NCBI RefSeq assembly: GCF_000243075.1 | Contig: NC_016745.1 | Coordinates: 2,807,001-2,871,000 of the forward strand | Direction of reading: 5' to 3' | From: Oceanimonas sp. GK1 | GTDB taxonomy: Bacteria; Pseudomonadota; Gammaproteobacteria; Enterobacterales; Aeromonadaceae | Length of the DNA: 64,000 nucleotides | Shown here: positions 1 to 64,000 of the stretch, piece by piece | Position numbering within the stretch: the stretch's first letter is position 1 | Layout: each line of letters opens with the position of its first letter | The notes under the pieces: generated by a model | The model's database searches: none | The model's input: only the letters and a program-made list of their open reading frames with translations | What the model was told of the DNA's origin: nothing | Translations under genes and position numbers: made by a program

Positions 1-7
1 ATTTCAC

Positions 8-33
8 GTCATTCCCGTGAAGGCGGGAATCCA
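8..33. repeat. Dispersed short palindromic repeat (GTCATTCCCG type)
   Basis: An imperfect hairpin pairs ATTCCCG with CGGGAAT around GTGAAGG. The same element recurs in inverse orientation between uppS and cdsA (25328-25353). This GTCATTCCCGCG...CGGGAAT type is a common dispersed intergenic element in many proteobacteria. No coding function is seen. Confidence 0.6.
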
Positions 34-36
34 TTG

Positions 37-79
37 TTGCCGCTTCGCGCCAAATTGCAGGCTAGCAGCCTGCGCTCCA
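37..79 (+). repeat. Partial copy of the modular hairpin repeat
   Basis: This is a two-module copy of the family that forms the tandem array at 3548-4395. It has a degraded c-type hairpin (TTGCCGC-TTC-GCGCCAA, one C-C mismatch) followed by the invariant e hairpin (GCAGGCTAGCAGCCTGC) and the closing GCTCCA. It ends 22 bases before the trmO start codon. It is the only copy in the window lying at the 5' side of a gene. Confidence 0.75.
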
Positions 80-101
80 ACGTTGTTAACCGGATATTCT
101 C

Positions 102-806
102 ATGACCAGTATCACGCTTGATCCCATCGGCATTATTCGCTCGCCCTATAAAGAGAAGTTTGCGGTGCCGCGCCAGCCGGGGCTGGTGAGCCGGGCCCGG
201 GCAACCCTTGAGATGCTGCCGCCTTACAACGACCCCAGTGCCTTTCGGGGCCTTGGTGAATTCAGCCACTTATGGCTGGTGTTTGTGTTTCACCAGACCA
301 TGGAACAGGGCTGGAAGCCGACCGTGCGCCCGCCCCGGTTGGGCGGCAACGAGCGGGTGGGTGTGTTTTCCACCCGCTCCACCTTTCGGCCCAACCCGCT
401 GGGGCTCTCGGTGGTGGAGCTGCGCGACATGTGTAAAAGCGGCAACCGGGTATGGCTGGAGCTGGGCGGCGTGGATCTGGTCGACGGCACCCCCATCGTG
501 GACATCAAACCCTATCTGCCTTGGGCCGACTCCGTGCCGCACGCCCATGGCGGCTTTGCCCCGGCGCCACCAGATCTGGGCATGGAAGTGATTTTCTCCC
601 CCGAGGCAGAGCAAGCCTGTGCCCGCTCGGAAATCCCCGAGCTGAAGGAGTTCATTACCGAGGTACTGGTGCAGGATCCGCGCCCGGCTTATAAAAAAAC
701 CGAGCAGAGCTGGCAGCAATATGGCGTGCGACTGTACGACTACAACGTGCGCTATGAGGTGTTTGGGCAACTGACCCGGGTATTGGCGCTGGAGCGTGGC
801 GAGTAG
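102..806 (+). CDS. trmO: tRNA (adenine(37)-N6)-methyltransferase TrmO (TsaA/YaeB family)
   Basis: SAM-dependent enzyme that methylates the N6 of t6A37 to m6t6A in threonine tRNAs that read ACC codons. The 234-residue product matches the usual length. The N-terminal PIGIIRSPY start and the conserved core with RSTFRPNPLGLS and DGTPIVDIKPYLPWAD are diagnostic of this beta-barrel methyltransferase family. The ATG at 102 has only a weak ribosome-binding site and directly follows a repeat copy (37-79). In E. coli trmO and proS are neighbours in the same orientation; here they are too, but a toxin-antitoxin pair separates them. Function is assigned by family resemblance, with high confidence. Confidence 0.93.
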   Translation: MTSITLDPIGIIRSPYKEKFAVPRQPGLVSRARATLEMLPPYNDPSAFRGLGEFSHLWLVFVFHQTMEQGWKPTVRPPRLGGNERVGVFSTRSTFRPNPLGLSVVELRDMCKSGNRVWLELGGVDLVDGTPIVDIKPYLPWADSVPHAHGGFAPAPPDLGMEVIFSPEAEQACARSEIPELKEFITEVLVQDPRPAYKKTEQSWQQYGVRLYDYNVRYEVFGQLTRVLALERGE

Positions 807-836
807 CGCCAAGAAGCCACAACACCAGCGCTCCAC

Positions 837-1259
837 CTATTGTGCTAGTGCATCAATTCCCTTTCTGGCAAAGGCGAGCAGATCCTGATGGTAGCCGGAG
901 AGAATCACGTCCTGCACTATTGCCGGATCCACTTCGAGGTAGTCATGTACCAGGGCATTTCTGAGGCCAATCACCTTGCGCCAGGGCGTTTCCCGGCTGA
1001 TTACACCTTTTTCAGACAGCCGGTTGAATGCCGTTAATGCCTCGTTGCTGGCCATTCCGGTTTCCTGCCTCGCCCAGTGCTTGGCAAGGCCGATGCACGA
1101 TTCAATTAATACCTGCAATGTTCGTTCTGCTGCCCGTTGTTCAAACCGGCTCCAGGGCCCTTGCTGCAAACGACATTTAAGCTCTTGCAGATCCAGCTCA
1201 CATTGATCAATGTGCTCTTTTTGAGCGCAGAGGTAGGCATTGGGTCCTTGATTACTCAT
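837..1259 (-). CDS. hepT: HepT-like ribonuclease toxin (HEPN family)
   Basis: All-alpha HEPN-domain protein of 140 residues. The catalytic RX4HXY motif is visible as R100-NALV-H105-D-Y107. In characterised HepT/MntA modules HepT is an RNase whose motif tyrosine is blocked by AMPylation carried out by MntA. The gene starts at ATG 1259 and overlaps the end of mntA by 8 bases, so the two are translationally coupled with the antitoxin first. Base composition is less GC-rich than the flanking trmO and proS genes, which fits acquisition by transfer. Toxicity is inferred from the family; nothing here shows whether the pair is active. Confidence 0.85.
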   Translation of the reverse strand: MSNQGPNAYLCAQKEHIDQCELDLQELKCRLQQGPWSRFEQRAAERTLQVLIESCIGLAKHWARQETGMASNEALTAFNRLSEKGVISRETPWRKVIGLRNALVHDYLEVDPAIVQDVILSGYHQDLLAFARKGIDALAQ

Positions 1260-1650
1260 TCATTCCTCCGGCCTTGTTCGCGTGAACATAATCCAGCTCC
1301 CACATGGAGTAAATACGCTGCTCAGCCTTCATTCGATGAGAGGGAGACTTGTTCAGCAATAATTTTCCCTCACTGAGTACATTCCAGCCAAGAGGCACCG
1401 GAGCAATGGCAAGGTCAATCACACTGATGGTGCCTTCTGGCATATTCAACCGGCATTGCCAGTCTATGGCCAGCTCTTCCGGCCGCAAACGCCGCTCCAG
1501 CGCGTTATCCAGCCAGTGGGTGAACACCACGGCCAGATCGTAGTCGCTGGTGTCATGGTTATCGCCACGAGCGCGGGAGCCATAAAGCCACAGTGCTGCT
1601 ATATCAGGGTGCTGCCGCGCCAGCTCAATGATGTTTTCAAGTTGCGTCAT
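1252..1650 (-). CDS. mntA: MntA-like nucleotidyltransferase antitoxin
   Basis: Minimal nucleotidyltransferase of 132 residues with the full GSX10DXD signature (G24 S25 ... D36 Y37 D38) and a likely third carboxylate at D79 (VIDLAI). In the described system it transfers AMP to the tyrosine of HepT and neutralises it. It is read before hepT and overlaps it by 8 bases. GGAG lies 4 bases upstream of the ATG at 1650. An extended -10 (TGTATACT, minus strand, near 1693-1686) is the likely promoter; it is divergent from proS and overlaps the proS upstream region. Confidence 0.85.
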
Positions 1651-1733
1651 ACCACTCCATTTTCGCTTTGCGACCCGTTTTATGCAGTATACAGAGTTGG
1701 TGATGCATTATCCCCTCACCCACAACAAGACTC

Positions 1734-1762
1734 TTCTGCCAACCTCCCCCCCCTGCTACAAT
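1734..1762 (+). promoter_or_regulatory. Probable proS promoter
   Basis: An extended -10 element (TGCTACAAT, 1754-1762) lies 40 bases before the proS ATG, with a weak -35 (TTCTGC, 1734-1739) at 17-bp spacing and a C-run in the spacer. Based on consensus match only. Confidence 0.4.
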
Positions 1763-1801
1763 TCGGGCTTTCACGGATTTCAAGCTACAAGGTTCCCGTT
1801 C

Positions 1802-3514
1802 ATGCGTACCAGCCAATACCTGCTTTCCACCCTTAAAGAAACCCCGAGCGATGCCGAAGTCATCAGCCACCAGCTGATGCTGCGCGCGGGCATGATCCGC
1901 AAGCTGGCTTCGGGCCTGTACACCTGGCTGCCCAGCGGCCTGCGGGTATTGAACAAGGTGGCCGCCATTGTGCGGGAAGAAATGAACCGGGCCGGCGCCA
2001 TTGAAATGCTGATGCCGGTGGTGCAGCCGGCGGATCTGTGGCAGGAAACCGGCCGCTGGGACAAGTTCGGCCCCGAGCTGCTGCGCATTAAAGACCGTCA
2101 CGATCGCCCCTTTGTGCTGGGCCCCACCCACGAGGAAGTGATCACCAGCATGGTGCGTAACGAGGTGGCCTCCTACAAACAGCTGCCCCTGAACCTGTAC
2201 CAGATCCAGACCAAGTTCCGCGACGAAGTGCGCCCGCGCTTTGGAGTAATGCGCTCCCGGGAGTTTGTGATGAAGGACGCCTACTCCTTCCACACCACTC
2301 AGGAAAGCCTGCAGCAGACTTACCAAGACATGTACGACGCCTACAGCCGTATTTTTGAGCGCATGGGCCTCGACTTCCGCGCCGTGCTGGCCGACACCGG
2401 CGCCATTGGCGGCAGTGCTTCTCACGAGTTCCACGTGCTGGCCCAGAGCGGCGAAGACGACATTGCCTTCTCTACCGAGTCGGATTACGCCGCCAACATC
2501 GAGATGGCCGAGGCGCTGGCGCCCAAGGCGGCCGCCGATGCCCCCACCCAGAACATGACCCTGGTGGATACTCCCAACACCAAAACCATTGCCGATCTGG
2601 TGGAAAAGTTCGGCCTGAACATTGAGCAGACCGTAAAAACCCTGCTGGTGAAGGCCGCCGACGACGTGGATGCTCCCCTGGTGGCGCTGCTGGTGCGCGG
2701 CGATCACGAGCTGAACGAAGTGAAGGCCGAAAAGCTGCCGCAGGTGGCCAGCCCCCTGACCTTTGCCACCGAAGAAGAAGTGCGTGCCGCCGTGGGCGCC
2801 GGCCCGGGCTCCCTGGGCCCGCTGAACATGCCGGTGCCGGTGATTGTGGATCGCGCCGTGGCGGTAATGAGCGACTTTGGTGCCGGTGCCAACATCGACG
2901 ACAAGCACTATTTCGGCATCAACTGGGGCCGGGATCTGCCGCTGCCCGAGGTGGCCGATCTGCGCAACGTGCGTGAAGGCGATCCCAGCCCCTGCGGCAA
3001 GGGCGTGCTGCAAATTAAGCGCGGTATAGAAGTGGGCCATATCTTCCAGCTGGGCAACAACTACTCCGCCAAAATGAACGCCACCGTGCTTAACGAAGGC
3101 GGCAAGGCCACCGTACTGGAAATGGGCTGCTACGGCATTGGCGTGTCGCGCATTGTGGCCGCCGCCATTGAGCAGAACCACGACGATCGCGGCATTATCT
3201 GGCCCGAGGCCATTGCCCCCTTCCAGGTGGCCATTATTCCCATGAACATGCACAAGTCCCACCGGGTGCAGGAAGTGGCCGAGCAGCTCTACACCGAGCT
3301 GACCGCCGCCGGCATTGAAGTGCTGTTTGACGACCGTAAAGAGCGCCCGGGCGTGATGTTTGCCGACATGGAGCTGCTGGGTGTGCCCCACAGCATTGTG
3401 ATTGGCGAGCGCGGCCTCGACACCGGCGTGGTGGAATACAAGCACCGCCGCGGCGGCGACAAGCAGGAAGTGGCCATTGGTGATGTGGTGGCCAAATTAC
3501 AAGGCCTGATGTAA
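1802..3514 (+). CDS. proS: Prolyl-tRNA synthetase ProS
   Basis: Class II aminoacyl-tRNA synthetase charging tRNA-Pro. The 570-residue product (E. coli about 572) begins [15 protein letters not shown], typical of bacterial-type ProS. Motif 2 is around [19 protein letters not shown] and motif 3 near [19 protein letters not shown] YbaK-like editing domain (about residues 225-400) sits between motifs 2 and 3, as expected for the enzyme that hydrolyses Ala-tRNA-Pro. The reading frame is open further upstream, but the ATG at 1802 matches the family N-terminus. A strong terminator follows, then the large repeat array. Confidence 0.97.
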
Positions 3515-3518
3515 TGAT

Positions 3519-3548
3519 TTAAAGCGCCCGCAAGGGCGCTTTTGCTTT
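3519..3548 (+). terminator. Rho-independent terminator of proS
   Basis: A perfect 9-bp stem AAAGCGCCC/GGGCGCTTT with a GCAA tetraloop and following T-rich tract lies just after the proS stop codon. Confidence 0.85.
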
Positions 3549-4395
3549 GGAGCGCGGGCCTTGTCCCCGAATGGGGGCAGCTTGCCCGCATTTTGGCGCA
3601 AAGCGCCAACTCCTTTGAGCGCCCATCGGGCGCTATTGCAGGCTGGCAGCCTGCGCTCCACTTAAATCGCGCACTCCCTGGAGCGCGGGCTTTGTCCCCG
3701 AATGGGGGCAGCTTGCCCGCATTTTGGCGCAAAGCGCCAACATTCTTGAGCACCCTACCGGGCGCTATTGCAGGCTGGCAGCCTGCGCTCCACTTAAATC
3801 GTGCATTCCCTGGAGCGCGGGCTTTGTCCCCGAATGGGGGCAGCTTGCCCGCATTTTGGCGCAAAGCGCCAACATTCTTGAGCACCCTGCCGGGCGCTAT
3901 TGCAGGATGGCAGCCTGCGCTCCACTTAAATCGTGCATTCCCTGGAGCGCGGGCAGCTTGCCCGCATTTTGGCGCAAAGCGCCAACATTCTTGAGCACCC
4001 TACCGGGCGCTATTGCAGGCTGGCAGCCTGCGCTCCACTTAAATCGCGCATGCTTTGGAGCGCGGGCAGCTTGCCCGCATTTTGGTGCAAAGCGCCAACA
4101 TTCTTGAGCACCCTACCGGGTGCTAATGCAGGCTGGCAGCCTGCGCTCCACTTAAATCGAGCATTCCCTGGAGCGCGGGCAGCTTGCCCGCATTTTGGCG
4201 CAAAGCGCCAACATTCTTGAGCACCCTACCGGGCGCTATTGCAGGCTGGCAGCCTGCGCTCCACTTAAATCGTGCATTCCCTGGAGCGCGGGCTTTGTCC
4301 CCGAATGGGGGCAGCTTGCCCGCAAATTGGCGCAAAGCGCAAACATTCTTGAGCATCCTACCGGGCGCTATTGCAGGCTGGCAGCCTGCGCTCCA
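3548..4395 (+). repeat. Tandem array of seven modular multi-hairpin repeat units
   Basis: Seven units begin with TGGAGCGCGGG at 3548, 3679, 3811, 3943, 4056, 4169 and 4282, giving periods of 131, 132, 132, 113, 113 and 113 bp; each ends in GCGCTCCA plus an ~18-bp linker (CTTAAATCG type). A full unit reads: outer arm GGAGC; hairpin b GCGGGC...GCCCGC, in long units enclosing a nested CCCC-GAAT-GGGG hairpin; hairpin c TTGGCGC-AAA-GCGCCAA; hairpin d AGCGCCC/GGGCGCT; hairpin e GCAGGCT-GGC-AGCCTGC; outer arm GCTCC. Units 4-6 lack exactly 19 bp, the nested hairpin, between two GGGC repeats. Unit 7 has a broken c stem. Open frames across the array are by-products of GC richness and are not called as genes. 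No other feature is seen between proS and the lipase gene. Confidence 0.95.
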
Positions 4396-4460
4396 CTTGA
4401 GCCATCTTTCTTCTTCCCTTTTAAACAGTTATTTATAATGAACCAAAAGGGAGGATCATC

Positions 4461-5615
4461 ATGGAACGAGAAGCCAGCAATGCCTGTGCCCTGGTGATGA
4501 CCGGCGGTGGTGCCCGGGCCGCTTATCAGGTGGGGGTGCTCAAGGCCATTGCCGAATGCTATCCAAGAGGGCATGCCATTCCCTTTCCCATTTTGTGCGG
4601 CACTTCGGCCGGAGCCATCAATGCCACGGCGCTGGCCTGTTATGCCTCCTGTTTTCAGCTGGGCGTGCGCAAGCTGGAATACGTGTGGCGGCACCTGAAC
4701 ACCCACAAGGTACTGCGCCTGCAACTGGGCCGCATCGTCCGCCATTCCGTCAAAAGTCTGGTCAAGGGCGCGCTGGGCAAGCCCACTCAAATGGCGATGC
4801 CGCTGTTCGACAACAGTCCGCTGGAGCGGCTGCTGGAAACCCTGATCGACTTTCAGCGTATCGACAACAACCTGCTCTATGGCGCTCTTGAAGTGCTGGC
4901 TGTCACCGCCTCCAACTACAATACCGGTGACTCCACCACCTTTTTTCAGGGCCGGCCCTATCACCAGCCCTGGGCCCGGGCGGGCCGTTCGGGGCGTTCC
5001 TCCATTATTGCCACGCCGCACCTCATGGCCAGCAGCGCCCTGCCCTTTGTCTTCAAGCCTTGCCGGCTGCAGAACCATTTTTACGGCGACGGCTCCATTC
5101 ACCAGCTCAACCCGCTCAGTCCGGCCATTCACCTGGGCGCCAGTAAAATCCTGATCGTCAGCCTGGCCCACGACGAGGCCGATCCGGGGCATTTAAGCAG
5201 CAACCCCAGCAGCTCGGACATCGCCGGCCACTTGCTGGATACCATTTTTACCGATGCCCTCACGTCCGACATTGAGCGGCTGCAGCGTATTAACAGCACC
5301 ATTCGGCTGGTTCCCGAACGCCGGCGCGAGCAGCTGCCCCTGCGCCATATCGACAATCTGGTGCTCAAGCCCAGCAAGAACCTGGATGAGCTGACGCTGG
5401 CCCACTTTCATCGCCTGCCCTGGAATATTCGTACCCTGCTGCGGCTGTTTGGGGTGGAAGCGGGCGATGCCACCGGTCTGGCCAGTTTTTTGCTGTTTGA
5501 GCAGGACTATACCCGGGAGCTGATTGACCTGGGGTATGCGGATACCAAGGCGCGGCTGGAGGAGGTGTGTCTGTTTTTGGGGCTGGATGGGGCGTTGCGC
5601 AAGACCGGAACCTGA
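4461..5615 (+). CDS. Patatin-like phospholipase
   Basis: Predicted serine lipid hydrolase of 384 residues with a Ser-Asp dyad. The oxyanion loop GGGARAAY is at residues 15-22, the nucleophile elbow GTSAG at 47-51 (Ser49), and the catalytic Asp lies in DGS at Asp210. No signal peptide is seen, so it is probably cytoplasmic or peripherally membrane-bound. A good ribosome-binding site (GGGAGGA) lies about 8 bases before the ATG. The gene stands alone between two repeat arrays, and its stop codon is 14 bases before the second array. The substrate cannot be told from sequence; relatives act on phospholipids or storage lipids. Confidence 0.85.
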   Translation: MEREASNACALVMTGGGARAAYQVGVLKAIAECYPRGHAIPFPILCGTSAGAINATALACYASCFQLGVRKLEYVWRHLNTHKVLRLQLGRIVRHSVKSLVKGALGKPTQMAMPLFDNSPLERLLETLIDFQRIDNNLLYGALEVLAVTASNYNTGDSTTFFQGRPYHQPWARAGRSGRSSIIATPHLMASSALPFVFKPCRLQNHFYGDGSIHQLNPLSPAIHLGASKILIVSLAHDEADPGHLSSNPSSSDIAGHLLDTIFTDALTSDIERLQRINSTIRLVPERRREQLPLRHIDNLVLKPSKNLDELTLAHFHRLPWNIRTLLRLFGVEAGDATGLASFLLFEQDYTRELIDLGYADTKARLEEVCLFLGLDGALRKTGT

Positions 5616-5628
5616 GACGTCAGGATCA

Positions 5629-5928
5629 TGGAGCACGGGTCTTGTCTCCGGATGGCATGAAGCGGCTACGTCCTTTGAGCGCCCTCACGGGCGCTATTGC
5701 AGGCTGGCAGCCTGCGCTCCAACACCATGGTAGCGGCTACGTCCTTTGAGCGCCCTCACGGGCGCTATTGCAGGCTGGCAGCCTGTGCTCCAACACCATG
5801 GTAGCGGCACGTCCTTGAGCGCCCGCCGGGCGCTATTGCAGGCTGGCAGCCTGTGCTCCAACACCATGGTAGCGGCACGTCCTTGAGCGCCCGCCGGGCG
5901 CTATTGCAGGCTGCCAGCCTGCGCTCCA
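5629..5928 (+). repeat. Second tandem array of the modular hairpin repeat (short form)
   Basis: A degenerate head (GGAGCACGGGTCTTGTCTCC, related to the outer arm and hairpin b) is followed by four tandem copies of a 68-71-bp unit, starting with AGCGGC at 5661, 5732, 5803 and 5871. Each carries hairpin d (AGCGCCC...GGGCGCT), hairpin e (GCAGGCTGGCAGCCTGC or a near variant) and GCTCCAACACCATGGT. The d loops differ between copies (TCAC versus GCC) while the stems are kept. The right end of the array encodes the C-terminus of TilS on the other strand. Confidence 0.93.
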
Positions 5929-7232
5929 ACAGGCTCCCATTCCAGCTGCCAGCCGGGCTGGCCGGGGGCGGCGGCGTAGTCGGCGCAGACAAACACCCCC
6001 ACGGCGGCAACCAGCCGGTCATCTTGCATCAGTAGGGGAATGCGCGGGCGTTGCCAGGGGGACACACCGTATTCCTGCCAGAGTTTCTTCAGCGGCCGGG
6101 ATCCACTGCGGCCAAGCGGGCGTGCCCGCAGGCCCGAAATCCCAAAGGCGATATGCAGCTCGTTTGGTAACACACCGTCATGAATGGCCGCGCCGCTTGC
6201 CACCTGCTTTATGCGCAAACGGCCCACCCCCAGATCGTGCCATTGCTCGGGCTCAAGCACGGAGAGCGCCACCGTCTCCCCTGGTAGCGCCGGCACATAC
6301 AAATGTCCCTGATAACGGCGCAACCCCTTGCCGCCCAGGCGAAATACCGGCTCCGCATCTTCCCGGGCCAGGGCCAGCTCGCTCCAGGCCACCTCCAGCT
6401 GGCTGCGGCTCAACGACAGCCCCTGTTCACCCAGCCAGTGGCGCAGGGCGTTGTGGCGCCGGGCCGGGCTCAGTTGCTCCAGGCCGGCAATGCTCAGCCC
6501 GCCGGCGGCGTTTTGCAACGACGGCAGATCCTGTGCGGCCAGCTCTCGCGCCAGCGCCAGCTGCTCGGCACACAGCTCGGCGCTGCGGCTGGCGGTGCGG
6601 GCAAAGGCCGGCCACTGGGCCAGCAGCCGGGGCAAAATATCGTTGCGCAGAAAGTTGCGGTCAAAGCGATTGTCGGTATTGGACGGGTCTTCCACCCAGC
6701 TCAAGCCCTGAACAATCGCAAAACTTTCAAGCTCGCTGCGGGCACAATCCAGCAGCGGCCGAAGCTGCACCCCCTGCCCCAGCGGCTTGCACGCCGGCAT
6801 GGCGGCAAGCCCGGCCAGGCCGGCACCGCGCTTGAGCGCCAGCAGCAGGGTTTCGGCCTGATCGTCCAGGTGGTGGCCGGTGAGCAGGGCCGCCCCTGGT
6901 GGCAGCTCGGCGGCCAGTGCTCCGTAACGGGCGTTGCGGGCGGCAGCCTCCACACTCACCCGCGGGCCGGTGTCCACCTTGACCTTTAAGATGCGACAGG
7001 GCACGTCCAGCGTCTTCGCGACCTGTGCACAATGCACCGGCCAGGCATCGGCCGCCGGCTGCAGGCCGTGGTGCACGTGTAGGGCCACCAGCTCACGCTG
7101 CTGTTCGGCGGCCAGACGGGCCGCCAGCGCCAGCAATACCGTGGAGTCGAGCCCGCCACTGAAGGCGATATAGATAGGGCCTTGAGGGTAAAGCTCGTGC
7201 AGGCACCGGCAAAAACGCGCGTACAAGGTCAT
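5901..7232 (-). CDS. tilS: tRNA(Ile)-lysidine synthetase TilS
   Basis: Attaches lysine to C34 of tRNA-Ile(CAU), an essential modification that converts a Met-type anticodon to an Ile-type one. The product has 443 residues. The N-terminal PP-loop ATPase has SGGLDS at 25-30 and the GHHLDDQAETLLL segment; the C-terminal half matches the TilS substrate-binding domains. The ATG at 7232 overlaps the TGA of the upstream sensor gene (ATGA), so it is chosen over the GTG two codons earlier. The last residues (about GAQAGSLQ) and the stop codon lie inside the hairpin repeat array, so the array has replaced or extended the native C-terminus. Confidence 0.93.
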   Translation of the reverse strand: MTLYARFCRCLHELYPQGPIYIAFSGGLDSTVLLALAARLAAEQQRELVALHVHHGLQPAADAWPVHCAQVAKTLDVPCRILKVKVDTGPRVSVEAAARNARYGALAAELPPGAALLTGHHLDDQAETLLLALKRGAGLAGLAAMPACKPLGQGVQLRPLLDCARSELESFAIVQGLSWVEDPSNTDNRFDRNFLRNDILPRLLAQWPAFARTASRSAELCAEQLALARELAAQDLPSLQNAAGGLSIAGLEQLSPARRHNALRHWLGEQGLSLSRSQLEVAWSELALAREDAEPVFRLGGKGLRRYQGHLYVPALPGETVALSVLEPEQWHDLGVGRLRIKQVASGAAIHDGVLPNELHIAFGISGLRARPLGRSGSRPLKKLWQEYGVSPWQRPRIPLLMQDDRLVAAVGVFVCADYAAAPGQPGWQLEWEPVGAQAGSLQ

Positions 7233-10108
7233 GACCACAACTCCACCCGGTTTCGTCCGTTGTTTTTGGCGCGGTAAAGCGCCTGATCGGCATGGGCCAG
7301 TAGCCGGTCTTCACTGCCGGCGCCGGCCGCCTCGGCCAGCCCCAGCGACACGGTCAGGCTCAGCCCCGCGGCAATGGAGCTGCAATCCAGGCCGGCCACG
7401 GCCTCGCGAATGCGTTCACAAATGCGGGTGGCGTCCTGCAGGCTGGTATCGGGAAACAGCAGGGTAAACTCCTCGCCCCCCCAGCGGGCCACGCTGTCCT
7501 GGCTGCGGATCTGCGCACGCAGTACCCCGGCCACCGCCTTGATGGCCTCGTCTCCCACGCCGTGAGACCACTGATCATTCACCCGCTTGAAGTGATCAAT
7601 GTCCACCACCGCCAGGCAAAGGCCGTGCCCACCCTGTTCGAAACGGCCATAGGCGTCTGCCAGCCAGTCGTCAAAGGCCCGCCGGTTGGCCAGGCCGGTG
7701 AGCTGATCTTCACGCGCCTGGCGTTCAAAGGCCTGGGTCTGTTGTTGCAGGGCCTGGGTTTTCTCCTCCACCAGTCGCCTGAGGGTGCTGGCATTGCGTT
7801 TGAGCATGCGCAGGCGCAGCTGAAACAGCCCCCACAGCAGCAGCAAGCCGGCGCCGCCGGCCACTCCCCAGAATGCGGGCCGCTGCCAGAAAAAGGGCGC
7901 AATGCTGAAGCTCAACCCGGCTTCCCGGTTGCTCCAGGGACTGTAGGGGTAAGACGCCGCCACCTGCAGCCGGTAATTGCCCGGGGCCAGGTTGGTGTAT
8001 TCCGCCAGGTTCTGCCCGCCGCGCTCGACCCATTGCTTGTCAAACCCCTCCAGCCGAGTGCGGTAACGAATGCGCTCGGGCATCACATAGCCCAGGCCGG
8101 CAAACTCGATTTGAATACGGTCACTGCCAGCGGGCAGGGCCAGAGGCCGGCCCGGCAATACCGGCATGCCGTTGACCCTGATGTTTTCCAGCACCACCGG
8201 CAGATTGTTGTGCACCAAGCTGGCCAGCCGCTTTGGCTGCACCCGCGCCACGCCCACGGCCGTGGCAATCCAGAGGCTGCCGTCGGGTGCCAGGGTGGCC
8301 GCCGGCCCCGAGCCGCCATTGGCCTGGCTGCTGGCCATGCCATCCCCTTCTCCGAACACGTCAAAGGGAATCGTGTCCTGCTCGCCATCCGCCACCCGGT
8401 GCGCCTCGGCCAGATCCAGCCGCAGTATGCCCCGGTTGGTGGTCAGCCAGATGCCGCCTTGCTCGTCGGCCACCGGCTGAAACATTTTTTCGATGGGCAG
8501 GCCATGAGGCCGTCCCACCATGGACAGACTGTCATCCCGGTAACGGTAACGCAGCAGGCCGCGGTCGGTGGCAATCCAGACCGCGTCAGTGCCCCGCTGC
8601 TGATAAAACCCAAAGGCATACTCGGCATTTTCCTGACGGTGCAGATCAAGCGCCCGAATGTGCGCCGGATCCCCGCCGCCCATGATGGCCGCGCCCACGC
8701 CGGTACCCACCCAGATATCGCCGTTTTCCGCCTGATGCAGGGCCATCACAAACTCGCCGGGCAAACCGTCCCGCTTGCCGTAGGTAAATACCCTGCCCTG
8801 CTGCAGCCGGCTCAGCCCCTCGGCGGTGCCCACCCACAGGCTGCCATCCCGGGCCGGCAGTATGGCGCGCACTTCATCGGCACTGAGGCCCTGCCGGCGG
8901 TCGATGATCCGTGGCTCACGGCCCGGTTCAAGGGCAATGAGGCCGTGGGTATAGGTGCCCAGCCACAGGATGTTGCCCTGTCGGGCCAGACTCAGAATGG
9001 AAGGGGTCTTGCCGTCCGGCAGGCGCACCGGCACCGGCCGGGCTCCGTCGGCATCGATAACGCTGAGGCCGTTACTCGAGCCCACCCAGATGCGCCCGGC
9101 CTCGTCGGCCAGCACGCTACGCACATAGTTGCCCGACAGCCCCTGCTCCTGGGTGAAGCTGGTAAAGGGGGCATCGCGCAGGCGCAGCAGGCCCCCGTTG
9201 GTCCCCACCCAGAGGTTGCCTTCGGTGTCCTGCAGCAGCGACAACACCCGGTTGTCGGGCAGGCCCTGGGCCATGCCCATGCGCTCCAGCCCGAGCTCAC
9301 TCAGCCGTGCCAGCCCCCGGTCCGTGGTGCCAACCCAGAGATCCCCCCTGTTGTCTTCCAGCAGGCTGCTGATGGCTTCATCGGCCAGCTGCGGATGAAG
9401 AGGGGCAAAGCCGCCGTTGCCATCACTGCCGTACAGCCCCTGCCCCGAGCCCACCAGCAACTGCCCCTGCTGGGTTTGCAACAGCGCCAGCACGGGGACA
9501 GCGGGAATATGCTCGTTCACGGTGATCCCATTGTCAGCGCTGATCACCGCCAGGCCCTGAGAAGTTCCCGCCCAGACTTGCCCGTCGGCCGTTTGCAGCA
9601 GGCGGTAAACCGCCAGTCCCGGCAGGCCCTGGGCCGAGGAAAAATGGTGCTGGGTGCCCTGCGGGTCACGCATATAAAGGCCGTCGCCTTCGGTGGCGAA
9701 CCATAACCGGCCCTGCCGGTCGCGCAACACATGATTCACCATGGCGGGCAGGCTGGACTGAGGCTGCCACTGGGGATATTGATAGCGGCTGAACCCGCCC
9801 CGGGCCCCCACCACCAGCAGACCGTCCCCGTCCGGGGTCAGGCCACGAATGCCGGAGTCGGGCAGGCCGGTTTGCTTGCCGCGCACAAAGGTATGAAATC
9901 CGCGCCCGTTGTAGCGGGACACCCCTTCCCAGGTGGCGAACCAGAGGTAACCTTCGGGGGTTTGCGCCATGCTGTTGATGCTGTTGTGAGGCAGGCCGTT
10001 GCGGGTGTTCCAGCTGTCCTGGTAGTAATCCCGCAATGGCGAGTCGGCGGCCGCCAGCGGCCAGGCCAGCAGCAGACAAACGAGCAACAGCAAACGGCAA
10101 AGGTTCAT
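7229..10108 (-). CDS. Membrane sensor diguanylate cyclase with periplasmic two-component-type propeller
   Basis: Large 959-residue sensor. In order it has: a signal peptide (about residues 1-22); many Reg_prop-type propeller repeats (recurring LWVGT and IWVGT blades, about 30-690) like those of hybrid two-component sensors; a Y_Y_Y domain (about 690-765); one transmembrane helix (about 770-790); a short coiled coil rich in Q; and a GGDEF domain. The active site is GGEEF (near residue 877) with an RSQD inhibitory I-site five residues before it, so it should make c-di-GMP with product feedback. The ATG at 10108 follows AGGGA. Transcription continues into tilS through a 4-base ATGA overlap. The signal it senses is unknown. 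Confidence 0.9.
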   Translation of the reverse strand: MNLCRLLLLVCLLLAWPLAAADSPLRDYYQDSWNTRNGLPHNSINSMAQTPEGYLWFATWEGVSRYNGRGFHTFVRGKQTGLPDSGIRGLTPDGDGLLVVGARGGFSRYQYPQWQPQSSLPAMVNHVLRDRQGRLWFATEGDGLYMRDPQGTQHHFSSAQGLPGLAVYRLLQTADGQVWAGTSQGLAVISADNGITVNEHIPAVPVLALLQTQQGQLLVGSGQGLYGSDGNGGFAPLHPQLADEAISSLLEDNRGDLWVGTTDRGLARLSELGLERMGMAQGLPDNRVLSLLQDTEGNLWVGTNGGLLRLRDAPFTSFTQEQGLSGNYVRSVLADEAGRIWVGSSNGLSVIDADGARPVPVRLPDGKTPSILSLARQGNILWLGTYTHGLIALEPGREPRIIDRRQGLSADEVRAILPARDGSLWVGTAEGLSRLQQGRVFTYGKRDGLPGEFVMALHQAENGDIWVGTGVGAAIMGGGDPAHIRALDLHRQENAEYAFGFYQQRGTDAVWIATDRGLLRYRYRDDSLSMVGRPHGLPIEKMFQPVADEQGGIWLTTNRGILRLDLAEAHRVADGEQDTIPFDVFGEGDGMASSQANGGSGPAATLAPDGSLWIATAVGVARVQPKRLASLVHNNLPVVLENIRVNGMPVLPGRPLALPAGSDRIQIEFAGLGYVMPERIRYRTRLEGFDKQWVERGGQNLAEYTNLAPGNYRLQVAASYPYSPWSNREAGLSFSIAPFFWQRPAFWGVAGGAGLLLLWGLFQLRLRMLKRNASTLRRLVEEKTQALQQQTQAFERQAREDQLTGLANRRAFDDWLADAYGRFEQGGHGLCLAVVDIDHFKRVNDQWSHGVGDEAIKAVAGVLRAQIRSQDSVARWGGEEFTLLFPDTSLQDATRICERIREAVAGLDCSSIAAGLSLTVSLGLAEAAGAGSEDRLLAHADQALYRAKNNGRNRVELWS

Positions 10109-10209
10109 CAAGGCATTCCCTGGTAAATGGCTCCATTTCGAGCCGGAATATAGCAGTTTTTGAGCCGCGGACGTGAGGGAATGGCAAGGTTATAAGACAG
10201 TAGGTATAG

Positions 10210-10239
10210 CAAAAAAGAAAAAGCGCCCCTGAGGGCGCT
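10210..10239 (-). terminator. Rho-independent terminator downstream of accA
   Basis: Stem AGCGCCC/GGGCGCT with a 4-base loop is followed on the minus strand by a T-rich tract (complement of 10211-10221). It ends the long accA transcript after the intervening repeat copy and before the cyclase promoter region. Confidence 0.75.
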
Positions 10240-10260
10240 GGTGGGGCGCAGGTAGCTGCC

Positions 10261-10349
10261 GCGGACAGCCTGTTCGCATTTTGGTGCAAAGCGCCAACTC
10301 CTTTAAGCGCCCTTACGGGCGCTAATGCAGGCTAGCAGCCTGCGCTCCA
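10261..10349 (+). repeat. Single copy of the modular hairpin repeat
   Basis: Modules b (GCGGAC-AGCCT-GTTCGC, one G-T pair), c (TTGGTGC-AAA-GCGCCAA, one G-T pair), d (AGCGCCC-TTAC-GGGCGCT) and e (GCAGGCTAGCAGCCTGC), then GCTCCA. The left outer arm is missing. It lies 8 bases beyond the accA stop codon, so it is transcribed as the accA 3' UTR in antisense orientation. The remaining 10112-10260 holds the accA terminator and the presumed promoter of the cyclase gene. Confidence 0.88.
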
Positions 10350-10357
10350 ATTACGGC

Positions 10358-11314
10358 TCAGCAGTAGCCGTATTTCATCAGGCGCTGGTAGCGCTGTTCA
10401 AGCAGGGTGTCGGTGTCGAGCTGGTCGAGGTCGGCCAGATCGGTGAGCAGGCGCTGTTTCAGGCGCTCCGCGATAAGCAGAGGGTTGCTGTGGGCGCCGC
10501 CCATGGGCTCTTCCACCACGTTGTCGATAAGCCCCAGCTCGTGAATGCGGCCGGCGGTAATGCCCATGGCTTCGGCGGCGACCGACGCCTTGTCGGCACT
10601 CTTCCACAAAATGGAGGCACAGCCTTCCGGGGAGATCACCGAGTAGGTGGAATACTGCAGCATGTTGACCCGGTCGCCCACGCCAATGGCCAGGGCGCCG
10701 CCGGAGCCGCCCTCACCCACCACGGTGCAGATGATGGGGGTCTTGAGGCCGGACATCACCTTGAGGTTGCGGGCAATGGCTTCACTCTGGCCACGCTCTT
10801 CCGCCCCCACGCCCGGGTAGGCGCCGGGGGTGTCGATAAAGGTGAGGATCGGCATTTTGAAGCGTTCGGCCATTTCCATCAGCCGCAGGGCCTTGCGATA
10901 GCCTTCGGGGCGGGGCATGCCGAAGTTGCGCTTGATCTTTTCCTTGGTCTCGCGTCCCTTCTGGTGGCCGATCACCATGACCGGGCGACCTTCAAAGCGG
11001 GCCACGCCCCCGACAATGGCCTTGTCGTCGGCGTAGGCGCGGTCACCGGCCAGCTCGTCGAACTCGCCAAACATCAGCTCCAGGTAGTCCTGAGTGTAGG
11101 GGCGGCGCGGGTGGCGGGCCAGCTGGGAAATCTGCCAGGGGCCCAGGTTGCTGAAGACCTTTCTGGTCAGCTCGTCGCGTTTGGCTTCCAGCCGGCTGAT
11201 TTCTTCATCCAGGTCGATGTCGAGGCCGTCGCCCTCGCCCACGTGACGAAGCTCTTCAATCTGGGCCTGAAGCTCGGCGATGGGTTGTTCAAAATCCAGA
11301 AAATGGTGGCTCAT
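10358..11314 (-). CDS. accA: Acetyl-CoA carboxylase carboxyltransferase subunit alpha
   Basis: Alpha subunit of the carboxyltransferase that, with AccD and biotinyl-AccB, makes malonyl-CoA for fatty-acid synthesis. The 318-residue length matches E. coli (319). The crotonase-like core shows the conserved [18 protein letters not shown] block and a glycine-rich [13 protein letters not shown] segment that forms the oxyanion and CoA region. It is the last gene of the rpsB-accA superoperon, 9 bases after dnaE, the same neighbour as in E. coli. Confidence 0.97.
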
Positions 11315-11323
11315 GGCTGCCCT

Positions 11324-14300
11324 CTAGTCAAAAATCAGTTCGACCTTGTCCTGCCCCAGCAAGGCCCTGAGCGATTCCAGCATCTGGTCGGTGGGGGTTA
11401 CCCGCCATTCAGTGCCCAGGGTGAGCTCGGCTCTTGCGCCGGGTCGGTTATAGGTCACACGCACAGGACATACGCCCGCCCTTACCGGCGTGAGTATGTC
11501 CAGCAATTGAGTAAAAAAGCCCTGATCAATCCGGCTTTTGTCGATGTACAGTGCGAGCCCGCGGGCAAAACGTTCCCGGGCATCGCTGATATCAAGCACT
11601 TCCCTGGCCGACATTTTAAGGCCGCCGGAGAAGTCGTCAAAGCTGACCTGTCCGCTGATGACCAGAATTTTATCTTTTTCCAGCAAAGACTCATAGCGTT
11701 CCAGTGCATCGGAGAACAGGGTCACGTCCAGCCGGCCCGACTTGTCGTCCAGGGTGAGGATGCCCATGCGGTTGCCCCGCTTGGTGGTCATCACTCGGGA
11801 GGCGATCACCAGCCCGGCCACCGTGCTGACGCGATCCCGCCCGCCGGGCTGCACTTCACTGAGCCGGCCGCTGGTGTACTGGCGCAGCTCCCGGGCGTAC
11901 TGGTTGATGGGGTGACCGGTGAGGTAAAGCCCAAGGGTGTCGCGTTCGCCGTCCAGCCAGATCTTGTCGGGCCAGGGCGCCACGTCGGCAAAGGCGTGCT
12001 CCACCTTGTCTTCCTCTACCAGCACGCCGAACATGTCGCCCTGGCCCAGGGCCTCGGCTTTGGCGTGCTGATCGGCGGCCTTCATGGCCTCTTCCAGGGT
12101 GGCCATCAGAGAGGCCCGGTGCGGACCCAGCCGGTCCATGGCCCCGGAGAGGATCAGCTTTTCCATCACTCGCTTGTTGAGCTTTTTCAGATCCACCCGG
12201 TTGCAGAAGTCGAATAAATCCCGGAACGGGCCGCCGCTTTCACGCGCCTCAAGAATGGACTCGATAGGTGCCTCACCCACCCCCTTGATGGCGCCGATAC
12301 CGTACACAATATGGCCGTCGTCGTTCACGGTAAAGCGGTAGCGGCCGGTGTTGACGTCAGGCGGGATCAGCGTCAGTCCCATGCGCTGGCATTCGTCCAC
12401 CAGGGTCACCACCTTGTCGGTGTTGTCCATGTCGGCGGTCATCACCGCCGCCATGAACTCCGCCGGGTAGTGGGTTTTCAGCCACAGGGTCTGGTACGAC
12501 ACCAGGGCATAGGCGGCGGAGTGTGACTTGTTGAATCCGTAACCGGCGAATTTCTCCACCAAGTCAAAGATTTTTATCGCCAGCTCGCCGTCGATGCCGT
12601 TGGCCACGGCCCCCGCCTCAAAGCCGGCCCGCTGCTTGGCCATTTCTTCCGGTTTTTTCTTGCCCATGGCCCGGCGCAGCAGGTCGGCGCCGCCGAGGGA
12701 ATAGCCCGCCAGCACCTGGGCAATCTGCATCACCTGCTCCTGATACAGAATAATGCCGTAGGTGGGTTCCAGAATGGGCTTGAGGGACTCGTGCTGCCAC
12801 TGTGCGTCGGGGTAGGACACCGCCTCGCGACCGTGCTTGCGGTCGATAAAGTTGTCCACCATGCCCGACTGCAGCGGGCCCGGACGGAACAGGGCCACCA
12901 GGGCTATCATGTCTTCAAAGCAGTCCGGCTGCAGCCGCTTGATCAGATCCTTCATGCCCCGGGATTCGAGCTGGAACACCGCCGTGGTTTCATAGCGTTT
13001 GAGCAGCTGGAACGAGGCCTGGTCGTCGATGGGAATGGCGGCAATGTCGACCGGGGGCTTGCCTTCCTTTTCCAGCCTGGGGTTGATCATGCCCAGCGCC
13101 CAGTCGATGATGGTCAGGGTGCGCAGGCCAAGAAAGTCGAACTTGACCAGGCCCGCGTATTCCACGTCGTTCTTGTCGAACTGGGTGACCGGGTGGCGGC
13201 CTTCGGCGTCGCAGTAAAGGGGCGCGAAGTCGGTGATCTTGGTGGGGGCAATCACCACCCCGCCGGCGTGCTTGCCGGCGTTGCGGGTCACCCCTTCCAG
13301 GATGCGGGCCATGTCGATCAGCGCCCGCACTTCCTCGTCCTGATCATAGAGTTCGGGCAGCTTGGGCTCGACCTCAAAGGCCTTGGCCAGGGTCATGCCG
13401 GGATCGGGGGGAATAAGCTTGGAAATGCGATCCACAAAGCCGTAAGGGTGGCCCAGCACCCGACCCACGTCGCGCACCACCGCCTTGGCGGCCATGGTGC
13501 CAAAGGTGATGATCTGGGATACCGCATCCCGGCCGTAGAGCTCGGCCACGTGCTCGATCACCTCGTCGCGCCGGTCCATGCAGAAGTCGACGTCGAAGTC
13601 GGGCATCGACACCCGCTCCGGGTTCAGGAAGCGTTCAAACAGCAGGTCAAATTCCAGCGGGTCGAGATCGGTAATTTTCAGCGCATAGGCCACCAGGGAG
13701 CCGGCACCGGAGCCCCGGCCCGGGCCCACGGGAATGCCGTTGTCCTTGGACCACTGAATAAACTCCATCACGATGAGGAAGTAGCCCGGAAAGCCCATTT
13801 GGTTGATCACCTGAAGCTCGATTTTCAGGCGTTCGTCGTACTCGCCCCGCTTTTCGGCGCGCACCGCCGGATCCGGGAACAGGAATTCGAGCCGCTCCTC
13901 CAGCCCCTCTTCCGAGCGCTTGACCAGAAAGTCTTCAATGCTCATGTCACCGGTGGGAAAGTCCGGCAAAAAGTACTCGCCCAGGCGCACGGTGACATTG
14001 CAGCGCTTGGCGATTTCCACGCTGTTTTCCAGCGCCTCGGGAATGTCGGCAAACAGCTCGGCCATTTCCTCCGGGCTTTTCAGGTACTGCTCGGGGCTGT
14101 AGCGCTTGGGCCGGCGCTTGTCGTCCAGGGTGTAGCCGTCGTGAATGGCGACGCGAATTTCGTGGGCGTCGAAGTCACTCTTGTCGAGAAACACCACCTC
14201 GTTGGTGGCCACCACCGGCAACTGCTGTGCCGCCGCCAGCTCCACCGCCATATGCAGGTAGCTTTCTTCATCGGCGCGGCCGGTACGCAGCAACTCCAGA

Positions 14301-14797
14301 TAGTAACGGTCGGCAAAGTGCTGATGGTAAAAGGCCAGGCACTGCTCCGCCAGGGCCTGGTTGCCCTTCAGCAGATAGGTGCCCACGTCCCCTTCCCGGC
14401 CGCCGGACAGAATGATCAGCCCGTCACTGTGTTCGGCCAGCCAGGCCTTGTCGATCACCGGCCGGTGCTGAATGTGGCCGCGCTCGTAGGCTCGGGAGAT
14501 CAGCAGGGTAATGTTCTGGTAACCGGTGTTGTCCATGGCCAGCAGGGTGAGGCGGAACAGCTGCTCGCCCAGCTCTTCGCTTTGCACCCACACATCGGTG
14601 CCGACAATGGGTTTCAGCCCCTTGCCGTGGGCATCGCCGTAAAAGCGCACCAGGCCGCACAGGTTCATCTCGTCGGTCAGTGCCAGGGCCGGATAGCCCA
14701 GCTCCTGCACCCGCTTGTTGATGGGGCCGATTTTGGACAGGCCATCCACCATGGAAAAGTCGGAGTGGACTCGCAGATGAATAAAGCTCGGGGTCAT
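11324..14797 (-). CDS. dnaE: DNA polymerase III subunit alpha
   Basis: Replicative polymerase catalytic subunit of 1157 residues (E. coli 1160). Starts with the PHP domain ([20 protein letters not shown]). The polymerase active site shows PDFDVDF near residue 402 and the third carboxylate in KFDFLGLRT near 555. Tandem HhH, OB-fold (around [20 protein letters not shown]) and C-terminal tau-binding regions follow. The ATG overlaps the rnhB stop (ATGA), and accA follows after 9 bases. Confidence 0.98.
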
Positions 14798-15387
14798 GCG
14801 CCCTCCAGCGCCCGGGCCACGGGTTTGAAGCTTTTGCGATGCGCAGGCAGGGCGCCGTGCAAGGCCAGGGCCGCCAGGTGCTCCTTGGTGGGGTAGCCCT
14901 TGTGACGGGCAAAGCCATATTGTGGATGCAAAGCGTCGAGGGCCAACATCTCAAGGTCCCGCTCCACCTTGGCCAGAATGGACGCGGCGCTGATCTCCGC
15001 CACCCGGCTGTCTCCTTTCACCACCGCCTGGGCAGGCATGGGCAGCGGTGGGCAGCGGTTGCCGTCAATCAACACAAAGCCGGGCTGCACGGACAGGCCT
15101 GCCACCGCCCGGGTCATGGCCAGCATGGTGGCCTGCAGTATATTAAGCTGGTCAATTTCGGCGGCGGTGCAGCGGCCAATGGCCCAGGCCAAAGCACGCT
15201 CGCGAATAAGCGGCGCCAGCTGCTCGCGCTTTTTCTCGCTGATGGTTTTGGAGTCGGCCAGCCCCGGAATGGGCTGGTTGGGGTCAAGGATCACGGCGGC
15301 AGTGACCACGTCGCCGACCAGGGGGCCGCGCCCCACTTCGTCGACCCCCGCCACCAGCACGCCGCTGGGGTAAATAATCTCGGTCAT
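14794..15387 (-). CDS. rnhB: Ribonuclease HII
   Basis: Cuts RNA-DNA hybrids and single ribonucleotides misincorporated in DNA. 197 residues, the usual length. The [12 protein letters not shown] motif carries catalytic D16 and E17, and [12 protein letters not shown] is the second conserved block. It overlaps both neighbours by ATGA junctions (lpxB upstream, dnaE downstream), so translation of lpxB-rnhB-dnaE is coupled. Confidence 0.97.
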
Positions 15388-16529
15388 GGTTTTCGGGCCA
15401 GCTCCAAGACCGCCAGGGCGGCCTGTTCGTCGGCATTACAGCGGATACGTTTATGCAGTTGGGTAAAGTGGTTAACCAGCTCGCTGGTGTCGTGGTCGAG
15501 CAGCTTGCCGATTTCGTCCACGATGTGGCCGGGGGTGCACTCGTGCTGAATAAGCTCCGCCACCAGGGTTTGATCCGCCAGCAGGTTGGGCAGCGCCACG
15601 TATTCGGTTTTCACCAGCCGCTGGGCCAGCCAGTAGCTGAAATCTTTCAGTTTATACCCCACCACCATGGGCTTTTTGGCCAGCATGGCTTCCAGGGTGG
15701 CGGTGCCCGAGGCCAGCAACACCACGTCGGCGGCGGTCATCACCTCGCGGCCACGGCCTTCCACCAGGGTCACCTTGAGCCCCGGCGCCACCTTTTCCTT
15801 GATGGCGAGAAACTCCTGCCGGCGCTTGTCGCTGGTCAGGGGCACCACGAATTCCAGCTCGGGGTGGCGCACCTTGAGCTGCTTGCAGGCCTCAAGATAG
15901 ACGGGAGTAAGCAGGGTCACTTCCGCATGGCGGCTGCCTGGCAGCAGTGCCAGATAACGGCCGTCGGGATCCAGGCCCAGCCGCTCCCGGGCGCCGCGCG
16001 TGTCGGGGACCAGCGGCATGCGGTCCGCCAGGGTATGACCGATAAAACGGCAGGGCGCGTCAAAGCGGTCGTAAAAGGCTTTTTCAAAAGGCAGGAACGC
16101 CAGCACCAGATCGGTGGCGGCCTTGATCTTGTGAATCCGGTTCTGCCGCCAGGCCCACACCGAGGGGCTGACGTAATGCACGGTGGCGATGCCCGCCTTG
16201 CGCAGCCGGTGCTCCACGCCGATGTTGAAGTCGGGGGCATCGATGCCCACAAACACATCGGGCGGATTGTCGATGAAGTGCGCAATGATGCGTTTACGAA
16301 TGTGCAGAATGCGCGGCAGCCGGCCCAGCACTTCCACCAGGCCCATCACCGCCAGCTCGTCCATGTCGAACAGCGCCCGGCAGCCCTCAGCCTGCATCTG
16401 CGGGCCGGCAATGCCTTCAAAAATGGCGTCGGGATGGCGGCGGCGCAGTTCGCGAACCAGCCCGGCCCCCAGGGTGTCGCCGGATACTTCGCCGGCGACA
16501 ATGCCAATGCGAAGCGGAACCTCAGGCAC
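15384..16529 (-). CDS. lpxB: Lipid-A-disaccharide synthase
   Basis: GT19 glycosyltransferase joining UDP-2,3-diacylglucosamine and lipid X into the lipid A disaccharide at the inner membrane. Starting at GTG 16529 ([18 protein letters not shown]) gives 381 residues against 382 in E. coli; the frame is open upstream, but that part has no family similarity and would overlap lpxA heavily. The GTG start overlaps the lpxA end by 8 bases. Conserved blocks [10 protein letters not shown] and [10 protein letters not shown] are present. Confidence 0.96.
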
Positions 16530-17313
16530 GAATAATACCGCGCTCGTTGGCCTTGAGGAAATCGACCATGATGGCCACTTCCGGTTGTTGCTCGGCCATG
16601 GTTTCCAGCGCCGGCAGCACTTCTTCCACGGTTTTGCCGCTGCGGAACAGCTCCCGGTAGGCCTGCTTGATGGCGGAAATCGCCTCCTTGCTGAAGCCCC
16701 GGCGGCGCAGGCCCTCTGAGTTGATGCCAAAGGGCTTGGCATAATGGCCGGCGGCCATCACGTAGGGCGGCACGTCTTTATTGAGCGCGGCGCAGCCGGC
16801 AATAAAGGCGTGGCTGCCGACCCGGCCGAACTGGTGAATGGCGGCGTGGCCACCAAAGATGACGTGATCGCCAATGTGCACATGGCCGGCCAGGGTGGCG
16901 TTGTTGGCAAAAATGCAGTCACTGCCAATGCGGCAGTCGTGGGCCACGTGCACGTTCACCATAAACAGGTTGCGGCTGCCGACCGTGGTGAGGCTTTCAT
17001 CCTGGGAGGTACCCCGGTGAAAGGTGCAGGATTCACGAATGATGTTGTCGTCGCCGATTTCCAGCACGGTGCGCTCGCCGGCGTATTTCTTGTCCTGGCA
17101 GTCTTCACCAATGGAGGCAAACTGAAAAATGCGGTTGCGCTTGCCGATGCGGGTCGGGCCCTTAATCACCACATGGGAGGCGATACGGCAATCGTCACCG
17201 ATTTCCACGTCGGGACCGATCAGGGTCCAGGGGCCAATTTCCACGCCCTTGCCGATCACGGCGTCGGGATGGACGATGGCGGTTTCATGGATCACTGCAC
17301 CTTGTTCACTCAC
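16522..17313 (-). CDS. lpxA: UDP-N-acetylglucosamine acyltransferase
   Basis: First enzyme of lipid A synthesis; O-acylates UDP-GlcNAc using hydroxyacyl-ACP. Left-handed beta-helix built from hexapeptide repeats, with the catalytic His at H125 ([10 protein letters not shown]) and a C-terminal helical part. GTG at 17313 gives 263 residues (E. coli 262) and begins 2 bases after the fabZ stop codon. Confidence 0.96.
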
Positions 17314-17315
17314 AC

Positions 17316-17777
17316 TCAACCCTCGCGTTTGGCGCACATCAGCTCGGCGGTACAGACCACTTCGCCGTCGACGCTGGCAACACCGGTAAACTTGGCGATG
17401 CCTCTGCGCTCTTTCAGATAAACCACGTCCAGCACCAGCTGATCTCCCGGTACCACCGGGCGCTTGAAGCGGGCGTTGTCGATGGAAGCGAAATAATACA
17501 GCTCGTTGGGCTTGGGCTTGCCCACCATTTTGAATGCCAGAATGCCGGTGGCCTGGGCCATGGCTTCCAGGATAAGCACACCGGGGAACACCGGCTTGTT
17601 GGGAAAATGGCCGGTGAACATGGGCTCGTTGAACGATACGTTCTTGATGCCGCGCAGGGTTTTGCGCTCCGGGCTTATCTCGTAATGAGCCACCTTGTCG
17701 ACCATCAGGAAAGGATAGCGGTGCGGCAACAGTTCCAGGATTTCCTGGATGTCCAACTGATTCAGTTCGTTACTCAA
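17316..17777 (-). CDS. fabZ: 3-hydroxyacyl-ACP dehydratase FabZ
   Basis: Hot-dog-fold dehydratase of fatty-acid elongation. 153 residues, with catalytic H57 ([12 protein letters not shown]) and E71 (EAMAQATG). The frame starts at TTG 17777 ([20 protein letters not shown]); no in-frame ATG fits the conserved N-terminus, so a TTG start is likely, with TAGGG upstream as a weak ribosome-binding site. It shares precursor supply with LpxA/LpxD and sits between them. Confidence 0.95.
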
Positions 17778-17801
17778 AATTTAACCCTACCAAAAATGTG
17801 C

Positions 17802-18824
17802 TTAGTCGTTGTTGTTCAGTTTTTTTTCAAGCTGGCTCAGCCGCTTGTGCATATCGTCGATGCGCATCACGCGCGCCGCCGTTTTGCGCCATTCCTTGTT
17901 CGGTTGCAGCGGAATGCCGGAGGAATAAGTACCGGGCTCGGTAATGGGGCGCATCACCATGGACATGCCGGTAATGGTGACGCCGTCACAGATTTCCATG
18001 TGGCCGTTGAACACGGCGGCGCCGCCAATAATACAATACTTACCGACCTTGAGACTACCGGCCATCACGGTGCCCCCCGCCATGGCGGTGCCGTAGCCAA
18101 TTTGTACGTTGTGGGCTATCTGGCACTGGTTGTCGATAATCACGTTGTCGGCAATGCGGGTGTCCTCCAGCGCGCCCCTGTCTATGGTAGTACAGGCGCC
18201 GATTTCAACCCGGTTGCCGATCACCACGCCACCGAGCTGAGGGATCTTTATCCATTCGCCCTTGTTGTTGGCATAGCCGAAGCCGTCGGAGCCAATGACG
18301 GTGCCCGACTGCACCAGGCAGTCGGTGCCCAGGGTCACGCCGTGGTAAATGGTGACATTGGCCCAAAGTTTGGTACCTGCGCCCAGGCGTGTGTTCTTGC
18401 CCACAAAGCAGCCGGGGCCGACGATAACGCCGTCTTCCAGCACCACCCCCGACTCGATCACCGCATTGGCACCGATGGCCACGCCTTCACCCAGGGTGGC
18501 GCTGTCTGCCACCACGGCGCTGGGATGAATGTCCACCGCCGGAGCCGGCGTGGTGTCCAGAGCCTGGGCCGCCAGGGCAAAGCCGAGATAAGGGTCGCTC
18601 ATCACCAGGCTGGCCACCGGACAGGCTGCGCGATCGGCCTCCCGAAGGATCACCGCCGACGCCCGGGTATCGTTCAGCAGATGCCGGTATTTGCTGTCGG
18701 TGAGAAAGGCCACCTCGCCGGGGCCGGCCTTGTCGAGGGTGTTGACCCTGTGAATGGGCTGTGCCGCATCGCCGTGCAGCTCGGCGCCCAGTGCCTGGGC
18801 CAGTTGTTGCAGTGTAATGCTCAT
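17802..18824 (-). CDS. lpxD: UDP-3-O-(3-hydroxyacyl)glucosamine N-acyltransferase
   Basis: Third lipid A enzyme; N-acylates UDP-3-O-acylglucosamine. 340 residues with an N-terminal uridine-binding domain (about 1-100), a hexapeptide-repeat beta-helix (about 100-300, [20 protein letters not shown] region) and a C-terminal helix rich in K and N that would bind ACP. 13 bases after skp. Confidence 0.96.
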
Positions 18825-18837
18825 GGGCTTGCTCTTG

Positions 18838-19338
18838 TTACTTGCTGACGCGGCTAATCACCTGTTGAGTGATGTCGAGAGAAGGTGACACATGGATCAC
18901 GGCTCCCCGCTCGATCACCAGATCCAGCCCCTGCGCCTTGGTGATGTCATCTATCGCGCCCTTGATGCGCGACAGCATTTTCTGGCGTTCTTCGTTTTCG
19001 CGCCGGGCCCGGTCCTGCTCCAGCGCGCGGGCCTTTTGCACGAACGTGGCCTGCATTTCATTGAGTTTTTTCTGAGCCTCGGCCTTTTGGCTGTCGTTCA
19101 TAAAGGCCATGTCTTTCTGCTGCTTTTCCACAAAGCTGCGGCCCTGCTCTTCCAGCTGCTGCACTTCCTTCACCCGGGAGGCGAATTCATTTTTCAGCTG
19201 GTTACGTATCACGTCACGCTGGGGCATTTTCTGAAATACCTCGGCGGTGTCCACCACCGCGATTTTACCCTGGGCCTGGGCCAGGGTGGCGGTCATCACC
19301 AGCGCCAGGGCGCCGGCCAGTTTAATCAGTTTATTCAT
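18838..19338 (-). CDS. skp: Periplasmic chaperone Skp (OmpH)
   Basis: Periplasmic holdase carrying unfolded outer-membrane proteins to the Bam complex. 166 residues: cleavable signal peptide ending near LAQAQ, then a small beta core and a long charged coiled-coil segment ([18 protein letters not shown] onward) that forms the tentacles. Directly follows bamA in the operon, separated by a purine/pyrimidine hairpin element. Confidence 0.93.
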
Positions 19339-19356
19339 TTACAGACTCCTTGTTCG

Positions 19357-19420
19357 GTGAGGGGTGAGGCGTTGGAGGTGAGGGGAAAAATCTCCTCACT
19401 CTTCACTCCTCCCCCCTCAC
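19357..19420. repeat. Purine/pyrimidine self-complementary element between bamA and skp
   Basis: A purine-rich arm (GTGAGGGGTGAGG) and a pyrimidine-rich arm (CCTCACTCTTCACTCC plus CCCCCTCAC) can pair over the element. A related copy separates pyrH and frr (26837-26939). It lies inside a tight operon and would form a hairpin in the bamA-skp message. Confidence 0.7.
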
Positions 19421-19425
19421 ATTTA

Positions 19426-21825
19426 TCAGAACGTACGGCCGATGTTGAAGTTGAACACTTCGGTCTTGTCCCCTTCCACCTCGGTCACCGGGGTGGCCAG
19501 GGAGAACACCAGCGGGCCCAGCGGCGACAGCCACTGCATGCTGACACCGGCAGAAGCACGATACTCGCCCGGATCGCCGAAGTCATAACAACCGCTCACG
19601 CAATTGGCAAATTCCGACGCATCGTATTCGGTATCCCACACCGTGCCCACGTCCATAAACAGGCTGGTGCGCAGGGAACGCTGCAGATCCTCGCCGGCAA
19701 AGGGCGTGGGCACAATCAGCTCCAGCGAGCCTGCCAGCAGGGCGTTGCCGCCGATGGCGCTGCCGTCGGTGGTGTTATCTTCATACACCGCCCGTGGCCC
19801 CACCGAGCTGCTCTTGAAGCCGCGCAGGGTGTTAAAACCACCGGCGTAGTAGTTTTCAAAGAACGGCAGCCGGCTGGTATTGCCATAACCGTCGGCATAG
19901 GCGGCACGGAACTTGCCGTACAGCACCCAGTTGTGATTGCGATCCAGCGGGAAGTAGTGGCCGTCGTCAAAGCTCAGCTTGTAGTACTGCAGATCCGAGC
20001 CCGGCACCGTGACCTTGAGGCCCACGCTCTGGCGGCTGCCGGCGGTGGGGAACACGCCCCGGTTGAGGGTGTTGCGGGTCCAGCCGGCGGTAAGATCGAA
20101 GTCGTCAAAGCTGACTTTTTCGCTGTCCGGTACATTGTTATCGGCCCAGAAATTCTTCAGCTGAATGGAAGGCCTGTCCGGCTGGCTCAGGGTGTTGTGC
20201 TCATAGCCCAGGCTGAAGTTCAGGCTGTTGTTTTCGTCGATGGGGAAGCCGGTGAGGCCGCGCACCCCGTAGGTGGTGCTTTCATAATCGACGGAGCCCA
20301 GATAATCGTCGTCGGACTCAAACGACCGGTAATACACTCGGCCGCCCAGGCTGACGCCATCCACGGTAAAGTAGGGATCGGTAAAGTCCAGCGACACGTT
20401 CTTGGAGTAGTCGTTCATCTGGGAGTTGATGCCCACCCGGTTGCCGGTGCCGAGGAAGTTGTCCTGCTCCACGCCGGCCTGAATGCTGAACCCCGAGTCG
20501 GTACCAAAGCCCACGCCGAAGTTGATGGAGCCGGCTGGCTGCTCCTTGACCTTGACATCGAGATCCACCAGATCGTCCTGGCCCGGAATGCGCTGGGTAT
20601 CCACCTCGACGTTTTCAAAATAGCCCAGGCGGTTCAGACGGGTACGGGACTGCTCGACGTTTTCGCTCGACAGCCAGGTGCCTTCCATCTGGCGCATTTC
20701 CCGGCGCAGCACTTCGTCTTTGGTGATTTCGTTGCCGCTGAAGTTGATGCGGCGCACATAGACTCGGTTGCCCGGCTCGATGTTGACCACCAGCTCCACC
20801 TTGCGGGTCGCTTCGTCGATCTGCGGAAAGGTATTGATGCGCGGATAGGCATAGCCAAAGCGGCCAAGGAAGCGCGACAGCAGCTCTTCCATGTGGGCCA
20901 CGTCGGCGGCGGAGTAGAGGTCGCCGTTCTCGATGGGCACCAGCTCGTTCAGCTCCCGCTGCCGGTCGATGAGGTTGCCGCGCAGGCTGACCCCGGACAC
21001 GGTGTACTGCTCTCCCTCGGTGACGTTGAGGGTGATATAGACCCCTTCCTTGTCGGGGGACATGGACACCTGGGTGGAGGTAACGTCGGCCTTGAGGTAG
21101 CCCCGATCCCGGTAAAAGGAGCGCAGGGTCTCGATGTCGCCGGCCAGCTTCTGCTTCTGGTAGCGCTGATCGCCCATGATGTTCCACCAGGGCACATCGT
21201 CGGACAGCTCCAGCTGGCTCAGCAGTTGCTCCTCGCTGAAGGCGCGGTTGCCGACAATGTTGATCTGCTTGATCTCGGCGGCCTCACCTTCGACGAATTC
21301 AAACTTCAGATCGACCCGGTTACGGGGCAGCGGCGTCAGTACCGCCTTGACCTCGGCGGAGTACTTGCCCACGCCATAGTAGAAGTCTTCCAGGCCCTGC
21401 TCCAGCTCGCTCAGGGTAGTGCGATCCAGTGGCTCGCCCACCCGCACACCGGCCCCTTCCAGGCTTTCGCGCAGCTGCTCTTCCTTGATTTCCTTGTTGC
21501 CGCTGAAGCTGATGCCGGCAATGGTGGGCCGTTCGGTGACCTGCACCACCAGGGTGTCGCCGTCGCGCAGCAGTTGTACCTGCTCAAAGTTGCCCGAGGC
21601 ATAAAGGCTGCGAATGGCCTCGGCCAGCCGGGCCTGATCCACTTCCTCCCCGACCCGCACCGGCAGGCTGAGCAGGGCCGCGCCCAGGGTTACCCGTTGC
21701 AGGCCGTTGACCTGAATGTCTTCTACTACAAAGGGGGTCATGCCGCTCTGCGCCTGGGCCAGCATACTGGCTCCCAGCAGGCAGGAAGCGACAAGCGTGT
21801 GTTTAACTGCCCTTTTTTTTGCCAT
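19426..21825 (-). CDS. bamA: Outer membrane protein assembly factor BamA
   Basis: Essential Omp85 core of the beta-barrel assembly machine. 799 residues: signal peptide (cleavage near MLAQAQ), five POTRA domains (about 25-420; first begins [14 protein letters not shown]), then a 16-strand barrel with the conserved LRGF loop motif ([15 protein letters not shown]) and an aromatic C-terminus (NFNIGRTF). Preceded by rseP and followed by skp, the usual order. Confidence 0.97.
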
Positions 21826-21854
21826 AGCCTGACTTAGTCCTTGTGTCTTGTCGC

Positions 21855-23204
21855 TCAGAGGCGACCAATATCATTAAACAGCGCCAGCCCCATCAGCAAG
21901 ATCAGCAGGGCCGCGCCGATTCTGAACCCCAGTTCCTGTATTCGTTCCGGCACCGGCCGGCCGGTGATGGCTTCAACCCCGTAAAACAGCAGGTGGCCGC
22001 CATCGAGCACCGGCAGCGGCAACAGGTTGATAATGCCGAGGTTGACGCTCACCAGTGCCATAAAACTCAGAAAATACACCAGCCCGAAGCCGGCACTGGT
22101 TCCGGCACCCTTGGCGATGGAAATGGGGCCGCTCAGATTGTCGAGGGAGACGATGCCGGTCAGCAGCTTGCCGATCATTTGAAAAGTCAGCACCGTCAGC
22201 TCCCAGGTGCGCTCCGCGCCTTCCCACAAGGCCTTGACCGGACCATAGCTGAGTTCAAAGCGATAGCGGTCGTCTACCGGAGTGACCGAGGGGGCCAGCC
22301 CAACGTAACCAATGGCCCGGTCATCGGTCTCAAGCAGCGCCGGAGTCAGCACCAGGTCGAGGCTCTGACCCTCACGGCGCACCACAAGTTCCATGGGCTG
22401 CTCGGGAGAAGACTGCACCAGCGTCACGAACTGCTCCCAGTCGCGCAGGGGTTCATTATTTGCGCTCAGCAGGGTGTCACCGGCACGCAGGCCGGCCTCG
22501 GCGCCCGCCCCGCCTGCCAGCACATTTTCCAGGGTGAGGGTGGCCACGGGGCCCTCGGGCAGCAGCCCCAGGGCGGTAACCGGCGACTCGCTGTCGGGAT
22601 TGAACTGCCAGCGATCAAGGGGCACGGTCAGTTGCTGTTGCGAGCCGCCATCGGTCTGCACCACCAGGGTGGTCTGTTCGGCGCCGATCTGCCCGATCAG
22701 GGCAAAGTTCACGTCTTCCCAGGTCAGGATGTCGTTGCCGTTGATGGCGGTGATCTGCATGCCCGGTTGTACCCCGCCCAGGGCGGCGGGGGATTCGGCG
22801 ACCACATCCCGGACCACCGGCTTGACCGAGGGCACACCAATCAGAAACATCAGCCAGAAGGCGAACACCGCGAACAGAAAGTTGGCCATGGGCCCGGCCA
22901 CCACAATGGCCATGCGCGCCCACACCGACTTGTTGTTGAAGGCCTGGTTCGCCAGCTCCGGCGGCACCTCGTCCACCCGGCCGTCGAGCATTTTCACATA
23001 GCCGCCCAGGGGGATCATGGCCACCACGTATTCGGTGCCGTCACGGCCGGTTTTGCGCCAGATGGGCTTGCCAAAGCCGATGGAAAACCGCTCCACCCGC
23101 ACGCCGTTGCGGCGGGCCACCCAGAAGTGGCCGTATTCGTGTACCGCCACCAGTATGCCAAGGGCGATGATAAAGGCGCCCAGATTCCACAATATTTCAA
23201 TCAT
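21855..23204 (-). CDS. rseP: Site-2 protease RseP
   Basis: Inner-membrane zinc metalloprotease that cuts the anti-sigma factor RseA during envelope stress and clears signal peptides. 449 residues from ATG 23204, matching E. coli length (450). HExxH is H22-EYG-H26 in the first membrane segment; two PDZ domains occupy about 115-300; the second zinc ligand region is the [11 protein letters not shown] segment. Its ATG overlaps the dxr TGA (ATGA). The longer upstream frame has no family similarity. Confidence 0.96.
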
Positions 23205-24394
23205 GCGCATGTCCCGATCAGTTGGCCGGCCAGCCGACGCGCCTCGGCGTCGAGGGCCAGTATGTCTTCCAGCGCCTGCGCCCGGGTTGCCCCCAGCCGG
23301 TCCATGACGTTCCGGTTGATACCGGCAATGGCCATAAAGCCCAGCCGGCCTTCCAGAAAGGCCGCCACCGCCACTTCGTTGGCGGCATTCAGCGCCGTGG
23401 TGGCGCCCTGGCCGGCGGCGCAGGCATCCATAGCCAGTTGCAGGCACGGGTAACGGGCCATGTCGGGCGCCATAAAGCTCAGCTCACCCAGGCGGGTAAA
23501 ATCGAGCGGGGCCACGCCCGACTCGATACGCTCGGGCCAGGCCAAGCTATGGGCGATAGGTGTCATCATATCCGGCTGCCCCAGCTGGGCCAAGACGGAA
23601 CCGTCCGAGTACTGCACCATGGAATGGATCACCGACTGGGGATGGATGAGGACGTCAATCTGGGCCGGTGCTGCGTTAAACAACCAGCGCGCCTCGATGT
23701 ATTCCAGCCCCTTGTTCATCATGGTGGCAGAGTCTACCGAGATTTTGGGCCCCATGGACCAGTTGGGATGATTGACCGCCTGGGCCGGGGTGACGGCGGC
23801 CAGGTCTTCAACCGGGGTGTAACGGAAGGGACCACCGGAGCCGGTGAGCAGAATTTTGCCGATACCGGCGGCGGCCAGGCTGCCCCGCCCCGGAGCCCGC
23901 TGCAGCCCGGTGGGCAGGCACTGAAAAATGGCGTTGTGCTCGCTGTCCACCGGCAGCAGCTCGGCCCCGCTGTGGTGTACGGCGTCGATAAACAGCTCGC
24001 CGCTCATCACCAGGGCCTCCTTGTTGGCCAGCAGCACCCGCTTGCCGGCCTTCACCGCCGCCAGGGTGGGCAGCAGTCCGGCGGCGCCGACAATGGCCGC
24101 CATTACCACGTCCACCTCGGGCGCCGCCGCCACCTCGCACAGGGCGTCACTGCCGGCCAGCACTTGAGTAGGGCTGCCCGCATCCCGCAGCCGCCGGCCG
24201 AGCTCGGCCGCCGCCGCCGGCTCCGCCATCACCGCGTAACGGGGGGTGAAAGCCAGGCAGTCGACCAGCATTTTTTCCACCTGACGGCTGGCGGTCAGGG
24301 CAAACACCGAGAAACGCTCAGGGTGGCGGCGAACCACCGCCAGGGTGCTTTGGCCGATGGAGCCGGTGGCCCCCAGTATGGTCAGCTGTTGCAT
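23201..24394 (-). CDS. dxr: 1-deoxy-D-xylulose 5-phosphate reductoisomerase
   Basis: NADPH-dependent second step of the MEP isoprenoid pathway, making 2-C-methylerythritol 4-phosphate. 397 residues. [11 protein letters not shown] at the N-terminus is the NADPH loop; the metal- and substrate-binding block is [14 protein letters not shown]. It lies between cdsA (TGATG junction, 1-base overlap) and rseP. Here dxr follows cdsA, unlike E. coli, where dxr precedes uppS. Confidence 0.97.
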
Positions 24395-25248
24395 CAGCCC
24401 TGCCCCGCCAGCTGGTATACCACCACAAACATCGGCAGGGCGGCGGTCAGGCTGTCGATCCTGTCCATGATGCCGCCGTGACCGGGCAGTATGTTGCCCG
24501 AGTCCTTGAGTCCGGCCGCCCGCTTGAACATGCTTTCCACCAGATCGCCCAGCACCGACGCCAGCACCGCCACCACTGAGGCCAGCAGTACCGCATTACG
24601 TTGGGGACCGGGCAGCTCGACGGCCAGCGTCACCACCAGCGCCAGGGCGCAGGCGGCGAGTACCCCGCCGATCATGCCTTCAATGGTTTTGCCCGGGCTG
24701 ACCTGGGGGCAGAGCTTGTGTTTACCGAGCGTTTTGCCGGCAAAATAGGCGCCGGTGTCGGCGGCCCATACCAGGGCCATGACAAACAGCAGCAGCCAGG
24801 CACCGTAATGGGGATCCTGCTCATATTGATAGCTGCGCAGGGTCAGCAGCGACCAGAAAAAGGGCACCAGACTGAGCAAGGCAAACACCGCCTTGAGCCA
24901 GGGCCGCTGCTGCCAGAGCGCTCGGCTATTGGGATAACGCAGCACCAGAGGCAGTGCGCACAGCCACCACAATGCCCCGGCCCCCAGTATGGCGGCCACC
25001 AGATCATGAAGGCCGTCGGCCCAGATTTGCTCGATGGGCACGCTGGCCATCAGCGCCACCAGCACCAGCGCCAGAAACACCATGACCACGTTGGTTTTGT
25101 CTGTATCGATAAAGCGCCCCCACTCCCGGCCGGCCAACAGGTAAACGGCGGTGGCAAAGAGGGCAAAAAACGGCAGGGGCAGCAGGAAAATGGCCCCCAG
25201 CACCACAGGGATCAGGCACAGGGCCGTGATAATACGAAGCTTCAGCAA
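24394..25248 (-). CDS. cdsA: Phosphatidate cytidylyltransferase CdsA
   Basis: Integral membrane enzyme making CDP-diacylglycerol from CTP and phosphatidic acid. 284 residues with about eight hydrophobic segments and the C-terminal CDS signature ([14 protein letters not shown] and then LPGHGG). The conserved N-terminus begins at TTG 25248 ([17 protein letters not shown]), preceded by GAGGA at 7-base spacing, so a TTG start is chosen. Supplies phospholipid synthesis next to uppS. Confidence 0.95.
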
Positions 25249-25327
25249 GAAATGTCCTCTTTCTCGGGGTGAGGGCCGCAGGCCGGGTGCTCACCCTGGT
25301 CGTTTTTATTTGTTATCGCTGCACCGA

Positions 25328-25422
25328 TGGATTCCCGCCTGCGCGGGAATGACACCCCAACCCCCGTCACCCCTGCGGAATGACTCCTTAATGTTCGTCA
25401 CGCCTGCGCGAATGACAAAACA
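25328..25422. repeat. GTCATTCCCG-type repeat cluster in the uppS-cdsA gap
   Basis: One good copy (ATTCCCG...CGGGAAT around CCTGCG, 25328-25353), followed by two decayed copies recognisable on the minus strand as GTCATTC...GCAGG. Together they lengthen the uppS-cdsA gap to about 180 bases in an otherwise tight operon. A hairpin GGGTGA...TCACCC (about 25269-25298) lies beside it. Confidence 0.6.
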
Positions 25423-25427
25423 CGCCG

Positions 25428-26189
25428 TCAGGCCTTTTGCTCCAGCAGCTCGCGGATCTGGGCACCGGTGCAGCCAAACCGTCGCTCCCGTCCCACAAAG
25501 GCGGCAATGGCATCGCTGAAGGCGTCTTCGCCAAAGTCGGGCCAGAGCACCGGGGTAAAATACAGCTCGGCATAGGCCAGCTGCCACAATAAAAAATTGC
25601 TGATGCGCTGCTCGCCGCCGGTGCGGATCAGCAGATCCACCGGCGCCAGGTCGGCAAGCTGAATGCACTCATTCAGCAACGCCTCGGTGATGTCCGCCGG
25701 CGCCAGCTCCCCCTGAGCCACTTGCTCAGCCAGCATGCGCGCTGCCTGGGTAATATCCCAGCGGCCACCGTAATTGGCGGCAATGTTCAGGGTAAGGCCG
25801 GTATTGGTGGCGGTGAGGCGTTCCGCATCCTCGATTTTTCGCTGCAGATGGGGCGCAAAGGCACTGCGATCACCGATGATGCGCAGCCGAATATTGTTGC
25901 GGTGCAGCTTGCGCACCTCGGAGCCCAGCACGGCGATAAACAGGCTCATCAGGGCGCTGACTTCGTCCTCGGGACGGCGCCAGTTCTCACTGGAGAAGGC
26001 AAACAGGGTCAGGGCATCGAGGCCGAGCCGGTAGCCAAAACTGACCGCCGCCCGTACCGATTTCACCCCGGCCTTGTGACCGGATACTCGAAATTTTCCT
26101 CGCTGCTCGGCCCAACGCCCGTTGCCGTCCATGATAATGGCGACATGGCGGGGCAGCGGCTGGCCTTCAAATGCTGCCGTTGCTGGCAT
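25428..26189 (-). CDS. uppS: Undecaprenyl diphosphate synthase
   Basis: cis-Prenyltransferase making the C55 lipid carrier for peptidoglycan and O-antigen. 253 residues from ATG 26189 (GGAG 5 bases upstream), preferred over a GTG two codons earlier. The catalytic Asp lies in [10 protein letters not shown]; conserved [11 protein letters not shown] and [19 protein letters not shown] blocks are present. First gene of the lipid part of the superoperon after frr. Confidence 0.96.
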
Positions 26190-26261
26190 AGTCACTCCTG
26201 CACAAAAACAAACGCCGTGCAGGCAGCTACACGGCGTCGGCTACTATACCTGATGTAACTA

Positions 26262-26819
26262 TCAGATTTCCATTAACTCTTTTTCTTTGGCAGCGAGGGC
26301 ATCGTCCACCTGCTTGATAAAGAGATCGGTCAGTTTCTGAATGTCGTCCTGGGCGCGACGATCGTCGTCTTCGGAGATCTCTTTTTCTTTCAGCAGTGCC
26401 TTCAGGCTGCTGTTGGCGTCGCGACGAATGTTGCGAATGGCCACCCGGCCCTGCTCGGCCTCATTGCGCACCACCTTGATCAGATCCTTGCGGCGCTCTT
26501 CGGTCAGCGGCGGCAGCGGAATGCGGATCATGGCGCCGGCGCTGGACGGGTTCAGGCCCAGATCGGAGGTCATGATGGCCTTCTCAACGGCCTGGATCAT
26601 GGAGCGGTCAAACACGGTCACGGCCAGGGTGCGGGAGTCTTCGGTGGTGATGTTGGCCAGCTGGTTGAGCGGCGTGGAGGCACCGTAGTAGTCCACGTGA
26701 ATGCTGTCGAGCAGGCTGGGGTGAGCACGACCGGTGCGCACCTTGTTCATCTGGGTTTTCAGCGCTTCCACGCTTTTTTCCATGCGGGTCTTGGCGTCGG
26801 TTTTGATGTCGTTTATCAC
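26262..26819 (-). CDS. frr: Ribosome recycling factor
   Basis: Splits post-termination ribosomes with EF-G. 185 residues, exact family length, with the tRNA-mimic three-helix bundle and the [13 protein letters not shown] hinge segment. The start is GTG 26819 ([13 protein letters not shown]); GGAT lies upstream. Confidence 0.97.
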
Positions 26820-26836
26820 GGTCGTTATCCTTTTTT

Positions 26837-26939
26837 GTGAGTGAGGGGTGAGGGGTCAGGCGTGAGGCGGAAGACGTAAACCCACCAGCAATGGCTGTCG
26901 GGTTCGTGTTTTACTCCTCACTCCTCTCCCCTCACTCCT
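26837..26939. repeat. Purine/pyrimidine self-complementary element between pyrH and frr
   Basis: Left arm GTGAGTGAGGGGTGAGGGG, right arm ending CTCCTCTCCCCTCACTCC, with about 60 bases between. It is related to 19357-19420. It fills nearly the whole pyrH-frr gap. Confidence 0.7.
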
Positions 26940-26948
26940 TACAAAATA

Positions 26949-27680
26949 TCAGAGCTTATTGCTGATCAGGGTGCCTTCGGTTTCCCCCATCACGGCACGA
27001 CGCAGGGCGCCCGGCTTGTTCATGTTGAACACCCGGATCGGCAGGTTGTGATCCCGCGCCAGGGTAAAGGCCGCCAGGTCCATGACCTTGAGTTCCCGAT
27101 CGAGCACGTCGTCGTAACCCAGATGGTGATACAGCTCGGCGTCGGGATTCTTGACCGGATCCTCGCTGAACACGCCATCCACCTTGGTGGCCTTGAGCAC
27201 CACATCGGCCTCGATTTCGATGCCGCGCAGACAGGCCGCCGAGTCGGTGGTAAAGAAGGGATTGCCGGTGCCGGCGGAGAAGATCACCACTCGGCCCTTG
27301 CGCAGCAGGCTGATGGCATCGGCCCAATTGTAGCTGTCGCACACGCCTTCCAGGGTAATGGCAGACATCAGACGGGCATTCACATAAGCACGGTGCAGGG
27401 CATCGCGCATGGCCAGGCCGTTCATCACGGTGGCCAACATACCCATGTGGTCGCCCACCACGCGGTTCATGCCCGCCTTGGCCAGGCCCGCACCACGGAA
27501 CAGGTTGCCGCCGCCGATCACCAGGCCCACCTGGACGCCCAGCTCTACCAGTTCCTTGATTTCCTGAGCCATACGCTCCAGTACGGCGGGGTCGATACCA
27601 AAGCCTTCTTCTCCCTGCAGCGCTTCACCGCTGAGCTTGAGAAGAATGCGTCTGTATGCGGGTTTCGGATTGGTACTCAT
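26949..27680 (-). CDS. pyrH: UMP kinase
   Basis: Hexameric bacterial UMP kinase (amino-acid kinase fold) feeding pyrimidine nucleotide pools. 243 residues. [11 protein letters not shown] at the N-terminus and [10 protein letters not shown] are the phosphate-binding loops; [16 protein letters not shown] is the nucleotide site. It lies between tsf and frr, the standard order. Confidence 0.97.
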
Positions 27681-27706
27681 GCTTTCTATTCCTGGTCATA
27701 GAAAGA

Positions 27707-27725
27707 CCGCGACGGAATGTCGCGG
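27707..27725 (-). terminator. Hairpin attenuator between tsf and pyrH
   Basis: CCGCGAC-GGAAT-GTCGCGG, a perfect 7-bp stem followed by a short T-rich stretch on the minus strand. It probably reduces rather than stops readthrough from the abundant rpsB-tsf message into pyrH. Confidence 0.6.
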
Positions 27726-27751
27726 CCTGAATAGCATTAAAAAGGCGGGAG

Positions 27752-28630
27752 TTAACCCTTGGAAGCGGCGATCTGAGCCTGTACTTCGGCAGCGAAGTCT
27801 TCTTCCTTACGCTCGATACCTTCACCCACTTCAAAGCGGACGAAGCCCAGGGCGTCGGCGCCGTTCTGCTTGAGCAGATCGCCCACGGAGATGGACGGAT
27901 CCTTGACGAAGGGCTGGCCGGTCAGGGAGATTTCACCGGTGAATTTCTTCATGCGGCCTTCAACCATCTTCTCGGCGATGTCTTTCGGCTTGCCGGAGTT
28001 AACGGCGATTTCCACCTGGATTTCACGCTCTTTGGCCACCACTTCGGCAGACACGTCTTCGGGCTTGACGAACTGCGGGCTGGAAGCGGCCACGTGCATG
28101 GCCACGTCTTTGGCCAGCTCTTCGTCGCCGCCCTGCAGGTTGGCGATAACGCCAATACGGGTGCCGTGCAGGTAGGTGATCAGGTTGTCGCCTTCCATCA
28201 GCACTACGCGACGCAGGCTCATGTTTTCACCGATCTTGGCGATCAGGTTGGTCAGGGCGGTTTCAACGGTTTCACCGTTGGCCAGGGTGGCGGCCTTCAG
28301 GGCGTCTACGTCGCCAATCTTGTTGGCCAGGGCCAGGTCAGCGATTTGCTCACCCAGGGCGCGGAAGCCGGCATCCTTGGCAACGAAGTCGGTTTCGCTG
28401 TTCATTTCTACCATCACGGCAACGTTGCCGGCCTGGCGAGCCAGGATGATACCTTCGGCAGCGATACGGCCGGCTTTCTTGGCGGCTTTGGCCTGGCCGG
28501 ACTTGCGCATGTCTTCAATGGCCTGCTCGATGTCACCGTTGGCTTCGATCAGGGCTTTTTTACAATCCATCATGCCGGCGCCAGTGCGCTCGCGCAGTTC
28601 TTTTACCAGGGCGGCGGTAATGTTTGCCAT
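27752..28630 (-). CDS. tsf: Translation elongation factor Ts
   Basis: Guanine nucleotide exchange factor for EF-Tu. 292 residues, starting [27 protein letters not shown], with the TDFVAK motif that invades EF-Tu. Follows rpsB after about 100 bases holding a hairpin. Confidence 0.98.
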
Positions 28631-28657
28631 TCGTAATGTCCTCGGTCTTGTTAAGAA

Positions 28658-28680
28658 AACAGGGGCACATGGCCCCTGTT
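28658..28680 (-). terminator. Hairpin attenuator between rpsB and tsf
   Basis: Perfect 9-bp stem AACAGGGGC/GCCCCTGTT with a 5-base loop, followed by TTTTC on the minus strand. A partial terminator in this gap is known in E. coli rpsB-tsf; the same role is inferred here. Confidence 0.6.
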
Positions 28681-28734
28681 AACCTATAACTTGCGTATGG
28701 TTAATAAAGGCGTGAGCGCGGGGCTCAGTCTTTA

Positions 28735-29460
28735 TTATTCTTCTACGACGTAGTTGTCTTCGGCTTGCACGGCCAGGTCTTGCGCACGGGCAGCGTTCAC
28801 GGCGTCAGCGGCGGCGTTCAGGTACAGCTGAACGGCACGGATGGCGTCATCGTTACCGGGAATGATGTAGTCAACGCTGTCCGGGTTGGAGTTGGTGTCA
28901 ACTACAGATACCACGGGGATGCCCAGGTTGTTGGCTTCCTTGATGGCGATGTGCTCGTGATCTGCGTCGATAACGAACAGTACGTCGGGCAGACCGCCCA
29001 TGTCCTTGATACCACCCAGGGACTTCTCCAGCTTTTCCATTTCGCGAGTACGCATCAGCGCCTCTTTCTTGGTCAGCTTGTCGAAGGTACCGTCCTGAGA
29101 CTGGGCTTCCAGATCCTTCAGGCGGTTGATGGACTGACGCACGGTTTTCCAGTTGGTCAGCATACCGCCCAGCCAGCGGTGGTTGACGTAGTACTGGTCG
29201 CACTTGGTGGCGGCTTCTTTTACGGCTTCAGAGGCTGCGCGCTTGGTACCAACGAACAGGATTTTACCTTTCTTGGAAGCAACGTTGCCCAGGTAGTTCA
29301 GCGCATCGTTGAACAGGGGAACGGTCTTTTCCAGGTTGATGATGTGAACCCGGTTGCTGGCGCCGAAAATGTAAGGCTTCATCTTGGGGTTCCAGAAACG
29401 AGTCTGGTGACCAAAGTGAACGCCGGCTTTCAGCATGTCGCGCATAGATACTTGTGCCAT
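28735..29460 (-). CDS. rpsB: 30S ribosomal protein S2
   Basis: Small-subunit protein S2, 241 residues (E. coli 241). The ATG at 29460 begins [25 protein letters not shown], with GAGGAAATC just upstream; the frame is open further 5', but that part is leader. First gene of the superoperon and divergent from map, as in E. coli. Confidence 0.98.
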
Positions 29461-29604
29461 GATTTCCTCAAATATGTAGTGGGTTAGGCCTCCACACATC
29501 CCATGACTCCGACCCGCAGGCACCCTGGAGCATGTGCCGATGTGTGTGTGTGTTAAATAAAGTGAATGTTGGTGCAATGCCGAATGTTTGAAACCCGCCA
29601 TCAC

Positions 29605-29640
29605 GGCGCGCTTTATACCACAATTGCCCCGCCCGCACCA
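29605..29640 (-). promoter_or_regulatory. Probable rpsB promoter with GC-rich discriminator
   Basis: An extended -10 TGGTATAAA (minus strand, TATAAA at 29617-29612) with a poor -35 17 bp upstream (TGGTGC) and a GCGCGCC discriminator, as seen in stringently controlled ribosomal promoters. The ~145-nt leader down to the ATG would hold the S2 autoregulatory structure; I did not resolve its fold. Confidence 0.4.
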
Positions 29641-29747
29641 GCGCCGGGACCGATTTCGGTGCTGGAAGTTAGTGCCCGGCAAGGGTACACTTTTGGCCCT
29701 CTCACGGGTACGCCCGCTAATCGCCCAGCCATTTCACAGAGACGAGT

Positions 29748-30533
29748 ATGAGCATAGTCATAAAAACCCCGGAAGAAATCGAAAAAATGCGCGTGGCCGG
29801 CCGCCTGGCCGCCGAAGTGCTGGAAATGATCGAGCCCCATGTAAAGCCCGGCGTGACCACGGACGAACTCAACCGGATTTGTCATGACTATATCGTGAAC
29901 GAACAGCATGCCATTCCGGCGCCGCTGAACTACCACGGTTTTCCCAAGTCGATCTGTACCTCGGTGAACCACGTGATCTGCCACGGTATTCCGTCGGACA
30001 AAAAGCTCAAGGAAGGCGACATCGTCAATATCGACATCACGGTGATCAAGGATGGCTACCACGGCGATACGTCCAAGATGTTTACCGTGGGCCAGCCGAG
30101 CATCATGGCCGAGCGCCTGTGCCGGGTGACCCAGGAATGCATGGAGCTCGGTATTAAAATGGTCAAGGACGGCGTGCACCTGGGCGACATCGGCGCCGCC
30201 ATTCAGAAACATGCCGAAGCCCATAACTACTCTGTGGTGCGGGAATATTGCGGCCACGGCATCGGCAAAGAATTCCATGAAGAACCCCAGGTGCTGCACT
30301 ATGGCAAGGCCGGCACCGGTGAAGTGCTGAAGGCGGGCATGTGCCTGACCATTGAACCCATGATCAACGTGGGCAAGCGCCACAGCAAGATGCTGAACGA
30401 CGGCTGGACCGTGGTCACCAAGGATCGCAGCCTGTCGGCCCAGTATGAGCACACCATTCTGGTGACCGACACCGGCTGTGAGGTGCTGACCCTGCGCCAG
30501 GACGATAACCTGCCGCGGATCATCACCGCCTGA
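29748..30533 (+). CDS. map: Methionine aminopeptidase type I
   Basis: Removes the initiator Met from nascent proteins. 261 residues in the pita-bread fold. Metal ligands fall in DIVNIDITVIKDGYHGDTSK, the YCGHGIGKEFHEEP region, MCLTIEPM and the C-terminal YEHT segment. Divergent from rpsB. In E. coli glnD lies next; here the downstream space holds repeat elements and then rluE, so the chromosome order breaks at this point. Confidence 0.97.
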   Translation: MSIVIKTPEEIEKMRVAGRLAAEVLEMIEPHVKPGVTTDELNRICHDYIVNEQHAIPAPLNYHGFPKSICTSVNHVICHGIPSDKKLKEGDIVNIDITVIKDGYHGDTSKMFTVGQPSIMAERLCRVTQECMELGIKMVKDGVHLGDIGAAIQKHAEAHNYSVVREYCGHGIGKEFHEEPQVLHYGKAGTGEVLKAGMCLTIEPMINVGKRHSKMLNDGWTVVTKDRSLSAQYEHTILVTDTGCEVLTLRQDDNLPRIITA

Positions 30534-30537
30534 GCGC

Positions 30538-30662
30538 GATGCGAAGCAGCAGCGCGGTTGCGCTCCGCCGACACGCTTCAAGCCCATCCATGGGCCGCTC
30601 GGCAAATGCCATCCTTGGCATTTGACGGTCGGCTACGGCAATCCCCGCAGCTGCTTCGTGAA
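30538..30662 (+). repeat. Second hairpin repeat family, copy 1
   Basis: Starts with GCGATGCGAAGCAGCAG and ends CAGCTGCTTCGTGAAG. It contains a perfect hairpin CAAATGCCA-TCCT-TGGCATTTG and the phrases ACACGCTTCAAGCCCATCCA and CGACGG-type spacer. It recurs in reverse complement at 63146-63271 with the central stem changed by a compensatory pair. Begins 4 bases after the map stop codon. Confidence 0.85.
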
Positions 30663-30720
30663 GCCTCGGAGGTGCCTGTTTGACGACCGGCGGCTCCGAG
30701 GTCAAACCCAGGAGGGCAGA

Positions 30721-30810
30721 GGGCATCTGTTTCGCCGTGCCCTCTGCGCCATGGATGGCGCAGTGGAGCCTACATGGACGTATTCACGGCGTGCCGGCGA
30801 AACAGTGCCC
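30721..30810 (+). repeat. Companion hairpin module downstream of map
   Basis: An 11-bp inverted repeat (CTGTTTCGCCG ... CGGCGAAACAG, plus GGGCA/TGCCC) encloses a perfect hairpin TGCGCCAT-GG-ATGGCGCA and the phrase ATTCACGGCGTG. Related sequence (ACACGCCGTAAATCCATCC, CTGCGCC...GGCGCAG) lies beside the other family member at 63011-63070. The rest of the 350-base map-rluE gap shows no gene. Confidence 0.75.
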
Positions 30811-30884
30811 TGTGTCCGACGAAGTGCACGGCCAGACAGCAAACCTTTGTCATCCGCCTATCTGTATAACAAAGCAGCTACCCC

Positions 30885-31475
30885 ATGAAACCCAACCTTA
30901 GCCGCCGCCCCCGCAAGCCCGTACCGAAAAAGCCGTCAGGCCCAACCGTGACCCTGCTGCTGAACAAGCCCTACATGGTGCTGTGCCAGTTTACCGACGG
31001 CAACGGCCGCGAGACCCTGGCCGACTATGTGGACGTGCCTGGCGTCTATGCCGCCGGCCGGCTCGATCGGGACAGCGAAGGCCTGCTGGTGCTGACCAAT
31101 GACGGCGCCCTCAATGCCCGCCTGACCCAGCCCGGGCGCAAGACCGCGAAAACCTACTGGGTGCAGGTGGAAGGCGACCCGACCGAGGCCGATTTAGATA
31201 AACTGCGCCACGGCGTTACCCTTAACGACGGCCCCACCCTGCCGGCACAAGTCAGGCGCATGGACGAGCCGGCGGTCTGGCCGCGCAACCCGCCCATTCG
31301 CGAGCGCCAGCACATTCCCACCACCTGGCTGGAAATCAAGATCACCGAGGGGCGCAACCGCCAGGTGCGGCGCATGACCGCCCATATCGGCTTTCCCACC
31401 CTGCGGCTTATTCGTTACGCCGTGGGCAACTGGACCCTCGACGACCTGCAACCCGGACAATGGAGAAAAGTATGA
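30885..31475 (+). CDS. rluE: 23S rRNA pseudouridine synthase RluE-like
   Basis: RsuA/RluB-E family enzyme; RluE makes pseudouridine 2457 in 23S rRNA. 196 residues with catalytic Asp61 in [19 protein letters not shown] and the C-terminal [23 protein letters not shown] block. It lacks a separate S4 domain, as expected for RluE. Its TGA overlaps the nudJ ATG. The rluE-nudJ-mnmA-hflD-purB order matches E. coli. Confidence 0.9.
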
Positions 31476-31918
31476 GTCATGCGGTGACCCTGGCGGTGAT
31501 TGTGCGCGCCGGTGAACGTTTTTTGATGGTGGAAGAATGGCAACAGGGTCAAGTGATGTTCAACCAGCCCGCCGGCCACCTCGAAGCCGGCGAAAACCTG
31601 CTGGACGGGGCCAGGCGTGAACTGCGGGAAGAAACCGGCCTGGAGTTGCCCCTTGAAGAGGCAGTGGGCGTATACCAGTACACGGCACCGGACAACGGCA
31701 AGCATTTTGTGCGTTTTACCTTCTGTACCGAGGTGGCCGCCCCCCTGGCCACCCACCCGCAGGATCCGGACGGTGACATTATTCGCTGCCACTGGCTGAC
31801 ACTTGAAGAAATCGAGGCGCTTGGCGAGCAACTGCGCAGCCCGCTGATTTTGGCCTCCCTGCGGGACTACCTGGCCGGTGAACGCTTTCCGCTGTCGGCG
31901 TTGAAAGGCTGGGACTAG
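31472..31918 (+). CDS. nudJ: Nudix phosphatase NudJ
   Basis: Nudix hydrolase acting on nucleoside di/triphosphates and HMP-PP in E. coli. 148 residues from ATG 31472 (GGAGAAAAGT upstream; ATGA overlap with rluE). The Nudix box is complete: GHLEAGE, then RELREETGL. The stop codon lies in a self-complementary G-rich element. Confidence 0.9.
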
Positions 31919-31977
31919 GGAATGGGGACTGGGGACTGGTGTAAACACTCATCCCCAGTCCCTAATCCCAATTCCCC
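31917..31977. repeat. G-rich/C-rich self-complementary element after nudJ
   Basis: Left arm GGGAATGGGGACTGGGGACT and right arm AGTCCCTAATCCCAATTCCC are approximate inverse complements and would form a long imperfect hairpin. It has the same design as the GTGAGGGG elements at 19.4 and 26.9 kb but a different sequence. Confidence 0.6.
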
Positions 31978-32055
31978 GAGAGCTGAAAGCTCCCTCCCCC
32001 TTACCGCATTTGTCTGGTAAAATAGCGCCCGTTTTGCAATCGAGTAATGGGCGTT

Positions 32056-33158
32056 ATGAGCGATAACAGTCAGCTGAAAGTGATTGTCGGCATGTCCGGC
32101 GGTGTGGATTCCTCGGTCTCGGCGTACCTGCTGCAACAGCAGGGCTACCAGGTGGAAGGCCTGTTCATGAAGAACTGGGAAGAAGACGACACCGACGAGT
32201 ACTGCTCCGCCGCCGAAGATCTGCGCGACGCCCAGGCCGTGTGCGACAAGCTCGGCATCGAACTGCACACCATCAACTTTGCCGCCGAGTACTGGGACAA
32301 TGTGTTTGAACATTTCCTGGCGGAATACCAGGCCGGCCGCACCCCCAATCCCGATATCCTGTGCAACAAGGAAATCAAGTTCAAGGCGTTTCTGGAGTTC
32401 GCCGCCGAGGATCTGGGCGCCGACTATATCGCCACCGGCCATTACGTGCGCCGCAGCTTTGACGACGAGCCTAAACTGCTGCGCGGTCTCGACGGCAACA
32501 AGGATCAGAGCTATTTCCTCTACACCCTGAGCTCGCAGCAGGTGGCCAAAAGCCTGTTCCCGGTGGGCGAGCTGGAAAAGCCCGAGGTGCGCCGCATTGC
32601 CGAGCAGCTTGAGCTGGTCACCGCCAAGAAGAAGGACTCCACCGGTATCTGCTTTATCGGCGAGCGCAAGTTTACCGACTTTCTGGCCCGTTACCTGCCC
32701 GCCCAGCCCGGCAACATTGAAACCGTGAACGGTGAGGTCATCGGTCAGCATCAGGGGCTGATGTACCATACCCTGGGGCAGCGCAAAGGCTTAGGCATCG
32801 GTGGCCTGAAAAACGCCGGCGACGAGCCCTGGTACGTGGTCGACAAAGAAGTCGAGCGCAACGTGCTGGTGGTGGCTCAGGGGGATCACCCCCGCCTCTA
32901 TTCCGACGGCCTGATTGCCCGCCAGCTGCACTGGGTGGATCGGCGCCCGGTGACCGAGCCCCTGCGCTGCACCGTAAAAACCCGTTACCGCCAGACCGAC
33001 ATTCCTTGCACCATTGAGCCGGTGGACGCCGACACCATTCGCGTGATCTTTGACGAGCCTCAGGCGGCGGTGACCCCGGGCCAGTCGGCGGTGTTCTATC
33101 AGGGCGAGGTGTGTCTGGGCGGCGGCATTATTGAAACCCGGTTCAACAAGGATCAAGC

Positions 33159-33162
<4 letters not shown>
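32056..33162 (+). CDS. mnmA: tRNA-specific 2-thiouridylase MnmA
   Basis: Installs s2U34 in Lys, Glu and Gln tRNAs with sulfur relayed by TusE. From ATG 32056 ([20 protein letters not shown]), 368 residues; an ATG three codons earlier is possible. PP-loop GMSGGVDSS at 12-20; catalytic C103 (PDILCNK) and C199 ([10 protein letters not shown]) match E. coli C102/C199. Its TGA overlaps the hflD GTG. Confidence 0.97.
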
Positions 33163-35193
<2,031 letters not shown>

Positions 35194-35201
35194 GCCTGAA
35201 G

Positions 35202-35225
35202 GGGCGAAGCGGTCGCGCTTCGCCC
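35202..35225 (+). terminator. Hairpin after purB
   Basis: Perfect 10-bp stem GGGCGAAGCG/CGCTTCGCCC with a GTCG loop, 8 bases after the purB stop. There is no clear T-run, so it may be an mRNA-stabilising 3' end rather than a classic terminator. Confidence 0.55.
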
Positions 35226-35353
35226 TGCTTCACACATTTCCCGCCTGAACAGACCGCAGCTTGCGGCAGCCCACAAAACCGGCATTTTCCCTTCGCTTTT
35301 TTTCTTTTTGTTTCATTAACATGCTTCCAGTCATCCACGGGAGCCCGCTTGTC

Positions 35354-37099
35354 ATGAATAGCCGCACACGGGAAATGGCGCACATTGTCATGCGCGGTTT
35401 CGACGCCTTTCATCGCTATTTTCTGGTGATTACGCAAGGGGCCAAGGCCCGCTTTGAAGCCCAGGACTGGAGCGGGGTGCAACTGGCCTCGCGCCGGCGC
35501 ATCTGGCTTTACGACGAGCACGTCAACAATACGGTGCGTGCCGTGCTCGACTATAACCGGGGGCCGCTGCGCCACCAGGAGCTGAAGGCGCTCAAGCAGG
35601 CCTTTAACGATCTGCTGCTCACCCATCCCAATGCGGACATGGCCGAGTCCTTCTACAACTCGGTATATCGCCGCTCCACCCGCCATCGCAGCATTCGCGC
35701 CGAAAACCTGTATGTGCACCCCTTTGTTCCCCAGCCCGGCGAGCAGGATCTCGGCCCCGTTAGCTGGCACTACCACCTTGCTCCCGATGAGCTGGGCACC
35801 ATACTGCCAGGCCTGCTGGCGCGCCTGGGGCTGGAGCTGCCCTTTCTGCGGCTGGAGCGGGATTTAAATCATGTGCAGCGCACCCTGGCCGAGCAGGGAC
35901 TGGCCGGAGAGCCCCTGCAACTGACCGTGATCAACACCCTGTTCTACCGCAACAAGGGCGCTTATCTCATTGGCCGGCTGGAGCGCCCGGAAGGCCCCCT
36001 GCCCTTTATTTTGCCCATACTGCACGAGAACGGTGGCCTGATCATCGACACCCTGCTGCTCAGCCGGGACGACGCCTCCATTCTGTTCGGCTTTGCCCGG
36101 GCCTACTTTATGGTGTGGTGCCCGCGGCCCTCGCTGCTGGTGCAGTTTCTGCGGCCGCTGCTGCCCAACAAGTCGGACTATGAAATCTACAACGCCATTG
36201 GCTGGCAAAAGCACGGCAAGACCATCTTTTATCGGGACTTTCTGCAGCATTTGCAGCAGTCACGGGATCAGTTCGTGCCCGCCGCCGGCATCAAGGGCAT
36301 GGTGATGTGCGTGTTTACCCTGCCTTCACTTGACGTGGTGTTCAAGGTGATCAAGGACCGCTTTACTCCGCCCAAAACCGTGGACCGGGATACCGTCAAG
36401 GCCAAATATCGGCTGGTCAAGCAGCACGACCGGGTGGGCCGCATGGCCGACACCATGGAGTTCACCAACTTTGAACTGCCGCTTCACCGCATCAGCCCGG
36501 CCTTGCTGGAAGAGCTGCAACGGGAAGTGCCGTCCCTGCTCACCCAAAAGGACGATCGGTTGATTATTCATCATCTGTATACCGAGCGGCGCATGACGCC
36601 CCTGAATATGTATCTGGAGCAGGCCGACGACGAACAGCTCAGACATGCCCTGGATGAATACGCCAATGCCCTGAAACAGCTGGCCGCCGCCAATATTTTT
36701 CCCGGCGACATGCTGTTCAAAAACTTTGGCGTCACCCGCCACGGCCGGGTGATTTTCTACGACTACGACGAAATCGCCTACATGACCGAGTGCCACTTTC
36801 GCGATATTCCCAAAACCGACCACCTGCAGGATCAACTCAGCCCCGAGCCCTGGTACTCGGTGGGGCCGAACGATGTGTTTCCGCAAGAGTTCAAAACCTT
36901 TCTGCTGTACAAACCGCGCATTCGGGCCGCCTTTGACCCGCGGCACCTGGAGCTGTTTACCGCCGGTTACTGGCGACAACTGCAGCACAACATTGAGCAG
37001 GGCCGGGTGGAAGACATCTTCCCCTACCGCCGGCGGCAGCGGTTTAAATATAAGTACGGGGAGACGTTGGATGGGAAGACGGAAAGGGGTGAGAAGTGA
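35354..37099 (+). CDS. aceK: Isocitrate dehydrogenase kinase/phosphatase AceK
   Basis: Bifunctional enzyme that phosphorylates or dephosphorylates isocitrate dehydrogenase, diverting carbon to the glyoxylate shunt. 581 residues from ATG 35354 (E. coli 578); the open frame extends upstream without similarity. The ATP site includes AAGIKGMVMCVFTLPS and VFKVIKDRF, and the catalytic region GDMLFKNFGVTRHGRVIFYDYDE. Unlike E. coli it is not in an aceBAK operon but stands alone after purB. A modular hairpin repeat follows. Confidence 0.96.
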   Translation: MNSRTREMAHIVMRGFDAFHRYFLVITQGAKARFEAQDWSGVQLASRRRIWLYDEHVNNTVRAVLDYNRGPLRHQELKALKQAFNDLLLTHPNADMAESFYNSVYRRSTRHRSIRAENLYVHPFVPQPGEQDLGPVSWHYHLAPDELGTILPGLLARLGLELPFLRLERDLNHVQRTLAEQGLAGEPLQLTVINTLFYRNKGAYLIGRLERPEGPLPFILPILHENGGLIIDTLLLSRDDASILFGFARAYFMVWCPRPSLLVQFLRPLLPNKSDYEIYNAIGWQKHGKTIFYRDFLQHLQQSRDQFVPAAGIKGMVMCVFTLPSLDVVFKVIKDRFTPPKTVDRDTVKAKYRLVKQHDRVGRMADTMEFTNFELPLHRISPALLEELQREVPSLLTQKDDRLIIHHLYTERRMTPLNMYLEQADDEQLRHALDEYANALKQLAAANIFPGDMLFKNFGVTRHGRVIFYDYDEIAYMTECHFRDIPKTDHLQDQLSPEPWYSVGPNDVFPQEFKTFLLYKPRIRAAFDPRHLELFTAGYWRQLQHNIEQGRVEDIFPYRRRQRFKYKYGETLDGKTERGEK

Positions 37100-37118
37100 A
37101 GGAAGTCACATCGCCTGT

Positions 37119-37209
37119 TGGAGCGCGGGCTGCCAGCCCGCAACTTGCCGCCGTGCGGCAACTTAAAAAGCACCTGCGGCGCTAATGCAGGCTGGCAGCC
37201 TGCGCTCCA
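37119..37209 (+). repeat. Four-hairpin copy of the modular repeat between aceK and rraA
   Basis: Complete 91-bp unit closed by GGAGC/GCTCC. Stems: b GCGGGCTGCCAGCCCGC, c TTGCCGC-CGT-GCGGCAA, d AGCACC-TGC-GGCGCT (A-C mismatch), e GCAGGCTGGCAGCCTGC. Compared with the 3.5-kb array, stem c differs at paired positions on both sides, preserving base-pairing. It ends 2 bases from the rraA stop codon, between convergent genes. Confidence 0.92.
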
Positions 37210-37211
37210 TG

Positions 37212-37703
37212 TTACAGCTGCGGGTGGCTCAGGGGCTCGCGGGACACCAGCACGCCGTTCAAGTCCGAGTAGATGTAGTCTCCCGGGTAAATGGTCACGC
37301 CGGCAAAGGTCACCGGTACGTCCACCACGCCTTCACCGCGTTTTTCCGAACGGATGGGGCAGGCCGCCAGGGCCTTGATGCCCAACGCCAGCTCACCCAG
37401 GGTGCCGGCATCGCGAACCGCACCGTGAATGACGATGCCTTCCCAGCCGTTTTCCAGCGCCTTTTCCGCCAGCATGTCGCCCATCAGGGCACAGCGCAGC
37501 AAGCCGCCGCCGTCCACCACCAGCACCTTGCCGGTGCCGGGCTCGGATACCAGCTCCCGTACCCGGGAGTTGTCTTCGTAACAGCGCACCGTTACCGCCT
37601 GGCCCCAGAACAGGGATTCCCCTCCAAAATCGCGAAATACCGGGTCCAGCATCCTGACCAGATCGGCATGTTCATCACACAAGTCCGGCAACAAATCGAG
37701 CAT
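37212..37703 (-). CDS. rraA: Ribonuclease E activity regulator RraA
   Basis: Binds RNase E and inhibits mRNA decay. 163 residues from ATG 37703 with GGAGG 5 bases upstream (E. coli 161). Conserved GKVLVVDGGGLLRCALMGDMLAE and GAVRDAGTLGELALGIKALA blocks. RraA-fold proteins also include HMG aldolases, but length and sequence favour RraA. Divergent from arcA. Confidence 0.92.
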   Translation of the reverse strand: MLDLLPDLCDEHADLVRMLDPVFRDFGGESLFWGQAVTVRCYEDNSRVRELVSEPGTGKVLVVDGGGLLRCALMGDMLAEKALENGWEGIVIHGAVRDAGTLGELALGIKALAACPIRSEKRGEGVVDVPVTFAGVTIYPGDYIYSDLNGVLVSREPLSHPQL

Positions 37704-37814
37704 CTTATCCTCCGTTTTCTGCACAGATTTTTCGGCCTTCGTCTTTGGCAAAGGTCCGGGTTTCCAACAACGACATCAGGGCTTGCACCGACGCCGATGT
37801 TGTTAAATTGGCAC

Positions 37815-37828
37815 TTGACCTGGATCAA
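37815..37828. promoter_or_regulatory. Putative FNR site upstream of arcA
   Basis: TTGACCTGGATCAA matches the FNR consensus TTGAT-N4-ATCAA with one mismatch. A class II arrangement (site centred at -41.5) would place a -10 at about 37851-37856, where the sequence is AT-rich (CAATAT). arcA is FNR-activated in E. coli. The 427-base rraA-arcA gap (37704-38130) otherwise holds TGTTAACTGTTAA-like AT-rich sequence around 37879-37897 and a long arcA leader. Confidence 0.55.
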
Positions 37829-38130
37829 GCCCCTTCATAAAACTATTTAACAATATCCGTTGCAAACTGTTGTTATGCCCCTGTTAACTGTTAAAATAAC
37901 ACCAATTTGGCAAAAGGACCTCTGTTCTTCCCGTTTGAAATCTGTTGGGTATGATGCAGTAACTGCATGGGATGCATATAAAAACAATAACAGCACCACA
38001 AAACGGACAGGCTTCGGCAGCGTGAACGGCTTGCATACGTAAGTTTGTTACACAAACCCCGCCTGGACGGCCGGCTTTTGAACCGTGGTGCCGATGACAG
38101 TATTTTTACATTCAGAGAACAGGTAAGCTC

Positions 38131-38847
38131 ATGCAGACTCCACACATTCTTATCGTTGAAGACGAACTGGTCACCCGTAACACCCTTAAAGGCATTTTTG
38201 AGGCGGAAGGTTACACCGTGCTGGAAGCCACCGACGGTGAGGAAATGTACAAGGCCCTGTCCGATCACAAGGTGAACCTGGTGATCATGGACATCAACCT
38301 GCCCGGCAAAAACGGCCTGCTGCTGGCCCGGGAGCTGCGCGAGCAGCACAACCTGGCGCTGATGTTCCTCACCGGCCGCGACAACGAGGTCGACAAGATC
38401 CTTGGCCTGGAAATTGGCGCCGACGACTACATCACCAAGCCGTTCAACCCCCGTGAGCTGACCATTCGCGCTCGCAACCTGCTGGGCCGCACCATGCAGG
38501 CGCCCGATGCCCAGGAAGATGACAAGCAGGTGGACGCCTACCGCTTCAACGGCTGGACCCTGGACATCAACAGCCGCGCTCTGGTCAGCCCCAGCGGCGA
38601 GGTATTCAAGCTGCCCCGCAGCGAGTTTCGTGCCATGGTGCACTTCTGCGAGCACCCGGGCCAGATCCAGAGCCGCGCCGAGCTGCTGAAGAAAATGACC
38701 GGCCGCGAGCTCAAGCCCCACGACCGCACCGTGGACGTGACCATTCGCCGCATTCGCAAGCATTTCGAGTCGGTGCCGGATACCCCCGAGATCATCGCCA
38801 CCATTCATGGCGAAGGCTACCGCTTCTGCGGCGAGCTGGAAGGGTAA
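38131..38847 (+). CDS. arcA: Aerobic respiration control response regulator ArcA
   Basis: OmpR-family regulator that, with ArcB, represses TCA and aerobic genes under low oxygen. 238 residues. Receiver domain 1-120 with phospho-acceptor D54 ([10 protein letters not shown]) and K in ITKPF; winged-helix DNA-binding domain about 135-235 ([18 protein letters not shown]). A long leader with an FNR-like site precedes it. The stop codon is 5 bases from a minimal hairpin repeat. Confidence 0.97.
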
Positions 38848-38852
38848 ATCTT

Positions 38853-38896
38853 TGGAGCGCCTGCGGCGCTAATGCAGGCTGGCAGCCTGCGCTCCA
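38853..38896 (+). repeat. Minimal (44-bp) copy of the modular hairpin repeat
   Basis: TGGAGCGCC-TGC-GGCGCT, AAT, then GCAGGCTGGCAGCCTGC and GCTCCA. Only hairpins d and e remain, still enclosed by GGAGC/GCTCC. Stem d here is AGCGCC/GGCGCT, fully paired. It lies between convergent arcA and fbaA. Confidence 0.9.
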
Positions 38897-38904
38897 GACA
38901 ACAT

Positions 38905-38940
38905 CTAAAAAAATACCGGCCAACTGGCCGGTATTTTTAT
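38905..38940. terminator. Bidirectional terminator between arcA and fbaA
   Basis: 11-bp stem AAATACCGGCC/GGCCGGTATTT with an AACT loop, flanked by an A-run on the left and a T-run on the right, so it can stop transcription from both convergent genes. Confidence 0.88.
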
Positions 38941-38956
38941 TCATGCAATTAATGCC

Positions 38957-40036
<1,080 letters not shown>

Positions 40037-40105
40037 TTTTTGCTCCTGTATGCTTGACCACGGCCGGCGTCATTGCACCGGCCATGTTAAATAAATAGGG
40101 TGGGC

Positions 40106-41269
40106 TCAGCCCTGGGCGCGCTGCTCGAGGATGGCCACCGCCGGCAGGGTCTTGCCTTCCACAAACTCCAGGAAGGCACCGCCGCCGGTGGAAATGTAGG
40201 ATACCTTGTCCTTGATGCCGAACTTGTCGATGGCCGCCAGGGTGTCGCCGCCGCCGGCGATGGAGAAGGCGTCACTCTCGGCGATGGCCCGGGCCACCAC
40301 CTCGGTGCCGTGAGCGAACTGGTCGAACTCAAACACGCCCACCGGACCGTTCCACAGAATGGTTTTGGCCTCTTTCAGGATCTTGGCCAGGGCCTCGGCG
40401 GAGTCGGGACCCAGATCGAAGATCATGTCGTCGGCGTCCACCTCATTCACCGGCTTGGTGGCGGCTTCGGCCTGCTCGGAAAACTCGGTGCCCACCACCA
40501 CGTCGGTGGCCAGGGGAATGGCACACTCGGCGGCCAGCTTTTTCGCGGTGTCGAGCAGCTCGGGCTCATAGAGCGATTTGCCTACCGAATGGCCGGCGGC
40601 GGCGATAAAGGTGTTGGCGATACCGCCCCCCACCACCAGCTGATCCGCCACCTTGGACAGGGACTCCAGCACGGTCAGCTTGGTGGATACCTTGGAGCCG
40701 CCCACAATGGCCACCATGGGGCGGGCGGGCTTGTCCATGGCCTTGGCCAGGGCTTCCAGCTCGGCAGACAGCAAGGGGCCGGCACAGGCGACGGGGGCGT
40801 ATTTGGCCACACCATGGGTAGAGGCCTGGGCCCGGTGGGCGGTACCGAAGGCATCCATCACGAACACGTCACACAGGGCGGCATACTGGCGGGATAGGGT
40901 CTCGTCGTCCTTCTTTTCGCCCTTGTTGAAGCGCACGTTTTCCAGCACCACCAACTCACCCTCGGCAATATCCAGGCCGTTGAGGTAATCGGTTGCCAGA
41001 CGCACCGGCACGCTCAGCTTGCCGGCCAGGTAGTCCACCACCGGTTGCAGAGAGAACTCGTCGGCGTATTCCCCTTCGGTGGGCCGACCCAGGTGGGAGG
41101 TCACCATCACCCTGGCACCCTTGGCCAGGGCCGCCTCAATGGTGGGCAGCGAGGCCAGGATGCGGGCGTCGGAGCCGACCTTGCCGTTTTTCACCGGCAC
41201 ATTCAGGTCGGCGCGGATCAGCACCCGCTTGCCGGACAGATCGAGTTCATTCATTTTGATGACAGACAT
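40106..41269 (-). CDS. pgk: Phosphoglycerate kinase
   Basis: ATP-forming step of glycolysis. 387 residues (E. coli 387), starting [26 protein letters not shown]-terminal nucleotide loop [17 protein letters not shown] and substrate-binding HLGRPTEG are present. Follows epd after about 44 bases. Confidence 0.98.
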
Positions 41270-41313
41270 AATACGTCCTCTACATTGGCAGTACTGTTGT
41301 TAAATCGAAACGG

Positions 41314-42333
41314 TTACACCGACTCGCTCGCCGCCAGCCAGGCCAGGCTGGTGTCCAGCATGCGGTTGGCAAAGCCCCACTCGTTGTCGCACCACATCAG
41401 CATCTTGATAAGATTGGCATCGCTCACCCGGGTCTGGGTACCGTCGATAATGGAAGAATGGGGATCGTGGTTAAAGTCCACCGACACCAGCGGCGCCTCG
41501 GTATAATCGAGAATGCCTTTCAACGGGCCCTGGGCAGCCTCGCGCAGCACCCGGTTTACCTCGTCGACGGAGGCGTGCCGTTCCACGATCACGCTAAGAT
41601 CCATGGCAGTGACGTTAATGGTGGGCACCCGCACGGAAATGGCCTCGAACTTGCCGGCAAAGTGCGGCAGTATGCGCTCCACCCCCTTGGCCAGCTTGGT
41701 GTCCACCGGAATGATGGACTGGCTGGCGGCCCGAGTGCGGCGCAGATCGGCATGATAGGCGTCGATCACCTGCTGATCGTTCATGGCCGAGTGAATGGTG
41801 GTAATGTTGCCACACTTGATATGGAACACCCGGTGCAGGGTTTCGATCACCGGCACCACGCAGTTGGTGGTGCAGGAGGCATTGGAGACGATGGTCTCAT
41901 GACCGGTGAGCTGGTGATGATTCACGCCGTAGACGATGGTGGCATCCACATCGCTGTCGGCCGGATGGGAAAACAGCACCCTGGCCGCCCCGGCCGCCAT
42001 ATGCCGGCCCGCATCGGCCCGGCTCGAAAAGACCCCGGTACAGTCCAGCACCAGATCCACCGCCAGCTCAGCCCAGGGCAGCCTGGCCGCATCGGGCTCG
42101 TGGCACAGGCGAATGGTATCGTCGCCAATGCACATGTTCCCGTTGTCCAGGCTGACCGTATGGCCAAACCGGCCGTGGCTGGAGTCATAGCGGGTCAGAT
42201 GGGCCATGGCCTCGGGCTCGGCCAGCTCGTTGATGGCCACGATTTTCATGCGCCGGTGCAGGCCACGCTCATAGAAAGCACGCAGCACGCTGCGGCCGAT
42301 GCGGCCATAACCATTAATGGCGAGTCGAATCAT
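41314..42333 (-). CDS. epd: D-erythrose-4-phosphate dehydrogenase
   Basis: GAPDH-family enzyme making 4-phosphoerythronate for pyridoxal phosphate synthesis. 339 residues with catalytic C154 ([12 protein letters not shown]). The [22 protein letters not shown] segment and the pgk-fbaA context indicate Epd rather than glycolytic GapA. Confidence 0.94.
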
Positions 42334-42442
42334 TGCTGTCTGTTTCCTGCAGGGCTGAGGGCGTGAGCCCGGTATCAGAATTCAGGCCCAAGTCTAGCGA
42401 GGATTGAAAGCAAGGGGAATGGCGAAGGCAGTGATGGAGCCC

Positions 42443-42477
42443 TAAAAAGGAAAATCCCGGCCATTGGCTCGGCCGGG
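42443..42477 (-). terminator. Rho-independent terminator upstream of epd
   Basis: Stem CCCGGCC/GGCCGGG with an 8-base loop is followed on the minus strand by ATTTTCCTTTTTA. It would end transcription coming from the MFS gene and the small open frame before the epd promoter. Confidence 0.8.
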
Positions 42478-42498
42478 ACGGCAATAACGGGGCAAAAT

Positions 42499-42648
42499 TC
42501 AGACAACTTCCAGCTCGGGCTCCGGCTCGGTGACTACTGCGACCGGCTCGGCCAGTTCCGCCTGCTGCTGCAGCCAGCACAGCACGGTCGCCGGGTAAGT
42601 GTCGTCCGCCGACCAGATGCAGGTCGACGGGGTGGAGACAGCACTCAT
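42499..42648 (-). CDS. Hypothetical small protein (49 residues)
   Basis: Begins MSAVSTPSTCIWSADDTYPATVLCWLQQQ and ends in an acidic, proline-rich tail (EPEPELEVV). It lies between the MFS gene and a good terminator on the same strand. There is no clear ribosome-binding site at the ATG; a TTG start 34 codons upstream is possible. Not recognised as any family. The acidic Pro/Glu tail resembles that of the neighbouring MFS protein. Could be a spurious frame. Confidence 0.35.
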   Translation of the reverse strand: MSAVSTPSTCIWSADDTYPATVLCWLQQQAELAEPVAVVTEPEPELEVV

Positions 42649-42789
42649 ACGCGATACATTATTCAATGGATCTGTCCTCGCTGATGAAACCGCACTCAGG
42701 TTAACCGTCCCGATTGACGGTTTGATGACAGTACATGATTTAACCAGCAAAGGCCAATTGAGGCCGGATCCACTCGAGTAGGCTGCAAC

Positions 42790-44157
42790 CTAGGGCTGCA
42801 CCATGGCGTCCTCTTCCCTCAGCGGCTCCGGCTCGCTCAAATCCAGCTCCATCTGGCCCGCCTGGGCCTCGGCAATGGCTTCTTCCTCCAGGTCGGGAAA
42901 TACCTCCTCCATGGGCAGGTCCACAAACTCCTCGTTCCGGGGGTCAAGCTCGGTAATAACACCGGCGGTATCCACCGGGGTGGCAATATAGGCCGCCTGC
43001 TCCGCCACCGGTACCGCCGGCGTGCGCCACTGCCACCACCAGGTGTAACTGCCCAGCAATAAGGCGACGCCACCGCAGCCGATGTACAGGCCCTGGGGCC
43101 CGAGCCAGGTCATCATGGCGGAGCTGAACAGCGGCCCCAGGGAGCTGCCCAGACCATAGCTCAGCAGCAGGGTGGTACTGGCAGCCACGATATGATGGGC
43201 CTCCATGCGGTCGTTGGTAATGGCCACCGCCACCGGGTAGATGGACGCCACCATGCCCATATAGAGGGCGGAAAAACCAATCAGAATACCCAGATGAACA
43301 CCGCCGCCGGCGATCACCCCGGCGGCGCTCAGCACGATCACCAGGTTAATGGCGACCATGATCCGGCCCCGGTCGAGCCGGTCACACAACCGTCCCAGCG
43401 GCCAGGCAAACAGAATAAAGGTAAAAACGGACGCCGCCATAAAATACGACAGCTGATCCACCGGCAGGCCCAGCTGAATGGCATAAACCGGGGCCATGGC
43501 ATAAAAGCTGCTGATCAGCACGCCGCTGCACAGTGCCGCCAGCAGCCCCACCGGGGCGCTGCGCACGATGGACTTCAGGCTGATGCGCTCGCTGTGCTCC
43601 ACCGTGGGCGCCTCCATTCGAGTGAGCGACAGGGGGACCAGGGCGGCCGTCAGCAAAATGGCGCCAAGAGTAAAAGGGACAAAAGCAGCCGGATCGGTAA
43701 AGCCAATCAGCAGCTGGCCGGCGGTGGCCGCCAGGTAGGCACAGATCTGGTAGGCAAAAAACAGGGTGGCACGGTTGTCGCTGGTGGCCACGGCACTGAA
43801 CCAGCTCTCAATCACCACAAAACTGCCGGCCACCGCAATGCCGCTCAGCGCCCGCAGCAGGGCCCAGATGATGATGCTGTCGGTCAGCGGAAAGATCAGA
43901 GTGGAGCTGGCCAGTACGGCGCTGAACACCGCAAAGGCGCGAATGTGTCCCACCCGCTTGATCACCCCGGGACCGTACAGGGAGCCGAGCACAAAGCCCA
44001 CCGAGTAACACACCATGATGCTGCCGATCAGGGTCGGCTCCACCTGTTTCAGCCCCAGGTTGACCCCGAGCAGGGTCATCACAAAGGTGTTGCCTCCCAT
44101 CAGCAGAAACACGCTGAAGATCAGCGAAGACAGGGAAATGACCAGGCGTTTTATCAT
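42790..44157 (-). CDS. MFS transporter (YcaD-like) with acidic C-terminal tail
   Basis: 455 residues. About 12 transmembrane helices fill residues 1-395, with MFS-type loops (GPGVIKRVGHIRAF after helix 2; GRLCDRLDRGR in the middle loop). The architecture resembles YcaD and related sugar/quinolone-type permeases; the substrate is unknown. The last ~60 residues are cytoplasmic and strongly acidic (ELDPRNEEFVDLPMEEVF onward), unusual for the family. Confidence 0.8.
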   Translation of the reverse strand: MIKRLVISLSSLIFSVFLLMGGNTFVMTLLGVNLGLKQVEPTLIGSIMVCYSVGFVLGSLYGPGVIKRVGHIRAFAVFSAVLASSTLIFPLTDSIIIWALLRALSGIAVAGSFVVIESWFSAVATSDNRATLFFAYQICAYLAATAGQLLIGFTDPAAFVPFTLGAILLTAALVPLSLTRMEAPTVEHSERISLKSIVRSAPVGLLAALCSGVLISSFYAMAPVYAIQLGLPVDQLSYFMAASVFTFILFAWPLGRLCDRLDRGRIMVAINLVIVLSAAGVIAGGGVHLGILIGFSALYMGMVASIYPVAVAITNDRMEAHHIVAASTTLLLSYGLGSSLGPLFSSAMMTWLGPQGLYIGCGGVALLLGSYTWWWQWRTPAVPVAEQAAYIATPVDTAGVITELDPRNEEFVDLPMEEVFPDLEEEAIAEAQAGQMELDLSEPEPLREEDAMVQP

Positions 44158-44264
44158 GATGGCGGCAGTCTGAACGAAAAAGAAAGACGCTCAGATTGAC
44201 AGCATAGGGCGGCCCTGAACAAGCCTTGACCGTTCAATATCGGGAGTGGATCACTTTTCTTGTC

Positions 44265-44296
44265 CAAACAAAAACCCCCGGCCTGAGGCCGGGGGT
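44265..44296 (-). terminator. Rho-independent terminator of glcB
   Basis: 9-bp stem CCCCCGGCC/GGCCGGGGG with a TGA/TCA loop, followed on the minus strand by TTTTTGTTT. Confidence 0.9.
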
Positions 44297-44319
44297 TGTA
44301 CTTTGCCAAAGGCGCGCGC

Positions 44320-46497
44320 TTAGCCCTGGGCTTTCAGCTTGCGACGGTAGGCGTGCAGCAGCGGCTCGGTGTAACCGCTGGGCTGGGTGGTACCTTCAAA
44401 CACCAGGGCACAGGCCGCTTCAAAGGCGATGCCGTCAAAGTCGGGCGCCATGTTGCGGTACAGCGGGTCACCGGCGTTTTGCTGGTCCACGATGGCGGCC
44501 ATGCGCTTCATGGACTCCATCACCTGCTCCTGGGTCAGAATGCCGTGGCGCAGCCAGTTGGCGATGTGCTGAGCGGAGATGCGCAGGGTGGCGCGGTCTT
44601 CCATCAGGCCCACGTTGTTGATGTCGGGCACCTTGGAACAGCCCACCCCCTGGTCAATCCAGCGGACCACATAACCCAGAATGCCCTGGGCGTTGTTGTC
44701 CAGCTCGTTCTGGATCTCTTCTGCGGTCAGGGCATCACGGTCGGCCTGGGTCAGCAGCGGAATGGTCAGCAGATCGTCCAGCTTGGCCGGCTTGCGCGAC
44801 TTCAGCTCGTCCTGACGCTCTTTCACGTTCACCTGGTGGTAATGGGTGGCGTGCAGTACGGCCGCGGTCGGCGACGGCACCCAGGCGGTGTTGGCACCGG
44901 CCAGGGGGTGTACGATTTTGGTTTCCAGCATGGTGGCCATGTTATCGGGGATGGCCCACATGCCCTTGCCGATTTGTGCCTTGCCCTGCAGGCCGGCGGC
45001 CAGACCCACGTCCACGTTGTTGTTTTCGTAGGCGCTGATCCAGGGTTGCATTCTCATGTTGCCCTTGCGCACCACGGCGCCGGCTTCCATGCTGGTGTGG
45101 ATTTCGTCACCGGTCCGATCCAGGAAACCGGTATTGATGAACACCACACGGTCACGGGCTTCGTAGATGGCGGACTTCAGGTTGGCGCTGGTGCGACGCT
45201 CTTCGTCCATGATGCCCACTTTCAGGGTGTTTTCGGCCAGGCCCAGCACGTTTTCGATGCGGCTGAACAGCTCGACGGCAAAGGCCACTTCTTCCGGGCC
45301 GTGCATCTTGGGCTTGACGATATACACGCTGCCGGTACGGGAGTTGCGGTACTTGCCGTTGCCCTTGAGATCGTGAATGGCGATGAGGCAGGTCACCAGA
45401 CCGTCGATGATGCCTTCCGGCACCTCGTTGCCGTCCTTGTCCAGTACCGCTTCGTTGGTCATCAGGTGACCCACGTTACGAACGAACAGCAGGCTGCGGC
45501 CGTGCAGGGTAAAGGCTTCGCCCTGGGGGTTCAGGTACTCGCGATCCGGGTTCAGGGTGCGGATGATTTCCTTGTCGCCCTTTTTCACCTTCTGGCTCAG
45601 GGTACCCTTCATCAGGCCCAGCCAGTTGCGGTAGACACCGACCTTGTCTTCGGCGTCCACGGCCGCCACGGAGTCTTCGCAGTCCATGATGGTGGACAGG
45701 GCGGCTTCCACCACCAGATCCTTGATGCCGGCCTTGTCGAGCTGGGCAACCGGGTTGGCGGCGTCGAACTGCAATTCAATGTGCAGACCGTTGTTGCGTA
45801 CCAGCACGGCGCTGGGAGCCGCGGTATCACCCTTGTAGCCGGCGAACTTGTCGGCATCGGCCAGGGTGGTGGTATCACCGTTTTCCAGGGTGATGAGCAG
45901 CTGGCCGTTTTCCACTTTATAGGCGGTGGCATCGGCATGGCTGCCGGCAGTCAGCGGAGCGGCCTGATCCAGCAGGTTGCGTCCCCAGACGATCACCTTT
46001 TCGGCGCGGCGCGGGTTCAGGGACTTGGTCTTTTCGGCGCCATCGGTCTCGGGAATGGCGTCGCTGCCGTACAGCGCATCGTACAGGCTGCCCCAGCGCG
46101 CGTTGGCGGCGTTCAGGCAGTAACGGGCGTTGTTCACCGGTACCACCAGCTGCGGACCGGCCAGGGTGGCCAGCTCGGCATCAACATTGGTGGTGGTGAT
46201 TTGATAGTCTTCCACCACCGGCACCAGGTAGCCGATGTCGGTCAGGAACTGCTTGTAGGCAACGGCATCGTGAGGCTTGCCGGCGTTGGCCCGGTGCCAT
46301 TCATCAATCTGTTGCTGCAGGGCATCGCGCTTTTCCAGCAGGGCGCGGTTCTTGGGGGCCAGATCGTTGACGATCTGCTCCATGCCATTCCAGAACGCGG
46401 CAGGCTCAACGCCGGTACCGGGAATGATTTCATTTACTACCAGATCATGTAGAACGGTAGCGACTTGCAAAGTGCCGAGGTGAGTACGTTCCGTCAT
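44320..46497 (-). CDS. glcB: Malate synthase G
   Basis: Condenses glyoxylate and acetyl-CoA to malate in the glyoxylate/glycolate route. 725 residues, the length of the monomeric G isoform (E. coli 723), clearly longer than AceB. Conserved [18 protein letters not shown] and [14 protein letters not shown] active-site blocks. Single gene with its own promoter and terminator; an FNR box lies about 175 bases upstream of the ATG. Confidence 0.97.
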
Positions 46498-46670
46498 AGT
46501 TGCTTCTTCTATTCTAGTTGTCAGTAGTGTTCAATCCGACCGATCACTAACCCTAATCGCTTGGGAGCGATAGTTTACCCGCGAAGGCCGGTGGAGGCAA
46601 AGTCGAATTGCAATATATGGTCACAGGATCTTCACAAATTGTGCATAAAAAGCCAGTACAATTGTGATAT

Positions 46671-46684
46671 TTGATATAAATCAA
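46671..46684. promoter_or_regulatory. Perfect FNR box upstream of glcB
   Basis: TTGATATAAATCAA fits TTGAT-N4-ATCAA exactly. It lies in an AT-rich tract in the glcB-phoU gap (46498-46846). The gap also holds the phoU terminator and about 100 bases of GC-rich sequence (46695-46795) in which I see no gene. Oxygen-responsive control of glcB is the simplest reading. Confidence 0.7.
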
Positions 46685-46800
46685 TGATATAAGAACCCCA
46701 CTCGGCCAGGGGCACCCTGCTTCAGGATTGGACAGGATCCTGCCACGATCCGGCTGTGCCGGCCGCCGGAACCCGGTCTTTTAGGGGGCCGGAAAACCAA

Positions 46801-46822
46801 AAAACGCGCCGAAGCGCGTTTT
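46801..46822. terminator. Terminator of phoU (bidirectional)
   Basis: Perfect 9-bp stem AAAACGCGC/GCGCGTTTT with CGAA loop, T-tracts on both strands. It is 25 bases past the phoU stop. Confidence 0.85.
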
Positions 46823-46846
46823 TATTCACCCGAATTGGGGCCGGGC

Positions 46847-47551
46847 TCAGTCCAGCATGCTGTGAATGTCTTCATCACTGGTATGACGCACGTCCTTGCC
46901 CTTGACGAAGTAAATGATGTATTCGCAGATATGCTGCACCCGGTCCCCTACCCGCTCCAGGGAGCGGGCACACCAGAGCACGTTGAGCACATGGGGAATG
47001 GAGCGGGGATCCTCCATCATGAAGGTCATCAGCTCGCGAATGATGGACTCGTACTCCCTGTCCACCTTGTCGTCTTCCTTGTGCACCTCAATGGCCGATT
47101 CCACGTCCATGCGGGCAAAGGCGTCGAGGGCGTCGTGCAGCATGCGCACGGTGCGCCGGCCCATGTTTTCCATCGACACCAGCGGCGGCTGCTTCTTGTT
47201 GGCATTGTCGAGCAGCATCATGCCGATGCGCTTGGCCACGTCACCGATACGCTCCAGATCGGTGATGGTCTTGATAATGGCCAGTACCAGCCGCAGATCG
47301 GACGCCGCGGGCTGGCGCTTGGCGATAATGCGGGTGCATTCCTCGTCGATCTGCACTTCCAGGGCGTTGACCTTGTGATCCGTGGCCACGATCTGGCGGG
47401 CCAGATCCATGTTCTGCTCGTGAATGGCGGTAATGGCGTCGGTGAGCTGCTGCTCTACCAGCCCGCCCATCACCAGCACCTGGTTGAGCACCCCTTCCAG
47501 CTCGGCATTGAACTGGCCGGAGATGTGTTTGTTGAGATTCAGCTTGTCCAT
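46847..47551 (-). CDS. phoU: Phosphate signalling protein PhoU
   Basis: Negative regulator linking the Pst transporter to PhoR. 234 residues, two three-helix PhoU repeats, each with metal-binding-like E/D-rich helices ([43 protein letters not shown]). Last gene of pstCAB-phoU, 14 bases after pstB. Confidence 0.97.
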
Positions 47552-47565
47552 TTTTGCGGAGCTCC

Positions 47566-48384
47566 TTAGCCGTAGCGACCGGTAATGTAGTCTTCGGTCT
47601 TTTTCTTGCTCGGGGTGGTAAACAGGGTATTGGTGTCGGCGTATTCAATCAGCTCGCCCATGTACATAAAGGCGGTCTGATCCGAAACCCGGGCCGCCTG
47701 CTGCATGTTATGGGTCACGATCACCACAGTGTACTGCTCTTTCAGGGTATTGATCAGCTCTTCGATCACCAGGGTGGAGATGGGATCCAGCGCCGAGGTG
47801 GGCTCGTCGAGCAGCAGCACCTCCGGCTCGATGGCGATGGCCCGGGCGATCACCAGCCGCTGCTGCTGACCGCCGGACAGACCAAAGGCGTTGTCGTGCA
47901 GCCGATCCTTCACCTCTTCCCACAGCGCCGCGCCGCGCAGGGAGCGCTCCACCGCCTCGTCCAGCCGGCGGCGGTCGTTGATGCCCTGCAGGCGCAGGCC
48001 ATAAACCACGTTTTCATAAATGGACTTGGGAAACGGATTGGGACGCTGAAACACCATGCCCACCCGGCGGCGCAGCGCCGCCACGTCCACTTCCTTGCCA
48101 TAGATGTTCTGGTTGTGCAGCAGAATTTCACCTTCGATACGACAGGTTTCCACCAGATCGTTCATGCGGTTGATGCAGCGCAACAGGGTGGACTTGCCGC
48201 AGCCCGAGGGGCCGATAAAGGCGGTCACCTGGCCCTTGGCAATTTTCATGTCCACGTTGAACAGCGCCTGCTTGGCGCCGTAATACAGGTTGAGTCCGCG
48301 TACTTCCAGGGCGGTCTGCTCATCGCTCAGGCGGCCAAGATCCAGGGTGCTGTCCTGAGTCAGGGGGGTCGCTACGTTAATCAT
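47566..48384 (-). CDS. pstB: Phosphate ABC transporter ATP-binding protein PstB
   Basis: ATPase of the high-affinity phosphate importer. 272 residues with Walker [10 protein letters not shown], signature LSGGQQQRL, Walker [13 protein letters not shown] and the H-switch in [11 protein letters not shown] ~25-residue N-terminal extension precedes the core. Confidence 0.98.
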
Positions 48385-48415
48385 GTGTCTATACCTCTAA
48401 ATCGTGCCGGCCGGA

Positions 48416-50065
48416 TCACTGTTCCAGCGAGCGGAATTTTTCACGCAGGTGATTACGAATGCCGATGGCGGTCAGGTTCAGGCCCACGATCACCGTGACC
48501 AGCAAAAAGGAGGTGGCATACACCAGGGGCCGCGCCGCCTCCACGTTGGGGCTCTGGAAGCCCACGTCGTAAATATGAAAGCCCAGGTGCATGAACTTGC
48601 GCTCCAGGTGCAGATAGGGGAAGTTGCCGTCTACCGGCAGGTTGGGCGCCAGTTTCACCACCCCCACCAGCATCAGCGGCGCCACCTCGCCCGCGGCCCG
48701 GGCGATGGCCAGGATCAGGCCGGTCATGATGGCGGGGCTGGCCATGGGAATAATAATGCGCCACAGGGTTTCGGCCTTGGTGGCGCCGAGCGCCAGCGAG
48801 CCCTGGCGTACCGAGGCGGGAATGCGCGACAACCCTTCCTCGGTGGACACGATCACCACCGGCAGGGTGAGAATGGCCAGGGTCAGCGCCGACCACAGCA
48901 CCCCGGGCGAGCCAAAGGTGGGACTCGGCAGCGCCTCGGGGTAGAACAGCTTGTCGAGGGAGCCGCCCAGCATGTACACGAAAAAGCCCAGGCCAAACAC
49001 GCCATACACAATGGAGGGCACCCCCGCCAGGTTGATCACCGCAATGCGGATGATCTTGGTCAGGTTGCTCTTGCCCGCGTATTCATGCAGGTAAATGGCG
49101 GCCACCACCCCCAGGGGCGTGACGATAATGGCCATCAGGATCACCATGAACACGGTGCCGAAAATGGCCGGGAACACCCCGCCCTCGGTGTTGGCTTCCC
49201 GCGGCTCGCCGGTGATGAACTTGCCCATGGCGCCAAACCAGTGACCGGTCTGGGCCAGCCAGCCCATATCGTTGGGCCAGGCCACGTCCAGCACCTCGCC
49301 CAGGGACAGGGTCACTTCCTGGCCGCGCATGTCGCGCACCACCACGCTGTCGCGGCGGGCCTCTTCCCGCAGGGCAAACAGTTCCTTCTCCAGCACTTGA
49401 TAATCGGCGCGCAGCTGCTGCTGTTCGGCCTGAATGGCGGCCAGGGCCGCGTCGGTCAGCTCGCCGTCGAGCTCCAGGCTGCGCTGCTTGAGGCGCAGTC
49501 GCTCAAGCTGGTGGTTGATGCTGCCAATATCGCCCCGCTGCAGTTCGTTCATGCGCTCGTCGAGTTCTTCTACCCGCGCAATGCGCGCCAGCAGTTGCTC
49601 CCGTACGTCACCGCCCACCGCCTGGCCGTTCTCCTGCACCTGCTCCACATAGCCGTAGAAATTGCCGTTGTGGGAGCGCTCGATCACCGCCAGGTTCATA
49701 GGCTCGCTGCGGGACACAATGTCGGTTTCCAGGATCCAGCGAAAGTCCAGGGGCACAAACTCCCGGTTGCCGGTTTTCACCAGGTAGCGGGTCAGGGTAT
49801 CGGCACTCACGCCTTCCAGCGTCAGGCCGGCACCGCGCAACTGGGCCACCGGCACCGCTTCACGGTCGTGAATTTCACCGATCACGGTATAACGCTCACC
49901 TTCCGGTGTGCTCAGCTGCCACTCATAAATGGTGTGCGGCCAGAAGTAGGTGAGGCCGCGCCAGCCGATCATCAGCAGCAGACCCAGCACCGCCACCAGG
50001 CTGAGGCTCACCGCCCCGCCGGTCATCCAGATCCAGGGCGTACCCGATTTGAACCATTTACTCAT
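48416..50065 (-). CDS. pstA: Phosphate permease PstA with large periplasmic coiled-coil insert
   Basis: Membrane subunit of the Pst importer, 549 residues against about 296 in E. coli. After the first transmembrane helix (about 13-35) comes a ~230-residue domain including a long charged coiled coil (about 130-220, VREQLLARIARVEELDERMN onward), then the normal permease core (about 265-545) with its EAA-type loop (GSLALGATKAETLWRIIIP). By topology the insert is periplasmic. Similar long forms exist in Vibrio and Shewanella relatives; the role of the insert is unknown. Confidence 0.92.
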   Translation of the reverse strand: MSKWFKSGTPWIWMTGGAVSLSLVAVLGLLLMIGWRGLTYFWPHTIYEWQLSTPEGERYTVIGEIHDREAVPVAQLRGAGLTLEGVSADTLTRYLVKTGNREFVPLDFRWILETDIVSRSEPMNLAVIERSHNGNFYGYVEQVQENGQAVGGDVREQLLARIARVEELDERMNELQRGDIGSINHQLERLRLKQRSLELDGELTDAALAAIQAEQQQLRADYQVLEKELFALREEARRDSVVVRDMRGQEVTLSLGEVLDVAWPNDMGWLAQTGHWFGAMGKFITGEPREANTEGGVFPAIFGTVFMVILMAIIVTPLGVVAAIYLHEYAGKSNLTKIIRIAVINLAGVPSIVYGVFGLGFFVYMLGGSLDKLFYPEALPSPTFGSPGVLWSALTLAILTLPVVIVSTEEGLSRIPASVRQGSLALGATKAETLWRIIIPMASPAIMTGLILAIARAAGEVAPLMLVGVVKLAPNLPVDGNFPYLHLERKFMHLGFHIYDVGFQSPNVEAARPLVYATSFLLVTVIVGLNLTAIGIRNHLREKFRSLEQ

Positions 50066-50076
50066 CGTCTCGCCCC

Positions 50077-52296
50077 TTACATTGAGCTGTATTTGTCACG
50101 CAGCCGCTGACGCACGAACTCCGCAACCGTGTTGAACAGGAAGGTGAACACAAAGAGCACAAAGGCCGCCAGGAACAGTACCCGGTAGTGAGAGCTGTTC
50201 ACCTCCGCTTCCGGCATTTCCACCGCAATGTTGGCGGCGAGGGTGCGCATGCCGTTGAAGATGCTGAAGTCCATCACCGGGGTATTGCCGGTGGCCATCA
50301 GCACTATCATGGTCTCGCCCACGGCCCGGCCCAGGCCCATCATCACCGCCGAGAAGATGCCGGGACTGGCGGTGAGCATCACCACCCGGGTCAGGGTCTG
50401 CCAGGGCGTGGCGCCCAGGGCCAGCGAGCCGTTGGTCAGGTGACGGGGCACCGAAAACACCGCGTCTTCGGCGATGGAAAAAATAGTAGGAATGACCGCA
50501 AAGCCCATGGCGATGCCCACCACCAGGGAGTTGCGCTGGTCAAAGCCGATGCCCAGTTCGTTGGTCAGAAACCCTCGGGCATCACCGCCGAAAAAGGCGT
50601 TTTCCACCGCCGGGCTGAAGGCAAAGCAGGCCCAGCCCACCAGCACCACCACCGGCAGCAGCACCAGGCTCTGCCAGCCCTCGGGCACGGCGTTGCGCAG
50701 GCGCTTGGGCAGGTGATGCCAGGCAAAGGCGGTGAGCAGTACCGACGCCGGCAGCAGCACCAGCACCAGCACCACGCCGGGAAGATGAGACTCAATCAGC
50801 GGCGCCAGCCACAAGCCGGCCAGAAAACCCAGGATCACCGTGGGCAGGGCTTCCATGATTTCCACCGTCGGCTTGACCACCTTGCGCAGCCCCGGTGACA
50901 TGAAATAGGCGGTATAGACGGCGCCGGCAATGGCAATGGGCACCGCGAACAGCAGGGCGTAGAAGGCGGCCTTGAGGGTACCGAAGGAGATGGGCACCAG
51001 GCTCAGCTTGGCCTCGAAGTCGCTGCTGCCGGAGGTGGACTGCCACACATACTGGGGCTCGGGATAGCCTTCATACCAGACCTTGGTCCACAGCGCCTTC
51101 CAGGTCACTTCCGGGTGCTCGTTGTCCACCTCAAAGGTGGACAGACGACCATTTTCGGCCACCAGCAACAGGTTGTTGCGCGGTGACAGCGCCAGCGCCG
51201 ATACCTGCTCTCCTGCCAGCTTGCCGGAATAAAGATGGCTGCCGCCGGTGGTGTGAAAAATATCCACCTCGCCGCCCCGGCTGACGGTGATGAAGCCCTT
51301 GCGGTTCACTTCGTTGGCGATGTGCACCACCGGACCGCTGGCCTCGAACTGGCGAATAAAGGTAAATTCGCGCTTGCCGTTGCTTGCCACTTCAAACCAC
51401 TGGGACACCACGCCGTTGTCGTTGCCCACCATCAGCGAGTTGCCGCCGGACAGCAGTATCATGGTGGTGATGTTGCCCCCCTGCGCGTTCATCGGAATGA
51501 CCGAGCGCAGCCGCACCTTATTGATGTTGCGCACGTCATACACCGACACCTCGTTGCCGCTGCGCACAAACATGAACCGCAGGCTGGGGGTCACCAGGAC
51601 CTGATCCACCTGCGCCGGCAAACCGGGAATGGCCACCTGGGTGGGCGTGAGCTCAATCTCGCCGGTCAGGAAGTTTTCCTTGCCGGAGAAGCGAGTCAGC
51701 ACGATATCGCCGCCGGCCACCACCGCCGCCGCCAGCAGATCCTCACCGTTGCTGGCAAAGCTCAGCCTCTCCAGCGCCCGGCCCTGCTCGTCCACCTGCA
51801 GTGGCGCCTCGCCAAAGGGATAGGTCAGGCCGGGGGTAATGGTGCGCACATTGTCCGGATAGCTGACATCAAACTTGGGCGCCAGCACCTGCATGGTGCC
51901 GTCGCGCCGGCCATAGGCCGCCATCGGCTTGCCGTCGTTGGCGGCCGCCGTGGTGATGTCGCCGCTTAACGACTCGCTGGCCAGCGGCACGCCCCCGTCC
52001 ACCAGGGAATAAAAGTGCACGTCGCCGTCACCGGAAAAGATAAAGGCCTGTTCGTTCTGCTCTTCCACGCCCAGCAGCAGCGGCGCCTCGCTGCCGGCCA
52101 GGTCAAGCTGTCCGGCGGGCTCCACATTGGCACCGTTGAAGATGGGTTTGACCACGTACAACAGGTAGAAAAAGATCAGCAGCAGTGCCACCAGCACGAT
52201 AATGCCGCCGGCGGTCACGCCCATTTGGGCGGCCCTGTCCTTAAGCCAGCGCTTGCGGCTGCCGCTCAGGGCCATGGTTTGAGTCTGGGTTGACAT
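50077..52296 (-). CDS. pstC: Phosphate permease PstC with periplasmic beta-propeller-like insert
   Basis: Second Pst membrane subunit, 739 residues against about 319 in E. coli. ATG 52296 has GGAG upstream; a TTG eight codons earlier is rejected. TM1 (about 32-55) is followed by a ~350-residue beta-rich region with WD40-like repeats (SGDGDVHFYSLVDGG, LVGSGNEVSVYDV-type, VSRGGEVDIFHTTGG), then the permease core (about 430-735, SLALGATPWQTLTRVV loop). The insert should face the periplasm. Paired with the coiled-coil insert in PstA. Confidence 0.92.
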   Translation of the reverse strand: MSTQTQTMALSGSRKRWLKDRAAQMGVTAGGIIVLVALLLIFFYLLYVVKPIFNGANVEPAGQLDLAGSEAPLLLGVEEQNEQAFIFSGDGDVHFYSLVDGGVPLASESLSGDITTAAANDGKPMAAYGRRDGTMQVLAPKFDVSYPDNVRTITPGLTYPFGEAPLQVDEQGRALERLSFASNGEDLLAAAVVAGGDIVLTRFSGKENFLTGEIELTPTQVAIPGLPAQVDQVLVTPSLRFMFVRSGNEVSVYDVRNINKVRLRSVIPMNAQGGNITTMILLSGGNSLMVGNDNGVVSQWFEVASNGKREFTFIRQFEASGPVVHIANEVNRKGFITVSRGGEVDIFHTTGGSHLYSGKLAGEQVSALALSPRNNLLLVAENGRLSTFEVDNEHPEVTWKALWTKVWYEGYPEPQYVWQSTSGSSDFEAKLSLVPISFGTLKAAFYALLFAVPIAIAGAVYTAYFMSPGLRKVVKPTVEIMEALPTVILGFLAGLWLAPLIESHLPGVVLVLVLLPASVLLTAFAWHHLPKRLRNAVPEGWQSLVLLPVVVLVGWACFAFSPAVENAFFGGDARGFLTNELGIGFDQRNSLVVGIAMGFAVIPTIFSIAEDAVFSVPRHLTNGSLALGATPWQTLTRVVMLTASPGIFSAVMMGLGRAVGETMIVLMATGNTPVMDFSIFNGMRTLAANIAVEMPEAEVNSSHYRVLFLAAFVLFVFTFLFNTVAEFVRQRLRDKYSSM

Positions 52297-52328
52297 TCCG
52301 TCACTCCGTTCGCTTTGCAATTGCCTGC

Positions 52329-52362
52329 ATTCTATGGCGTTTAAATGACAATTTTGTTACAT
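52329..52362 (-). promoter_or_regulatory. PhoB box and -10 of the pstCAB-phoU promoter
   Basis: On the minus strand: ATGTAACAAAATTGTCAT (52362-52345), two PhoB heptamers 11 bp apart, then 10 nt, then a -10 TAGAAT (52334-52329). A third weaker heptamer (ACGCCAT) continues the 11-bp phase. Confidence 0.8.
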
Positions 52363-52451
52363 GCCACAAAAGCCGCAAGTGCTCCTGTCAAAAATGCCGG
52401 CGGCGTGTATCTTGAACTGTGCACTGGTTTCATTATTCAAGGAGAGAGCCC

Positions 52452-52952
52452 ATGAAAACCCTGGTTGCCACCCTGATTGGCCCCGACAAAACCGGCCTGG
52501 TCAAACAACTCGCTGCCCTTATTCATCAGCACCACGGCAGCTGGCAAGGCAGCGCCATGAGCGAGCTGGCCGGTTATTTCGCCGGCATTGTGGAAATACA
52601 GGTGCCCGCCGAGCACAGCGACAAGCTGGAACGGGCGCTGAAGTCCCTGCCCGAGTTTCAGGTACAGCTGGTGGAAGGCAAGGGCCCCACGCTGCAGGGG
52701 CAGCAACTGCGGCTGACGGTCACCGCCAATGACCGGCTCGGCATCATCCAGGAGGTCACCGACATTCTCGACAGCCTCCATATCAGCGTGAAAAGCCTGA
52801 AGACCCACAGCCATCCGGCGCCCATTACCGGCATTGCCCTGTTCGAGGCCCAGAGCACCCTGACCCTGCCCCACGGCCAGACCCTGGGCGATCTGCAAAG
52901 CCGGCTGGAAGCCCTGAGCGACGACCTGGTGGTGGATATCGAGCTGCTGTGA
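52452..52952 (+). CDS. ACT-domain protein, GcvR-like
   Basis: 166 residues from ATG 52452 (GGAGAG upstream) forming two ACT domains: about 2-75 (TLVATLIGPDKTGLVKQLAAL) and about 88-160 (LTVTANDRLGIIQEVTDIL). This matches the glycine-cleavage repressor GcvR, which binds GcvA in E. coli. No helix-turn-helix is present, so it acts through a partner. Divergent from pstC; ppk lies downstream with its own Pho box. Confidence 0.8.
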   Translation: MKTLVATLIGPDKTGLVKQLAALIHQHHGSWQGSAMSELAGYFAGIVEIQVPAEHSDKLERALKSLPEFQVQLVEGKGPTLQGQQLRLTVTANDRLGIIQEVTDILDSLHISVKSLKTHSHPAPITGIALFEAQSTLTLPHGQTLGDLQSRLEALSDDLVVDIELL

Positions 52953-52953
52953 G

Positions 52954-52987
52954 CCGTCATTAAAATGTCATAGTTCTTTGTCATAAA
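52954..52987 (+). promoter_or_regulatory. PhoB box and -10 of the ppk-ppx promoter
   Basis: CCGTCATTAAAATGTCAT (52954-52971), two heptamers 11 bp apart, then 10 nt and CATAAA (52982-52987). A further TTGTCAT lies at 52978. It starts at the stop of the preceding gene. Confidence 0.75.
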
Positions 52988-53029
52988 ACGTTCCCAAAAG
53001 CGACGCATTCACTGCATAACGGGAACACA

Positions 53030-55084
53030 ATGGGCACGGAAAAATGGTACCTGGAAAAGGAACTCAGCTGGCTGTCATTCAATGAGCGGGTATTGCAGGA
53101 AGCCATGGACAAAAGCGTCCCGCTGGTAGAGCGGGTACGCTTTCTGGGCATTTTCTCCAACAACCAGGATGAATTTTTCAGGGTTCGTGTGGCCGACGTC
53201 AAACGGCGGGTGATGATAGACGCCGATCAGGGCAAAACCAACGGCGCCGCCTCGCTGCTGCAGCAAATTCAGCAAAAGGTGGTGCATCTCGGTACCACCT
53301 TTGACGAGGTTTACAAGGAGCTGATTGTCACCCTGGCCCGGCAGAACATCTTTCTGCTGAACGAATCCCAGCTCGACCCCGAGCAGGAACGCTGGGTGCG
53401 GCGTTATTTCGAGAGTGAGGTGCGCGCCTACCTCGCCCCCATCATCATGGCTGAGGGCATCGATCCGGTGCGTTTTCTGAAAGATGAAAACACCTATCTG
53501 TGTGTGGGCATGAGCAAACAGGCGCGCCATCATTATGCCCTGGTGGAAATTCCCACCGATGTGCTGCCCCGTTTCGTGGTGCTGCCACCGGGCAAAAGCC
53601 GGCGCAAGAAAAGCATCATCATCATGGATAACGTCATTCGCCTGTGCCTGAACGAACTGTTCGCCGGCTTTTTCGAGTACGACGACATTCACGCCTATTC
53701 CTTCAAGATGACCCGGGATGCGGAATACGATCTGTCGGATCAGCTCGATCAGAGCCTGCTGGAAAAAATGAGCGATGGCCTCAAGCAACGGCTGACCGCC
53801 CTGCCGGTGCGCTTTGTGCACGACCGCGACATGCCCCCCGAAATGGTACAGGGGCTGGTGCGTAAACTCCGCATTCAGGGCCACGACACCGTCATGCCCG
53901 GCGGCCGCTACCACAATTTCAAAGACTTTATCGGCTTTCCCAACGTCGGCCGCAAGCACCTGGTCAACCCGCCCCTGCCGCCGCTTAGGTGCCGGGAGTT
54001 TTGCGACAGCCCCTCATCCTTTGACGCCATTCGCCGGCGCGACATTCTGCTGTATTTTCCCTACCACAGTTTCAGCCACGTGACCGAGTTCGTGCGCCAG
54101 GCGTCCTTTGACCCGGCCGTGGTCGGCATCAGAATGAACGTGTACCGGGTGGCCTCGCTGTCGCGCATCATGTATTCGCTGATGGACGCCGCCAGCAACG
54201 GCAAAAAGGTGACCGTGGTGATTGAACTGCGCGCCCGGTTTGACGAAGCGGCCAACATCGAATGGGCCAAACAGCTGACCGAGGCCGGCATTAGCGTGGA
54301 GTTCGGCGTACCCAGCCTCAAGGTTCATTCCAAGCTGTGCCTGGTAACCCGGCGGGAAGAAGGCCGGCTGGTGCAGTATGCCCATATCGGCACCGGCAAC
54401 TTCAACGAAAAAACCGCCAATATCTATACCGACTTCTCCCTGCTCACCGCCAATCCGGAGATCACCAGCGAGGTGGCGGCGGTGTTCGACTTTATTCGCC
54501 AGCCCTACCACCGCACCAAGTTTCAGCATTTATTGGTCTCCCCCCTCAATCACCGGCGCGGGCTTTACGCCATGATCGACGCCGAGATCGCCAACGCCCG
54601 CCAGGGGCTGCCGGCCCGCATGGTGCTCAAGCTCAACAATCTGGTGGACAAGGGGCTTATTCACCGGCTCTATGCCGCCAGCCAAGCGGGGGTGGAGATC
54701 GATCTGATCATTCGCGGCATGTGCTCGCTGATGCCGGGGGTACCGGGGATCAGCGAACGCATTCGCGCCATCAGCGTGATCGACCGCTTTCTTGAGCATC
54801 CCAGGGTGATGGTGTTTCACAACAACGGACAGCCCAGGGTGTTTATCTCCTCGGCGGACTGGATGACCCGCAACATGGATTTTCGGGTCGAGGTGGCCAC
54901 CCCCATACTGGCGCCCGAGCTGCGCCAGCGCATCATCGACCTGCTCGAATTGCAGCTGAGCGACACCAGCAAGGCCCGCATTCTGGACGCCCGCCAGAGC
55001 AACCGCTATGTGCAGCGGGGCAACCGGCGCAAGATCCGCTCACAAACCGCCACTTACGACTACCTTAAAGCGCTGGAGGCATAA
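53030..55084 (+). CDS. ppk: Polyphosphate kinase 1
   Basis: Makes inorganic polyphosphate from ATP. 684 residues (E. coli 688). Autophosphorylation His in LKVHSKLCLV and second conserved His in FLEHPRVMVF; PLD-like blocks YAHIGTGNFNEKTA and ISSADWMTRN. Starts MGTEKWYLEKELSWLSFNERVLQE. Pho box upstream; ppx follows after 6 bases. Confidence 0.98.
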   Translation: MGTEKWYLEKELSWLSFNERVLQEAMDKSVPLVERVRFLGIFSNNQDEFFRVRVADVKRRVMIDADQGKTNGAASLLQQIQQKVVHLGTTFDEVYKELIVTLARQNIFLLNESQLDPEQERWVRRYFESEVRAYLAPIIMAEGIDPVRFLKDENTYLCVGMSKQARHHYALVEIPTDVLPRFVVLPPGKSRRKKSIIIMDNVIRLCLNELFAGFFEYDDIHAYSFKMTRDAEYDLSDQLDQSLLEKMSDGLKQRLTALPVRFVHDRDMPPEMVQGLVRKLRIQGHDTVMPGGRYHNFKDFIGFPNVGRKHLVNPPLPPLRCREFCDSPSSFDAIRRRDILLYFPYHSFSHVTEFVRQASFDPAVVGIRMNVYRVASLSRIMYSLMDAASNGKKVTVVIELRARFDEAANIEWAKQLTEAGISVEFGVPSLKVHSKLCLVTRREEGRLVQYAHIGTGNFNEKTANIYTDFSLLTANPEITSEVAAVFDFIRQPYHRTKFQHLLVSPLNHRRGLYAMIDAEIANARQGLPARMVLKLNNLVDKGLIHRLYAASQAGVEIDLIIRGMCSLMPGVPGISERIRAISVIDRFLEHPRVMVFHNNGQPRVFISSADWMTRNMDFRVEVATPILAPELRQRIIDLLELQLSDTSKARILDARQSNRYVQRGNRRKIRSQTATYDYLKALEA

Positions 55085-55090
55085 GCGCCC

Positions 55091-56578
55091 ATGACCGATC
55101 AGTACGTTGCCACCATTGACCTTGGATCCAACAGCTTTCACATGGTGATCGCCCGCCGTCACGGCGACGGCCTGCGCATCATCGACCGGCTGAAACAACG
55201 GGTACGCCTGGCCGACGGCCTGGACGATGCCAATCTGCTCAGCCAGGAGGCCATGGAGCGCGGCCTGGCCTGCCTCGGGCTGTTCGGTGAGCGGCTCAGG
55301 GGCTTTCATACCAGCCAGGTACGGGTAGCGGGCACCCACACCCTGCGGACGGCCGTCAATGCCCAGGAATTCCTGCGCCGGGCCCGGCAGGTGCTGGGCT
55401 TTCCCATCGACATCGTCAGCGGCAACGAAGAGGCCCGCCTTATCTACCAGGGCGTGGCCCATACCCAGCAGACCCAGGGCCGTGTGCTGGTGATCGACAT
55501 CGGCGGCGGCAGTACCGAGCTGATTATCGGTGAGGACTTCGAGTGCCGGCAGGTCTCCAGCCGCCGCATGGGCTGCGTCAGTTTTACCCGCCAGTATTTC
55601 GCCGACGGCGAGCTCAGCGAGGCACGTTTTGCCCAGGCCATCGCCGCCGCCGAATACCAGCTGGCCCCGGTGCTCGGCCGCTACCTGGCGCTGGGCTGGG
55701 ATCAGGTGCTCGGCAGCTCCGGCACCATCAAGACCCTGCTGGAAATGTGCACCGCCGTTACCCATGACCCGGTGATCGACCTGCCCGGGTTGCTGCACAT
55801 CAGGCAGCGGCTGGTGCAGGCCGGCCATGTCGAACAACTGGACATTCCAGGCCTGAGCGAAGAGCGCAAACCGCTGATCGCCGCCGGCCTGTCCATCCTG
55901 CTCGGCATCTACCGCAGCTTCAACCTCGAACACATGGGCTTTTCCGACGGCGCCCTGCGCGAAGGCCTGCTGCATACCTGCTTCGGCCGAGTCAGGCACA
56001 GTGATATTCAGCGCAATACCCTGCAGGCCCTTGGCCGGGAATACCACATCGACGCGCGCCAGGCCGGCCGGGTACAGGACACCGCCGGGCAACTGTTCGC
56101 CCAGGTGTGCGACGCCTGGCAGCTTGAGCCAGACCTGGGCAAGCTGCTGGAACATGCCGCCTGGCTGCACGAGATCGGCCTGCACATCAACTTTACCGGC
56201 GTCCACCGCCATTCCGCCTATATCGTCGGCAATGCCGACCTACCCGGTTTTACTCAGGAGCAGCAAAAAGCCCTGGCGGCCCTGGTACGCTTTCACCGCA
56301 AGGCGCTTAAGCTGGCGGAGCTGGAGCCGCTGAACCAGTTGCCGGAGCAGCCGTTATGGCGCCTGATTCGGCTGCTGCGGCTGGCGGTGGCCCTGAACCG
56401 CCGCCGCCAGGACGACATACTGCCACCGCTGGTGTTGAGTGCCGGCGCCGATGATGAACTGCGCCTGAGCCTGCCCGCCACCTGGTGCGACGGCAATCCC
56501 CTGCTGCTCGCTACCCTGGAGCGGGAGCAGGCCTATCAGGACAAGGTGGGCTGGAAACTGACCCTGGCCCGATCATGA
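55091..56578 (+). CDS. ppx: Exopolyphosphatase
   Basis: Processive polyphosphate hydrolase; may also cleave pppGpp. 495 residues of the ASKHA fold: phosphate loop IDLGSNSFHMV at the N-terminus and VIDIGGGSTELIIG; C-terminal HD-like helical domain with HEIG (AAWLHEIGLHINF). Co-transcribed with ppk, which favours Ppx over GppA. Confidence 0.94.
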   Translation: MTDQYVATIDLGSNSFHMVIARRHGDGLRIIDRLKQRVRLADGLDDANLLSQEAMERGLACLGLFGERLRGFHTSQVRVAGTHTLRTAVNAQEFLRRARQVLGFPIDIVSGNEEARLIYQGVAHTQQTQGRVLVIDIGGGSTELIIGEDFECRQVSSRRMGCVSFTRQYFADGELSEARFAQAIAAAEYQLAPVLGRYLALGWDQVLGSSGTIKTLLEMCTAVTHDPVIDLPGLLHIRQRLVQAGHVEQLDIPGLSEERKPLIAAGLSILLGIYRSFNLEHMGFSDGALREGLLHTCFGRVRHSDIQRNTLQALGREYHIDARQAGRVQDTAGQLFAQVCDAWQLEPDLGKLLEHAAWLHEIGLHINFTGVHRHSAYIVGNADLPGFTQEQQKALAALVRFHRKALKLAELEPLNQLPEQPLWRLIRLLRLAVALNRRRQDDILPPLVLSAGADDELRLSLPATWCDGNPLLLATLEREQAYQDKVGWKLTLARS

Positions 56579-56621
56579 TCTCGGGCCGGTAAAGGCCGGA
56601 ACGGCCATTGGGAAGGAGCAG

Positions 56622-57113
<492 letters not shown>

Positions 57114-57241
57114 TCACCGCCTCCTGAAGGCGGCTATTATGGCAAAAGCCGGCCTCGCTGCAAGCAAAGCGGAAAAAGGCCGAAAAAACCGCCATCACGA
57201 ACAATAAAGCGCCAAACGAACACAAAACACCAAAAAGGGAC

Positions 57242-57270
57242 TTGCAGCAAACCGGCCGGGTCTTTATAGT
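57242..57270 (+). promoter_or_regulatory. Promoter of tRNA-Pro
   Basis: -35 TTGCAG (57242-57247), 17-bp spacer, -10 TATAGT (57265-57270); the mature tRNA begins 12 bases later. Confidence 0.75.
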
Positions 57271-57281
57271 TGCTGCCAATT

Positions 57282-57358
57282 CGGCGTGTAGCGCAGCCTG
57301 GTAGCGCACTGTCATGGGGTGTCAGGGGTCGGAGGTTCAAATCCTCTCACGCCGACCA
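57282..57358 (+). tRNA. tRNA-Pro(GGG)
   Basis: 77-nt cloverleaf including encoded CCA. Anticodon loop ATGGGGT gives anticodon GGG. Acceptor CGGCGTG pairs with CACGCCG, and the T arm is GGAGG-TTCAAAT-CCTCT. The anticodon stem CTGTC/GTCAG contains a T-T mismatch at 30-40, also present in E. coli proL, from which it differs by a C28-G42 to T28-A42 swap. Reads CCC/CCU. A terminator follows 10 bases later. Confidence 0.97.
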
Positions 57359-57368
57359 AATCATCCTC

Positions 57369-57396
57369 AAAAAGCCCACCTTACGGTGGGCTTTTT
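57369..57396 (+). terminator. Rho-independent terminator of tRNA-Pro
   Basis: Stem AAAAAGCCCACC/GGTGGGCTTTTT with a TTAC loop and T-run. Confidence 0.92.
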
Positions 57397-57477
57397 GCGT
57401 TTAACACACGCTTATCTTCGTCAGGTATGTACCGGCTGTGTGTAGGTGCTCCCGCCTTAGCGGGAGCACTTCGTCCC

Positions 57478-57939
57478 TTACGCCTTGTACTCCATCAGCA
57501 GCACTTCTATCGACTGGCCATGCCGCGACCGCCGGCGCTGCTCCACCTCGGTAAAGCCCATGGCCTCGAAAAACGGCCGGGCATTGATGCTGGCATCGCA
57601 ATATAACCGGTACAGGCCCCTCGACGCCGCCTCGGCCTTGAGCCGCTGCATCAGCGCCCGGCCAATGCCCTCTCCCTGGCGCTCATGGTGCACATAAAAC
57701 AAATCGATGCGGCCATCATCATCCAGCTCGGCAAAGCCGAGCAGCCGTTTCCCTTCCATCGCCACCAGCGGCCGGGTACGAATAAAACGACTGACCCAGC
57801 GTGGTTCGTCATACTCCTCAGGTGCCCATACCGCCAGCTCACTTTCACTGTAATCGGCCTGGTTGATCCGGTGCACGGTATCGTGGAACAACTGCCAGAT
57901 ACTGCCCGTTTCACCACTGCGGATCTTCCTGATTTCCAT
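57478..57939 (-). CDS. GNAT family N-acetyltransferase
   Basis: 153 residues. The acetyl-CoA loop is RQGEGIGRALM (about 87-97), preceded by the strand LFYVHHE and followed by a C-terminal FFEAMGFTEVE block. GGAG is 7 bases before the ATG. Substrate unknown; relatives include YafP-type small-molecule or protein acetylases. Lone gene between the tRNA and pstS. Confidence 0.82.
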   Translation of the reverse strand: MEIRKIRSGETGSIWQLFHDTVHRINQADYSESELAVWAPEEYDEPRWVSRFIRTRPLVAMEGKRLLGFAELDDDGRIDLFYVHHERQGEGIGRALMQRLKAEAASRGLYRLYCDASINARPFFEAMGFTEVEQRRRSRHGQSIEVLLMEYKA

Positions 57940-58093
57940 AATTGCTCCTGCTTCACATACTGCGTGCTGTGCTTCCCCCTATATAGCCACAGTTACCGGT
58001 AATAAAAAAGTGGCTTTTCCGCCGGGTTTGGCCGGTGAGCGCGGTTTTTACACGTCTGGTGGCGAAAACCGCGGCCAACTCGGCCATTAAACG

Positions 58094-58122
58094 TAAAAAA
58101 GCCCCGGGGTATCCCCCGGGGC
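58094..58122 (-). terminator. Rho-independent terminator of pstS
   Basis: GCCCCGGGG/CCCCGGGGC stem with TATC loop, followed on the minus strand by TTTTTTACG. Confidence 0.9.
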
Positions 58123-58149
58123 CAACACAACCAAGACAGTATGGCGATA

Positions 58150-59121
58150 TTACTTCAGACCCAGCTTCTTGAGGTCGGCGTCCACCACGGCGGCGGGCAC
58201 CGGCACGTAGCCGTCCTTGTCGACGATCTGCTGGCCCTGCTTGGACAGCATCAGCTTGACGAATTCGGCTTCCATCGGGCCCAGCGGCTTGTTGGGGTGC
58301 TTGTTCACGTACACGTACAGGAAGCGGGACAGCGGGTATTCACCGCTGATGGCGTTCTCGGCGTTGGCTTCCACAAAGTCGGTAGAGCCGACTTCGGCCA
58401 GGGGCACGGCGCGCACGCTGGAGGTGCTGTAGCCCAGACCGGAGTAGCCGATGGCGTTCAGGGAAGAGGACACGGACTGCACCACGGAGGCGGAGCCGGG
58501 CTGCTCGTTCACGTTGTTCTTGAAGTCACCCTTGCACAGGGCCTCGTCCTTGAAGTAGCCGTAGGTGCCGGACACCGAGTTACGACCGTAGAGCTGAATA
58601 TCGCGGTTGCTCCAGTCGCCATCCAGGCCGGTCTGGCCCCACTGGGTGATCTGTTCGGCCATGCCGCAGGCCAGGGTGCTGGAGAAGATGGCATCCACCT
58701 GATCCATGCTCAGGCCCTGAATGGGGTTGTCCTTGTGCACGAACACCGCCAGGGCATCGATGGCCACCCGTACCGGGGTCGGCTTGTAGCCGTAGCGCTT
58801 TTCAAAGGCTTCGATTTCGTTGCTCTTCATGGCACGGCTCATGGGGCCGAACTGGGAAGTGCCTTCGGTCAGGGCGGGCGGCGCAGTGGACGAGCCGGCG
58901 GCCTGGATCTGCACGTTGACGTTGGGATACTGGCGTTTGAACTCTTCGGCCCACAGGGTCATCATGTTGGCCAGGGTGTCAGAGCCCACGGAAGACACGT
59001 TACCGGAAACACCGCTGACTTTTTGATAATCAGCCAGGGAGGCGTCTACGGCCGCGAAGGCGGAGGTGGCGGCCATGGCCACGGTCAGTCCCAGTGCACT
59101 TGCCAGTTTGTTCAGTTTCAT
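58150..59121 (-). CDS. pstS: Periplasmic phosphate-binding protein PstS
   Basis: Substrate-binding protein of the Pst importer. 323 residues; signal peptide ends near TSAFA. Phosphate-contact segments [23 protein letters not shown] and [13 protein letters not shown] are visible. It is not in the pstCAB operon but is a separate unit beside phoBR, with its own strong Pho-box array and terminator. This suggests higher PstS than permease output. Confidence 0.95.
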
Positions 59122-59162
59122 CCTTAATCTCCAATTCGGGTTCGGTCATTCAAGACGCAGCC

Positions 59163-59218
59163 AGTATTGCTGCCGGCAATGACAACTATATGACCCGCAG
59201 GTGACGCTTTTATGACAA
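59163..59218 (-). promoter_or_regulatory. Four-heptamer PhoB array and -10 of pstS
   Basis: Minus strand: TTGTCAT, GCGTCAC, GGGTCAT, TTGTCAT (59218 to 59179), each separated by exactly 4 bases (11-bp phase), giving two adjacent Pho boxes. After 10 nt comes -10 AATACT (59168-59163). Confidence 0.88.
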
Positions 59219-59265
59219 CCTGCCCCGTGGTTTTGCTTCCGTCATATAACCGCAACCGTCATCAA

Positions 59266-59294
59266 CAAAACGGCCTCCACAGGAGTGGAGGCCG
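59266..59294 (-). terminator. Rho-independent terminator of phoBR
   Basis: CGGCCTCCAC/GTGGAGGCCG stem with a 4-base loop, then TTTTGTTG on the minus strand, 18 bases after the phoR stop. Confidence 0.88.
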
Positions 59295-59311
59295 CAGGTC
59301 GGCAAAAAGGC

Positions 59312-60628
59312 TCAGGCGCTCTGCTGAACACCGGTGTCGGCCACCAGCAGGCGGGCAGGTAAGCGGAAACTGAAACAACTGCCCTTGCCCGGGCGACTCT
59401 CTATTTCCAGATGGCTGTCGTGATGTCCGAGGGCGTGCTTGACGATGGCCAGGCCCAGGCCGGAGCCGCCGGTCTGGCGGCTGCGAGCCTTGTCGACCCG
59501 GTAGAAACGCTCGGTCAGCCGGGCGATGTGCTCCGGGGCAATGCCCTCGCCGTCATCGCTCACCGCAAAACGGCCGAATTCACCCTGGCGGCCCCACTCC
59601 ACACGAATATGACTGCCCGGCGGGGTGTGGCGTACGGCGTTGTACACCAGGTTGGAGACGGCACTGCGCAGTTGCTCCGGCTCGCCCCGCACCTTGAGCC
59701 CGGCTTCCACCACAAAGCTGAAACGGTGCCCGCGCTCGCCACTGAGCGCCAGCGCCTCCTGCTCCAGCATCTGCAACATGGCGGGCAGGTCCACCACCTT
59801 GGTAAAGTCGGAGTCGGGAGCGGCCTCATAACGGGTCAGGGTCATCAGCTGGTTGACCAGGGCGTCCATGCGCTGGGTCTGCTCCAGCAGCACTTTCTGG
59901 GTTTTGCGCCACATGGCCTCGGAAGGCGGATCTTCCAGCATTTCCAGGTAGCCCTTGAGCACCGTCAGGGGCGTACGCAGTTCATGGGAAACGTTAGCCA
60001 CAAAGGACTTGCGCACCTGCTCCAGGCTGCGCAGCCGGGTGACATCCCGCACCACCAGCAACGCCTGATCTTCGGTGTAGGGCATGATGCGGCATTCCAG
60101 CAGCCGCTCCTCGCTGAGCGGTGACGGCATTTCCAGTGGCTCGCGAAAATCGCCCCGCTTCATGTAGGCGATAAATACCGGTGTACGGATCAGGTTGGCA
60201 ATGTGCTGGCCGGCATCATCGGGCCAGCGAAAGCCCAGCAGTTGCTGGGCCAGCTTGTTGCACCAGATGATGCTGCCATCCCGGCGAATGACCACGGCGG
60301 CATCGGGCAGGGCCTCGGCCCCTTCACGAAAGCGGCGCACCAGATTGGCCAGCTCCCGGCGCCGGGCACGCTGGCGCTGCTGCAGCCGGTAAATGCCGTT
60401 GAAAATACCTTCCCAGCTGCCCTTGCCCTCGGGCGGGGTCAGGCTGCGATCCTGCCACAACCACACCGACAGCTTGTACTGGTAACGGTATTGCACAAAC
60501 AGCTGGATCAGCGTGCCCGCCAGCAGCCCCCAGGCCAGGTTGCCCGCCAGCAGGCCGCCCAGCCCGAAGGCCGAGTAAAACAGGCCCAGACGCCACCATT
60601 TGCCCCGGTTGGAATTCTGTTGCTGCAT
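59312..60628 (-). CDS. phoR: Phosphate regulon sensor kinase PhoR
   Basis: Histidine kinase and phosphatase for PhoB. 438 residues from ATG 60628 (E. coli 431). Two N-terminal membrane helices (about 12-45) with almost no periplasmic part, PAS domain (about 95-195), HisKA with H215 in NVSHELRTPL, and HATPase with N box NLVYNAVRH and G boxes DDGEGI and GGSGLGLAIV. Signal comes through PstSCAB-PhoU. 7 bases after phoB. Confidence 0.97.
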   Translation of the reverse strand: MQQQNSNRGKWWRLGLFYSAFGLGGLLAGNLAWGLLAGTLIQLFVQYRYQYKLSVWLWQDRSLTPPEGKGSWEGIFNGIYRLQQRQRARRRELANLVRRFREGAEALPDAAVVIRRDGSIIWCNKLAQQLLGFRWPDDAGQHIANLIRTPVFIAYMKRGDFREPLEMPSPLSEERLLECRIMPYTEDQALLVVRDVTRLRSLEQVRKSFVANVSHELRTPLTVLKGYLEMLEDPPSEAMWRKTQKVLLEQTQRMDALVNQLMTLTRYEAAPDSDFTKVVDLPAMLQMLEQEALALSGERGHRFSFVVEAGLKVRGEPEQLRSAVSNLVYNAVRHTPPGSHIRVEWGRQGEFGRFAVSDDGEGIAPEHIARLTERFYRVDKARSRQTGGSGLGLAIVKHALGHHDSHLEIESRPGKGSCFSFRLPARLLVADTGVQQSA

Positions 60629-60635
60629 GAAAGCC

Positions 60636-61325
60636 TCATAGGCGAACGGAAAAACGGTAGCCGGCACCCCGCACCGTCTGTATCAGCTTGTCGTGCCCGG
60701 TGGCCGAAATGGCCTTGCGCAGCCGGCGAATATGCACATCCACGGTGCGATCTTCCACAAACACATTGGTGCCCCACACATTATTGAGCAACTGCTCGCG
60801 GCTGTATACCCGCTCCGGGTGGGTCATAAAGAAATGCAGCAGCTTGAATTCGGTGGGCCCCATGTCGAGCTGCTGGCTGTCGGCGCTCACTCTGTGACTG
60901 AGCGGATCCAGGCGCAGGCCCTGCACTTCGATGATGTCTTCCACCGAAGTGGGCGCTACCCGGCGCAGCACCGCCTTCAGCCGGGAGGTCAGCTCCTTGG
61001 GCGAAAACGGCTTGGTGATGTAGTCGTCGGCGCCCACGTCCAGGCCCTTGATCTTGTCTTCTTCCTCGGCCCGGGCGGTGAGCATGATCACCGGGATCTG
61101 GCGGGTGAGCTCGTCCTGCTTGAGGTGCTTGATCAACTGAATGCCGCTGCCGCCGGGCAGCATCCAGTCGAGCAGAATAAGCTCCGGGTAGGGCTCCTTG
61201 ATCATCTCCAGGGCCTGGTCGTAATCTTCCGCCTCCTGGGTGGCAAAGCCTTTTTGTTCCAGCACGAAACACAACATTTCCCGAATGGGCGCTTCATCCT
61301 CAACCACCAGTATTTTCCGTGTCAT
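60636..61325 (-). CDS. phoB: Phosphate regulon response regulator PhoB
   Basis: OmpR-family activator. 229 residues (E. coli 229). Receiver with D53 ([11 protein letters not shown]) and K in [13 protein letters not shown]-binding winged helix about 130-227 ([17 protein letters not shown]). Its own promoter holds a Pho box, indicating autoregulation. Confidence 0.98.
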
Positions 61326-61367
61326 TCTTCAACAGCCTCTCGGTATGGGTCTTGTCGCTTTTACCCC

Positions 61368-61401
61368 ATTATTGGAAGCGAGTATGACATTTTTATGAAA
61401 A
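61368..61401 (-). promoter_or_regulatory. PhoB box and -10 of phoBR
   Basis: Minus strand TTTTCATAAAAATGTCAT (61401-61384), two heptamers 11 bp apart, 10-nt gap, then -10 AATAAT (61373-61368). Located between the upstream GNAT gene stop and the phoB ATG. Confidence 0.78.
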
Positions 61402-61446
61402 CATGACGTAAAGGTTGCACCTGCATACCCCACCAGCGCTCACGCC

Positions 61447-61875
61447 TCAGGCGGTATCAAAGCCCATGCACAGCTGGGGCTGGCCGGTGCCCGGATCCAC
61501 GCTTTCGTCGGTAATGGCAAAACCGTGCCGGCGGTAAAAGTTCACCGCAATGTCATTTTCACAGTACACCTTGAGCGACAAATGCCGCCGCTGGCGCTTG
61601 GCGGTGGCCATCAATGCCTTGCCAATGCCCTGTTGCTGGCAGTCGGGACGCACGAACAGCGCCGCCAGGTAATCCTCCGCCAGGGCAATAAAGCCCTGTA
61701 TCTCCCCTTCCCGCTCACATACCCAGACCTCCGCCGAGGGCAGGTAACGGGCTCGCATCTGCTCCTGGTGGCGCCACCAGTAGGCGGCGGGCACAAAATC
61801 ATGGGCCTGCAGCGACGCCAGCAGCCAGACGTCCAGAATGGCGTCGGTATCTTCCGGCCTGGCCTGTCGTATCAT
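61447..61875 (-). CDS. GNAT family N-acetyltransferase
   Basis: 142 residues from ATG 61875 with GGAGAAGG upstream; the longer frame has no similarity. Begins MIRQARPEDTDAILDVWL; the acetyl-CoA loop is DCQQQGIGKALM, and the C-terminal NFYRRHGF motif is typical. Resembles YiaC/YjaB-type small GNATs. Substrate unknown. Confidence 0.83.
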   Translation of the reverse strand: MIRQARPEDTDAILDVWLLASLQAHDFVPAAYWWRHQEQMRARYLPSAEVWVCEREGEIQGFIALAEDYLAALFVRPDCQQQGIGKALMATAKRQRRHLSLKVYCENDIAVNFYRRHGFAITDESVDPGTGQPQLCMGFDTA

Positions 61876-62050
61876 TCGCCTTCTCCCCTGACTGTCTGAT
61901 GAGGTCATTGTATGGACCCAGACCGTGGCTGAGCGGGGATTTGTGCGCCTCTGTGAGCGGGATCCGCCTTTATCATTCGAGAATGACCCACTGATCACAA
62001 AGTCGGATTGCAGTACAATGCCCGTTTTTCGGCTCGTGACCGAGGACGCC

Positions 62051-62959
62051 ATGTGGTTTAAGAATCTGCAAGTTTACCGTTTTACCCGCCCCTTTGAGCT
62101 CAGTCTGGAAGAGCTGGAAAAACAGCTTGAAGCCATGACCTTCAGCCCCTGCGGCAGCCAGGAGCAGGCCAAATTCGGCTGGATTTCTCCCCTGGGCAAA
62201 CAGGGCCAGGCCCTGACCCACAGTGCCGGCAACCAGATTTTGCTGTGCGCCAAGAAGGAAGAAAAAATGCTGCCGGGATCGGTGGTTAACGATGAAGTGG
62301 CCGACAAGGTAGAGCAGCTGGAAGCCGAGCAGGGCCGGGCGCTGAAGAAAAAGGAAAAGGATGCCATCAAGGAAGAGGTGATCGTCAGCCTCTTGCCCCG
62401 GGCCTTCAGCCGGTTTCAGCAGACCTGGGCCTGGATCAACCCGGAAGACGGTTTCATTGCCGTGGACGCCAGCTCCGCCAAACGCGCCGAAGATCTGCTG
62501 GCACTGCTGCGCAAGTGCATCGGCAGCCTACCGGTGGTGCCCCTGGCCATGACCACGCCGCCGGAGCTGACCCTGACCGACTGGCTGAAGGAAGGTGCGG
62601 CCCCCGCCGGCTTTGCCCTGGAAGACGAAGCCGAGCTGCGTTCGGCCCTGGAGCACGGTGGTATTATTCGCGCCAAGCAGCAGGATCTGCTGAGCGACGA
62701 GATGAAGGCCCACCTCGATGCCGACAAGCTGGTAACCAAGCTGGCGCTGAACTGGAGCGACACCATCAGCTTTCTTCTGGGGGACGACATGAGCATCAAG
62801 CGGCTCAAGTTCTCGGAAGAGCTGCGCGAGCAGAATGACGACGTGACCAGTGAGGATCACGCCGCCCGCTTTGACGCCGACTTCGCCCTGGTCACCGGCG
62901 AGCTGTCCCGCTTTATTCCCGAACTGATTGAGGCCATGGGCGGCGAAGAAAACCGGTAA
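62051..62959 (+). CDS. rdgC: Recombination-associated protein RdgC
   Basis: DNA-binding ring dimer that modulates RecA and recombination. 302 residues (E. coli 303) from ATG 62051 (MWFKNLQVYRFTRPFELS). The family length and conserved SPLGKQGQALTHSAGNQILLC and RLKFSEELREQNDDV blocks are intact. Divergent from the GNAT gene. Confidence 0.95.
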   Translation: MWFKNLQVYRFTRPFELSLEELEKQLEAMTFSPCGSQEQAKFGWISPLGKQGQALTHSAGNQILLCAKKEEKMLPGSVVNDEVADKVEQLEAEQGRALKKKEKDAIKEEVIVSLLPRAFSRFQQTWAWINPEDGFIAVDASSAKRAEDLLALLRKCIGSLPVVPLAMTTPPELTLTDWLKEGAAPAGFALEDEAELRSALEHGGIIRAKQQDLLSDEMKAHLDADKLVTKLALNWSDTISFLLGDDMSIKRLKFSEELREQNDDVTSEDHAARFDADFALVTGELSRFIPELIEAMGGEENR

Positions 62960-63010
62960 CTGAGCCTTCTGAAAGACAGCTGAAAATCAGGTAAAGGGGA
63001 CGACTCCCCC

Positions 63011-63070
63011 GACACGCCGTAAATCCATCCATGGAAGCTCCGCTGCGCCCTCCCTGGCGCAGAGGGTCGG
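63011..63070 (-). repeat. Companion module of the second hairpin family
   Basis: ACACGCCGTAAATCCATCC followed by CTGCGCC-CTCC-CTGGCGCAG. Related in reverse complement to the module at 30721-30810. It lies in the 446-base rdgC-BOF gap, which otherwise contains only the next repeat and the BOF promoter region. Confidence 0.6.
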
Positions 63071-63145
63071 TGGCGCTGTTACCTTTACCCTTCCCTCTTA
63101 CCCGCAATCCAGTTGTCAGACAGCCTTCAACGGGCAACGCCAAAA

Positions 63146-63271
63146 TTTCACGAAGCAGCAGCAGGGATTGCCAGATTCGACCGTCACATGCCACGGATGG
63201 CATGTGCCGAGCGACCCATGGAGGGCTTGAAGCGTGTCGAAGAAGGCAACCCTGCTGTTGCTTCGCATTGC
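63146..63271 (-). repeat. Second hairpin repeat family, copy 2 (inverted)
   Basis: Reverse-complement relative of 30538-30662, from TTTCACGAAGCAGC to TGTTGCTTCGCATTGC. The central hairpin is CACATGCCA-CGGA-TGGCATGTG, differing from the other copy by a compensatory base pair (C-G for A-T). Confidence 0.85.
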
Positions 63272-63405
63272 TGCCCCTCATATGACCAAAGCTGTCCCAC
63301 GGTTTTCGTTTTTCAGCACGTATTCGCCTGTTATCGGCGACAGCGACGGTTTCCTTCGCGGGTGGGCACTATGGTGCTGCCATCTTTCGTGAAGGGAGCT
63401 TGCCC

Positions 63406-63819
63406 ATGCGTTACTTTTCTCTTGCCGGTCTGGTGGGTCTGTTGTGGCTGGCCGCCGGCTCCGCCTCGGCCCATGATGACAGCCGCTGGCACCGCCATGA
63501 ATATAAACGGGACTACCGTGGTGAGTATCGCAGCGAATACCGCCGCAATAATAATTTGCCCATTACCACGGTGGCCGAGGCCCGCCGCCTGGCCGACGAC
63601 AGCCGCATTATTCTCTCGGGCCATATCGTCCGGCGGCTGGACGACGACGAATATCTGTTTCGCGATGGCACCGGCACCATCAAAGTGGAAATGGACGACG
63701 ACCACTGGCGCACACTGCGCCGACACCGCCGCGACCGGCTGCTGTTATGGGCCGAGGTGGAGCGGGACAAACGCCGGGTCACGCTGGAGGTGGAACGGGT
63801 ACGGCCGGCCGGGCGATAG
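63406..63819 (+). CDS. Periplasmic BOF (YgiW/YdeI) stress-tolerance family protein
   Basis: 137 residues from ATG 63406 (GGGAG upstream). Signal peptide with cleavage near SASAH; a charged H/R/Y-rich linker (25-50); then the OB-fold core (TTVAEARRLADDSRIILSGH, FRDGTGTIKVEMDD). Members protect against peroxide, metals or antimicrobial peptides. The stop codon opens a perfect palindrome. Confidence 0.85.
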   Translation: MRYFSLAGLVGLLWLAAGSASAHDDSRWHRHEYKRDYRGEYRSEYRRNNNLPITTVAEARRLADDSRIILSGHIVRRLDDDEYLFRDGTGTIKVEMDDDHWRTLRRHRRDRLLLWAEVERDKRRVTLEVERVRPAGR

Positions 63820-63848
63820 GGTGTGTTCCGGTACCGGAACACACCCTA
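63817..63848. repeat. Perfect 32-bp palindrome at the BOF stop codon
   Basis: Two 16-base arms (TAGGGTGTGTTCCGGT and its exact complement) with no spacer. There is no T-run for a classic terminator. It could form a cruciform or a very strong hairpin, or bind a dimeric protein. Confidence 0.85.
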
Positions 63849-63865
63849 AGCTCGAAATCACCGGC

Positions 63866-63942
63866 ACATGGGAGTAAAATGCTGGCCCCGGCCGCCATCA
63901 GGTGGTGGCCTGCTGACCTGACATCAGACGAGACTCCCATGT
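63866..63942 (+). promoter_or_regulatory. Inverted repeat enclosing the trhP leader and start codon
   Basis: ACATGGGAGT (63866-63875) is the exact complement of ACTCCCATGT (63933-63942), which contains the trhP ATG. Between them lies a GGCCGCCA...TGGTGGCC hairpin. In RNA this would sequester the start region. Confidence 0.5.
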
Positions 63943-64000
63943 TTGTACCCGAATTGCTTTCTCCCGCCGGTTCCCTCAAGAACATGCGTTACGCCTTTGC
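63939..64000 (+). CDS. trhP: tRNA hydroxylation protein TrhP (YegQ, peptidase U32 family), 5' end
   Basis: Truncated by the window edge. The first 20 residues, MFVPELLSPAGSLKNMRYAF, match the very conserved start of YegQ/TrhP, which with TrhO makes ho5U34 in tRNAs. Other U32 members (RlhA, UbiU) are less likely. Confidence 0.85.
   Translation, partial: MFVPELLSPAGSLKNMRYAF

Follow-up and report, generated by a model that had tools for sequence, protein, structure and literature searches.

Inverted GGAG-tagged double-hairpin repeats in Oceanimonas sp. GK1 and a candidate RAYT transposase in sister species

The 91-bp element at positions 37119-37209 of the window, the 64,000-nucleotide stretch of the Oceanimonas sp. 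GK1 chromosome analysed here, is best explained (with a probability of about 0.85) as a non-autonomous GGAG-tagged REP doublet of the REPIN/BIME type, which was spread by a RAYT/TnpAREP transposase resembling subclass 2.6 and whose copies in this genome are orphaned. The genome carries about 60-70 half units of this repeat, which occur singly, doubled or arrayed and are nearly all intergenic. Two sister genomes, Zobellella denitrificans ZD1 (G042) and Oceanimonas marisflavi 102-Na3 (G047), encode a second kind of RAYT with inverted GGAG units on both sides; since this gene was found in these two species, but not in the window's genome, we regard the copies here as orphans. What is unusual about the element is its GGAG tag and the presence of two hairpins per tag. 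The repeat is real and structured and was probably once mobile, although its transposition is something we infer.

Anatomy and copies of the element

Inspection of the sequence shows the 91 bp to be an inverted pair of 45-nt half units. Each half starts with TGGAGC, followed by a 7-bp stem with a 3-nt loop, a linker of about 3 nt and then another stem, 6-7 bp long, whose loop has 3-4 nt; the GGAG tag ends one base 5' of the hairpin-1 stem. Half unit A (37119..37163, + strand) comprises a T, GGAG at 37120-37123, a C and then both hairpins, the first with arms at 37125-37131 and 37135-37141 (GCGGGC...GCCCGC) and the second, after the linker, with arms at 37145-37151 and 37155-37161 (TTGCCGC...GCGGCAA). 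Half unit B (37165..37209) is inverted and lies on the - strand, with its tag at 37205-37208, the arms of its first hairpin at 37197-37203 and 37187-37193 (GCAGGC...GCCTGC) and those of its second at 37178-37183 and 37169-37174 (AGCGCC with GGTGCT, also written GGCGCT). The element sits between two convergent frames, 35261-37099 (+) and 37212-37751 (-), which we take to be aceK and rraA from their sequence; the names arcA, fba, proS, accA, tilS and rssA-like, given to other genes, are presumed in the same way.

Both strands of the 91-mer fold far better than shuffles: as DNA, it reaches z-scores of -6.3 and -6.8, and as RNA -7.6 and -7.1, with 0 of 200 shuffles as good each time. Half A alone scores -2.7 as DNA (2/200 shuffles as good), half B only -1.2 and not clearly better than its shuffles (21/200), and a 44-bp copy of the element -1.8 and -1.9 (10/200 each). 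In the lowest-energy fold of the 91-mer the two halves pair with each other; an isolated half folds into two consecutive hairpins. An earlier note on this DNA had proposed that all copies share one architecture, in which a GGAGC/GCTCC stem closes a row of hairpins. The copies are found where the note placed them, but GGAGC/GCTCC is better read as a 5' tag on each half than as a closing stem. The two sequences are complementary because the halves are inverted, and single halves, pairs with their tags inside and pairs in the same direction also occur genome-wide.

Within the window, 19 half units retain at least 6 of the 7 hairpin-1 pairs. After proS, seven inverted doublets with a period of 132 or 113 form a BIME-like array (3548..4395), whose copies are near-identical to one another and in which the A halves of four doublets have an enlarged first hairpin. 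A cluster at 5629..5928, located between two convergent genes, combines a degenerate A-type tag at 5629 with four B half units (5677-5928, - strand), and a doublet at 10254..10349, downstream of frame 10358-11314 (-), consists of a degenerate A half and a B half (10305-10349, -). The 44-bp copy (38853-38896) belongs to a short derivative at 38852..38896 (-), in which the second hairpin of a B half abuts the opposite tag; an identical 44 bp is found at the corresponding place in O. marisflavi. Finally, a mixed half unit at 35..79 (-) joins a B-type first hairpin to an A-type second hairpin, suggesting module exchange, and modules have been exchanged both ways, i.e. A-type hairpin 1 with B-type hairpin 2 and the reverse.

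Some further observations concern the surroundings of these copies. Half unit 5884-5928 overlaps the 3' end of frame 5901-7238 (-), presumably tilS, and supplies its last codons; the RAYT frame of O. marisflavi also terminates within a unit. The window holds two CGTC-type REP-like copies at 8-43 and 25318-25353 (GTCATTCCCG...GCGGGAATCC), with the GTCATTCCCG-type repeats, separate from the GGAG units, at 8-32 and 25329-25353. GTCAT-type or related palindromes, read by eye, fill the arcA-fba gap in three relatives (G058, G055 and G051), where the window has a GGAG copy.

Placement in the genome and in relatives

The genome, 3.5 Mb in size, contains 63 exact copies of TGGAGCRCRGGC, compared to a single one of the reversed pattern. 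A covariance model of the half unit, as the earlier note had proposed to build, gives 71 matches in the genome and detects the repeat in 12 of the 23 genomes of the genus. The repeat pattern itself is present in 10 of 75 genomes of the family, all 10 of them among the 23 of the window's genus, with 0 matches to a reversed control in each. In the examined parts of the window's genome, we recognized 60 half units in 32 clusters, and neighbours less than 150 bp apart are arranged with tags outside (11), tags inside (7) or in the same direction (8).

These copies are unevenly distributed. A region of less than 5% of the chromosome (2.738-2.906 Mb), which contains proS, holds 35 of the 63 exact tags, 14 of which belong to the window's array. 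When tags no more than 400 bp apart are grouped by hand, 13 of 33 places fall in this region; the corresponding cluster count (14 of 32, p 7e-11) is a biased figure, because this region was taken whole and others only around matches.

Genes were called with a simple hexamer score, which gave a coding fraction of 0.83. Convergent gaps hold 16 of the 32 clusters, codirectional gaps 15 and divergent gaps none; the remaining cluster falls inside a called gene. Divergent gaps make up 12-15% of the gaps in these parts of the genome, and the chance that none of the 31 intergenic clusters falls there is about 0.007-0.02. This placement, together with the strong RNA folding of the 91-mer, speaks for an RNA role, in which the element would act from both sides as a 3'-end structure, terminating or protecting the transcripts of genes that are convergent or codirectional, and its covariation would be selected on the RNA. 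We nevertheless consider such a role an unlikely main explanation, since the place of the element is not conserved: in a comparison of 16 loci from 15 of 22 relatives, whose gaps have diverged, it is present in 0 of the 12 readable relatives at aceK-rraA and in 1 of the 6 at arcA-fba, namely O. marisflavi. Furthermore, the arcA-fba gap contains a separate hairpin followed by T's, and in two sister genomes a transposase gene has copies on both sides. A position downstream of genes is in any case described as the usual one for REPs (PMC3733652).

RAYT genes in the genus and beyond

The earlier note had suggested looking for a RAYT gene, and the genome of Oceanimonas sp. GK1 does contain one, its single Y1 transposase match (C1:2520082-2520411), in an open reading frame of 155 codons (L009:1426-1893, - strand); however, this gene is surrounded by GTAG repeats and is therefore not the obvious partner of the GGAG element. 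As the sole such match with an open frame, it might still mobilize the element in trans, but this appears improbable to us: beyond its GTAG surroundings, it and the RAYTs with flanking GGAG repeats belong to different clades, and two relatives (G052 and G059) have RAYTs of the same type yet no GGAG repeats. We note that it adjoins what we take to be a DUF924-like gene, and that in G060 and O. marisflavi the neighbour of such a gene is a RAYT-like gene that differs from this one and comes with GGGGTCGGAGTC repeats.

The two RAYTs of the sister genomes that are flanked by GGAG units (L097, 192 aa, and L098, 202 aa) are 67% identical. L098 scores 96.7 bits against NCBIfam REP_Tyr_transpos (cut-off 80) and 44.9 bits against Pfam Y1_Tnp (cut-off 23), and in a PDB search with an alignment of five RAYTs, the best solved structure is TnpAREP 4er8 (E 8.4e-12); these matches assign the gene to the REP transposases. 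Both proteins have the motifs NHVH and WQ, together with YIHQNP in L097 and YIHRNP in L098. In the window's genome, tblastn at E 0.01 with the GGAG-type RAYT matches only the GTAG one. Likewise, no close relative of this RAYT was found in the eight other repeat-bearing genomes: G055 and G058 gave no match at E 0.01, and the remaining six, the window's own included, gave only partial matches with 27-39% identity. A tblastn search for remnants, covering the examined parts of the genome and the G060 stretches described below, returned nothing beyond the GTAG RAYT and some matches that were short or very weak, mostly peptides encoded by repeats. Copy number does not simply follow the RAYT gene, as the gene occurs in just 2 of the 10 genomes that bear the repeat, and G060, which lacks it, shows 104 pattern matches.

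In O. marisflavi, the RAYT frame (L261:10275-10880) adjoins proS (aligned at L261:8197-10030), the gene beside the window's array, with GGAG units between the two. At the other end of proS, this species has one degenerate GGAG unit, which immediately follows a terminator-like hairpin; this is also where the array of the window is located. In addition, stretches of contig C17 of G060 with at least nine listed units align to 2.784-2.805 Mb of the window's genome. Given the location of the O. marisflavi gene by proS and the alignment of the G060 units to this neighbourhood, a GGAG-type RAYT gene may once have sat in the proS region of the window's genome. This location is not certain, because the Z. 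denitrificans gene lies elsewhere: it was not found beside proS, and its neighbourhood matches another of the examined parts of the window's genome, at a position of about 0.65 Mb.

A search of 394 drawn genomes of the order found only O. marisflavi. With a profile, three further RAYTs of this kind were detected among 369 genomes of the class, and a phylum search matched 8 of 398 genomes; they reach at least one further class. Read by eye, their flanks carry inverted hairpins with GGAG, GGAC, GGAA or GGGG heads. Among 385 genomes of the class of G915 we found five new loci, of which four were readable by script: three are GGAG and one is GGGG (L270), where a G run at the end of a contig inflates the count, and GTAG is absent from the eight commonest tags printed for each of the four. 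The fifth locus (L271) is GGGG by eye. The tag-hairpin-hairpin-tag layout recurs in L149 and L150 and, by eye, in L155-L159. Separately, one RAYT of this clade (L152, in G801) lies in frame inside an open stretch of more than 1,100 codons.

An unguided count of tags before perfect stems ranks GGAG first in the GG set (26) and GTAG first in a comparison set (29) that represents the window's genus alone and one RAYT type. The perfect-stem scan counted 12 of the 14 listed loci per set. GGA[ACG] appears in 9 of the 12 GG loci; L150 also has two GTGG hits, and L154, L155 and L156 show no tag of these kinds. The comparison set has GTAG in 4 of 12 loci, GGAA in 2 and GGAT in 1. In a tree of 30 RAYTs, with tag labels set by eye and GTAG rows all from the window's genus, 18 GG-tag and 11 GTAG rows lie on opposite sides of one branch with a support of 100/100. 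The clade of a RAYT matches its tag type, on labels that were partly assigned by eye.

Stem covariation, known repeats and origin

The earlier note had pointed to paired changes that keep the stems intact as a sign that the folded form is selected. In hairpin 1, paired changes do keep the fold, far beyond shuffled expectation. In all 60 sites of the genome, anchored on the tag and 5' arm only and so blind to pairing, pair 3 is A-T in 31, G-C in 25 and non-Watson-Crick in 4 (56/60 paired; shuffled mean 28.6), while pair 7 is TA in 30, AT in 15, GC in 7, CG in 2 and non-Watson-Crick in 6 (54/60 paired; shuffled mean 22.9). None of 10,000 shuffles, which ignore relatedness, reaches the value of either pair. 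A separate count with 100% pairing covers 28 well-formed sites out of 56 distinct own sites and is not independent evidence, because these were picked by hand.

In the second hairpin, stem c does read TTGCCGC/GCGGCAA here and TTGGCGC/GCGCCAA in the array, as had been noted, but its covariation is not clean, with a G-G mismatch at one pair in 3 of 21 own and 6 of 14 of the relatives' distinct sites. The two forms reported for stem d (AGCGCCC/GGGCGCT and AGCACCC/GGGTGCT) are correct; their intermediates are A-C on the + strand, as described, but read as G-T wobbles when the tag strand is considered. All pairs of stem d are Watson-Crick in 18 of 25 own and 14 of 17 of the relatives' distinct sites, in a best-of-registers reading that leans towards pairing. 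The wobble pairs favour the tag strand weakly and without significance, both in the distinct arm pairs of the second hairpin (12 G-T versus 4 A-C, p 0.077) and over all cells (21 versus 12, p 0.16), and we do not derive a strand polarity from them.

The near-identity of the array copies and shuffles that disregard relatedness would be compatible with stems paired through gene conversion and shared descent instead of selection on folding, but the occurrence of all four Watson-Crick types among the paired sites at pair 7 and the different yet palindromic stems beside same-clade RAYTs elsewhere make this highly implausible. Compensatory changes have already been described in REP and REPIN hairpins (PMC3116915; PMC2817692), so the covariation supports membership in the REP elements and not a new principle.

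Regarding this membership, the earlier note saw only a loose resemblance to REP/BIME elements, a judgement that is too cautious in view of the tag and palindrome, the inverted doublets, the arrays, the intergenic placement and the flanked RAYT in two sister genomes. The broad features of REP, REPIN and BIME elements are all found here: a 5' tetranucleotide at the foot of a GC-rich palindrome, many copies, an extragenic position (31 of 32 clusters) and inverted doublets or arrays. A cognate RAYT flanked by inverted copies is present in the two sister genomes and was not found in the window's own. The note knew no named element with this design; at the element, no Rfam family attains its gathering score, and the weak matches lie far below. 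The window's Rfam matches are a t44 RNA (29483-29568) and a tRNA (57282-57355), neither at the element, and we reject a named Rfam family.

REPINs, or REP doublets, as described in PMC3116915, resemble the element in being inverted REP pairs with a spacer that are extragenic, occur as singles and in tandem clusters, show compensatory hairpin changes and are linked to specific RAYTs; they differ in their GT[AG]G tag, whereas here we find GGAG, two hairpins per half and no RAYT detected in the same genome. The GTAG and CGTC superfamilies, in the account of PMC3733652, share tags on the outside (HH dimers), heterodimers with different stems and some stem-loop spacers. The GGAG head of the element is neither the GT[AG]G of canonical GTAG REPs nor the CGTC of CGTC REPs, and the main text of PMC3733652 does not contain the string GGAG. 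TIRYTs, in the same account, likewise have RAYT-like genes flanked by non-GTAG inverted repeats, but these carry a GGGGWSAS motif, whereas the repeat here is a double hairpin, and GGGG[AT][CG]A[CG] does not fit the element's GGAGCGCG. A further similar system is TnpAREP subclass 2.6 as PMC6006769 presents it, with 'atypical secondary structures' and repeats that lack GT[AG]G, flank the gene and recur elsewhere in the genome. The GGAG-type RAYTs resemble it in their NHVH, WQ and YIH[QR]NP motifs, although the YIHRNP of L098 departs from the motif criterion (NH[LIV]H, WQ, YIH[QN]NP); the subclass differs in being described as mostly from Bacteroidetes, and its repeats were compared by description only. 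A literature search combining RAYT or REP terms with GGAG gave no paper with both RAYT and GGAG among the matches listed, which include some typing papers with GGAG and a REP phrase but no RAYT.

If the element is a GGAG REP doublet spread by a RAYT, it would consist of two inverted GGAG-tagged double-hairpin REP units, and the spreader would be a REP-associated HUH tyrosine transposase (RAYT/TnpAREP) of a subclass-2.6-like clade. The enzyme would recognize the folded tag strand as single-stranded DNA, with GGAG presumably acting as guide, and TnpAREP biochemistry (PMC8266576) suggests that it would also cleave and move the element. The four bases preceding a REP hairpin are considered to function like the guide sequence at IS200/IS605 ends; the three pairs of enzyme and repeat that were assayed in that work are GTAG systems (PMC8266576). 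Arrays may still grow and shrink through ordinary tandem duplication. The gene was probably lost from the genome of Oceanimonas sp. GK1 rather than never present, and some copies may later have come into use as 3'-end RNA structures.

More generally, we lean slightly towards a third class of REP tags besides GTAG and CGTC, the GG tags (GGAG, GGAC, GGAA, GGGG). Such REPs would often place two hairpins between their inverted tags and would depend on a single RAYT clade that branches away from the GTAG RAYTs, tag and transposase having changed together. If true, nature would here provide a code by which HUH REP transposases recognize their guides, and the clade with its GGAN and GGGG tags would offer natural variants for tests of tag-enzyme coevolution. 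For Oceanimonas sp. GK1, it would mean that the repeats survive as orphans, and that their highest density still points to the neighbourhood in which a sister species has retained the enzyme. The case suggests that a REP population may outlive its enzyme within one genus, in a way that can be traced in already sequenced genomes.
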